Assembly: GCA_003233095.1 (NCBI GenBank)
Contig: QIKT01000198.1
Coordinates: 1 to 41,128, forward strand
Reading direction: 5' to 3'
Length of the DNA: 41,128 nt
DNA from: Oceanospirillales bacterium
Lineage (GTDB): Bacteria > Pseudomonadota > Gammaproteobacteria > Xanthomonadales > SZUA-38
The position numbers and the translations under genes were made by a program. Positions 1-41,128 of the stretch are shown here, piece by piece. Below the pieces are notes generated by a model. The model was not told where the DNA came from. It saw only the letters and a program-made list of their open reading frames with translations, and searched no databases. The stretch's first letter is position 1. Each line of letters starts with the position of its first letter.

Positions 1-82
1 TCGATGTAGGAGCCGTATGCGTTAGTAGCGCACGTACGGATCTGTGCGGGGGGTACCGGGTAACCGGTATTCCTACCGTGAC
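1..82 (+). mobile_element. 3' end of a group II intron (domains V and VI), truncated by the window edge
   Basis: Bases 10-43 form a 34-nt domain V: the 5' side starts GAGCCGTATGCG and the 3' side is CGCACGTACGGATCT. This contains the AGC catalytic triad, the two-base AC bulge and a short terminal loop that is not the usual GNRA tetraloop. Bases ~48-80 form a domain VI hairpin (TACCGG-GTAA-CCGGTA) continued by a G-rich/pyrimidine stem, with an unpaired A at 75 that fits the branch-point adenosine. An intron end at AC (81-82) places that A 7 nt from the splice site, as is normal. The reverse transcriptase/maturase and the rest of the ribozyme would lie upstream of the window. Domain recognition is direct; the exact 3' boundary is inferred and could be off by one or two bases. 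Confidence 0.72.
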
Positions 83-212
83 CAATTTGACTATCGTGAA
101 ACCCGGTTCTAACACAAGGGCTGTAAACGTGAAGGGCTTAGACCTTAAGTATAATGCGCATAAACTGCTAGACGGCACAATCAATGTAGGGCGTATTACT
201 CCACCGAGATAA
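83..212 (+). CDS. 3' exon: C-terminal end of the gene interrupted by the group II intron (toxin-like by position)
   Basis: Downstream of the inferred splice site one frame stays open for 42 codons and ends at TAA 210-212. It encodes a tail that finishes HKLLDGTINVGRITPPR. The intron would split a codon after its second base. The stop lies 2 bases before the ATG of the DUF6984-like gene, the tight spacing typical of toxin/immunity pairs, so this may be the C-terminus of a polymorphic (for example RHS-type) toxin. I do not recognise the fold, and the 5' exon is outside the window. If the intron splices, the gene may still be functional. The sequence is AT-rich like the next gene. The coding status is inferred from the open frame and context. 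Confidence 0.42.
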
Positions 213-214
213 AT

Positions 215-565
215 ATGAAAACCAGAAAGTTACGTACTCAAGAGAAAGAGTTTATCTCAATTATGATCAATGGCGCAAGCCAGAAATGGTCTTACTTATT
301 GAAACTGATTGATATAATTGATGTGGAGGAAATGAATGATGGAGGGATGGGTAGTTTGAAGTTTGTGTCGGACGATGATGATCGTCAACTAGGTGAGTTG
401 ATAGCAGAGGTGGATTTTGTTGATTCTGATGATATTCCAGTATCTGTTGTTTTGAATTCAGATAATAGCGGTAAGCTGTTTGAGTTAGACGTATGGAAGG
501 TTAATTTTGACGCGCTAATATCTTGGCCAAGTAAAGAGCATGTCGTTTTCCGGGAAAGTAATTAA
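215..565 (+). CDS. DUF6984-like small acidic protein, possible immunity protein
   Basis: This 116-residue protein has no signal peptide or membrane segment. It has a basic N-terminus (MKTRKLRTQEKEF) and is otherwise acidic. The middle contains EEMNDGGMGSLKF, and the end has the pattern FELDVWKVNFDALISWP. Both match my recollection of the DUF6984 family, small proteins often found beside polymorphic toxins. The gene starts 2 bases after the stop of the intron-interrupted frame, so the two were probably co-transcribed. Its AT-rich composition and codon use differ sharply from everything after base ~860, which suggests horizontal transfer. The immunity role is inferred from family and position only; no partner toxin domain is visible. 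Confidence 0.62.
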   Translation: MKTRKLRTQEKEFISIMINGASQKWSYLLKLIDIIDVEEMNDGGMGSLKFVSDDDDRQLGELIAEVDFVDSDDIPVSVVLNSDNSGKLFELDVWKVNFDALISWPSKEHVVFRESN

Positions 566-861
566 CGCAAGTTATTGTTGATGATTCGGGACACCCACCC
601 AATTTTGTTACTGTTTTGTTCGCGCGAAAAAAAGTAAAGCTGGACACGCACTGGAGAAACAGTCCGCGCCGTGTTCAGAAACGACGATCTCTGGAACAAC
701 CACTGAAGGTTGTCCTGAGAGTTCGACTGATTGACGCAAGGCAGCTCCACTGTTTCACATCTGCTTAGCGCCCAACGATTTGGAGTCTATCCGTACAAAC
801 CACAGGGTGATGGCCTCATGGACCTGTAAAGAAGAGACAGCAATCAGAACTCAGGCAAAGA
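566..861. other. Intergenic stretch at the edge of the AT-rich island
   Basis: About 296 bases with no convincing gene. Composition changes here from the AT-rich first 565 bases to the GC-richer chromosome, so this is a likely junction of an acquired island. A 10-bp perfect palindrome TTCGCGCGAA lies at 619-628 beside an A-run. A 62-codon minus-strand frame (562-750) has no recognisable motif. No tRNA, direct repeat or integrase attachment site could be identified. Confidence 0.5.
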
Positions 862-1770
862 TCAATCGACGGGTGGAAACAGGCCGGCCCGACTCAGCAT
901 GCCGGGTACCGGGCGCATCAGTTCGGCGGACAGCCAGCCGGCGGTGTTGATGATGGCTTCAACATCCAGTCCGGTCTCTATCCCTGAGCGACTGAGCAGG
1001 TAGAGCAGGTCTTCGGTGGCAATATTGCCAGTCGCACGCGGGGCAAACGGACAACCGCCAATCCCTCCAATACTGGCATCAAGTGTGCGGGTACCCGAAC
1101 GCGTCGCTGCGACAGCATTGGCGATGCCAGTATTGCGAGTGTTGTGGAAATGTCCGCGCAAGGGCAGGGCGTCACCCACAGCTTCGCGGACTGCTGTGAA
1201 GGTGTCTTCGACTTGCTGGGGCACCGCCACGCCGATGGTGTCGGCCAGTGCCAGTTCGCAAGGTCCTGCCTTGGCCAGCTCTTGGGCCACCTCGACCACC
1301 TGATCAATACTGACCTCACCATCGAACGGACAACCGAAGGCGACCGAGATGGTGACTTGTGCTGTGAGGCCTGCATCGCGAGCCAGATGGATCAATTCGG
1401 TGGAGATTCGAATGCTCTGTTCGACGTCCTGGCGCTGGTTTTCCATGCCAAAACCTGAGCTGGCAACAGCCACACAGCCAATCTGATCAATGACGGGCTG
1501 CTTGAGTGCACGTTCCAGCCCACGGTGGTTGAGTACCAGACCAATACAGGTGACATGATCAGGGACGTTCAGGCCCTGACAGACCGCTTCGGCATCGGCC
1601 ATTTGCGGCACCAGCCTGGGGTGGACGAAGCTGGCCACTTCGATACGCCTAATACCGGATTGAATTGCACGGTGGATCAGCTCCAGCTTGGCCTGGGTGG
1701 GAAAGACCCCCGGTTCATTTTGCAGGCCGTCACGTGGGCTGACTTCGACGATTTCTAGAGACTGGGTCAT
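862..1770 (-). CDS. Hydroxymethylglutaryl-CoA lyase
   Basis: A 302-residue TIM-barrel protein of the HMGL/DRE family. HMG-CoA lyase splits 3-hydroxy-3-methylglutaryl-CoA into acetyl-CoA and acetoacetate, the last step of leucine catabolism. The catalytic Arg13-Asp14 lie in SPRDGLQNE, the metal-binding His207 and His209 in GHFHNTRNTG, and the active-site Cys240 in the signature GGIGGCPFAP. The length matches bacterial homologues of about 300 residues. The gene stands alone: no isovaleryl-CoA dehydrogenase or methylcrotonyl-CoA carboxylase gene adjoins it. It diverges from the citrate synthase-like gene across 150 bases. The ATG at 1770 has only a weak ribosome binding site. A related DRE-family lyase is possible, but the cysteine signature argues for HMG-CoA lyase. 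Confidence 0.88.
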   Translation of the reverse strand: MTQSLEIVEVSPRDGLQNEPGVFPTQAKLELIHRAIQSGIRRIEVASFVHPRLVPQMADAEAVCQGLNVPDHVTCIGLVLNHRGLERALKQPVIDQIGCVAVASSGFGMENQRQDVEQSIRISTELIHLARDAGLTAQVTISVAFGCPFDGEVSIDQVVEVAQELAKAGPCELALADTIGVAVPQQVEDTFTAVREAVGDALPLRGHFHNTRNTGIANAVAATRSGTRTLDASIGGIGGCPFAPRATGNIATEDLLYLLSRSGIETGLDVEAIINTAGWLSAELMRPVPGMLSRAGLFPPVD

Positions 1771-1878
1771 TCGGACATCATACCAAGCCTATTCGCCTAT
1801 GGCGCAGATTATCCTGCTCTTGTGGGCGGATGGTTTTCTCGCCGTGCGATTGAATGATCCCGTCGCAACTCGGCGATT

Positions 1879-1887
1879 TGCTATAAT
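1879..1887 (+). promoter_or_regulatory. Extended -10 promoter for the citrate synthase-like gene
   Basis: A perfect TATAAT at 1882-1887 is preceded by TGC (1879-1881), giving the extended -10 pattern TGnTATAAT. No good -35 hexamer sits 16-18 bases upstream, as is common for extended -10 promoters. It lies 33 bases before the ATG at 1921, and a GAGGAG Shine-Dalgarno element (~1906-1911) lies between them. Assignment is by motif only. Confidence 0.6.
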
Positions 1888-1920
1888 GGGGGTCTTTGTT
1901 TGATCTGAGGAGATGAAGGA

Positions 1921-3045
1921 ATGACAAGCCCCAACAGCGGCGCGGGATTGCGCGGTCAGAGTGCTGGCGAAACGTCTATTTGTTCTGTCGGTGCCGAGGG
2001 TAACAGCCTGAAGTATCGCGGCTATGACGTGGACGATCTGGCACTCAACGCCAGTTTCAACGAAGTGGCCTACATGATCGTTCATGGACAGCTACCCGAT
2101 CAGGAACAGTTGGACGATTTTGTTCAGCGCATCATCAACAATCGCGATCTGCCTCAGCCGCTTCGAGAGGTGTTGGAACGGATTCCAGCCAGTGCTCATC
2201 CGATGGACGTGCTGCGCACCGGTTGTTCCTTCCTGGGCAACATCGAGCCAGAACTCGATTTTGATCAACAGCGCGACAAGGCTGAACGGCTGTTGGCCAG
2301 TTTGCCGTCGATGATCTGTTACTGGTACCGATTCTCCCACGACGGGGTTCGCATCGACCCTCGCTCGGACGATCCATCCATTGGCGGTCACTTCCTGCGC
2401 ATGTTGCACGACAAAGAACCCAATGAGATGCATAGTCGGGTCATGGATGTGTCATTGATCCTCTATGCCGAGCATGAATTCAACGCCTCTACGTTCACGG
2501 CACGAGTTTGTGCCTCGACGCTGTCGGATCTGTTCTCCTGCGTGACCGGCGCTATTGGCTCTTTGCGTGGTCCACTGCATGGCGGTGCGAATGAAGCGGC
2601 GATGGAAATGATCGAAGCGTATGGATCGGTTGAAGAGGCGAAGGCCGATGTGCTGGCCAAGTTGGCCGCCAAGGAAAAAATCATGGGCTTTGGGCATGCG
2701 GTTTATCGGGTGCGTGACCCCCGTAATGCCATTATTCGTGATTGGTCAAAGAAGCTCTCCGAACAGGTCGGCGCTACTGTCCTGTATGCTGTGTCCGAAG
2801 TGGTTGAGCAGACCATGAAAGACGAAAAGAACATGTTTGCCAATGCTGATTTCTATCATGCATCGGCCTATCACTTCATGGGGATCCCCACCAAGCTGTT
2901 CACTCCGATCTTCGTCATGTCGCGGGTAACCGGTTGGACCGCACACATCTTCGAGCAGCGGGCCAACAATCGCATCATTCGACCTGGTGCGGACTATATC
3001 GGTCCGGAAGCGAGGAAGTATCAGGCGATTTCTGAACGATCCTGA
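1921..3045 (+). CDS. prpC: 2-methylcitrate synthase / citrate synthase II
   Basis: This 374-residue protein belongs to the short citrate synthase type (cit_synth_II, PrpC-like), which condenses propionyl-CoA or acetyl-CoA with oxaloacetate. The active-site histidines are in GPLHGGANE (~residue 220) and MGFGHAVYR (~260), and the catalytic aspartate is in NADFYHASAY (~310). The length fits PrpC (about 370-390) rather than the longer allosteric GltA (about 425). It is monocistronic, with a strong extended -10 box, a GAGGAG ribosome binding site and a downstream hairpin terminator. No prpB, prpD or acnD is nearby, so it could act in the propionate (methylcitrate) cycle or as a second citrate synthase; the sequence alone does not settle substrate preference. 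Confidence 0.85.
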   Translation: MTSPNSGAGLRGQSAGETSICSVGAEGNSLKYRGYDVDDLALNASFNEVAYMIVHGQLPDQEQLDDFVQRIINNRDLPQPLREVLERIPASAHPMDVLRTGCSFLGNIEPELDFDQQRDKAERLLASLPSMICYWYRFSHDGVRIDPRSDDPSIGGHFLRMLHDKEPNEMHSRVMDVSLILYAEHEFNASTFTARVCASTLSDLFSCVTGAIGSLRGPLHGGANEAAMEMIEAYGSVEEAKADVLAKLAAKEKIMGFGHAVYRVRDPRNAIIRDWSKKLSEQVGATVLYAVSEVVEQTMKDEKNMFANADFYHASAYHFMGIPTKLFTPIFVMSRVTGWTAHIFEQRANNRIIRPGADYIGPEARKYQAISERS

Positions 3046-3053
3046 TCACAGTC

Positions 3054-3087
3054 ATCCGGGAGCCAGCCAGCTGTCTGGCACCCGGAT
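3054..3087 (+). terminator. Hairpin terminator between converging prpC and ccmI
   Basis: The arms ATCCGGG (3054-3060) and CCCGGAT (3081-3087) pair perfectly. An internal GCCAG/CTGGC stem follows one A/A mismatch, with a short AGCT-containing loop. A T-rich TTGTCTT follows on the plus strand. It starts 9 bases after the prpC stop, and the symmetric stem could also serve the ccm operon on the other strand. Confidence 0.6.
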
Positions 3088-3131
3088 TGTCTTGCTGGGG
3101 GGTGTTCGGGACACGAACGCGTCTCTGTCTG

Positions 3132-4433
3132 TTACTGAACGACTCGATCGATCACCAGAGTAATGTCTGTGGTGCTGGCCTGGTCCAGCGCCGGGCTGGT
3201 GCCCTCCAGATCACCAGGTTGCGCTGCCGGTGTGCCCTGACGCGATACTCGCGCTTCCACATAGATTTGATCGAAACGGCTCATCTGCATACCTTCGACC
3301 ATCGCCATTTCGTCATTGAGGGTCAGCCTGAGCGGCAGGTCCGAGACGCTCAAACGCTGCACAGCCAATGGCATGTTCGGACCGTCTACCGCCTTGACAA
3401 AGACAAACAGCACATCGCTGTCACTGACTTGACCGGCCAGCTCACTGGATAATGACAGGTTGACCTGCAGGCCGGTCGATTGCGTGCTGGTTGCTTGGGG
3501 CGCTGTTGGCGGGCTTGCAGAGGTTGTTGCGACTGAGTCGTTAGCGGCGACAGCCACCATCGGAGCTTGCCCCATTTGCTGGCGCACGTTGTTGATGATC
3601 GACAGCATCTGATCGGCTTCTTGCTGGGCTGGATCCAGCTTTGCGTAGAGCGATTCGAGCAGCGTCAGCGATTCTTCAGGGCGGCCTTGCTGCGAACGAG
3701 CCACGGCCAGCATGAACATGGCCTGCGGATAATCAGGAGTGGTTTGCAGTGTCGATTCCAGTAGCGCGATGGCACGTTTCGGGATGCTTTCTGTGCCGGA
3801 AGCATTGGCCATGGCTTCGGCATAGCCGTAGCTGATTTCTGGTCGTTCAGGGTCGAGCAGGTAGGCCCGCTCATAGGCATCCCGGGTGGCTTCCATCTGT
3901 CCGATTGTGGCGTAGGATCGCGCCAGCAGAACCCAGGAGTCCACATTGCCAGGATCGTTTTCCAGTTTGGCTTCCAGCGACCGAATTGACTCTTCGATCG
4001 AAGCAGCTTCCGGGCTGCCTGCTGTTGGGGCAGCTTGTTGGGGTGGTGCTGAGGCCGCGCTTCGACTCTGGGGTGTGGTCGACGCGTTGGCCTGAATGCC
4101 GGTGGGTTCGCCGATCACCAGGTACAGACCGACGGTGCCACAGAGCAGAAACAGACCGCAGATCACCGCCAGGGCGGGGGACCCCGTACTTTGTGACGCC
4201 TCATCCCCTTCAGACAACTGCAGCAATTGTTCGGCGATTTCACTGCGCTGCTGCTGATAGGATGTCTCATCTATCACGCCTTGCTCAAAGGCCTGACGAA
4301 CGGCCTTGAGCTGTTGCTTGTGCTGCTTGAGCCGATGTTTCTGCGAGACAGATGAGCCTTTTGCCAGTGTGGGAATGACCCATAACAGAGCCAGCATCAT
4401 CATCACGCCGGCGAAAATCCAGAACAGGGTCAT
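3132..4433 (-). CDS. ccmI: Cytochrome c maturation protein CcmI
   Basis: A 433-residue protein whose gene is the last of the ccm operon. CcmI binds apocytochrome c and feeds it to the CcmFH heme ligation complex. Residues ~3-23 form the first membrane segment. A charged cytoplasmic coiled-coil stretch (~30-75, rich in Q, K and E) follows, then a second membrane segment (~88-108), then a periplasmic domain with TPR repeats (~150-290, for example WVLLARSYATIGQ). An Ala/Pro/Thr-rich linker leads to a C-terminal beta domain (~325-433) like the extension of fused CcmI/CycH proteins. The start ATG overlaps the ccmH stop by 4 bases, so translation is probably coupled. Confidence 0.88.
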   Translation of the reverse strand: MTLFWIFAGVMMMLALLWVIPTLAKGSSVSQKHRLKQHKQQLKAVRQAFEQGVIDETSYQQQRSEIAEQLLQLSEGDEASQSTGSPALAVICGLFLLCGTVGLYLVIGEPTGIQANASTTPQSRSAASAPPQQAAPTAGSPEAASIEESIRSLEAKLENDPGNVDSWVLLARSYATIGQMEATRDAYERAYLLDPERPEISYGYAEAMANASGTESIPKRAIALLESTLQTTPDYPQAMFMLAVARSQQGRPEESLTLLESLYAKLDPAQQEADQMLSIINNVRQQMGQAPMVAVAANDSVATTSASPPTAPQATSTQSTGLQVNLSLSSELAGQVSDSDVLFVFVKAVDGPNMPLAVQRLSVSDLPLRLTLNDEMAMVEGMQMSRFDQIYVEARVSRQGTPAAQPGDLEGTSPALDQASTTDITLVIDRVVQ

Positions 4434-4909
4434 GGCAAATCCTTGTCAAATTGTTCAAGTTGATCATCGAGCATCGCCTGATCAGGGTCGGGTGGAATGA
4501 CTCGCTTCTGACGGGCACGGATGACGGCCAACAGAACAATAGCACTCAGTAGCAGCGCTACCAGAGGGCCAAACCAGATGATCAGTGTGGTGCTCTTGAC
4601 GGGAGGATCATACAGAACGAAGTCGCCATATCGGTCGGAAAAGTAAGTTTTGATCTCATCATTATTGCGGCCTTGCTGAATTTGTTCATAAACCAGCCGC
4701 CTTAGATCCACCGAGACCGACGCGTTGGAGTCGGCAATATTGTTGTTCTGACATTTGGGGCAACGCAACTCTTCAATCAACGCCTTGTAGCGTTTCTCAT
4801 CACGGACCGACTCGAATGTGTAAGGGGCGTCGTTGGCCTGTGCCATTGTGCCGAGCAGCAGCGACAGCGTCATCAGGAGGAACACGGGTCGAATCATGGA
4901 AATCTTCAT
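4430..4909 (-). CDS. ccmH: Cytochrome c maturation protein CcmH
   Basis: A 159-residue membrane-anchored periplasmic thiol oxidoreductase that keeps the apocytochrome CxxCH cysteines reduced. A signal sequence (residues 1-25) precedes the conserved redox motif LRCPKCQNN, with Cys50 and Cys53. A single C-terminal membrane segment lies at ~107-128. This is the short CcmH of the split CcmH/CcmI arrangement, unlike the E. coli fusion. It overlaps ccmG upstream and ccmI downstream by 4 bases each. Confidence 0.92.
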   Translation of the reverse strand: MKISMIRPVFLLMTLSLLLGTMAQANDAPYTFESVRDEKRYKALIEELRCPKCQNNNIADSNASVSVDLRRLVYEQIQQGRNNDEIKTYFSDRYGDFVLYDPPVKSTTLIIWFGPLVALLLSAIVLLAVIRARQKRVIPPDPDQAMLDDQLEQFDKDLP

Positions 4910-5436
4910 GGAGTCAGCATGTCGGCGAAGGTGGTATCGAATACTTCGGGCGTCAGCTGACCGGCATATTTGGCCAGCACGGTTCCATCGGCACTGATCA
5001 GGAAGGTTTCAGGGGCCGCTGCGACGCCAAAGTCGATGCCGGTGGTGCCGATGTCGTCAAACAGGATAGTCTCATAAGGATTGCCAAATTGCTTGAGCCA
5101 GCGAGTGGCTTCATCACGAGTGTCCTTCCAGTTCAGACCGACCACGGTCAGATTCATCTCATTGCTCATCTGTTCAATGAACGGATGTTCGTACTGACAG
5201 GTCGGGCACCAGCTGCCCCAGACATTGATGAAATACTGCTGGCCGAGCAGGTCCTGCTTGCTGACGATCTGTTCTGGTTCATACAGCAGCGGCAGCTCGA
5301 ACTCGGGCGCCTGTTTGCCGATCAGCATGGACGGTAGAATCGACGGATCTTTGCCAATGCCGGACATCAGCACCAGCGCCAGACCGATAAACCCGACAAT
5401 CGGAAGACCGGCGACCAGCCATCGAGAGAGGCTCAT
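4906..5436 (-). CDS. ccmG: Thiol:disulfide interchange protein CcmG (DsbE)
   Basis: A 176-residue periplasmic thioredoxin-fold protein anchored by an N-terminal membrane helix (residues ~7-26). It passes electrons from DsbD/CcdA to CcmH or apocytochrome. The active site is WCPTC (Cys77, Cys80) in VWGSWCPTCQYEHP. The glutamate insert and FGVAAAPETFLI, with the cis-proline region, are typical of CcmG. It sits between ccmF and ccmH with ATGA overlaps at both ends, as in the standard operon. Confidence 0.93.
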   Translation of the reverse strand: MSLSRWLVAGLPIVGFIGLALVLMSGIGKDPSILPSMLIGKQAPEFELPLLYEPEQIVSKQDLLGQQYFINVWGSWCPTCQYEHPFIEQMSNEMNLTVVGLNWKDTRDEATRWLKQFGNPYETILFDDIGTTGIDFGVAAAPETFLISADGTVLAKYAGQLTPEVFDTTFADMLTP

Positions 5437-7454
5437 GTGACAGCTCTCTCAGGCACGGTCTTAGAAGTCTCTTCTGTTCGTCGGGACAGGTAACGGCGAT
5501 CGGTCGCCGCTAAAATCCCGCCGAGCATGATTATCAGGCCGCCCAGCCAGATCCAGCGGATGAATGGCTTGTGGTAGATGCGGACCGACCAGACGTCACG
5601 ATCGTCCGTCAACGGTTCACCCAGCGAGACAAAGAGGTCGCGGAAGGCTCCCGCATCAACGGCGGCCTCAGTCATGATGTCGCCGCCGCTGAGGTAGCTG
5701 CGCTTTTCAGGATACAGGCTGCTGACATAGTCGCCGTCGTAGGTGATTTCGAAGTGCCCACGATCGGCTAGGTAATTCGGTCCCTGATAACGGTCGGTGC
5801 CGACAAAGGTGAACAGATAGCCTTTGACATCAAACGATTCGCCATCAGCCATGCGGATGTCTTTCTCGGTGCTTGAGGAGATGACCATCGTGACACCGAT
5901 CAGAAACACACCGACACCAAAGTGGGCAGTCGCCATGCCGAGCAGACCGCGTGACAATGGCGCGTTGCGGGCGCGGGCCTTGCGGACATAGTCGATGGTC
6001 CATTTCAGGGTCATCAACATGACCCACAGCGCACCGACCATACCCAGCCAGGGCTTGAGGAATTGCCAGGCCTTGCCCAGGAAGTCATCGCTGGTCCAGA
6101 CGATCAATTCGGGGCTGAAGCTCATCATCGCGGCATAGATTGCCGCTGCACCCACCAGGGTCAGCAGCATGATCCATATGGAATTATCGAACCAGCGGCG
6201 CGCATTGTCCTGCTTCCAGTGGCTGAATGGTCCCAGTGGCATCAGTGCGATCGCCGGGATCATCATGATGAAGAACATGAAGCCGAAGTAAGGTGGTCCC
6301 AGACTGACCTTGCCCCAGTTGAACGCCTCGGCAATCAGTGGGAACAAGGTACCCAGCAGCACCATGACCGTAGTCACTGAAAAAATCAGGTTGTTGCTCA
6401 GCAATAGTGTTTCGCGAGAGGCCAGCGTGAAGGTACCACCAGAGTTGAGCTTTGCCGAACGTATTGCAAACAAGGCCAGCGAGCCTCCGCTGATGACACC
6501 GAGGAAGGCCAGAATGAAAATGCCTCGTTCGGGGTCAGACGCAAACGCATGCACCGAGGTGATCACTCCAGAGCGGACCAGGAAGGTGCCCAGCAACGAC
6601 AGGCTGAAGGCCGACAGAGACAGCAGAATGGTCCAGTTCTTGAACGCGCCACGTTTCTCGGTCACCGCCTGAGAGTGGATCAAAGCCGTTGCGGCCAGCC
6701 AAGGCATGAATGAGCCATTTTCGACAGGATCCCAGAACCACCAGCCACCCCAGCCAAGCTCATAATAGGCCCACCAGCTTCCCAGCGTGATGCCGATGGT
6801 CAGAAAGGCCCAGGCCAGATTGGTCCACGGTCTGGACCATTTGACCCATCGACTATCCATTCGGCCTTCCATCAGCGCCGCCACGGCGAAGGCAAATGCC
6901 ACAGCCAGGCCGACATAGCCCATATAGAGCAAGGGCGGATGAACGATCATTCCAATATCCTGAAGCAAGGGGTTCAGGTCGTTGCCCTCAGGCAATCCGG
7001 GCAAATGTCTCTGAAACGGGTTGGAGGTGAACAGCATGAACGACAAAAAACCGATGCTGATCAAACCCATCACGGCCATGACACGACCTAGGAAGATTTC
7101 GGGCAGATTGCGACTGAACAGGGCGACCGCAACGGTCCACATGCTCAGAACCAGCGTCCATAGAAGCAGCGAGCCTTCATGGCCACCCCAGACCGCTGTA
7201 AAACGATAGTGCAGTGGCAGCAGCGAGTTGGAATTCGTCGCCACATAGACCACTGAGAAATCCTGTTGCACAAAGCTGATGGTCAGTGCGATGAAGCCCA
7301 GCAGCACGAACAGACCTGATGCGTAGGCGGTTGGCCGGCCGACTCTTACCCAGGTCATGTTTCCAGTGACTGCGCCGATCAGTGGCAATACACACTGCAT
7401 GCCTGCCAGTAGCAGGGCAAGTATCAGTGCGAGCTGACCGAGTTCAGGGATCAT
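5433..7454 (-). CDS. ccmF: Heme lyase subunit CcmF
   Basis: A 673-residue polytopic inner-membrane protein of the heme-handling family. CcmF transfers heme from holo-CcmE to apocytochrome c together with CcmH and CcmI. The periplasmic tryptophan-rich motif WGGWWFWDPVENG lies at residues ~235-247. Conserved histidine regions include VHPPLLYMGY (~171-180) and HYRFTAVWGGHEGS (~82-95). Around 15 hydrophobic segments are evident, and the length is normal (about 640-680). It overlaps ccmE and ccmG by 4 bases each. No frame disruption is seen. Confidence 0.95.
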   Translation of the reverse strand: MIPELGQLALILALLLAGMQCVLPLIGAVTGNMTWVRVGRPTAYASGLFVLLGFIALTISFVQQDFSVVYVATNSNSLLPLHYRFTAVWGGHEGSLLLWTLVLSMWTVAVALFSRNLPEIFLGRVMAVMGLISIGFLSFMLFTSNPFQRHLPGLPEGNDLNPLLQDIGMIVHPPLLYMGYVGLAVAFAFAVAALMEGRMDSRWVKWSRPWTNLAWAFLTIGITLGSWWAYYELGWGGWWFWDPVENGSFMPWLAATALIHSQAVTEKRGAFKNWTILLSLSAFSLSLLGTFLVRSGVITSVHAFASDPERGIFILAFLGVISGGSLALFAIRSAKLNSGGTFTLASRETLLLSNNLIFSVTTVMVLLGTLFPLIAEAFNWGKVSLGPPYFGFMFFIMMIPAIALMPLGPFSHWKQDNARRWFDNSIWIMLLTLVGAAAIYAAMMSFSPELIVWTSDDFLGKAWQFLKPWLGMVGALWVMLMTLKWTIDYVRKARARNAPLSRGLLGMATAHFGVGVFLIGVTMVISSSTEKDIRMADGESFDVKGYLFTFVGTDRYQGPNYLADRGHFEITYDGDYVSSLYPEKRSYLSGGDIMTEAAVDAGAFRDLFVSLGEPLTDDRDVWSVRIYHKPFIRWIWLGGLIIMLGGILAATDRRYLSRRTEETSKTVPERAVT

Positions 7455-7885
7455 GGCTGGGCGGCCTTGTTTTTCATAGCGCTGGCCACTTCGGGTGGCA
7501 TATAGGTTTCATCATGCTTGGCAAGCACTTCGGCTGCGATGAACTGCCCGGTATCGTTCATCTTGCCCTTGGCAATGATGCCTTGTCCTTCGCGGAACAG
7601 GTCGGGCAGGATGCCGGTATAGGAGACGGTCATGCTGTGGGCATTATCGGTGACATCAAATTGGGTCAGCAAGGTATTGCTGGTTCGCACGATACTGCCT
7701 TCCACCACCATGCCGCCAACGCGAATCAGTTGATCAACTGGGGCCTCACCGGCAGCGACCTGGCTGGGATCATAGAAAAATTCCATGTTCTTGTTCATCG
7801 CAGCGAGCATCAGAGAGACGGCAGTGGTGACACCCATGATGATGATGAGAATCATGTAAACGCGGCGTTTTCGGGTCGGAGTCAT
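7451..7885 (-). CDS. ccmE: Heme chaperone CcmE
   Basis: A 144-residue periplasmic heme chaperone with an N-terminal membrane anchor (residues ~9-29) and an OB-fold domain. The covalent heme-binding His124 lies in the canonical H-x3-Y motif AKHDETYMPPEV, with Tyr128; this is the His-type CcmE rather than the archaeal Cys-type. A basic MTPTRKRR start fits the positive-inside rule. It overlaps ccmF by 4 bases but is separated from ccmD by 133 bases, the only real gap inside the operon. Confidence 0.94.
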   Translation of the reverse strand: MTPTRKRRVYMILIIIMGVTTAVSLMLAAMNKNMEFFYDPSQVAAGEAPVDQLIRVGGMVVEGSIVRTSNTLLTQFDVTDNAHSMTVSYTGILPDLFREGQGIIAKGKMNDTGQFIAAEVLAKHDETYMPPEVASAMKNKAAQP

Positions 7886-8001
7886 GGCAAAACCTGTGGC
7901 GTGTGATCAGTTCGTTGATTGTGAGGCCCGATGACGTTTCCATGCCCTCGGACAAGCGCCTCAATTTACCACAAAAGACCGCAGCGGATAAGCAGGTTTG
8001 A

Positions 8002-8019
8002 ATCGCGAGTGATCGCGAT
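8002..8019 (-). other. Intra-operon hairpin after ccmD
   Basis: ATCGCGA (8002-8008) and TCGCGAT (8013-8019) pair perfectly around a 4-base loop, touching the ccmD stop codon on the minus strand. No T-run follows. It lies in the 133-base ccmD-ccmE gap and could attenuate transcription or protect the 3' end of the upstream message. The role is inferred from position only. Confidence 0.35.
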
Positions 8020-8246
8020 CAATCAGACTCTGGCGAAGACGATTGTGAGCCTGAAATGGATGACTTGCCAGCGCGCTGCTCACGGAGCTGTTCGAGCGCT
8101 ATTTGCTGGCGAACTTCCTTCAATCGAAATCGCTTCTGAATTCGTGGCAGCAGCAGTAGCCAGAGAATTGCAATGGCAAACAAACCGTAGGACCACCAGA
8201 CGAAGAATCCATAGCCTCCCATGTTCAGAAACTCGGACAGACTCAT
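8019..8246 (-). CDS. ccmD: Heme exporter protein CcmD
   Basis: A 75-residue small membrane protein that holds the CcmABC complex to heme-loaded CcmE. It has the expected form: a short N-terminus with NMGGYGFFVWWSYG, one membrane helix (residues ~15-34), then a basic cytoplasmic tail (PRIQKRFRLKE) and a Ser-rich end. CcmD is poorly conserved, so the assignment also relies on position between ccmC (4-base overlap) and ccmE. Confidence 0.88.
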   Translation of the reverse strand: MSLSEFLNMGGYGFFVWWSYGLFAIAILWLLLLPRIQKRFRLKEVRQQIALEQLREQRAGKSSISGSQSSSPESD

Positions 8247-8989
8247 GAAGGTGTCTCCGTTTTGGCCATCTCACGGACCCATCGCTTGCGGCTCTCGGTG
8301 CTGATCAACAGCAAGCGCGTGCGTTGCAGTAGATTGGTGGCAAATATCAGTTTGGTCGCCACCGCCACGATCAGCAATGGCCAGAGCATCGAAGGGTCCA
8401 TTTTCCGATCCAACACGGTCACACCCTGGTGGAGCGTAGACCACCATTGGACTGAATAGTGAATGATGGGGATATTGACCAGGCCAACCAGCACCAGAAG
8501 GCTGGCCGCTCTGGCCGCCTTGCGTCGATCTTCAATTGCCTGATACAGACCCATGATGGCCAGATAGATGAATAGCAGAATCAGCTCGGAAGTCATCCGT
8601 GCGTCCCACTCCCAATAGGTGCCCCACATAGGCTTTCCCCACAAGGAACCGGTCAGCAGTGTGAGGGCCGTAAAGACGGCGCCAATCGGTGCGCAGGCCA
8701 TGGCCGTCAGCTCGGCCACCTTGATTCGCCAGATCAGTGCAATGGCGGCGGCGACGCTCATGCCGAGATAGATGAACAGGCTCATCCAGGCACTGGGCAC
8801 GTGAATGAAAATGATCCGATAGGCATCGCCCTGTTGATAATCCGGTGGTGCGAATACCAGGCCATAGACAATTCCGGTTACCAAAAGCAGGAGACCGGGG
8901 ATGGCGAACCAGGGGATCAGTCGCCCAGCCAGTCGGTAATAATTTTCCGGAGATCCCTTGATGTGGATCCATCGCATCAGTCGATTCAT
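8243..8989 (-). CDS. ccmC: Heme exporter protein CcmC
   Basis: A 248-residue protein with six membrane helices. CcmC presents heme at the periplasmic face and attaches it to CcmE. The tryptophan-rich motif WGTYWEWDARMTSEL lies at residues ~122-136. The candidate axial histidines are His63 (FIHVPSAWM) and His187 (WWSTLHQGV), matching the two conserved CcmC histidines. Length is typical. It overlaps ccmB and ccmD by 4 bases each. Confidence 0.94.
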   Translation of the reverse strand: MNRLMRWIHIKGSPENYYRLAGRLIPWFAIPGLLLLVTGIVYGLVFAPPDYQQGDAYRIIFIHVPSAWMSLFIYLGMSVAAAIALIWRIKVAELTAMACAPIGAVFTALTLLTGSLWGKPMWGTYWEWDARMTSELILLFIYLAIMGLYQAIEDRRKAARAASLLVLVGLVNIPIIHYSVQWWSTLHQGVTVLDRKMDPSMLWPLLIVAVATKLIFATNLLQRTRLLLISTESRKRWVREMAKTETPS

Positions 8990-9666
8990 GACATTCCAAT
9001 TTTCAGTGCGGTGGCGATCACGAAAGGCGCCAGTGTCAGGCTCAGCACCAGAATGGCAGCCAACATAAGCAGGTGTCCTTCAATGGGTTGCCCGCCCATG
9101 GCCGCAGCGATCATGCTACTGGCAAAGATTAGCACAGGCACTGTCAGGGGCAATACCATGAGGGTCAGAAACATCCCTCCGCGACCCAAACCGACCGTCA
9201 GAGCGACTCCGATGGCACCAATGAAGCTGAGAACGGGAGTTCCCATCAGCAGGCTGATCATCACCACTGGAATGATATCGGCAGGCAACTGATAGCCCAG
9301 TGCCAACAACGGCGAAGCCAATGTGATCAGCAATCCGGTTGTGACCCAGTGAGCGGCGACTTTTGCCAACACCAGTGCAGCTAAAGGTTGAGGTGAGAGC
9401 AACAATTGTTCCAGCGTGCCATCGTCATAGTCTCTGGAGAAGACCTGCCCCAGGGAGAGTGTCGAGGCGAGCAAAGCCGAGACCCAGATCACTCCCGGTG
9501 CAATCTGTTGCAGCAAGGCAGGGTCGCGACCAATGCTGAGGGGAAACAGCGAGGCGATGAGAACCAGAAACAGCAGTGGTGAGGCAAGTTCGCCTCGATT
9601 TCGAATCCCCAGTCGCATGTCCCGGTTGAACAAAGCCGTCATGGCAGCAATCAAGGGTGAGCTCAT
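8986..9666 (-). CDS. ccmB: Heme exporter protein CcmB
   Basis: A 226-residue ABC-type permease subunit with about six hydrophobic segments, the partner of CcmA in the ATP-driven release of holo-CcmE from CcmC. The conserved early motif FSRDYDDGTLEQLLLSPQ (residues ~72-89) is diagnostic. It is flanked by ccmA and ccmC with 4-base overlaps. Length is normal, with no anomaly. Confidence 0.92.
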   Translation of the reverse strand: MSSPLIAAMTALFNRDMRLGIRNRGELASPLLFLVLIASLFPLSIGRDPALLQQIAPGVIWVSALLASTLSLGQVFSRDYDDGTLEQLLLSPQPLAALVLAKVAAHWVTTGLLITLASPLLALGYQLPADIIPVVMISLLMGTPVLSFIGAIGVALTVGLGRGGMFLTLMVLPLTVPVLIFASSMIAAAMGGQPIEGHLLMLAAILVLSLTLAPFVIATALKIGMS

Positions 9667-10313
9667 TGAGCCACTCCCTCGATTCGGCCGTGATTCAGGC
9701 GAATGATGCGATGTGGCAGAACGTCAGGTACAAAGCTGCCGTGCGACGTCATGATCACTGAACCGCCCGTTGAAATTTGATGTCGCAACAACTGGTCCAC
9801 CAGGGCAATGCCGTCCAGGTCCAGATTGCTGTATGGCTCGTCCAGCAGCCACAGCGTTCGGGACGTCAGCAGCAGGCGTGCCAGTGCCAGGCGTTTCTTC
9901 TGTCCTGCTGAGAGTTGTGATGCCGGTGAAAACTGATAGCCATCCAGACCGACTTGCTCGAGTACCTGCTGGCAGGACTGGCCGCTCTGTGACCCGCTGA
10001 ACTGCTGATAGAAACGCAGGTTCTCTAGGCAGGTCAATTCCAGTTTCAATCCGTTCTGGTGACCGAGGTAGTGGAACAGAGCCCGATCGCGGGTCTGATT
10101 CGGATCAAAGGGCTGACCATGCATGGAGACCACAAAGTCCTCCTGGCGTGGCAACAAACCGCACAACAGCTTCATCAGGGTGGTCTTTCCGCTGCCATTA
10201 TGACCTTGGATCAGCACCACTTCAGCGGTTTCAAGAGAGAACTGAAGCTGCTCGAGAATGGGCAGCTGATCACGATGGAACGTCAGGCTTTGAATGTTCA
10301 GCATGGGACTCAT
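9663..10313 (-). CDS. ccmA: ABC transporter ATPase CcmA, first gene of the ccm operon
   Basis: A 216-residue cytoplasmic ATPase subunit of the CcmABCD complex. Walker A is GHNGSGKTT (residues 37-45), the signature is LSAGQKKRLALARL and Walker B is LWLLDEPYSNLD. It begins the run A-B-C-D-E-F-G-H-I read on the minus strand. Two in-frame ATGs, at 10313 and 10304 (MLNIQSL), are possible starts; neither has a clear Shine-Dalgarno element. The upstream 170 bases are shared with the divergent subtilase gene and must hold the operon promoter, which I could not define with confidence. Confidence 0.93.
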   Translation of the reverse strand: MSPMLNIQSLTFHRDQLPILEQLQFSLETAEVVLIQGHNGSGKTTLMKLLCGLLPRQEDFVVSMHGQPFDPNQTRDRALFHYLGHQNGLKLELTCLENLRFYQQFSGSQSGQSCQQVLEQVGLDGYQFSPASQLSAGQKKRLALARLLLTSRTLWLLDEPYSNLDLDGIALVDQLLRHQISTGGSVIMTSHGSFVPDVLPHRIIRLNHGRIEGVAQ

Positions 10314-10418
10314 CGGGAAGCAGGCGGTGGGTCAGTCAACACGGTCGTCATCCTACCGTGGATGCAGGTTGCCTGCCAGCGCAATCTGAGTGGTCGGTTT
10401 GAGTCAGTGATGGTCGTT

Positions 10419-10446
10419 TTGACAGTTTTTTTTGCAGTGGTAGGCT
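10419..10446 (+). promoter_or_regulatory. Probable sigma-70 promoter of the subtilase gene
   Basis: TTGACA at 10419-10424 is followed by a 16-base spacer containing a run of eight T's, then TAGGCT (10441-10446) preceded by TG at an extended -10 position. It lies 38 bases before the ATG at 10484. Motif-based only. Confidence 0.5.
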
Positions 10447-10483
10447 ATCCTATCTTGGGCCATCACTGTGCAATCCATAATTC

Positions 10484-13400
10484 ATGCTAAATATATCCCG
10501 TTTCCATGCTTTGATAGTAGGCGTCGTTCTCAGCATTGTGTCCTACAGTGTTATGTCAGCCAACTCGCCGGGCCAGCCTGGTTCTGCGCGTGATCAGAGC
10601 AGCGATAGCACCTGGATCGTGCAGTTCGATGCGCCACCATTGACCGAGGTTCGACGCTCGTTGATCGAACAGCAGCATCAATCTTCGAGCCCGAAAGCCT
10701 CTACCATCGTTCAGCTAACAACGCCTGGCTGGCTGGCCAGTGAACTGGCTATTGCCGAACAGGATTTGCAGCAGCAGCAAGCCCTGTCCCTGGAGCAGTT
10801 GGCCGAATCGCTCGGCCGGGCACCAGGGCTGAGGCATCGTTATCGCCACGCAGTAAATGGGATCGCACTGCGATTGTCCGATTCCGAGGCGGCTCGTCTG
10901 CAAGCCAATCACCCGATGTGGACCCTGAGCAAGGAACGAATTTATCGCACGCACACCGATGCCGGACCCGCATGGGTTGGCGCCGAGTCGGTCTGGCAGG
11001 GAGGCAATGGCAATCTGGGCGAAGGTGCCGTCATCGGCGTGCTCGACACAGGGATCAATAGTGGTCACCCGGCGTTTGCCGAAGTGGGTGAGGACGGCTA
11101 TCAACACATCAATCCACGCGGTCGTTTCTATGGTTTGTGCCAAAGTGGTCAGGTGACCTGCAATAACAAGCTCATTGGCATATACGATTTCACTGATGAA
11201 GGCCAACAGCTGGGCATAGATTCCATCGGTCACGGCTCGCATGTGGCATCAATTGCAGCCGGAAACGTGCGCAGCGCCACCTTTCAGACCTCAGCGGTAC
11301 CGCTGGAGACGATGGTGTCAGGAGTGGCCCCTCATGCCAATGTGATCAGTTACAAGGTCTGCCAGGTTGATGATGACCTGGATGGCAATCCTTCAGGCAC
11401 TTGCCCGGGCAGCGCCATTCTGGCCGGACTCGATCAACTGGCCATCGATTTGCCTGATGTGGTCAATTATTCCATTGGCTCGGATCCCGACAACCCCTGG
11501 GTCGAACCGATATCGCTGGCCATGCTCAATATTCGAGCGGCAGGCACACTGATCGTGACGTCGGCGGGTAACTCCGGACCGGATGCGTTCACGGTGGGTA
11601 GCCCGGCAAATTCTCCCTGGCTGCTGAGTGTCGCCAATACAACACACGATCGAGCATTCATAGGCTCGCTGATCAATGCGTCTGGCGGTTCAACGGCCCT
11701 GGAAGACCTGAACGGCGCCAGTCTTACCAGGGCCAGCACAGCCCTGCCTATCGTGCATGCACGAGATTTTGGCAATGCCCTGTGCGGCACCGGAGAAGTC
11801 AATTTTCAAAACACTTGTTCTGAGGGAGTGGGTAGCAGCAATCCATTTCCACCCGGAACGTTCAGCGGTCAGATCGTGGTCTGCGATCGCGGAGTGTATG
11901 GGCGATTAGAGAAGGGCATCAATGTACTGGCTGGCGGTGCAGCCGGCTATATTCTGGCCAATACCGACGAGCAGGCAGAGAGCACCATTGCTGACGTCCA
12001 CTGCCTGCCTGCCGTGCATCTGGGCGATGACAGAGGCGATCGCTTGCGCGAATGGCTGGCCAGTGGCAGTGACCATCGAGGTCAGATCACTGCAGCAGAA
12101 CTGGCTTCGGATCCATCTCTGGGCGATATCGTCTCTTCATCCAGTTCTCGCGGTCCGGCGCTGGGCATTCCCGGCCTGATGAAGCCGGATATTGCAGCGC
12201 CAGGGTCGAGTATTTATGCCGCATCCGGTACCGGGTCCGGCCAGATGTTTCTGTCAGGAACCTCGATGGCATCTCCGCACGTGGCAGGCGCAGCAGCCCT
12301 TCTGCGCTCGGATCACCCAGAGTGGGGCCCCGATGTCCTGCATTCGGTGCTGGTCACCACGGCACTCAACGAAGGCATGAAAGACAGTGATCGAATCACT
12401 CCGGCAAGAACGACTGACGTTGGAGCCGGACGGCTGCGAGTTGATCAGGCTGTGAACGCCTCGGTCTACCTGCCAGTGTCTCGATCGGACTTCCTGAACA
12501 GCAACCCCAATACAGGTGGTCAGCCACTACTGCTGAACCTTCCGGCCATCAGTGGTTTGGTCTGCACTCCCAACTGCAGCATCACTCGGGAGCTGATCAC
12601 CCTGGAAGCCGGTCAGTGGCAAGTCTCCGTTGACTTCCCAGCTGGTGTGCAGGCTACGGTTACACCGAACCAGTTTTCCGCCCTGGCCGGGCAATCGGTC
12701 AGCCTGAGGCTTGACGCAACCATCTTCGATCCTTCACGGGTGGGTCAGAGTGTCGAGGGGCTGCTGATCATCACACCACAGAACAGCCCATTAGCCGATC
12801 AGCGTCTACCGGTTGTGCTCAACGCGGCTGACAGCACCTTGCCATCGCGCGTTTCCATTCTGACCACAGATGATCGCGGCACTGAAGAGATTTCTCTGAT
12901 GCTCGGCACCCGGATCAATACGCTTGACTATCGAGTGACCGGGCTGAGTCTGCCCGAACGCACCATCAGAAGTCTGTTCGTAGACGATTTCCCATCTACC
13001 CCGTTCGATGACCTCAATGACGGGGTTCTGTTTGAGCTTTATCAAGCCACTGCTGGCGAGAGTCTGCTGGCACAGACGGTGCCCGTTTCCAATCGAGACC
13101 TGGACCTCTTCGTGGGCCGTGATCAGAATGGAGATGGTCTGCCCGAAGCCAGTGAATTGCTCTGCAACAGTACAGGATCGGGCGCCCTGGAGCGCTGTCT
13201 GATCGACATTGAGCAAACCGGGTCATACTGGGTGCTGGTGCAGAACGTGGTCAGCCTCAATACCCGTGATGGGGTGTTTCTGGAAGTCGCACGATTCGGT
13301 GCCCCGGATGACAGTTTGCAAGTGACCGGCCCAGGTGCCAACCCCGATTTGAATTCAGAGCTTTCTCTGACCATTGCATGGGAACAGCCCCAGATGCGAC

Positions 13401-14620
13401 CCGAGCAAATCTGGCTGGGGTTGCTGGAGTTTCTGGATGGCCGAGATGCCGATGCCGCCACAGTGGCGCAGACGGTCATCGAGGTTGAACGAGTCGCTGC
13501 AACGCTTCAGCCTGACTCCAATGGCGTGGATCTGACCAGCAAGGCGCCCCAAGTGCTGTTGCAGGATCAGGACGCCGTCTTTTCACTTGAGTCGGGACAG
13601 GCGCATGGCCAGTTGTTGGTCCATGTACCGATGGATGCCAGTTCACTACAGGTCAGCGTGGACAGTGATGTCGCCACGACGCTGTATCTGATTCACGAGG
13701 ATGATTGGCTCGATGCCAGCCAACAGCCGTCTCTGGCCATGGCGACGCAGGTCGCAGTCTCCAGCGCGGGCACCGCCCAAGCGAGCTTGACCTCAGCTCA
13801 GATTCGCCCCGGCCAATGGCGAGTTGTGGTGACACACAGCGAAACAGGTCCCATGACGGCCACGGCGCAAGCTGTGGTGCAGCGAAGTTCGTCGAATCAG
13901 ATCGATCCGATCCAGGGTTTATGGTTCAACCCTGACCGGGACGGGGCTGGATTCAATCTGAATCTGAACCAGAACACGCTGGTACTGGAGTGGTATACCT
14001 ATCGGCCAGACGGCACCCCAACCTGGTACCTGATGCAGGCGGACTATCCGCAACCGGGTAATCGCTGGCAGGCCGACTTGCTGTTTTTCAATTGGGACGG
14101 TAGCAGTGCCAAGTCAACTGATGTCGGCGAGGTTGAACTGGTCTTCGAGTCGCCGACGCGCCTGCGGTTCAATTATCAGCTCTATGGTCAACATCGCAGT
14201 GAGTCCTATCAGGCCATCGTCAGCAGCCTGGACTGCATCTCTCAAGGCGATGATGTGGCTTTGACGGGTTTGTGGTTTGTGCCCGGTCAAGCGGGTTTCG
14301 GCTACTCGATCCTCAGCCTTGAAGGCCAGCAGATTCAGATCAATTATCTCTACGACCAGGCCGGCTATCCGCGATGGGTCTATGGACAGGGTGCTGCGGC
14401 GCAGGGTCAGACGTTGACAATGTCACAATTTGATGGTTTCTGTTCTTATTGCGAGTCCTCTGGAGTCACGGCTGTGCCGGTCGGACGGAACATCACAGAG
14501 TTTGATTCATCGTCTTCGGCCAGCATTGACACAAGTTTACAGTTTCAGGGGACAGTCGAGGGGGATTGGGCCGTGAGTGCATCGATCAGCAATCTGACGC
14601 CGACTTTCGACTGCAACTGA
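10484..14620 (+). CDS. Large secreted subtilisin-like serine protease (S8) with PA domain and duplicated C-terminal domain
   Basis: A 1378-residue extracellular or outer-membrane-directed protease. A signal peptide covers residues 1-26 (cleavage near VMSA/NS), and an I9-type propeptide spans ~42-155. The catalytic domain has Asp188 (GVLDTGINSGHP), His250 (GHGSHVAS), the oxyanion Asn363 (TSAGNSGPD) and Ser594 (SGTSMASPHVAG). A protease-associated domain (~415-545, with VVCDRG and GAAGYILAN) is inserted before the serine motif. A beta-rich region (~650-1130) follows, including a prepeptidase-like segment (DLDLFVGRDQNGDG). It ends in two homologous ~120-residue units, at ~1141 and ~1260, each opening with a GLWF...G.GF/Y pattern. 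All catalytic residues are present, so it is probably active. No Shine-Dalgarno element is obvious. Confidence 0.9.
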   Translation: MLNISRFHALIVGVVLSIVSYSVMSANSPGQPGSARDQSSDSTWIVQFDAPPLTEVRRSLIEQQHQSSSPKASTIVQLTTPGWLASELAIAEQDLQQQQALSLEQLAESLGRAPGLRHRYRHAVNGIALRLSDSEAARLQANHPMWTLSKERIYRTHTDAGPAWVGAESVWQGGNGNLGEGAVIGVLDTGINSGHPAFAEVGEDGYQHINPRGRFYGLCQSGQVTCNNKLIGIYDFTDEGQQLGIDSIGHGSHVASIAAGNVRSATFQTSAVPLETMVSGVAPHANVISYKVCQVDDDLDGNPSGTCPGSAILAGLDQLAIDLPDVVNYSIGSDPDNPWVEPISLAMLNIRAAGTLIVTSAGNSGPDAFTVGSPANSPWLLSVANTTHDRAFIGSLINASGGSTALEDLNGASLTRASTALPIVHARDFGNALCGTGEVNFQNTCSEGVGSSNPFPPGTFSGQIVVCDRGVYGRLEKGINVLAGGAAGYILANTDEQAESTIADVHCLPAVHLGDDRGDRLREWLASGSDHRGQITAAELASDPSLGDIVSSSSSRGPALGIPGLMKPDIAAPGSSIYAASGTGSGQMFLSGTSMASPHVAGAAALLRSDHPEWGPDVLHSVLVTTALNEGMKDSDRITPARTTDVGAGRLRVDQAVNASVYLPVSRSDFLNSNPNTGGQPLLLNLPAISGLVCTPNCSITRELITLEAGQWQVSVDFPAGVQATVTPNQFSALAGQSVSLRLDATIFDPSRVGQSVEGLLIITPQNSPLADQRLPVVLNAADSTLPSRVSILTTDDRGTEEISLMLGTRINTLDYRVTGLSLPERTIRSLFVDDFPSTPFDDLNDGVLFELYQATAGESLLAQTVPVSNRDLDLFVGRDQNGDGLPEASELLCNSTGSGALERCLIDIEQTGSYWVLVQNVVSLNTRDGVFLEVARFGAPDDSLQVTGPGANPDLNSELSLTIAWEQPQMRPEQIWLGLLEFLDGRDADAATVAQTVIEVERVAATLQPDSNGVDLTSKAPQVLLQDQDAVFSLESGQAHGQLLVHVPMDASSLQVSVDSDVATTLYLIHEDDWLDASQQPSLAMATQVAVSSAGTAQASLTSAQIRPGQWRVVVTHSETGPMTATAQAVVQRSSSNQIDPIQGLWFNPDRDGAGFNLNLNQNTLVLEWYTYRPDGTPTWYLMQADYPQPGNRWQADLLFFNWDGSSAKSTDVGEVELVFESPTRLRFNYQLYGQHRSESYQAIVSSLDCISQGDDVALTGLWFVPGQAGFGYSILSLEGQQIQINYLYDQAGYPRWVYGQGAAAQGQTLTMSQFDGFCSYCESSGVTAVPVGRNITEFDSSSSASIDTSLQFQGTVEGDWAVSASISNLTPTFDCN

Positions 14621-14765
14621 GTGCAGCGACTTGCCTGTTAGTGTGCGATTTGTCACACTGTCAACAGTGCTTTCGGAACATGTTCGCATCGTTTTCAGGC
14701 CCTCTTGAGCACAGGGCAGCGCGCACGATTCTGACTGTTTAACCTCTGCAGGTTGCCAAGAAGCG

Positions 14766-16625
14766 ATGACGATACTGACAAGAATGATGCTGTTGCTGAT
14801 GAGTGGGCTATTGAGCCTGCCTGTCTTTGCACAAACTGAGCCAGCCACTTCCGCTGATGCTGGACAAGAGGCCTCCGAGATCGATCCGTCTGACGATGAT
14901 GATGATCGTCGTCGAGTCCGCCGTATTGGCGATGCGATGAGCAATTCGGGGGAGGCGTGGACTCCCAATCTGAATAATAGCGACGTGACCCGTCAGGTGG
15001 AGCGCAAGCTGAGCGTTGCTCAACAGGCTCTATTGAACGGCAATCTGACATCACCGAACAATCAGAGTGCGCTGTTTTATTTTCAATCGGTTCTCGAGCT
15101 GGATCCGGGAAATCCCGTCGCTGAGGTGGGCATCGACGAGATTGCCGCTCAGCTGGCCGATCAGGCACTGGCCGCCCAGGCTTCAGGCAATCGAAACCAG
15201 GCCATAGGCTTGATCAATCAGGTGCGGACTCTCAGACCTGATTTTCCGGGCATTACCAGTCTGGTCAGTGAAATCTCACGCAACGAAGAGTTGGAAATTC
15301 TCCAGGCCACGGCGTCTCAGCAACTCGCCGATGGCACCTTCCTGAGCGATGATGGCAATGATGCAGTGACCTCACTTCGTCAAATTCTCGCCATCGAACC
15401 GCTCAACTCGTTTGCGCTCGAAGGTCTGGTCACAATCGAAGCAGCGGTGCTGGCAGAAGTAGCGCCATTGATCGAGAGCCGACAGTATGAGGCGGCGGAA
15501 GTTATTCTGCTGCGAGCTGAGAGCATCAATGGCGGATCTGAAGCCATTGTCGCTGCCAGAACGTCGATTCTCAGCGAACAGCAGGAAGAAATTGAGGAGC
15601 GTTATGCCGCCGCAAAATCGGCTTTTGGTGAAGGCGATTATGATCAGGCTGGCCAGCTGATTGCCCGACTTCGCCAGGATGGATTTGACGCCTCTGCTCT
15701 GAATGTCCTGGAGCGGCTGATCGAAGAAGAACGCATCTTGCTGGACTTTCAGGCTGGAGCGCTCATACAGGATACGATCAGTGGTGCGGTCGCTGCGCCA
15801 GAAATGCTCGTGATCGCTCGCGGTGAGTTCGAGATGGGCTCCGCCAATCGTGAACGGGGCCGTTCGGACAATGAAGGACCTCAGCGACTGATTCGTATCG
15901 CTCGCCCATTTGCGATCAGTAAAACCGAAGTGACGGTGGCCCAGTTTCGCTCCTTCGTGACCGACAGCGGCTATCAGACTGACGCAGAACGTAACGGTGA
16001 ATCAACGATTTACAACGTTCTGGCCGGTAATCTCAAGAAACGTGAAGAGATCACCTGGCAGAATAACTTCAGAGGACAGTCTGCCGATAACGATGACCCG
16101 GTGGTGCATGTCTCTTGGAACGACGCTCAGGCCTATTCGGACTGGTTATCTCAACAGACCGGTGAAACGTATCGTCTTCCCAGCGAAGCAGAATTCGAAT
16201 ATGCGCTTCGTGGTGGTACGACCACTGCGTACTGGTGGGGTCGTACCACTCCCAGAGATACCGTCGAGAACCTGACCGGTGACGGCGACAAGATGGTCGA
16301 TCGCTGGGAATGGCCTGATTCGTTCGAGCGTTACGAAGATGGATACTGGGGGCCGTCTCCAGTGGCCGAGTTCGAAGCCAATCCATCAGGACTGTTCGAC
16401 ATGGGCGGCAATGTCATGGAATGGACGGCTGACTGCTACGTCGCCAATCTGGACTCGGTCCCCGAGGACGGAAGCGCGGCGCCTGGGAACAACTGCAGTG
16501 TACGCGTCATCCGTGGAGGCTCCTGGGCCGGTGCACCTAGCACCGTTCGGTCGGCGTCCAGAACCTCTGCCGGATCAACGGCGACCAGCTGCTTGCTTGG
16601 ATTCAGAATCGCACGATCACTCTGA
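14766..16625 (+). CDS. Secreted TPR protein with a formylglycine-generating-enzyme-like (SUMF1) domain lacking catalytic cysteines
   Basis: A 619-residue protein with a signal peptide (residues 1-22, PVFAQ), an acidic low-complexity stretch (~40-50, a run of Asp), and a helical TPR-like region (~75-330). A C-terminal FGE-sulfatase/SUMF1 fold (~345-619) contains GEFEMGS, ISKTEVTVAQF, PVVHVSWNDAQAY, YRLPSEAEFEYALRGG, GNVMEWTADCY and the closing VIRGGSWAG...GFRIAR. Genuine FGEs carry two catalytic cysteines shortly after GGSW; here the segment reads AGAPSTVRSASRT with none. It is therefore probably a non-sulfatase member (binding or other enzymatic role), periplasmic or secreted. No sulfatase gene is adjacent. 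It follows the protease by 145 bases and is followed by a MITE. Confidence 0.85.
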   Translation: MTILTRMMLLLMSGLLSLPVFAQTEPATSADAGQEASEIDPSDDDDDRRRVRRIGDAMSNSGEAWTPNLNNSDVTRQVERKLSVAQQALLNGNLTSPNNQSALFYFQSVLELDPGNPVAEVGIDEIAAQLADQALAAQASGNRNQAIGLINQVRTLRPDFPGITSLVSEISRNEELEILQATASQQLADGTFLSDDGNDAVTSLRQILAIEPLNSFALEGLVTIEAAVLAEVAPLIESRQYEAAEVILLRAESINGGSEAIVAARTSILSEQQEEIEERYAAAKSAFGEGDYDQAGQLIARLRQDGFDASALNVLERLIEEERILLDFQAGALIQDTISGAVAAPEMLVIARGEFEMGSANRERGRSDNEGPQRLIRIARPFAISKTEVTVAQFRSFVTDSGYQTDAERNGESTIYNVLAGNLKKREEITWQNNFRGQSADNDDPVVHVSWNDAQAYSDWLSQQTGETYRLPSEAEFEYALRGGTTTAYWWGRTTPRDTVENLTGDGDKMVDRWEWPDSFERYEDGYWGPSPVAEFEANPSGLFDMGGNVMEWTADCYVANLDSVPEDGSAAPGNNCSVRVIRGGSWAGAPSTVRSASRTSAGSTATSCLLGFRIARSL

Positions 16626-16654
16626 TCATATTTGTTGAACAATCTGAGCCCGGG

Positions 16655-16813
16655 AGCCTGTCGGACTTGACCGGTCAACGCGATGGAAAGCTGATTTGAG
16701 TCAGGCTTTTGGATCTTTTGAGGCGAATAGCACCGTTATATGTAACGAAAAAGATCCGGAAATATGGCCAAACCCGGATTTTCCTCAGTAGATCATGTTA
16801 AGTCCGACAGGCT
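16655..16813 (+). repeat. MITE-like element, family 1 copy A
   Basis: A 159-bp element between converging genes. Its ends are inverted repeats: AGCCTGTCGGACTTGAC (16655-16671) and the reverse complement AGCCTGTCGGACTTAAC at the right end, 16 of 17 matching. Inside, GGATCTTTT (16711-16719) pairs with AAAAGATCC (16749-16757), enclosing a smaller ATAGC-ACC-GTTAT hairpin. ATCCGG also pairs with a downstream CCGGAT. It is homologous to 38138-38305 in the opposite orientation, near-identical over about 45 bases around TGAGGCGAATAGCACCG. It has no coding capacity and could serve as a bidirectional terminator here. Confidence 0.8.
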
Positions 16814-16831
16814 ACTCGGCTCAATCAAACC

Positions 16832-18274
16832 TTAGCACTGCATGTCGTAGCGCTGGGTCGACAGCGGCCTGCCTTTCAGCAGTGACCGATCAATGGGCAT
16901 CAGTTGCTCATCGATCAGTCGTTCGGCAACGCTCAGATCCAGATCTCTGGCGCAGGTCAGCGAATCATCACTGGCGATGGCACTGCGCAGTTCGGCAATG
17001 ATCTCCAGATTGGTCAATCCTCTTTCAAACACCGTGGCATAGGGAATCCGTGTAAACATCACCATGGCATAGCGAGACATGAAGCGGCCGGGAAACTCTC
17101 TTTCCAAACGCTGCGCCATGTGACGACGGATCAGATAATCCGGGTCGATGACCGCGCTGCGCATCTCGACATAGTTCTCCAGTGCCATGTCGGCAATCGC
17201 ATTGGCCTGATCAATCCGCTCTGCAGAGAACTGCTCAAAGGTGTCGGACCAGCGCGTGTTCTCGCCGATCAACCGGCTGAGGCTGACGCAATCTTCAAAG
17301 GCGCAGTTCATGCCCTGGCCGTGAAAAGGCACGATGGCGTGGGCCGCATCACCCAACAAGGTCATTCGAGAATCCACGTGCCACTGCGGTGTGCGGATGG
17401 TTCCCAGAACGCCCACCGGATTGTGCATCGCGTCCTGATCGAAATTATTCAGCAGTGGCAGGGCTTCAGCAAAGTGACTGACGAAGAATTCGCGATAATC
17501 ATCAATGCTCTTCAGTCGGGCAAAACTGTGATCATGCTCGCCATTGGCCAGAAACAGCGTGTTGGTGAAGCTGCCATCGGTATTCGGCAAGGCAATCATC
17601 ATGAATCCACCTCGCGGCCAGATATGCAAAGCTCGTGGTTCCAATCTGAATTGCCCAGCGGACGAAGGAGCAATATGAAACTCCTGATAGCTGTGATCCA
17701 GGAGTTGGACCTCTGCGCGTTGTCCGGTGTGTTGCTCAAGCGCTTGTCGAGCGGGTGAAGCGGCGCCATCGGCTGCAATCAGCGGGAAATGGTCCCGGGT
17801 GTACTCGCGGTCAGAAACCTCATCCTTGATGGTGACAGTATTGCCTTCAAAATCAATATTCTGCAGAGATTGGTTGAAGTGAATTCTGACGCGCTTTCCT
17901 GACTCGGCAGCGTCTAACAATGCCACATTCAATTTGGCTCGATGCACCGAGTAGATCACCTCATCAGCATCGGTGCCATACGGTTGCAGGGCAGGGGACT
18001 CTCCTGGCTGATGCACCATGCGACCGGCCATGGGCAGGGCAAAATGGCCGATGCGGTGTTCCAGCCCCACTTGACTGAGCGCATGGATACCGCGTTCGGA
18101 TAAGGCCAGGTTAATCGACCGACCGGCGACGGTGGAGTCCTTGCGTGGGTCGGGATTGCGTTCGAACACCTCCACATCAAACCCCTGACGACCGAGCATG
18201 ACGGCCAACAGGCTGCCGGCAAGGCCGGCGCCGACGATGGTGACGGTCTTTGTATCGCGGATGTTATCGGACAT
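16832..18274 (-). CDS. kmo: Kynurenine 3-monooxygenase
   Basis: A 480-residue FAD-dependent aromatic hydroxylase that converts L-kynurenine to 3-hydroxykynurenine with NADPH and O2. The FAD-binding GxGxxG is GAGLAG (residues 15-20), the DG motif is AADGAASPAR (~167-176) and the GD motif is LLGDAAHAIVPFHGQG (~307-321). A C-terminal hydrophobic/basic stretch typical of KMO follows. I chose the ATG at 18274 (MSDNIRD) over an upstream in-frame ATG at 18322 because GGGAGAGG lies ~9 bases before it and the product then has normal length. It overlaps the 3' end of kynU by 11 bases and ends the ACMSD-kynU-kmo operon. Confidence 0.92.
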   Translation of the reverse strand: MSDNIRDTKTVTIVGAGLAGSLLAVMLGRQGFDVEVFERNPDPRKDSTVAGRSINLALSERGIHALSQVGLEHRIGHFALPMAGRMVHQPGESPALQPYGTDADEVIYSVHRAKLNVALLDAAESGKRVRIHFNQSLQNIDFEGNTVTIKDEVSDREYTRDHFPLIAADGAASPARQALEQHTGQRAEVQLLDHSYQEFHIAPSSAGQFRLEPRALHIWPRGGFMMIALPNTDGSFTNTLFLANGEHDHSFARLKSIDDYREFFVSHFAEALPLLNNFDQDAMHNPVGVLGTIRTPQWHVDSRMTLLGDAAHAIVPFHGQGMNCAFEDCVSLSRLIGENTRWSDTFEQFSAERIDQANAIADMALENYVEMRSAVIDPDYLIRRHMAQRLEREFPGRFMSRYAMVMFTRIPYATVFERGLTNLEIIAELRSAIASDDSLTCARDLDLSVAERLIDEQLMPIDRSLLKGRPLSTQRYDMQC

Positions 18275-19547
18275 GGTCAATGGCCTCTCCCAATCGATCA
18301 ACAAACAACGCGCAGTCTTCAAAGGAGTTGTACAGTGGCACCGGTGCGATGCGAATCACGTCCGGTTCCCGCCAGTCACAGATCACATCCGTTTGGGTCA
18401 GCGCGTCAAATACCGCGCGAGCAATCGCATGACCGTGTCGCAGTCTGAGTGACAATTGACAACCACGTTGTTCGCTGGCTTCAGGCGTCAGGATGTGAAT
18501 ATGTTGCGAGAGGTTCTCGGTCAGCTCCCGGGCCAGAAAACCAGTCAGCCGGATCGATTTCTCACGCAATGCGCCTAGACCGGCCTGATCAAACAATGAC
18601 AGAGACACTCGCACCGGCGCGAGTGCCAGGATAGGTGGATTGCTCAGCTGCCAGGCGTCTGCGCCCTCGGCGGGCCTGAATTCCGCTGCCATCTTGAAGC
18701 GTCCCTCCGGCTGATGACCCCACCAGCCGTTGAATCGCGGCAGATTCTGATCGCGACCCTGGCAGTGTCGATCATGAACGAAGCAACCTGCCACCGCGCC
18801 AGGGCCAGCATTGAGGTACTTGTAGGAACACCAGACTGCAAAATCGACCTCCCAGTCATGTAACGCGAGCGGGACGTTGCCGATGGCATGGGCCAGATCA
18901 AGACCGAACAGGGCGCCGTGCTTGTGGGCCAGTTCAGCCATCTGAGCCATCGGCAGTACCTGACCGGAGTAATACTGCACGCCGGGCATCAGCACCAGAG
19001 CGACCTGGTCGCCGTGTTGCTCAAGATACTCGGCCAGCGTGTCCGTGGTCAGTACGCCGCTGCCAGGCGCATCTTCCAGTTCGATCAGGGCATCTTCGGG
19101 ATCAAACCCATGAAAGCGAATCTGTGATTCAATCGCATAGCGATCTGATGGAAAGGAGTTTTTTTCGGCCACAATTCTGAATCGCGAGGCATCGGGTCGA
19201 TAGAAACTGACCATCATCAGGTGCAAATTCACCGTCAGGGTATTCATAGCGACCACTTCGGTCGGCAGAGCCCCCGTCAGTCTTGCCAGTGGTTCGCGCA
19301 ACAATTCGTGATAGGGCAGCCAGGGATGGCGTCCCCGGGTATGTCCCTCAACGCCCAGCGTCTGCCACTGACGCAGTTCGGCAGACATTTCAGAGGCCAG
19401 TGCAGTGGGTTGTAGTCCGAGCGAGTTTCCGCACAGATAGACCATGGATTGTCCATGTCTGGAGTCGGGCAGGTGGAACTGTGATCGAAATGGCTGGAGA
19501 GCGTCACTCTCATCCAGTCTCATGGCCTGTTGCAATCGGGTGCTCAT
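18264..19547 (-). CDS. kynU: Kynureninase
   Basis: A 427-residue PLP-dependent hydrolase that cleaves 3-hydroxykynurenine (or kynurenine) to 3-hydroxyanthranilate (or anthranilate) plus alanine. The PLP lysine is Lys243 in CSYKYLNAGPGAVAG. Asp217 and His220 in GLDLAHAIGN, and the early CGNSLGLQP, are family hallmarks. The ATG at 19547 has AAGGA six bases upstream. It follows ACMSD by 37 bases and overlaps kmo, so the three should be co-transcribed. With kmo alongside, 3-hydroxykynurenine is the likely substrate. Confidence 0.94.
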   Translation of the reverse strand: MSTRLQQAMRLDESDALQPFRSQFHLPDSRHGQSMVYLCGNSLGLQPTALASEMSAELRQWQTLGVEGHTRGRHPWLPYHELLREPLARLTGALPTEVVAMNTLTVNLHLMMVSFYRPDASRFRIVAEKNSFPSDRYAIESQIRFHGFDPEDALIELEDAPGSGVLTTDTLAEYLEQHGDQVALVLMPGVQYYSGQVLPMAQMAELAHKHGALFGLDLAHAIGNVPLALHDWEVDFAVWCSYKYLNAGPGAVAGCFVHDRHCQGRDQNLPRFNGWWGHQPEGRFKMAAEFRPAEGADAWQLSNPPILALAPVRVSLSLFDQAGLGALREKSIRLTGFLARELTENLSQHIHILTPEASEQRGCQLSLRLRHGHAIARAVFDALTQTDVICDWREPDVIRIAPVPLYNSFEDCALFVDRLGEAIDHVR

Positions 19548-19584
19548 GCAGTGTCCTTCGGCTTAGGGTCAGAGTGTAGGTTAA

Positions 19585-20598
19585 TCAGGAATCCCGAGTG
19601 AAGGTGTCCAGGGGCATGTCCAACCATCGAAGGGCTGTATCATGAAACAGATCCTGGCGATCTGCATCAGGCAGATTCAGGCGTTCGATCATGTCACCCG
19701 GTTTCTGTTCACCCAATGGAAACGGATAGTCGGAACCCAACATGATGCGCTCGGCTCCCATCAGTTCGATCAGATACCGCATGGCTTGACTGTCATGCAC
19801 GACCGAATCGACCCAGATGCGGTCCAGATATTCCCGTGGATTGATGTCATTGTCGGTGGCGACCAGGTCAGGTCGCATGCTGAATCCATGTTCGATGCGC
19901 CCGAGCGTATAGGGGAAAGAACCACCGCCGTGGGCAAAACAGACTCGCAGCTTCGGCAATCGTTCGAGCACGCCACCAAAGATCATGCAGCAAATAGCCC
20001 GCGATTGTTCAGCCGGCATGCCGACTAGCCAGGGAAGCCAGTATTTTGGCATGCTCTCACTGCCCATCATTTCCCAGGGATGGACCATCAGCGCCATGTT
20101 GGCGTCCTGCATGGCGGCGAATACATCGAACAACTCAGGTGCATCAAGATTCCAGTCGTTGATATGAGAACCGATCTGGAAGCCACGCAGGCCCAGACTG
20201 GCACAGCGATTGATTTCAGAGATGGCGTGTTCGGGCGACTGCATGGGCAAGGTACCCAGGCCAATCATGTGCTGGGGATATTGATCAACCAGACCGGCAA
20301 TATGATCGTTGAGAAACCGAGCCAGATCGAGTGCCTGGTCGGGTTGGGCCCAGTAGCTGAACATGACCGGAACCGTTGACAGCACCTGAACCTGAATACC
20401 GTGGCTGGCATACTCTGCGATCCGTGTTTCCGGATCATACCCATTTTGCCAGATTTCCCGAAAAAACTGTCCATTGCGATAAATCAGTCTGCGATTGCCT
20501 TCGCGACGCAATACGGGAAATTCGGGGACATTGTACTTGCTCGCCAGATCTGGCCAGTCGCTGGGCAGAATATGACCGTGGCTGTCGATCTTGATCAC
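19585..20598 (-). CDS. nbaD: 2-amino-3-carboxymuconate-6-semialdehyde decarboxylase (ACMSD)
   Basis: A 337-residue zinc amidohydrolase-fold decarboxylase that turns 2-amino-3-carboxymuconate 6-semialdehyde into 2-aminomuconate 6-semialdehyde. This diverts the unstable intermediate away from quinolinate and NAD synthesis. The metal ligands are His7 and His9 (DSHGHILP), His173 (MVHPWEMMG) and Asp290 (LGSDYPFPLG), with the catalytic His223 in FAHGGGSFPY; spacing matches Pseudomonas ACMSD. The start is GTG at 20598, supported by GGAAG eight bases upstream. It is the first gene of the ACMSD-kynU-kmo operon, divergent from the LolA-like gene. Confidence 0.93.
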   Translation of the reverse strand: MIKIDSHGHILPSDWPDLASKYNVPEFPVLRREGNRRLIYRNGQFFREIWQNGYDPETRIAEYASHGIQVQVLSTVPVMFSYWAQPDQALDLARFLNDHIAGLVDQYPQHMIGLGTLPMQSPEHAISEINRCASLGLRGFQIGSHINDWNLDAPELFDVFAAMQDANMALMVHPWEMMGSESMPKYWLPWLVGMPAEQSRAICCMIFGGVLERLPKLRVCFAHGGGSFPYTLGRIEHGFSMRPDLVATDNDINPREYLDRIWVDSVVHDSQAMRYLIELMGAERIMLGSDYPFPLGEQKPGDMIERLNLPDADRQDLFHDTALRWLDMPLDTFTRDS

Positions 20599-20737
20599 AG
20601 TATTTGCTTCCGGCAGGACAGTCAGTAGGATAGACAGTCAGCCGGTAAAGATCAAAGCATGACCTTTCCCACTGTCCCCAAGATCAGACTGGATGAATAA
20701 TCCACTGCTACAATCACCATTTTCGAGGAATCCCGTC

Positions 20738-21505
20738 ATGAAACACCTGTTGTCCTTAAGCTGTCTGCTGACTTTCGCTGTTACCTCTGTTTCTGCTGCT
20801 GATCTGAATGAGGTACTGGAGAAGAACTATGAGGCCCGTGGTGGCCTGGACAAAATCACCGGGGTCGAAACGGCCAGGATGTTTGGCATCATGACCATGG
20901 GACCCATGCAGGCACCGTTTCAAATTGCCTTCAAGCGACCCAACAAGGTGAGATTGTCCTTCGAAATTCAGGGGATCACTGGCATTCAGGCCTATGACGG
21001 CGAAACCGGTTGGTCGGTCATGCCTTTCATGGGTCGGACTGATCCTGAAAAAATGTCGGGTGACGAACTGAAGAGCGTCGTGGAAATGGCCGACATGGAT
21101 GGTCCTCTGGTGAACTGGAAGGAGAAGGGGTACACCGTCTCCTACAAGGGTACCGAAGAGATTGAGGGAACCGAAGCCCATGTGCTGGAAGTCGAACGTG
21201 GCGATGGCGAGAGCGATACGCTGTATCTGGACAGTGAGTACTACCTGACCTTCAAGTCCGAAGGCGTCCGCAGCATGGCGGGCAATGAGGTCATCATGGT
21301 CAGTTCCCTGGGTGATTACAAGGATTTTGACGGACTGATCTTTCCAACCTCGATGATGAACTCGGCTCAGGGTATGCCAGAGGGCAGCGGTCAGAACATC
21401 ACCATCGAATCGATCGAGTTCAACGTGGAACTGGACGATTCGCTGTTCGCCATGCCAGCGGTTGAAGATGCGGCTGTCGAGGCGACAACCGACGCTGAAG
21501 GTTGA
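20738..21505 (+). CDS. LolA-like periplasmic protein (outer-membrane lipoprotein-sorting family)
   Basis: A 255-residue exported protein with a signal peptide (residues 1-20, TSVSA/AD). The rest is a beta-rich LolA/LppX-type fold: an opening NYEARGGLDKITGVET, then PNKVRLSFEIQG, AYDGETGWSVMPFMG and EAHVLEVERGDGESDTLYLD, in the order typical of COG2834 proteins. I chose ATG 20738 over 20693 because GAGGAA precedes it by eight bases and it gives a clean signal peptide. It is not classic LolA (longer, with no lolA context), so the lipid or lipoprotein ligand is unknown. The VPS10-like gene follows 70 bases later and may be co-transcribed. Confidence 0.72.
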   Translation: MKHLLSLSCLLTFAVTSVSAADLNEVLEKNYEARGGLDKITGVETARMFGIMTMGPMQAPFQIAFKRPNKVRLSFEIQGITGIQAYDGETGWSVMPFMGRTDPEKMSGDELKSVVEMADMDGPLVNWKEKGYTVSYKGTEEIEGTEAHVLEVERGDGESDTLYLDSEYYLTFKSEGVRSMAGNEVIMVSSLGDYKDFDGLIFPTSMMNSAQGMPEGSGQNITIESIEFNVELDDSLFAMPAVEDAAVEATTDAEG

Positions 21506-21575
21506 TCGAGCCTGGCGCCTGGATGCTGACTCCGGGCGCAGTTGGTTGACGCATGAGAAGAGGGTGAGGGTGACA

Positions 21576-24500
21576 ATGAAGACACGATTGATATCGTTTC
21601 TGGCTGCTGGCCTGGCCACCAGTCTGGCCGCAGGCGACGTGCTTGCCGCCAGCGTCGAGATAGACAGCAGCATGCTTGGTGGCTTGCGCGCCCGATCTAT
21701 CGGACCTGCTGTGATGAGCGGACGGATTGCGGCCCTGGATGTTCATCAGTCCGATGAACCACTGGTGTTGTATATCGGGACTGCCAGTGGCGGCGTCTGG
21801 AAGTCAGATGACGGCGGTATTACCTATGATCCGGTGTTTGACGATCATACTCAGTCGATTGGTGCGGTGCGTATCGCTGCGGACAATGCGGACGATGTCT
21901 GGGTGGGCACCGGCGAAAGCTGGGTGCGCAATACGGTCTCTCCGGGAGACGGTGTCTATAGAACGACCAACGGCGGCAAGAAATGGGCCCATCTGGGGCT
22001 GGAGAATACCCAGCATATCTCTGCGATTGAATTGCATCCGGACAATCCGGAGGTTGCCTTCGTCTGCGCTCTGGGAGCCCTGTGGGCCGATAATGAGGAT
22101 CGTGGTGTCTATCGAACGACCGATGGCGGCAGAACCTGGGACAAGATTCTGTATGTCGATCAGGACACCGGTTGCAGCGACCTGGTGATATCACCTGATG
22201 ACCCGAACACACTCTATGCGGGCATGTGGCAAGTCCAACGCTACCCCGATTTCTTCGAATCCGGAGGCCCTGGCTCAGATTTGTATCGCAGTACCGATGG
22301 TGGCGACAGCTGGGAGGTGCTCGCAACAGGGCTGCCCGATTCAGACACCGGTCGTATCTCGGTCGATGTGGCACCGTCCAATCCTGACTGGGTCTATGCC
22401 GTGATCGAGAGCGACAAGACCGCACTCTACCGCTCTGAAGACCGAGGCGAGACCTGGCAGCGCCTGGATGACTCCATGACTGTGGCTATGCGGCCGTTCT
22501 ATTTTGGCGAACTGAAGATCGATCCGATCGATCATGAACGGGTCTATAAACCCGGGTTCATGCTGGGCATTTCGGTTGATGGCGGCAAGAGTTTCAGCTC
22601 AATGTTCGGCGGCATGGCAGGTAGTAACAATTATCATCCTGACTTGCATGCGTTCTGGATCAACCCGGAGAATCCATCTCAGTTGATCATGGGAACCGAT
22701 GGCGGAATTTATATCAGTGAAGACAGCGCGCGAAGTTGGCGTCACGTGGCCAACATGCCCGTGTCACAGTTCTACCACGTTGCGGTTGATTCCCAGTGGC
22801 CCTATAACGTCTATGGAGGCCTTCAGGACAATGGCTCGTGGATGGGACCCTCTCGTTCGGTGGGCGGCATTCAGAATCGAGACTGGCAGAATATCGGATT
22901 TGGGGATGGATTCTGGGCGTTTCCGGATCCGACGAATGATCGAGTCATCTACAGTGAGTATCAGGGCGGTCAGTTGAAGCGTGTCGATCGCTACACCTCA
23001 GAGATCAAGCATATTGCGCCGGTAGCCACCGATGATCAGGAGGCATTGCGTTTCAACTGGAATACCCCTATCCATCTGAGTCCGAGCAAGCCTGAACGTC
23101 TCTACTACGGGTCTCAATACCTGCATGTCAGCGAAAATCGTGGTGATTCCTGGAACGTCATTTCGCCTGACCTGACCACCGATGATCCCCAGGGGCAGCG
23201 GCAGGAGTTATCCGGTGGCCTGTCGATCGATAACTCCACTGCTGAAAATTACACCACCATCTATACCATCAGCGAATCACCGGTCCGTGACAAGGTGATC
23301 TGGGTCGGGACCGATGATGGTCTGGTTCAAGTCACTCGCAACGGCGGCCGGACCTGGAAAGAGGTTAGTGGCAATCTGCCGGATGTACCGACCGGGACCT
23401 GGGTGTCACGCATTGAAGCAAGCCCGGATGATGCCGCGACCGCCTTCATCACACTGGATGGCCATCGCCGAGGCGACATGTCGCCCTATGTGTATCGAAC
23501 CACCGATTATGGCAAGACCTTCGAATCGCTGGTAACCGATGACGTCAAGGGCTATGCCTGGGTCATCAAGCAGGATCCGGTCAATTCGCAGCTTCTGTAC
23601 CTGGGCACAGAGCGAGGCTTATACCTGTCACTGGATCAGGGCGGCAGCTGGGCACGATTCAAGGAGAACCTGCCTCAAGTCGCCGTTCATGACATTGTGA
23701 TTCATCCCACTGAACATGACGTGATTCTGGGGACCCATGGCCGCGGCGTCTATATCATCGACGACATCACGCCGCTCAGACATCTGACAGCGGACGTGGT
23801 TAATGCATCAATCAGTGTGCTCCCCAGTCGTCCCGCGACCATGGTGTTGAACAGTCAGCTTCAGGAATTCACGGCCGATGACTCATTTACTGCACCGAAC
23901 CCCGGGCAGGAAGCAAGCATCAGCTATTATCTGAAGAAGCGTCATATGTTCGGGGATCTGAAAATAGAGGTCTATGACAACGAAGATCAGTTGATCACCA
24001 CCTTGTCGGGCACCAAGCGCAAGGGCATCAACCGCGTGCAGTGGCCGATGCGGTTCAAGTCTCCGAGGTTTCCCCCTTCAACCTCACTGGTTCAGGCATT
24101 TGGTGGTCCCAGGGTTCCTGAAGGCACCTATCGAGTTCGCCTGATCAAGGGCAAGGAGACTCTTGATACCGAAGTCGTGCTTGCACCTGATCCGCGTTCA
24201 CAATATTCGGCGCAAGAGCGACGTCAACAACAGGAGTTGTCTCTGGATCTGTATGACATGATCAATTCGCTGACCCACTTGAGTGACAACCTCATTCTGG
24301 TGCGCGATGTCATTGATACTCATCATGATGCACTGTCTGAAACGCAACAACACGATTTTTCAGATTACCGCGAACAGCTGGAATCACTGCGGACTTCGCT
24401 ATCGGCATCACGAACAGACGGATTCCTTTCCGGTGAAGAAAAGCTGCGCGAAAAACTCGGCAATCTCTACGGCCACGTTTCCTCCTTTGATGGTGGGCCT

Positions 24501-24767
24501 ACCAACACTCAACTCAGACAGAAACGTCAGCTTCAGGATCAGATTGATGAGGCAGTCGTACAGGGTGATGGACTGCTGGGCGACTCTCTGAATTCTCTCA
24601 ATCAGAGTTTGTCTGCAGCAGGTTTGCCGGTCGTCGAAACCGTCGATCGTGCCACCTGGAATGAGCTCGAGGGCATGCAGGGCTTTACCTTTGCTCCGGG
24701 CAAGCGATTTTTTCGGGGTTTGTCTGGCAACAGCCTGAGCCTGTTTTCGGCGACCGCGTGGTACTGA
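21576..24767 (+). CDS. Secreted VPS10/sortilin-type beta-propeller protein (glycosyl-hydrolase-like BNR repeats)
   Basis: A 1063-residue exported protein with a signal peptide (residues 1-25, DVLAAS). Most of the length is a many-bladed propeller with BNR/Asp-box repeats such as WKSDDGGITY, YRTTNGGKKW, YRTTDGGRTW, YRSTDGGDSW and YRSEDRGETW, the arrangement annotated as VPS10 domain or WD40/YVTN-like glycosyl hydrolase. A beta-sandwich region and a helical C-terminal tail (~900-1040, Q- and L-rich) follow. Despite common database labels, no glycosidase active site is evident. The start at 21576 follows GAGGGTGAGGGTG; an open extension reaching back to 21462 overlaps the previous gene and is rejected. 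The role is unknown; binding or handling of exported peptides is a guess. Confidence 0.8.
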   Translation: MKTRLISFLAAGLATSLAAGDVLAASVEIDSSMLGGLRARSIGPAVMSGRIAALDVHQSDEPLVLYIGTASGGVWKSDDGGITYDPVFDDHTQSIGAVRIAADNADDVWVGTGESWVRNTVSPGDGVYRTTNGGKKWAHLGLENTQHISAIELHPDNPEVAFVCALGALWADNEDRGVYRTTDGGRTWDKILYVDQDTGCSDLVISPDDPNTLYAGMWQVQRYPDFFESGGPGSDLYRSTDGGDSWEVLATGLPDSDTGRISVDVAPSNPDWVYAVIESDKTALYRSEDRGETWQRLDDSMTVAMRPFYFGELKIDPIDHERVYKPGFMLGISVDGGKSFSSMFGGMAGSNNYHPDLHAFWINPENPSQLIMGTDGGIYISEDSARSWRHVANMPVSQFYHVAVDSQWPYNVYGGLQDNGSWMGPSRSVGGIQNRDWQNIGFGDGFWAFPDPTNDRVIYSEYQGGQLKRVDRYTSEIKHIAPVATDDQEALRFNWNTPIHLSPSKPERLYYGSQYLHVSENRGDSWNVISPDLTTDDPQGQRQELSGGLSIDNSTAENYTTIYTISESPVRDKVIWVGTDDGLVQVTRNGGRTWKEVSGNLPDVPTGTWVSRIEASPDDAATAFITLDGHRRGDMSPYVYRTTDYGKTFESLVTDDVKGYAWVIKQDPVNSQLLYLGTERGLYLSLDQGGSWARFKENLPQVAVHDIVIHPTEHDVILGTHGRGVYIIDDITPLRHLTADVVNASISVLPSRPATMVLNSQLQEFTADDSFTAPNPGQEASISYYLKKRHMFGDLKIEVYDNEDQLITTLSGTKRKGINRVQWPMRFKSPRFPPSTSLVQAFGGPRVPEGTYRVRLIKGKETLDTEVVLAPDPRSQYSAQERRQQQELSLDLYDMINSLTHLSDNLILVRDVIDTHHDALSETQQHDFSDYREQLESLRTSLSASRTDGFLSGEEKLREKLGNLYGHVSSFDGGPTNTQLRQKRQLQDQIDEAVVQGDGLLGDSLNSLNQSLSAAGLPVVETVDRATWNELEGMQGFTFAPGKRFFRGLSGNSLSLFSATAWY

Positions 24768-24783
24768 GACAGAATATGTTTAT

Positions 24784-24820
24784 CCTGCCCGGTCAGGCTT
24801 CGAGAGCCTGACCGGGCAGG
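24784..24820 (+). terminator. Long perfect hairpin after the VPS10-like gene, abutting the VOC start codon
   Basis: CCTGCCCGGTCAGGCT (24784-24799) pairs without mismatch to 24805-24820 around the loop TCGAG, giving a 16-bp GC-rich stem. It begins 17 bases after the VPS10 stop. No T-run follows, so it is not a standard intrinsic terminator. It ends 3 bases before the ATG of the next gene and would bury that gene's ribosome binding region. Confidence 0.55.
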
Positions 24821-24823
24821 GCC

Positions 24824-25237
24824 ATGCAGCAAAGTGACTGGCACATTCGAAATCGAATCGGACTGGTAACTCTGCTGGTCCACAGCTATGACGATGCCAT
24901 TGCCTTCTATCGTGACACGCTGGACTTCACACTGCGTGAGGATTCGCATCGGGATGATGTCAAACGCTGGGTAGTAGTCTCTCCGCAAACACACCAGGGT
25001 TTCGGATTACTGCTGGCAAAAGCCAGTAATGAGGCACAGCGTGTGCAGGTAGGTAATCAGTCCGGTGGTCGAGTGTTTCTGTTCCTCTACACCAACGACT
25101 TCTGGCGTGACTACAACACGTTGCGAGAGCGAGATGTTCGCTTTGTCCGCAACCCGAAACAGTATGACTACGGAACGGTCGCAGTGTTTGCCGATCTGTA
25201 TGGCAACCTCTGGGACTTGATCGAGCCTCAGACATGA
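24824..25237 (+). CDS. VOC-superfamily (glyoxalase/extradiol dioxygenase fold) protein
   Basis: A 137-residue small cytosolic protein with the beta-alpha-beta-beta-beta pattern of the vicinal oxygen chelate fold: LVTLLVHSYDDAIAFYRDTLDF near the N-terminus (residues ~14-35), GRVFLFLYTNDFWRDYNTL in the middle, and TVAVFADLYGNLWDLIEP at the end, with the usual closing Glu. The specific substrate cannot be told. The ATG at 24824 follows a strong hairpin directly and has no free Shine-Dalgarno, so translation may be conditional or the start may differ. It overlaps the GNAT gene by 4 bases. Confidence 0.72.
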   Translation: MQQSDWHIRNRIGLVTLLVHSYDDAIAFYRDTLDFTLREDSHRDDVKRWVVVSPQTHQGFGLLLAKASNEAQRVQVGNQSGGRVFLFLYTNDFWRDYNTLRERDVRFVRNPKQYDYGTVAVFADLYGNLWDLIEPQT

Positions 25238-25773
25238 GCACTTCCCCTGGTTGCTCTGAATCAATCATCATTCTGACGACTCAGCGCCAGCGCCTAAGAA
25301 CGTTCACGCAGGCCGATGCAGCCTGGCTGCTGGAGGCGTTGAATGAGCCCTCTTTCATTGAGCAGGTCGGCGACCGCCAGATCCGATCTGTCGATCAGGC
25401 GCTTGTATATCTTGACCAACACCTGCACGCACACTATCAACAGCATGGCTATGGCATGTGGTTGTGCGAGCGGCTCCTTGATCAGCGGCCGATTGGCATG
25501 TGTGGTCTGGTACGACGCGAGACTCTGGATGCGCCAGATATTGGCTATGCCTATCGCCCGGAATTCTGGGGGCAGGGCTATGCGATTGAAGCGGCCAGAG
25601 CAACAGCGGCGGCTGCCCGATCAATGACGGGATCGGATCGTTTGCTCGGCATCACATCATCAGACAATATCGCGTCCATGAAGGTGCTGAAACAGCTGGG
25701 TATGCAGGATGCCGGCAGCGTCAGTGTAACGACCGAAAATGACAGTCAATTGTTCGAGATGGACCTGCTCTGA
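25234..25773 (+). CDS. GNAT-family N-acetyltransferase (RimJ/RimL-like)
   Basis: A 179-residue acetyltransferase of the Acetyltransf_3 type. The opening TQRQRLRTFTQADAAWLLEAL matches RimJ/RimL-like enzymes. The acetyl-CoA region includes IGYAYRPEFWGQGYAIEAARA (residues ~105-125, with the Q/R-x-x-G-x-G/A loop as WGQGYA), followed by ITSSDNIASMKVLKQLGM. The acceptor substrate is unknown. It is coupled to the VOC gene by an ATGA overlap. Its last 28 bases overlap the 3' end of the convergent 3-hydroxyanthranilate dioxygenase gene. Confidence 0.85.
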   Translation: MSTSPGCSESIIILTTQRQRLRTFTQADAAWLLEALNEPSFIEQVGDRQIRSVDQALVYLDQHLHAHYQQHGYGMWLCERLLDQRPIGMCGLVRRETLDAPDIGYAYRPEFWGQGYAIEAARATAAAARSMTGSDRLLGITSSDNIASMKVLKQLGMQDAGSVSVTTENDSQLFEMDLL

Positions 25774-26294
25774 AGCCAGCTCTGTCGATCTGTCTGGACA
25801 TGGCCGCATGAGGCGCAGGTTTGATTCTCGTCACTCTGATAATAACGATCGAAGATGGGCGGCAACTGCGTTTCGATATTCTCAAGATGCAGGAATTCGT
25901 CATAAACCTGTGCATCGCATTGCTCGCAAAACCAGGCAAAGCCATCGAGTTCATGAGGCAATCGTTTTCTCTCGATCACCAGCCCAACTGTATTCTCGAA
26001 ACGCTGTGGCGAGTGGGGCACTCTGGGAGGAAGCAGGAATATCTCGCCTTCACCAATGCGCATGTCTTCGCGGCCTGAGTCGGTCATGGTCTTGAGCAGC
26101 ATGTCACCTTCGATCTGATAGAAAAACTCCGGACCGTCCTCGATGTGATAGTCGCTGCGCTGATTGGGGCCGCCGACTACCATGACGATGAAATCACCCT
26201 CTGGCCAGATCATCTTATTACAGACCGGCGGCTTGAGTTGATCCCTGTGATCATCGATCCACTTCATGAAATTGAACGGTAGCAGCTGATTCAT
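25746..26294 (-). CDS. nbaC: 3-hydroxyanthranilate 3,4-dioxygenase
   Basis: A 182-residue Fe(II) cupin dioxygenase that opens the ring of 3-hydroxyanthranilate to 2-amino-3-carboxymuconate 6-semialdehyde. The catalytic iron ligands are His50 and Glu56 (DYHIEDGPEFFYQ) and His94 (RVPHSPQ). The C-terminal rubredoxin-like iron site is complete: Cys123/Cys126 (CEQC) and Cys160/Cys163 (CASC), as in the Cupriavidus enzyme and other bacterial forms. The start overlaps the RidA stop by 4 bases. It is the last gene of the AMSDH-RidA-HAO operon. Confidence 0.95.
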   Translation of the reverse strand: MNQLLPFNFMKWIDDHRDQLKPPVCNKMIWPEGDFIVMVVGGPNQRSDYHIEDGPEFFYQIEGDMLLKTMTDSGREDMRIGEGEIFLLPPRVPHSPQRFENTVGLVIERKRLPHELDGFAWFCEQCDAQVYDEFLHLENIETQLPPIFDRYYQSDENQTCASCGHVQTDRQSWLQSRSISNN

Positions 26295-26731
26295 GTTGTG
26301 GGTGCTCCATCAGTGTCGGTGATTCGGGCCACGCATTTGAGCTCGATAGCGATGGGTGTTGGCAGAGCGCCCACTTCCAGTGTTGTACGGCAAGGCAGGT
26401 TGCCGGTGAAGTACTCGGAGTAAATGGCGTTGAATCGAGCGAAGTCCTTGTCCATGTCGGTCAGAAAGACGGTGATATCGATCAGGTCGTCCCAGTCGGC
26501 GCCTGCCGATTCAAGAATCTGTTTGATGTTGGCAAACACCGAGTGGCACTGTGCGTCGATATCATAGTCGAGGAGCGCACCGTGAGCGTCGTGGACGTTG
26601 CCGGGTATCAGATCGGTTCCCGGCATTCTGGGGCCGACGCCTGACAGGAACAGCAAGTTCCCTTCGCGCCTGGCGTGAGGATAGGCACCGACTGGTTTGG
26701 GAGCACGGTCACTGTGAATCTGATCGGTCAT
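26291..26731 (-). CDS. RidA/YjgF-family 2-aminomuconate deaminase
   Basis: A 146-residue RidA-fold protein. The opening KPVGAYPHARREGNLLFLSG, the conserved Arg115 in PCRTTLEVGALP and Glu130 in IAIELKCVA are present. RidA proteins hydrolyse enamines/imines. The position between AMSDH and HAO, and similarity to the NbaF/AmnD branch, point to 2-aminomuconate deamination to 4-oxalocrotonate with release of ammonia. The ATG at 26731 has AGGA six bases upstream. A general RidA housekeeping role cannot be excluded from sequence alone, but the operon makes the pathway role likely. Confidence 0.85.
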   Translation of the reverse strand: MTDQIHSDRAPKPVGAYPHARREGNLLFLSGVGPRMPGTDLIPGNVHDAHGALLDYDIDAQCHSVFANIKQILESAGADWDDLIDITVFLTDMDKDFARFNAIYSEYFTGNLPCRTTLEVGALPTPIAIELKCVARITDTDGAPTT

Positions 26732-26910
26732 GATGGATCCTGTCGCAAAACTGCTGTCGCCTGCAAGTGTACCCTGACATTATTCCAATCACATTCAACG
26801 AGTCAGAAAGCGGTTAGCCGCAAGGACATGTCTCGCCGGCAATGGCAGCGTCCTTGCCAAGAGACTTAACGTTGCGGATGAACGCTCTGAAATGTTGCTG
26901 GAATATTGAT

Positions 26911-28359
26911 TCAACACCCGTATGGGCTGAGGCAAATGTTTTTCGGCTCAGTGAAAAAACGCATGGTCTCCAGTCCGCCTTCGCGTCCCATGCCAGAGGC
27001 TTTCATGCCGCCAAACGGGGTTCTCAGGTCGCGCCTGAGCCAGCAATTGATCCAGACAATGCCGGCTTGGATCTGATCGGCCATTCGATGAGCCTGGTTC
27101 AGATTCCGGGTCCAGAGCGTTGCGGCCAGGCCATACTGGCTCTGGTTGGCCAGCTCAATGGCATGCTGTTCATCATCGAATGGGGTCAGGGTGACAACCG
27201 GGCCGAAGATTTCGTTTTGATTGGTGTTGCTTTGCATGGCCAGGTCTTCGATCAGTGTCGGTTGGACGAAATAGCCGTTTGCGCAGCGACCGGGCGGGCG
27301 AACTCTTTTGCCGCCACAGAGGATCAAACCGCCCTCGTCACGGGCGGTCTGAATTGACCCTAGTACGGAATTCATATGGTCTTCGGAGACCAGCGCCCCT
27401 TGACTTGTGGCCGATTCCAGTGGATCGCCCGGTACCATCTTGCCAGCCCGTTCGACCAGTTGATCTCGGATGTCAGCATAGCGTTCGCGTGCGATCAGGA
27501 TTCGGGACGCACACAGACAGATCTGCCCCTGGTTGGCAAACGATGCGCGAATCAGGTCGTCGACCAAGGTGGATGAATCGGCGTCAGCACAGACAATTGC
27601 CGGGTTCTTGCCGCCCATTTCCAGAGACAGCTTGCGAAAGGCTGGAGCGCACTGTTCGGCAATCCAACCACCAACCCGGGTGCTGCCAGTGAACGAGACA
27701 GCCTTGCATAGCGGACTGTTGACCAGTGGTGCGCCGGCGCGATCTCCTTGACCCTGTATCAGATTGATCACCCCAGCCGGAAAGCCTGCCTCGACGATCA
27801 GTCTGGCTAGATAATCGGCGGTGGCCGGAGTGACTTCTGATGGTTTGGCGACGACCGTATTGCCCGCTGCGATCGCCGGTGCGATTTTCCAGCTGAGCAG
27901 ATACAGGGGAAGGTTCCATGGCGAGATGCAAGTGACCACACCGAGCGGTTGTCTCACGGTATAGTTGAGCAGACCAGCGTCCAGATGTGATTCGCTGGAG
28001 AACTGTGTGCCAGCAGCGGCAAAGAATCTGAGGTTGGCGCTGACGCGTGGAATGTCGACGCTTCGTGAGACGCTGAGTGGTTTGCCGGTATCCTGTGTTT
28101 CCAACTGGGCCAACTCTTCAGCATTGGTTTCGACAAGATCTGCCAGACGATGCAGCAGGCGACTGCGCTGCTCCGCTGCCATGGCCTGCCAGGCAGGTTG
28201 TGCAGCGGCGGCGCACTCAAGCGCTGCCGCCGCATCGCGATGGTCAGAGTTGGCCACCTGGCCAAAGGTTTCACCGGTTGCCGGATTCACGCACGCTAGC
28301 CAATCATTTCCTGTCGGTTCGACGAACTGGTTGCCAATGAAATTCAGGATTCTTGTCAT
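26911..28359 (-). CDS. 2-aminomuconate-6-semialdehyde dehydrogenase (aldehyde dehydrogenase family)
   Basis: A 482-residue NAD-dependent aldehyde dehydrogenase (NbaE/AmnC/HMSD type) that oxidises 2-aminomuconate 6-semialdehyde to 2-aminomuconate. The catalytic Cys281 lies in NQGQICLC, the general base Glu247 in SLEMGGKNPAI and the oxyanion Asn149 in ISPWNLPLY; the cofactor loop is FTGSTRVGG. I prefer ATG 28359 (MTRILNFIGNQF), which has AGGA eight bases upstream and family-typical length, over a start at 28410 that would intrude on the divergent gene. A 179-base gap separates it from ridA, so an internal promoter is possible. Confidence 0.9.
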   Translation of the reverse strand: MTRILNFIGNQFVEPTGNDWLACVNPATGETFGQVANSDHRDAAAALECAAAAQPAWQAMAAEQRSRLLHRLADLVETNAEELAQLETQDTGKPLSVSRSVDIPRVSANLRFFAAAGTQFSSESHLDAGLLNYTVRQPLGVVTCISPWNLPLYLLSWKIAPAIAAGNTVVAKPSEVTPATADYLARLIVEAGFPAGVINLIQGQGDRAGAPLVNSPLCKAVSFTGSTRVGGWIAEQCAPAFRKLSLEMGGKNPAIVCADADSSTLVDDLIRASFANQGQICLCASRILIARERYADIRDQLVERAGKMVPGDPLESATSQGALVSEDHMNSVLGSIQTARDEGGLILCGGKRVRPPGRCANGYFVQPTLIEDLAMQSNTNQNEIFGPVVTLTPFDDEQHAIELANQSQYGLAATLWTRNLNQAHRMADQIQAGIVWINCWLRRDLRTPFGGMKASGMGREGGLETMRFFTEPKNICLSPYGC

Positions 28360-28427
28360 GCGGGTGGTCCTGGTAATTGACGCGATATGGTATTGTAGCC
28401 GGTCTTTCACTAGCGCACAGAACCCTT

Positions 28428-30452
28428 ATGGATCGATCTCGTTTTGCTCAGGCCGTCCGAGCGCTGTCCGGCAGTCAGTATGAGGATTGTGTCCGGCTGT
28501 GTGAGGCCTTGCTTGACGAATATGGACCCCATCTGGACACGGCCATGGTGCAGGCCATCGCACTGTGTGAGTCCGGTCAGATGGAGGCGGGCAGTGCTTG
28601 TTTTGATGCCCTTCAAAGCGCCCATCCTGATCACGCTGACCTGTTGTACAACCGGGCATCTGTTACGGCCCGATGTGGCGATCACGAGCAGGCAGTGACC
28701 TGGTTCAGACGGACGCTCATCGTTGATCCGGATCATCACAGCGCTCGAAACAATCTTGCATCGAGTCTGCTTGAACTGGATCAGCATGAGGCGGCAGCTA
28801 GCTGTTACGAGCAGTTGCTGGCCCGTCAGCCTGGCCATGTCGGTGCGCTGTTCAATCTGGGTAATCTGGCCTTGATGAACGATCATCCCGAGCAGGCCTC
28901 AGCCCGGTTTTCAGAGGCATTGCGCAGGCAGCCTGATCACACGGCGTCACTGATTGGCCTGGCCTCCCTGGCGAATGCCGAGGGACGATATCAGGACGCT
29001 CTTGAGCGCTTGTCTCGTGTCCCGGTGACCGAACAGAGGCGGGCCAGTTTCTATCGGGAACGTTCCAGCGCCTGTACTGGCGCCGGGAGTTTCCCACAGG
29101 CACTCAGTGATGCACAACGGGCCGTCGAGATCGAGCCTGGATCCGCCGACCTGACGAATAATCTGGGTGTTTGTGAGAGTGGTCAGGGTCATCTTGAGGC
29201 AGCCGAACAGGCGTTCAGGGCGGCGATGACACTGGACCCCGGTCATGTGCAGGCACTGGCCAATCTGATTGACCTGTATGAGCTGAGTAATCGGATGGAT
29301 GACGGCCAGTCGTTGCTGCTCGAACATGCTGATTTGATTGAAACGCAACCGTCATTGCAGTTGGCCCAGGCGCGATATTTGCAGCGAGGCAATCAACCCG
29401 AGGCAGCTCTTGCGGCCTGCCGAACACTGATGGCTGATGGGCAGGCAGATCGATTACGACGAGATGCCAGTTTCATTGCCGGCAGGGCACACGATGTCCT
29501 GCGACAGTCTCAGGCCGCGATAGACGCCTGGACCCTGGGCAACGATCTGGTTGCGTCCATGTATCAACGCGATCAGCTTGGCGAGGAGACGCTGGTATCC
29601 ATTTTGCCAGCACTGGCAAGGCACTGGCTGCAGCCGATGTCAGCGAAAGCTGATTCGATTGAACGTCCACCGGTGTTTCTGTTCGGTTTCCAGCGCTCGG
29701 GAACCACGCTCCTCGATACCATGCTGGGTTCTGATTCAGAGATTCAGGTCATGGAGGAGTTGCCTGTTCTGAATCGAATTGTTGATCACTTGCAACGACA
29801 ACCCGATTTTCCGGCCAATTTGTATCAGCTGCAAACCGAAGAGTTGAACCAACTGCGTGATGAGTATCTGACAAGCGCATCGAGCTGTCTGCTGGAAGCG
29901 ACCGGTGAGTCGCTGGATCGATCGAAGCTGCTGATCGACAAATCACCACTCAATGGTATTTTTGCGCCATTGATTCAGGCTCTGTTCCCAGAAGCTCGTC
30001 TGATCATGGCATTACGTCATCCCTGTGATGTGGTGCTGAGTTGTTTCATGCAGGAATTCACCATGACGCCGTTCATGCTGAACTATACGTCGCTCAAAGG
30101 TGTGACGTCGGTCTATGAGCAGGTGATGGGGCTATGGCTCAACTATCTACCCGTTCACTCTCTGGCAGTGCATACGATTCGCTATGAAGATCTGGTCACC
30201 AACAAGGATTCGTCACTGCGTGCCCTGATGGCGCACATTGGTCATCGGGCTGAGGCGGTTCTTGGAGATCATACCGATCACGCCACTCGCCGTGGTCTGA
30301 TCAATACGCCCAGCTACCATCAGGTCAGCCAACCGGTGTATACCTCGGCCCGATATCGATGGCGGCGTTATGAGGCTCAATTGGTGGAAGTCATGCCGAT
30401 TCTGGAACCCTTCATTCAGGCCTTTGGCTATGCAGAGGGTGATGAGGGCTGA
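28428..30452 (+). CDS. TPR-repeat sulfotransferase
   Basis: A 674-residue fusion protein. Residues ~1-400 are tandem TPRs (for example LLYNRASVTARCGDHEQA and GALFNLGNLALMNDHPEQA). Residues ~410-670 form a PAPS-dependent sulfotransferase domain with the 5'-phosphosulfate loop FGFQRSGTTLLDTML (~418-432) and the 3'-phosphate motif LIMALRHPCDVVLSCF. No signal peptide is seen. Proteins of this build resemble tyrosylprotein sulfotransferases and capsular or lipid sulfotransferases; the acceptor is unknown, and the TPRs presumably bind it. The start at 28428 (MDRSRFAQ) is preferred over an upstream TTG at 28377, although its ribosome site is weak. It diverges from AMSDH. Confidence 0.85.
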   Translation: MDRSRFAQAVRALSGSQYEDCVRLCEALLDEYGPHLDTAMVQAIALCESGQMEAGSACFDALQSAHPDHADLLYNRASVTARCGDHEQAVTWFRRTLIVDPDHHSARNNLASSLLELDQHEAAASCYEQLLARQPGHVGALFNLGNLALMNDHPEQASARFSEALRRQPDHTASLIGLASLANAEGRYQDALERLSRVPVTEQRRASFYRERSSACTGAGSFPQALSDAQRAVEIEPGSADLTNNLGVCESGQGHLEAAEQAFRAAMTLDPGHVQALANLIDLYELSNRMDDGQSLLLEHADLIETQPSLQLAQARYLQRGNQPEAALAACRTLMADGQADRLRRDASFIAGRAHDVLRQSQAAIDAWTLGNDLVASMYQRDQLGEETLVSILPALARHWLQPMSAKADSIERPPVFLFGFQRSGTTLLDTMLGSDSEIQVMEELPVLNRIVDHLQRQPDFPANLYQLQTEELNQLRDEYLTSASSCLLEATGESLDRSKLLIDKSPLNGIFAPLIQALFPEARLIMALRHPCDVVLSCFMQEFTMTPFMLNYTSLKGVTSVYEQVMGLWLNYLPVHSLAVHTIRYEDLVTNKDSSLRALMAHIGHRAEAVLGDHTDHATRRGLINTPSYHQVSQPVYTSARYRWRRYEAQLVEVMPILEPFIQAFGYAEGDEG

Positions 30453-30529
30453 GGCTCAGTTCCTGCAATGCAGAGTGGGTATATTTGGCACTCAAGACAC
30501 GCGGTGATGACTGCTGCATAGATTCCTCA
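30453..30529 (+). repeat. Decayed half-copy of the 32870-33039 element
   Basis: Directly after the sulfotransferase stop, about 50 bases align with 32961-33010 of the intact element: both read GGCTCAG-TC-TGCAA-GC-GAG-GGG and then CTCAAGACA, with scattered, mostly transition differences. Further similarity fades before the right terminal repeat. It fills the space between two converging genes and reaches the SDR stop codon. Alignment by eye; I did not compute a score. Confidence 0.5.
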
Positions 30530-31318
30530 GATCGATCGCATTCGACCGCCATCGACCGCCAGGCTCTGTCCGGTCACATAGGCCGCTTCGGGAGACGCGA
30601 GAAAGGCAATCACGTTGGCCAACTCTTGCGGCGTTCCAAAACGACCGAACGGTACCTGAGATCGCATCCCATCCGCAACCGCTTGTTGACTGAGCTTGCC
30701 GGCATCGGCGCGAGCGTCAATCAGGGATCCCAAACGTCCGGTATCGGTAAAACCTGGCAGCACATTGTTGATGCAGATTTGATCAGGTCCCAATTCGCTA
30801 GCCAGTGTCTTGGCCCAACTGGCGACGGCTCCGCGGATGGTGTTGGAGACGCCCAGTCCGGCGATCGGCTCACGGACGGATGTTGATATGATGTTGATGA
30901 TACGTCCGTAAGAGTTTGATTTCATTGATGGAACAACCGCCTGCGTCAGGCAGTGTGCCATGATCAGGTGACGTTTGAAGGCCTGCTCGAACGCCGCAGG
31001 TGACGCTGCGATCAGTGGACCGCCAGGCGGTCCACCTGCGTTGTTGATCAGAATGGATACAGGCTGTGGAGTAATCACTGGCCGGATGCGATCCATGGCA
31101 TCCTCAACTTGATCAAAATCCGCGCTGACCAGCGCATGCATCTGACCAGCGGGAAGCTCCTCAAGCAGACTCTGAAGCCGATCTTCGCTTCGCGCGATCG
31201 CAATGATTCGAGCGCCGCGCTCGGCCAGGGTCAGCGCCGTTTGTCGACCGATGCCTTCGGTCGCGCCGCAGACCACTGCTATTTTTCCCTGCAAGGAAGA
31301 CTGTGGGCTTTGGCTCAT
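30527..31318 (-). CDS. Short-chain dehydrogenase/reductase with a non-canonical active site
   Basis: A 263-residue SDR with an N-terminal Rossmann motif GATEGIG (residues 18-24), INNAGG (~91-96) and the C-terminal AAYVTGQSLAVDGG. The active-site helix reads GVSNTIRGAVASWAK: at the positions of the usual Tyr-x3-Lys are Ser158 and Arg162. The upstream active-site Ser is retained in NIISTS. An SDR subgroup with this SNT-R pattern is known to me, but its chemistry is uncertain, so the substrate and even redox activity are open. It starts 2 bases after asnS and is probably translationally coupled to it. Confidence 0.82.
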   Translation of the reverse strand: MSQSPQSSLQGKIAVVCGATEGIGRQTALTLAERGARIIAIARSEDRLQSLLEELPAGQMHALVSADFDQVEDAMDRIRPVITPQPVSILINNAGGPPGGPLIAASPAAFEQAFKRHLIMAHCLTQAVVPSMKSNSYGRIINIISTSVREPIAGLGVSNTIRGAVASWAKTLASELGPDQICINNVLPGFTDTGRLGSLIDARADAGKLSQQAVADGMRSQVPFGRFGTPQELANVIAFLASPEAAYVTGQSLAVDGGRMRSI

Positions 31319-31320
31319 GG

Positions 31321-32721
31321 CTAGAATCTCGCCGAGCCGGGAACACGCGGGTAAGGGATCACATCGCGGATATTGCTCATGCCGGTGATGTAGCTGATCA
31401 GACGTTCGAAGCCGAGGCCGAATCCGGCATGTGGAACAGAGCCATAGCGGCGAAGATCGAGGTACCAGTGGTAGTCCTCGGGAACCATGCCCTGCGCCAC
31501 GATGCTGTCACTGAGTACGTCCAGGCGTTCCTCGCGCTGTGCACCGCCGATAATTTCGCCAATCCCCGGAGCCAGAACGTCCATGGCCGCAACAGTTTTG
31601 CCATCGTCGTTGCGTCGCATGTAAAACGCCTTGGCGTCTTTGGGATAGTTCATGACGATGACGGGCTTGCGGGCATAGTTTTCTGACAGGAATCGCTCGT
31701 GCTCGGTCTGCAGGTCCATGCCCCAGTTGACTGGGTACTCGAATTTCTTCTCGACCTTCTTCAGAATTTCGATAGCTTCGGTGTAGTCCATGCGGGCGAA
31801 ATCTGATTTGGACATATCCTCCAGTCGACGGATGGCCTTGCTGTCGATGTGCTTCTGAAAGAAATCCATGTCATCGGGACACTGATCGAGCACGTACTGG
31901 AAGACCGACTTCAGAAATGCTTCAGCCAACTCGGCATTGTCGTTCAGGTCGGCAAAGGCGATTTCAGGTTCGACCATCCAGAATTCAGCCAGATGGCGGG
32001 AAGTATTGGAATTCTCGGCCCGGAACGTGGGTCCGAAGGTATAGACCTTCGACAAAGCCAGGCAGAACGCTTCAACATTGAGTTGACCGGAGACGGTCAG
32101 GAATGCTTCCTTGTGGAAGAAGTCCTTGCTGAAATCCACAGTGCCCTTGTCAGTGCGTGGCAGATTCTCCAGATCCAGCGTACTGACCCGAAACAGCTCT
32201 CCGGCACCCTCGGTATCCGAAGCGGTGATGATCGGCGTGTTGACCCAGAAGAACCCTTGTTCATCAAAAAAGCGATGAATGGCCTGAGCCGCTTTGTGGC
32301 GGACTCGGGTCATCGCGCTGAACGTATTGGTGCGAGGTCTCAAGTGAGCCACTTCGCGCAGGTATTCGAACGAGTGCTCCTTCGGCTGAATCGGATAGGT
32401 GTCGGGATCCTCTACCCATCCCGCAACCTCGACCTCACGGGCAACAATTTCTACCGATTGTCCCTTGCCTCTGGATTCGACCAGTTCTCCATGCACAATG
32501 ATCGAGCAGCCACTGGTCAGCCGACGAATGTCCTGCTCATAATTGTCCAGACTGGCATCGGCTATGACCTGAATCATCCTTGCGCAGGATCCATCGCTCA
32601 GATGAACGAAGGAAAAACCGGCTTTGGAGTCGCGTCGGGTCTTGACCCAACCCTGTGCGATCACCTGTGTGCCCACGGCCACCTGGCCGTCGAGGAGCTG
32701 TTTGATTGAATGACTGGACAT
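31321..32721 (-). CDS. asnS: Asparaginyl-tRNA synthetase
   Basis: A 466-residue class IIb aminoacyl-tRNA synthetase, the same length as E. coli AsnS, which charges tRNA-Asn with asparagine in the cytosol. An N-terminal OB-fold anticodon-binding domain (~15-110, [21 protein letters not shown]) precedes the catalytic domain. Motif 2 is [21 protein letters not shown] and motif 3 is [10 protein letters not shown] near the C-terminus. The start at 32721 ([12 protein letters not shown]) has AGG eight bases upstream and gives the family length; a 70-codon open extension to 32931 is not homologous to any AsnRS and is rejected. Confidence 0.96.
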
Positions 32722-32869
32722 TGATTTGCCTATATGAATGAAAGACATACTGTATGTTGCTATCGTCTGTTCGATGGCCAGGTCATCGCTGATGATGTCT
32801 GGGTGATCGACAGGGTCAATCTGCAAGCGTTGCATGATAAAACAAACCGAACAGGCATGCACCCGTGAT

Positions 32870-33039
32870 CCAGGGAACCTCTGAACAAGTCTTAAGCGAG
32901 TTGGATTGAGAAGGGAAATGCGTCTGATCAAGGCGCATGAGCTGAGTCATCGTGGTGCGATGGCTCAGCTCATGCAACGCCGAGCGGGCGTAGTTCACGC
33001 TCAAGACAGCCGGTCACGACTTGTTCAGAGGCTCCCTGG
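32870..33039. mobile_element. 170-bp MITE-like element with 22-bp terminal inverted repeats
   Basis: The left end CCAGGGAACCTCTGAACAAG (continuing to 32891) and the right end, whose reverse complement starts CCAGGGAGCCTCTGAACAAG (33018-33039), match at 21 of 22 positions. A central 18-bp hairpin (32935-32952 with 32958-32975, loop TGGTG) has one wobble pair. It has no coding capacity, so it is a non-autonomous element mobilised in trans, perhaps by an IS5-like transposase judging from the CTCTGAACAAG end (uncertain). No clear target-site duplication is visible. It lies between asnS and the Fe-S carrier gene. Confidence 0.75.
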
Positions 33040-33112
33040 CGCGACAAAGGCTTGACTTTCATGCCGATCACTCACAGATTAGGAGTATGTTATCGCTATA
33101 GAAATTACTGAT

Positions 33113-33454
33113 ATGTCTGTCCAGTTAACCGAGACTGCTGCACGTCACGTTCACAAATTCCTGAGCACTCAACCGGATACCATTGGTTTGCGTCTGGGAG
33201 TCCAGAAGACCGGTTGTTCCGGCTGGGGCTATACGGTCGACCTGGCTACCTCCCGGGAACCCGGCGACCATGCCTTCGAGGACAACGGTGTCTTGGTGCT
33301 GATCAATGAAGCCAGTCTGGACAAGCTTGTCGGGGTGACCGTGGACTTCCGTCAAACTGGGCTGAATCGTCAGTTTGTCTTTGATAATCCCAATGCTGCC
33401 GAAGCCTGCGGTTGTGGTGAAAGCTTCACTACCGATGAGGTTGTCTCAGCCTGA
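33113..33454 (+). CDS. A-type iron-sulfur cluster carrier (IscA/SufA/ErpA family)
   Basis: A 113-residue HesB/IscA-fold protein that accepts and delivers Fe-S clusters. The three cluster-binding cysteines are at the canonical positions Cys35 (KTGCSGWGY), Cys99 and Cys101 (EACGCGESF). Which A-type subfamily it belongs to (IscA, SufA or ErpA) is not clear; no isc or suf genes are adjacent. The ATG at 33113 lacks a close Shine-Dalgarno: the only good one (AGGAG, 33081-33085) is 27 bases upstream. The frame stays open upstream without another standard start codon, so the true start deserves checking. Confidence 0.88.
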   Translation: MSVQLTETAARHVHKFLSTQPDTIGLRLGVQKTGCSGWGYTVDLATSREPGDHAFEDNGVLVLINEASLDKLVGVTVDFRQTGLNRQFVFDNPNAAEACGCGESFTTDEVVSA

Positions 33455-33680
33455 TTCAATTCGAGTGAGGCATTTGAACAGTCGGGCGATTGCTCGACGT
33501 CCTTGTGTGGCGCGGTGAACTCGTCGCTGATTGTAAATCTTTTGTCATTCCCCTCGCAGGATCGAGACTCTCGCTCCAACTGGCGTATTCTATCGCTCAA
33601 GGCAAGAAGTGAGCGACGCCGGCCGACAGCACAGACCGGACGTCATGGAACTACTGACACGAGCAGTCAGGCATACAGAT

Positions 33681-34886
33681 ATGAACAAACACCAACAAAA
33701 AACTGCGTTGATTATCGATGATGATGCCGACGCACTGGCGTATAGCGAAGTGGTCTTTGCCGATTGCGGTTATCAGGTCAGCTGCTATAGTCGATTTTCC
33801 GAGTATTCACAGAATTTACAACATTCACCGGATGTGATTGTTCTGGATTTGCTGATGCCGGAGAACGACGGGCTGCAGACGTTGCACAAACTGGCGCGAC
33901 TGAACATCAAGAGTCCGCTGATTATCGTCAGTACCTCCGGGGAACAAGTCCTCAAGGCGGCCGCTTCAGTGGCGCGTTTGCTGGGCTTTGATGTTCTGGG
34001 TACCTTGCGCAAGCCCTATTACAAATCCGATGCCATGGCATTGCTGGCATCCAGTCGCAATGGTCGTCAGGATGGCATGACTGACAAGGACGTGGAACGT
34101 CTGATCAAGAATTCTCGGGTCACCACGCTGTATCAGCCTGTCGTCAACATGCTCAATGGAAAGGTCACACTGCTCAACTCGCAACCGGTGCTGTTGCACC
34201 CGAGGTTGGGTAATGTCAAACCGTCCGAGTTCCTGCCGCTGACGCGAAGTAATCGACTCAGGTCGTTGTTTTCTCAGAAGTATCTGCAAAACGTCCTCAG
34301 TCACTGCCAGGAGTTGCAGGAACACAATTTGAGTACGCCCTGCATGATGAATCTGATGCAGGAAATCATTGCCAACCCAGGTTTTGTCGAACTGCTGACC
34401 GCCGAGTGCACCAGCGCAAAGATTCTGATGAGCCAATTGCTGATCGCCGTGCGAGAAGGCACTTTGTATGGCGACTATCTGAATGTACTGACCAATCTCA
34501 CACGATTGACCTTGCGCGGCTGTCATATCGTACTGGACGGGTTTGAGAACGTGACTCGTCCCCAGGGACAGCTGAATTCAGTACCGTTTTCGCAAATTCA
34601 CCTCTCAGCAAATCTGCTGGATACCTTGCTGACCGATCTGGATCAGCGGTTCATGCTCGATCATCTGGTCAATAGCTGCCGGGACGACGGTATCGAGCTG
34701 ATTGCTGATGGTGTGCACAGCATGGAAGCGGCCGGCATGTTGATGGACCTGGGGATTTACAACATGAGCGGGCCGCTGTTTCGATCATTCAGCGAATTCC
34801 ACAGCCTGTTGTACTGGATGCAGGACATGCCCAAATACATGAAGGAAGCTGGAATCGTTCCGGCCAATCAGATCGCAGTCAATTGA
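33681..34886 (+). CDS. Response regulator with a degenerate EAL domain
   Basis: A 401-residue cytoplasmic protein. Residues ~8-125 are a receiver domain with the acidic pocket IIDDDAD, phospho-acceptor Asp56 (VIVLDLLMPENDG) and Lys111 (LRKP). Residues ~147-395 follow an EAL phosphodiesterase fold, but the catalytic signature has decayed: YQPVV is kept, the EAL motif reads SQPVLL, DDFG reads LDGFE, and the KID lysine region reads QIHLS. It is very unlikely to cleave cyclic di-GMP and may act as a binding or protein-interaction output. ATG 33681 is preferred; a GTG at 33609 and an ATG at 33645 are alternatives. It converges on the Hpt gene with 17 bases between stops. Confidence 0.82.
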   Translation: MNKHQQKTALIIDDDADALAYSEVVFADCGYQVSCYSRFSEYSQNLQHSPDVIVLDLLMPENDGLQTLHKLARLNIKSPLIIVSTSGEQVLKAAASVARLLGFDVLGTLRKPYYKSDAMALLASSRNGRQDGMTDKDVERLIKNSRVTTLYQPVVNMLNGKVTLLNSQPVLLHPRLGNVKPSEFLPLTRSNRLRSLFSQKYLQNVLSHCQELQEHNLSTPCMMNLMQEIIANPGFVELLTAECTSAKILMSQLLIAVREGTLYGDYLNVLTNLTRLTLRGCHIVLDGFENVTRPQGQLNSVPFSQIHLSANLLDTLLTDLDQRFMLDHLVNSCRDDGIELIADGVHSMEAAGMLMDLGIYNMSGPLFRSFSEFHSLLYWMQDMPKYMKEAGIVPANQIAVN

Positions 34887-34903
34887 TCGCACTTGCCAGT
34901 CGA

Positions 34904-35221
34904 TCACTGTTGGCAGAGTCTGTCGAGCTCATTGATCAGCTGGTCGATCAGTCCGCGAATGTTTGTGTCGTCCTGACTGGTTTGTCGAAGTGCCTGATCC
35001 AGCGCTGCGGCCGTTCGCTGCAACCCCTCAAAGCCATATAACCCTGCGGAACCGGCGATCTTGTGCGCCTGGTTTCGCATATCCATCATTGTTTCGAACT
35101 CCGGATTGTCCAGTGACTTTCGCAGCACCTTCAACGCGGAAGATTTGAGTGGCAGGCTGCTTTGGTAGCGATCACGTGCTGCCTTGAGTCGTTCCGACGC
35201 TTCGGGTGACAACTCAGTCAT
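34904..35221 (-). CDS. Histidine phosphotransfer (Hpt) protein
   Basis: A 105-residue helical single-domain phosphotransfer protein. The phospho-accepting His53 is in the canonical QAHKIAGSAGLYGF, followed by helix ALDQALRQ. ATG 35221 (MTELSPEASE) has AGGA seven bases upstream and is preferred to a start at 35248. It is the last gene of the regulator-GTPase-kinase-Hpt operon, 36 bases after the hybrid kinase. It would carry phosphate from the kinase's receiver domain to an output regulator, plausibly the REC-EAL protein encoded next to it or the OmpR-type protein at the head of the operon. Confidence 0.85.
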   Translation of the reverse strand: MTELSPEASERLKAARDRYQSSLPLKSSALKVLRKSLDNPEFETMMDMRNQAHKIAGSAGLYGFEGLQRTAAALDQALRQTSQDDTNIRGLIDQLINELDRLCQQ

Positions 35222-35257
35222 GACAGCATCCTTGTGTAGATGGCGCACTGCTCAGCA

Positions 35258-36760
35258 TCATGACGATTGAGCCAAACGCTTGAGGCTCACGATCAAAAGG
35301 CTCATGTCGAAGGGTTTGGTGAAGAATTCGGAACAGCCATCTTCCTCGGCCTGTTGCCGGTCATTATCCAGACTGGATGCACTCATCACGATGATGGGGA
35401 TCGTACGTTCTGCGCGCCTCAATGTGATGACGACACTGTCACCAGTGGCGTCTGGCAAATTCAGATCGCTGAGGATGATGTCTATCTGTTCGTCTGAAAG
35501 CAGTTTCAGAGCGTCGACCAGACGGCTGGCAGTATGAACCTCAAAGTCATCCATGAGGAAGGTCTTGATGTACTCCAGCACATCGGTGTCATCTTCAATG
35601 ATCAGGACGGAGCGTTGTTTGTTGTTCTGCGCCTTCTTCGGCGCGGCGTCGATACTGGGTTCCGCCTGGACGGTGATTGTGAAAGTTGAGCCCTTGCCGA
35701 CTTCCGAGCTGAGATCAAGTTGCCCACCCAGCAGTTCGGTCAGGTGGCGTGAAATCGACAAACCCAGGCCCAATCCCTGTGAGCCAGCCGAGGCACTGAG
35801 CTGGGTGAATGCGCTAAAAATACTCTGTTGATCAGATTCGGTAATACCAGGTCCAGAATCGATGACCGATACCTGGAGCTTGTTTGATCGCTGCTGCCAG
35901 GCCAATTTGATCCAACCCTTTTCGGTGTAGCGAATCGCATTGGTAATCAGGTTCACGATAATTTGTCTGAGCCTGACATTGTCGGAGTAGACATCTTCGA
36001 AACTGCAACTTTCGCACTGAACTTCGAAATGCAGGTTTTCCTGAGCAGCCAGTGGTTCGAACATCATTCTCAGCGAATCAAACAGATTGGGCAGGTTGAT
36101 CACTTCCCGACGTGCCTCGATGCTGTCAGAGACCACGCGGCCATGCTCAAGTAAATTATCGACCAGCGAGAGCAGGTGATTGGACGATTTCTTGATGCCA
36201 AGCAGGTACGGATCACTTCCGATCTGGTCCTTGTCGAGCAGTTCGGTATAGCCGAGGATAGAGGTCAGAGGTGTTCGGAACTCGTGTGACATGCCGGCAA
36301 TGAATTGGCTTTTCAACTGGCTGGCAGTCTCTGCCAGTTCATGTGCTGAAACCAATTCTGCATTCACTTGACTGAGGCGATATTCCAACAGGCGAATCTC
36401 ATTCTGCTGTGCCTGAATTTCGATCTGTTCAGCATGCTTGCTACTGACATCATAGATCAGGACCCAGGCGCCTCGATCGCTCGGGATCAGTTCCAGGTCG
36501 ATGACGATACCCCGATCGATCTGCAGCATCGGTAACGAAATGGCGTGCTCGGTATGCAGGCCATAAATCACCGGATATTGTGCCAGCAAATCATCGCCGA
36601 CACGGCAGCCCAGGGTATCGGGTCGAGTATTGCCCAGCACCGACAGAACCTGCCAGTCCGGGTTAACTTCAATGCACAAGGGTTGAATGCTCTCGCGAAA
36701 ACGCAGCATGATGGCTCGCCGAACCACGTCAGGGTAGCGCGATGGGTTACGCGGCATCAT
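35258..36760 (-). CDS. Cytosolic hybrid sensor histidine kinase
   Basis: A 500-residue protein with no membrane segment. A PAS-like N-terminal sensor (residues ~20-108) leads through a coiled coil (~110-150) to HisKA with His159 (GMSHEFRTPL). The HATPase domain has the N box around IIVNLITNAIRY (~267-278), DSGPG (301-305) and GLGLGLS (~329-335). A C-terminal receiver has Asp432 (IILSDLNLPDATG) and FTKPFD. The ATG overlaps the small-GTPase stop by 14 bases, so translation is coupled. The absence of a membrane sensor and coupling to a GTPase suggest an intracellular input, possibly the GTPase itself (inference). Confidence 0.9.
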   Translation of the reverse strand: MMPRNPSRYPDVVRRAIMLRFRESIQPLCIEVNPDWQVLSVLGNTRPDTLGCRVGDDLLAQYPVIYGLHTEHAISLPMLQIDRGIVIDLELIPSDRGAWVLIYDVSSKHAEQIEIQAQQNEIRLLEYRLSQVNAELVSAHELAETASQLKSQFIAGMSHEFRTPLTSILGYTELLDKDQIGSDPYLLGIKKSSNHLLSLVDNLLEHGRVVSDSIEARREVINLPNLFDSLRMMFEPLAAQENLHFEVQCESCSFEDVYSDNVRLRQIIVNLITNAIRYTEKGWIKLAWQQRSNKLQVSVIDSGPGITESDQQSIFSAFTQLSASAGSQGLGLGLSISRHLTELLGGQLDLSSEVGKGSTFTITVQAEPSIDAAPKKAQNNKQRSVLIIEDDTDVLEYIKTFLMDDFEVHTASRLVDALKLLSDEQIDIILSDLNLPDATGDSVVITLRRAERTIPIIVMSASSLDNDRQQAEEDGCSEFFTKPFDMSLLIVSLKRLAQSS

Positions 36761-37280
36761 TCAGTTGGTTGACCAGGTGATTGAGGGCTTCGATCAGCTG
36801 CTCTGCAGTGACGGCGCTGGTGAAGAAAATTGGCCAGTCGACCAGTCCTGCGCGAACGATGTCGCTGGAGGAAATCTCGTTTTCTTCATCAAGATCGCTT
36901 TTGTTGATGCACAGACAGAACGGCAAGTCACCAAACTGCATGCGAATCTGATCCTGTAGCGTGAGTGTCGCGGTCAGGGTAGGGCGGCGGGTGGCATCAC
37001 AGACCAGCAGGTAGCCACTCATCCCGGAAATATAGTCAGTCGTCAGTGCATCCAGGTGGTCGACCCCGGCGATATCCCACAGAACGAGTCGCTGTGCGGC
37101 GTCATGCTGGGTTTCGTGTGTTCGGGAGTCCTGACGGTGCCAGTTGATGAGATCCACCGTGGCGCCAAAGGTTGTTTGCAGAGAATCATCGAATTGGCCA
37201 GTGGCCAGACGTCTGGTAATCGAGCTTTTGCCAACGGCAAAATCTCCGAGGACGCAAATCTTGTCGATCGAGATGCGCAT
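36747..37280 (-). CDS. Rab/Roc-like small GTPase
   Basis: A 177-residue Ras-superfamily protein. G1 is GDFAVGKSS (residues 12-20), the G2 threonine is in QTTFGA (~35-40), G3 is WDIAG (68-72), G4 is NKSD (126-129) and G5 is TSA (154-156). The WDxAG form is characteristic of Rab/Roc-like rather than translation-factor GTPases. The residue after G3 is Val73 where Ras/Rab have the catalytic Gln, so intrinsic hydrolysis may be slow and depend on a partner. A longer loop (~47-63) precedes strand beta3. ATG 37280 is preferred over 37328. It lies between the response regulator and the kinase in one operon. Confidence 0.88.
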   Translation of the reverse strand: MRISIDKICVLGDFAVGKSSITRRLATGQFDDSLQTTFGATVDLINWHRQDSRTHETQHDAAQRLVLWDIAGVDHLDALTTDYISGMSGYLLVCDATRRPTLTATLTLQDQIRMQFGDLPFCLCINKSDLDEENEISSSDIVRAGLVDWPIFFTSAVTAEQLIEALNHLVNQLNDAA

Positions 37281-37348
37281 GAGACTCTCAGGCAAGCGAG
37301 TAACGAGGAAAATGGCTTGCACGACCACTGCTGCCGAAGTCTGCTTGA

Positions 37349-38056
37349 TCAGGAAGCAAGTTTATCCTCCTGGTCCAGGCGTTCGAGTCGATAGCCGTGG
37401 TGGTAGATGCTTTTGAGTCGCCATCCATGATCCTTGTTGAACCTGAGTTTTTTGCGCAGGCGAGAGACGTGCGTATCCAGCGTGCGGGTGACCACCGATT
37501 CGTTCAAGCCCCAGATTTCCTTGAGGAGCAGATCGCGGGGCAAGATACGTCCAAGATTCTCAATCAGTCGGGCGGACAGTTCGAACTCACGACGAGTCAG
37601 TTCCACTTCTTCACCGTCCAGACGCAGCGAGTTCATTTGACGATCCAGTTCAATATTTCCCACCACCAGTTTGTTGGCTGTCGGTGCATTGCTGCTGGCG
37701 CGTCGAGCCACGGTATCGATACGGGCTTTGAGTATGGCATTGTCCAGTGGCTTGATGAGGTAATCGTCGGCTCCACTCTCCAGAGCCATCACGATGTCTT
37801 CTGCGGCGTCACGGGCGGTCAGGAAAATCACCGGGGTTTTGGGCCCAAGATTGCTTCGCAACCAGCGCAGCACCGAGTATCCATCCAGATCAGGGACTTC
37901 CCAGTCAAGCAGAATCATGTCGTATTCTTCAGACTTGACAGTTCTGATCAATTCCTGACCATGGGCCAGCCACTTGACGGTATGACCGGCGTCTTCCAGC
38001 CAGACCTTGATCACGTCGGCCTGATCAGGATCATCTTCGAGAAATAGAATTCGCAT
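37349..38056 (-). CDS. OmpR/PhoB-type response regulator
   Basis: A 235-residue two-domain transcription factor. The receiver has FLEDD (residues 5-9), phospho-acceptor Asp51 (MILLDWEVPDLDG) and the lysine in LIKPLD. A winged-helix DNA-binding domain (~135-230) ends in DTHVSRLRKKL and IYHHGYRLE. ATG 38056 has AGGGA ~7 bases upstream and is preferred to 38101. It leads the operon with the GTPase (68-base gap), hybrid kinase and Hpt. Its promoter must lie in the 82 bases before the MITE or inside it. Confidence 0.92.
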   Translation of the reverse strand: MRILFLEDDPDQADVIKVWLEDAGHTVKWLAHGQELIRTVKSEEYDMILLDWEVPDLDGYSVLRWLRSNLGPKTPVIFLTARDAAEDIVMALESGADDYLIKPLDNAILKARIDTVARRASSNAPTANKLVVGNIELDRQMNSLRLDGEEVELTRREFELSARLIENLGRILPRDLLLKEIWGLNESVVTRTLDTHVSRLRKKLRFNKDHGWRLKSIYHHGYRLERLDQEDKLAS

Positions 38057-38137
38057 GCAGTCCCTTTTATTGTCAATGGGTCTCTTGTCGGCGCACGCCA
38101 TGTCGCTCTGAACGCCCCATGGCGACAGCAGATACCG

Positions 38138-38305
38138 CTAGCAGCCTGTCGGGCTTGAGGTGATCTACTGCACAAAACCCGGGTTTGGCCAGATGTCCCG
38201 ATCTTGTTGGTTAAATAGCGGTGCTATTCGCCTCAAAAGATCGAAAAATCTGACTCAAATCGACTTTTCCTCGTGACGACCCGTTAAAGTCCGCTAGGCT
38301 GCTAG
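38138..38305 (-). repeat. MITE-like element, family 1 copy B
   Basis: A 168-bp element with ends CTAGCAGCCTGTCGGGCTTGA and, as reverse complement of the right end, CTAGCAGCCTAGCGGACTTTA: the first 10 bases are identical and most of the rest match. Internally CGATCTT (38199-38205) pairs with AAGATCG (38237-38243) and encloses AATAGC-GGT-GCTATT (38214-38228). It is the inverted homologue of 16655-16813. CTAG flanks both ends and may be target-derived or part of the repeat. It lies 82 bases upstream of the response regulator gene. Confidence 0.8.
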
Positions 38306-38465
38306 TCACTATCCTGGCGTTTCATACTCGGCAGGCCAAGTATTGTGGGTTGATTGAGCCGGGTTAGTCCGGAGTCGAGCACTGACATACGCCGTCACAT
38401 CATAGCCCTGAAAACCGCGATTGTCATGTCTGTGCCTGTACAACCACCTGATGGCAAAAGAATGT

Positions 38466-38515
38466 GAAACTGATCGGGAACTGACCGGGAACTGATCGAC
38501 GATGCGCCGGTCAGA
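38466..38515 (+). promoter_or_regulatory. Sigma-E-type promoter with three 11-bp tandem -35-like repeats
   Basis: GGAACTG (38488-38494), a 16-base spacer and TCAGA (38511-38515) fit the RpoE/AlgU consensus GGAACTT-N16-TCTGA well, implying autoregulation of rpoE. The -35 box is the third of three contiguous 11-base units: GAAACTGATCG, GGAACTGACCG, GGAACTGATCG (38466-38498). Only the third is spaced correctly for the -10 box. It lies ~165 bases upstream of the rpoE ATG. Confidence 0.65.
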
Positions 38516-38680
38516 GAGCGCGTTGCCATCGATCCTTTGAATTGGAAGCGCGGCGGATTCCCCGGTTGTCAGACCCTGAGTGCTACGGATATGATGATCG
38601 GACTCATGGTTGAACTATCGGCAAATGGAACAGTCTAGATTATCTGGATACATTTGCTCCCTGGAAAGGAGCGAGCCCTG

Positions 38681-39274
38681 ATGGGCGAAAAGCAAGTAGA
38701 CGGAGCGCTGGTCAAGCGAGTACAGGAAGGCGACAAACGGGCGTTTGACCTGCTGGTTCTGAAATATCAGCAGAAAATTGCCAACGTCATCTCGCGTTAT
38801 ATCTCCGATCATGCCGAGACGCTAGACGTGGCTCAAGAGGCATTCATCAAGGCATATCGAGCCATCGGTCGGTTTCGTGGCGACAGTGCCTTTTACACTT
38901 GGTTGTATCGAATTGCGATCAACACCGCTAAGAACCATCTGGTTGCTCGTAGCAGGCGACCGCCCGCATCCGATGTTGATGCCAGCGACGCGATGGGCTT
39001 TCAGGCCGATGCTAGAATGCGTGAGGACGATACGCCTGAAAAGGCGCTGGTCCGTGAGCACATCAAGACAGCGATCTATCAGACCATCGATGGACTGCCG
39101 GAAGAACTGAAGACGGCCATTTCACTGCGTGAGTACGATGGTCTGAGTTATGAAGAAATTGCCGATGTCATGGACTGTCCGATTGGCACGGTACGATCAA
39201 GGATTTTCCGGGCTCGTGAAGCGATTGACCGCCAACTCGAACCACTGCTGGACAACACCGAGGCACTACGCTAG
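38681..39274 (+). CDS. rpoE: RNA polymerase extracytoplasmic-stress sigma factor RpoE (AlgU)
   Basis: A 197-residue ECF sigma factor that directs the envelope-stress regulon. Region 2 includes DLLVLKYQQKI and AEAFIKAYR-like QEAFIKAYRAIGRFRG with WLYRIAINTAKN (residues ~20-85). Region 4 has LREYDGLSYEEIADVMDCP and IGTVRSRIFRAR (~145-180). ATG 38681 follows AAGGAG by nine bases and gives the classic length; an upstream non-ATG start at 38654 is rejected. It heads rpoE-rseA-rseB-rseC with 2 bases to rseA. An autoregulatory sigma-E-type promoter lies upstream. Confidence 0.96.
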   Translation: MGEKQVDGALVKRVQEGDKRAFDLLVLKYQQKIANVISRYISDHAETLDVAQEAFIKAYRAIGRFRGDSAFYTWLYRIAINTAKNHLVARSRRPPASDVDASDAMGFQADARMREDDTPEKALVREHIKTAIYQTIDGLPEELKTAISLREYDGLSYEEIADVMDCPIGTVRSRIFRAREAIDRQLEPLLDNTEALR

Positions 39275-39276
39275 CT

Positions 39277-39912
39277 ATGTCTGAGAAACAACTCGAAAAT
39301 CTGTATACCTTCATGGATGATTCACTGGGCAATCATGAATCCCGATTTCTGTTGAAATCGCTGGATCATGACGAGAAATTGAGGGCACGATGGATGCGTT
39401 TCCATTATTGCCGAGTCGTCTTGCAGGAACCCTGTCAGGTCGACGCCAGTCTCTTGTCGCTCCGAATTAGCGAGGCTTTGGTCAATGAGCCATTGCCAGT
39501 CTCCGCAGCCGTTCGACGCGCTCCAGGTTGGCTCAAGCCGGTGGCTGGCATGACCGTTGCCGCCAGCGTGGCGATCGGCGCCTTTGCCTGGTTGCAGCTG
39601 TCTCAGCCTCAAATTCAACCGGGAAACACCATTGCCGATAGCAACACGACGACTATTGGGACGACTGTCCCCACCAAAGGGTTTGAAGTGCCCAATCAGG
39701 CGACTCCGGCTTCATCGGCAGGCTGGGAACCGAAGCTGCAGAATTACCTGATGCGCCACTCGCAAGTCTCCGGCAGCAGTCAGGCACGCAACCTGATGCC
39801 CTATGTCCACATCATCAGCACGCCACCGCCTGAGCCTGCCAGGATAGATCCTTCACAGGTTGACGAACGTCTCCTGCCGATCCAGGCCGAGACCAACAGA
39901 CCCAAGCCATGA
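39277..39912 (+). CDS. rseA: Anti-sigma-E factor RseA (MucA)
   Basis: A 211-residue single-pass inner-membrane anti-sigma factor. The cytoplasmic N-terminal domain (residues ~1-75, MSEKQLENLYTFMDDSLGNHES) would bind RpoE, and one membrane segment lies at ~87-107 (KPVAGMTVAASVAIGAFAWL). The periplasmic tail is Pro/Thr-rich and contains the MucA/RseA-like region MPYVHIIST. Release of RpoE depends on stepwise proteolysis by DegS- and RseP-type proteases, which are not in this window. The stop overlaps the rseB start by 4 bases. Confidence 0.9.
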   Translation: MSEKQLENLYTFMDDSLGNHESRFLLKSLDHDEKLRARWMRFHYCRVVLQEPCQVDASLLSLRISEALVNEPLPVSAAVRRAPGWLKPVAGMTVAASVAIGAFAWLQLSQPQIQPGNTIADSNTTTIGTTVPTKGFEVPNQATPASSAGWEPKLQNYLMRHSQVSGSSQARNLMPYVHIISTPPPEPARIDPSQVDERLLPIQAETNRPKP

Positions 39913-40910
39913 GGCGACTGGCTGCAGTCCTGCTCGGAAATCTTGCGCTGATCGCAGCCACTGTGGCCAGCGCCGCAGATCGGCCGAATGCAGGCGCTTG
40001 GCTGGACGACATGGCCACGGCGATCAACAGCCTGAATTATCATGGCACCGTGGTCGTGGCGCGCGACGCCGACATTGACGTGCTTGAGGTTTTTCACAAG
40101 GCCGATGCGTCCGGACGACGTGAAAAGATCATCACCCTGAATGGCCCGGCTCGCGAGATAATTCGCAATGGCGATTCAGTTCGGGCTATTTTTGCCGACA
40201 AATCGTCGGTCTCGATTGACGCCCGGATTACCGAAGGCCTGTTTCAGGCCGTTCCTTACAATCGAGTGATTGGAACCAATCCGAACTATGGGTTGATCGT
40301 GTTGGGATATGATCGAGTGGCTGGCTTCAAGACTATAGTGATCCAGATCAAGCCCAAGGACGGATTGCGCTTCGGTCAAAAACTCTGGCTGGAGTTGGAA
40401 ACCGCCATGCTGCTCAAGACCGTGACTCTGGATGAAGATGACCATATTCGGGAACAGTTGAGCTTTACCAGTATTGACTTAGGTGGCGCTATTTCGGAGC
40501 GGGATCTGATGCCGACACTCATCTCTCCGAATGCAGTCGAACTGGAAATCAGTACGCTGGATGAGGTTGCGGTCAGACCATCAGACCAGACATACACAGC
40601 AAGTCAGTGGCGCGTCGGAGCGATGCCGGCCGGCTTCTTCATGGTTCGGCAGGTCAACTCCGCTAACCAGGAAAAACGCAATCTGCAGCATCTGGTGCTG
40701 ACCGATGGATTGGCATCGGTCTCGGTCTACATCGAGGCCATTGACTCCGGATCACGACCGATTACCGGCTACAAGGAACTGGGTGGTCTGCACGTTTATG
40801 GCCAGCGCAGAGATGGTTACAACATCACAGCCATTGGCGAAGTGCCAGTGAAGACCTTGCACATGGTCGTGTCCTCGGTCAAGCGCATCAGTGCCGTGGC
40901 CGACCAGTAG
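39909..40910 (+). CDS. rseB: Periplasmic sigma-E regulator RseB (MucB)
   Basis: A 333-residue periplasmic protein with a signal peptide (residues 1-22, TVASA/AD). A large LolA-like N-terminal domain (~30-210, LNYHGTVVVARDADIDVLEVFHK is its opening region) and a smaller C-terminal domain (~225-325) complete the normal RseB layout. RseB binds the RseA periplasmic tail and shields it from proteolysis until off-pathway lipopolysaccharide or lipoprotein releases it. It overlaps rseA by 4 bases and is 14 bases from rseC. Confidence 0.92.
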   Translation: MRRLAAVLLGNLALIAATVASAADRPNAGAWLDDMATAINSLNYHGTVVVARDADIDVLEVFHKADASGRREKIITLNGPAREIIRNGDSVRAIFADKSSVSIDARITEGLFQAVPYNRVIGTNPNYGLIVLGYDRVAGFKTIVIQIKPKDGLRFGQKLWLELETAMLLKTVTLDEDDHIREQLSFTSIDLGGAISERDLMPTLISPNAVELEISTLDEVAVRPSDQTYTASQWRVGAMPAGFFMVRQVNSANQEKRNLQHLVLTDGLASVSVYIEAIDSGSRPITGYKELGGLHVYGQRRDGYNITAIGEVPVKTLHMVVSSVKRISAVADQ

Positions 40911-40924
40911 CACGGCCCGATTGA

Positions 40925-41128
40925 TTGACTGTCGAAGCTCCCACACCGCAACGACAGCCAGTTGAAGAGATCGCTTCGACTGCCTCGGCATCCTGTCGTG
41001 GCGTGATCGTCTCTGTGGCATCAGACGTCGCCACAGTTGAAGTGAATCGGCGTGCAGCCTGCCTGCGCTGTGACAATGGGCAAGGATGTGGTGTGTCGCT
41101 GATGGCCCAGCTGTTCTCAAAACCAGTC
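40925..41128 (+). CDS. rseC: RseC (MucC) family protein, 3'-truncated by the window end
   Basis: Sixty-eight codons are visible and run off the window. The pattern RGVIVSVASDVATVEVNRRAACLRC followed by GCGVSL matches the conserved cysteine-containing N-terminal region of RseC/MucC, an inner-membrane modulator of the sigma-E pathway; the membrane helices would be downstream. The only in-frame start after the stop codon at 40922 is a TTG at 40925, without a strong ribosome site; otherwise an internal GTG would begin within the conserved domain. Order and spacing after rseB support the assignment. Confidence 0.82.
   Translation, partial: MTVEAPTPQRQPVEEIASTASASCRGVIVSVASDVATVEVNRRAACLRCDNGQGCGVSLMAQLFSKPV

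What the first reader, a model, noticed from the sequence alone, without database searches (positions are those of the whole stretch)
33681..38056. Phosphorelay operon with an embedded Rab-like GTPase, facing a degenerate-EAL response regulator
Seen: a minus-strand operon OmpR-type regulator, small GTPase (WDIAG/NKSD), cytosolic hybrid kinase (14-base overlap with the GTPase) and Hpt. The convergent next gene is a REC protein with an EAL fold lacking catalytic residues. Known: hybrid kinase receiver to Hpt to regulator is a standard phosphorelay; Rab/Roc-like GTPases are rare in bacteria and are sometimes linked to polarity or motility (MglA). Inference: GTP loading and phosphotransfer are wired together, perhaps with the GTPase gating the kinase and the EAL protein acting as a non-enzymatic output or cyclic di-GMP reader. 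I do not know a named system with this set.
Basis: partly seen in the sequence, partly recalled or inferred. Interest (0 to 1): 0.72.

Follow-up and report, generated by a model that had tools for sequence, protein, structure and literature searches.

The report
Stripped-down Ras-like GTPase phosphorelay operon
A gammaproteobacterium carries a Ras-like molecular switch in one operon with a histidine-kinase relay; the pairing belongs to an uncharacterised but already described bacterial GTPase system, of which this copy has lost the membrane part that probably controls the switch.

Summary
In detail: regulator, Ras-like GTPase, hybrid kinase and Hpt form one minus-strand operon facing a REC-EAL gene whose EAL domain has lost 6 of 8 catalytic residues. 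The GTPase-kinase pairing is real: the kinase lies directly downstream in 27/30 loci of the same order and 58/68 named loci from several phyla. But it is not unnamed. It descends from the Group 1 'Rup' system described computationally in 2014 (PMC4316618): coiled-coil protein, OmpA-like envelope protein, Rup GTPase, output module. The window holds a derived paralogue ('type B', seen only in this Lysobacterales family, support 100/99) that lost the coiled-coil and OmpA-like genes and the near-invariant Gln of the kinase's signalling helix. Sister GTPases also lost DxxG; the window's is intact. New here: the OmpA-like partner's unassigned domain is predicted to be Roadblock/MglB-like, a candidate built-in GTPase regulator that type B has discarded. 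Best model: the GTPase is a nucleotide-sensitive subunit on the kinase's PAS/helix region, gating phosphoflow to an OmpR regulator and a dead EAL protein. Interaction is inferred, not shown.

The parts
33681..34886 (+). REC-EAL response regulator, RocR/PvrR-like, catalytically dead EAL
   Evidence: Pfam REC and EAL; best PDB match RocR 3sy8 E 2.7e-20; catalytic positions lost
34904..35248 (-). Hpt phosphotransfer protein (QAHKIAGSAG)
   Evidence: Pfam Hpt 8.7e-9; same place in the three sister loci
35258..36760 (-). PAS-like / HisKA / HATPase / REC hybrid histidine kinase, output module of the Rup system
   Evidence: Pfam; AF2 N-terminus pLDDT 91, PAS-like; kinase clade with type B sisters
36398..36415 (-). 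Kinase residues 116-121, QAQQNE: signalling-helix motif, elsewhere QQxx[NH][ED]; the near-invariant second Gln is Ala117 here
   Evidence: Gln in 95 of 100 kinases; 4 of the 5 exceptions are the four type B loci
36747..36760 (-). 14-base overlap of GTPase stop and kinase start
   Evidence: sequence; overlaps of 4-8 bases in relatives
36747..37280 (-). Rup-type Ras-like small GTPase, 177 aa from ATG (ORF open to GTG 37328)
   Evidence: Pfam Ras/Roc, best PDB match Rab27A 9.3e-14, alignment
37224..37247 (-). G1 P-loop GDFAVGKS
   Evidence: sequence; alignment
37065..37079 (-). G3 WDIAG, followed by Val (no catalytic Gln)
   Evidence: 0 of 113 relatives have Gln here
36894..36905 (-). G4 NKSD
37349..38056 (-). 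OmpR/PhoB-family response regulator
   Evidence: Pfam REC + Trans_reg_C; type B clade

Best explanation
This is a derived Group 1 Rup signalling operon. A cytosolic PAS-like hybrid kinase autophosphorylates and passes phosphate through its own receiver and the Hpt to two receivers, an OmpR-type DNA-binding regulator and a non-enzymatic REC-EAL protein. The co-translated Ras-like GTPase binds the kinase's N-terminal PAS-like/signalling-helix region and its nucleotide state sets kinase activity. In the ancestral system the switch is controlled from the envelope by an OmpA-like protein whose cytosolic part is predicted to be a Roadblock/MglB-like regulator, with a coiled-coil partner. In this paralogue that arm is gone, and the kinase helix glutamine that may complete the GTPase site is changed, so the GTPase probably cycles slowly or works as a stably bound kinase subunit. 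Shown by sequence: gene order, families, descent, losses, dead EAL. Inferred: binding, direction of control, phosphate route, function of the Roadblock domain.
For: Families and residues. GTPase-kinase adjacency 27/30 and 58/68; coiled-coil and OmpA-like genes upstream in 25/31 and 56-59/65. Published Group 1 Rup neighbourhood and missing G3 Gln match; 0/113 Gln here. Type B clade 100/99, sister to the same family's complete cassette at 95/95. Same convergent REC-EAL in all four type B loci. Roadblock: AF2 topology a-b-b-a-b-b-b-a, top Foldseek hits MglB, Ragulator, TRAPP, Mon1-Ccz1, profile match E 8e-4 against controls of 0.067 or worse. OmpA-like domain absent from the window's genome while about E 1e-93 in three sisters. 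Near-invariant kinase Gln lost in all type B and one other locus. Precedent for GTPase + Roadblock + kinase in one system: actinobacterial conservons.
Against: No interaction or biochemistry on any Rup was found. Three other loci (L064, L081, L091) also lack detectable coiled-coil/OmpA-like genes nearby but keep the Gln, so gene loss and Gln loss are not strictly tied. The four type B loci are one lineage, so the Gln change is one event, not four. The window kinase keeps Gln116 and has Gln118/119, so a shifted Gln could still serve. The Roadblock call rests on a predicted structure plus a modest profile match. The genome is 92.8% complete.
Confidence: 0.6

Rival explanations
1. The type B GTPase is no longer a switch: it has become a structural subunit or chaperone of the kinase, and signal enters only through the PAS-like domain.
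For: Three of four type B GTPases lack the G2 Thr region and DxxG (WDILC/WDVLC); long branches of type B GTPases; loss of the predicted regulator and of the kinase Gln.
Against: The window's own GTPase keeps G1, the TTxG threonines, DxxG, NKSD and TSA, so in this organism binding and cycling remain plausible.
Confidence: 0.25
2. The EAL protein is a c-di-GMP receptor (FimX-like) and the operon joins GTP, phosphate and c-di-GMP signals.
For: REC plus degenerate EAL; in a distant family of the order a FimX-like REC-EAL gene follows the kinase (L060, L063; FimX best PDB match of the L060 protein, 4e-21); the genome has 19 GGDEF domains.
Against: EALxR Arg, Gln and Lys positions are lost in the window protein, while the FimX-like and sister proteins keep the Arg and Gln.
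Confidence: 0.2
3. The missing envelope arm is supplied from elsewhere, by the separate Roadblock/MglA-like/BLUF cluster on contig C30 of the same genome.
For: The window genome has a Pfam Roadblock match there that the three sister genomes lack.
Against: That cluster has its own GTPase and two Roadblock-like genes, and looks self-contained.
Confidence: 0.1
4. Ordinary phosphorelay with an accidental passenger GTPase gene.
For: No experimental link between the proteins; a 14-base overlap alone is common in operons.
Against: Adjacency conserved across phyla and in two paralogous cassettes per genome.
Confidence: 0.03

Closest known systems
Group 1 Rup GTPase systems (Wuichet and Sogaard-Andersen 2014, PMC4316618)
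   Same: Ras-like GTPase without the G3 Gln, directly upstream of a signalling output protein (here a hybrid kinase); descends from within this group
   Different: No coiled-coil gene, no OmpA-like gene, near-invariant kinase Gln replaced by Ala, convergent dead REC-EAL; paralogue seen only in one Lysobacterales family among the genomes held
Actinobacterial conservons / AGPS (CvnA-D; PMC13343842)
   Same: Operon joining a histidine kinase to a small Ras-like GTPase
   Different: Conservons have an MglB-type Roadblock gene, a CvnC gene and an MglA-family GTPase, and no response regulator; the window has a Rup, a full phosphorelay and no Roadblock gene
MglA/MglB/RomR polarity module of Myxococcus
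   Same: Small GTPase tied to receiver-domain proteins
   Different: MglA lacks the G3 Asp and is coupled to MglB; the window GTPase has WDIAG and no MglB
RocR / PvrR REC-EAL regulators of Pseudomonas
   Same: REC-EAL architecture; RocR is the best solved match
   Different: RocR and PvrR are phosphodiesterases (named so in NCBIfam/PDB); the window EAL has lost 6 of 8 catalytic residues

Membership tests
Group 1 Rup system | Single-domain Ras-like GTPase under 240 aa with G1-G5 motifs | tested here: met
   177 aa; GDFAVGKS, TT, WDIAG, NKSD, TSA
Group 1 Rup system | G3 catalytic Gln absent | tested here: met
   Val at that position; 0 of 113 relatives have Gln
Group 1 Rup system | Adjacent output module: histidine kinase or GGDEF/EAL protein | tested here: met
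   Hybrid kinase overlapping by 14 bases
Group 1 Rup system | Coiled-coil gene in the neighbourhood | tested here: not met
   Absent between regulator and GTPase; present upstream in 25/31 and 56/65 relatives
Group 1 Rup system | OmpA-like gene with conserved N-terminal domain | tested here: not met
   Absent from the locus and the whole held genome, about E 1e-93 in three sisters
Group 1 Rup system | Invariant Gln in the N-terminal region of the output module | tested here: not met
   Ala117 at the aligned position (Gln in 95/100); neighbouring Gln116, 118, 119 remain. The paper's logo was not readable, so the identity of its Gln is from my alignment
Group 1 Rup system | Descent from within the group | tested here: met
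   Window + type B sister to the family's complete cassettes, 95/95
MglA family | G3 without Asp, coupled MglB | tested here: not met
   WDIAG has the Asp; no Roadblock gene in the window locus
Conservon (AGPS) | Roadblock (CvnB) and CvnC genes beside kinase and GTPase | tested here: not met
   Neither is in the operon
His-Asp-His-Asp phosphorelay | HisKA His, receiver Asp, Hpt His, output receiver Asp | tested here: met
   SHEFRTP, LSDLNLP, QAHKIAGSAG, LLDWEVP and VLDLLMP present
His-Asp-His-Asp phosphorelay | Phosphate actually flows along this route | not testable with these tools
   needs in vitro phosphotransfer
RocR/PvrR c-di-GMP phosphodiesterase | Eight EAL catalytic residues | tested here: not met
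   6 of 8 replaced
Roadblock/LC7 (for the OmpA-like partner in relatives, not in the window) | a-b-b-a-b-b-b-a fold and sequence profile match | tested here: met
   AF2 + Foldseek to MglB, hhalign E 8e-4; no Pfam match over cut-off, so distant

The most novel reading that the evidence does not exclude
A bacterial Ras-like switch system with a built-in Roadblock (MglB/Ragulator-like) regulator anchored to peptidoglycan was duplicated; one copy shed its regulator and the in-trans catalytic residue and turned the G protein into a subunit of a hybrid kinase with a dead-EAL second output: an evolutionary series from regulated GTPase to pseudo-GTPase kinase subunit caught in one family.
Probability: 0.3. 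Interest if true: 0.68.

Novelty: new variant of a known kind. Interest (0 to 1): 0.52.

Why it matters
Group 1 Rup GTPases are the prokaryotic proteins reported as very similar to the eukaryotic Rab/Ran/Ras/Rho group (PMC4316618), yet none has been characterised and their GAP was called unknown. The predicted Roadblock domain in the OmpA-like partner gives a concrete candidate GAP/GEF and makes Rup systems parallel to MglA-MglB and Rag-Ragulator. The window's type B operon, which lost that partner and the kinase Gln, while its sisters also lost GTPase motifs, is a natural deletion experiment on what the switch needs.

Tried and rejected
Genome scan with the single window GTPase found nothing; an alignment worked. 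The first search for the OmpA-like domain in the own genome had no positive control; repeated with sisters as control. The first hhalign run used a wrong option that forced global alignment and is discarded; the local run counts. Greedy ORF calling hid GTPases under long spurious ORFs; replaced by domain mapping on stop-to-stop frames. Considered that the window GTPase came from the complete cassette and moved into a type B operon, because its raw identity is higher to type A: rejected, since kinase, regulator, REC-EAL and the concatenated tree all place it in type B; the sister type B GTPases are simply fast-evolving. MglA-type polarity role rejected on motif grounds. A profile of the OmpA-like domain against PDB sequences gave nothing.

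Full report
WHAT IS THERE. The five genes are as described: OmpR-type regulator (38056-37349, -), Ras-like GTPase (37280 or 37328 to 36747, -), hybrid kinase (36760-35258, -, overlapping the GTPase by 14 bases), Hpt (35248-34904, -), and a convergent REC-EAL gene (33681-34886, +). Pfam assigns Ras (1.1e-20) and Roc (1.9e-18), HisKA/HATPase/REC, Hpt, REC+winged helix, REC+EAL. The nearest solved structures to the GTPase are Rab27A and Rab23. The phosphorelay residues are all present. The EAL domain is most like RocR, but Glu175, Glu265, Asp296, Lys316, Glu352 and Gln372 are replaced by N, A, G, H, D, S; a REC-EAL gene beside the complete cassette in a sister genome keeps them all, which shows that the alignment is sound.

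THE PAIRING IS CONSERVED. In 100 genomes of relatives and 80 named loci from a public scan I mapped domains on stop-to-stop frames. Where enough sequence is available, a histidine kinase lies directly downstream of the GTPase in 27/30 and 58/68 loci. The rest include other outputs: GAF-HD in an Anaerolineae locus, GGDEF in a Desulfovibrio locus. The named loci are mostly Gammaproteobacteria (Lysobacterales, Woeseiaceae, Thiotrichaceae, Methylococcales, Chromatiales), with Acidobacteria and Chloroflexota. The window is a Lysobacterales-type MAG, judged by the names of contigs that match its same-family and same-order genomes by length and hit.

IT HAS A NAME. Wuichet and Sogaard-Andersen (PMC4316618) described Group 1 Rup GTPases: no Gln in G3, and a neighbourhood of a coiled-coil protein, a protein with an N-terminal domain of unknown function, a transmembrane helix and a C-terminal OmpA domain, and an output protein that is a kinase or a GGDEF/EAL protein with an invariant Gln in its N-terminus. 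They reported no experimental work on any Rup and no coupled MglB, and speculated that an unknown GAP supplies the Gln. Later papers in the held library add no characterisation of a Rup that I could find; most subscription journals are not held. My relatives reproduce every element: 0/113 GTPases have the G3 Gln; coiled-coil and OmpA-like genes lie upstream in 25/31 and 56-59/65; the kinases share QQxx[NH][ED] at the start of the signalling helix, the second Gln being present in 95 of 100. That this is the paper's Gln is my inference, since the figure could not be read.

THE WINDOW IS A DERIVED PARALOGUE. All three other held genomes of the family carry two cassettes: type A (with the coiled-coil and OmpA-like genes) and type B (regulator-GTPase-kinase-Hpt with a convergent REC-EAL and neither of those genes). 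The window has type B only. A tree of concatenated GTPase, kinase and regulator puts the window with the three type B loci at 100/99 and this clade beside the family's type A at 95/95. The OmpA-like domain is found in the three sisters at about E 1e-93 and not at all in the window's genome (92.8% complete). The near-invariant kinase Gln is Arg in the three sisters and Ala (QAQQNE, residues 116-121) in the window: four of the five exceptions among 100 kinases, but probably one evolutionary event. The sister type B GTPases have also lost the switch-I threonine region and DxxG (WDILC or WDVLC), while the window's GTPase keeps all motifs. So within one clade there are stages from an intact GTPase to a likely pseudo-GTPase.

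A CANDIDATE REGULATOR, AND ITS LOSS HERE. The N-terminal domain of the OmpA-like protein matches nothing over cut-off in Pfam. AlphaFold on 45 sequences gives helices followed by a-b-b-a-b-b-b-a (pLDDT 84). Foldseek's best PDB matches are MglB in complex with MglA, Ragulator, TRAPP and Mon1-Ccz1 (E from 2.6e-4, probability 1.00), all regulators or partners of small GTPases. A profile comparison with Gammaproteobacterial Roadblock proteins gives E 8e-4 over 79 columns, against 0.067 or worse for eight unrelated control profiles. I take this as good evidence of a Roadblock/LC7-like domain; whether it is a GAP, a GEF or a scaffold is open. It would supply the MglB counterpart that was reported missing for Rup. 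In type B it has been discarded.

HOW IT MOST LIKELY WORKS. The kinase N-terminus is PAS-like and runs into one long helix to HisKA. In type A, envelope state sensed through the OmpA domain would set the GTPase via the Roadblock domain, and the GTPase would act on the PAS/helix region of the kinase, where the conserved Gln sits. In the window the GTPase remains co-translated with the kinase, but its upstream control is gone; it probably works as a slowly cycling or constitutively bound subunit. Phosphate would go to the kinase receiver, to Hpt, and then to the OmpR regulator (transcription) and the REC-EAL protein (protein-protein output). The genome has 19 GGDEF domains, so c-di-GMP is available, but the window EAL has also lost the EALxR Arg and the Gln that FimX-like and sister proteins keep, which speaks against a reader role. 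Every step of this paragraph beyond the folds is inference.

VERDICT. Observation confirmed; interpretation partly supported; a new variant of a known but uncharacterised kind. By the features listed in 2014 it fails three of the Group 1 Rup tests (coiled-coil gene, OmpA-like gene, Gln), so it is filed as Rup-derived, not as a full member. The most interesting part lies one gene outside the window: the Roadblock-like domain of the partner that this operon has lost.

Noticed in passing
L068:5112-5891 (and 44 relatives, e.g. L071:1717-2499): The unassigned N-terminal domain of the OmpA-like partner of Group 1 Rup GTPases is predicted to be a Roadblock/LC7 (MglB-like) domain, not detected by Pfam.
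   Followed up: yes
L067:4016-6192 (contig C30 of the window's genome): A second small-GTPase cluster: Roadblock-like protein, BLUF-type photoreceptor-like protein, MglA-like GTPase (YGVPGQERF), second Roadblock protein (Pfam Robl_LC7 3.1e-6). A light-sensor-like gene inside a GTPase/Roadblock cluster; the three sister genomes have no Pfam Roadblock match.
   Followed up: partly
window 38654-40910: An rpoE-like sigma factor gene followed by what look like rseA- and rseB-like genes runs divergently from the regulator of this operon, sharing the 38102-38653 intergenic region; not so in the sister type B loci, where a lipase-like (LCAT) gene lies upstream.
   Followed up: no
L060:6932-8887 and L063: In a distant family of the same order a FimX-like protein (REC plus degenerate EAL, best PDB match FimX 4e-21) follows the Rup kinase: a second, separate pairing of a Rup cassette with a non-catalytic EAL protein.
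   Followed up: partly
L043:524-3324, also L045, L116, L128: A Lysobacterales subgroup of Rup GTPases sits between a penicillin-binding transpeptidase-like gene and a 498-aa protein with no Pfam match, with no kinase nearby.
   Followed up: no
L064:4261-6747: A locus with regulator, 148-aa orphan, GTPase lacking a recognisable P-loop, and kinase: perhaps another independently decaying Rup cassette.
   Followed up: no
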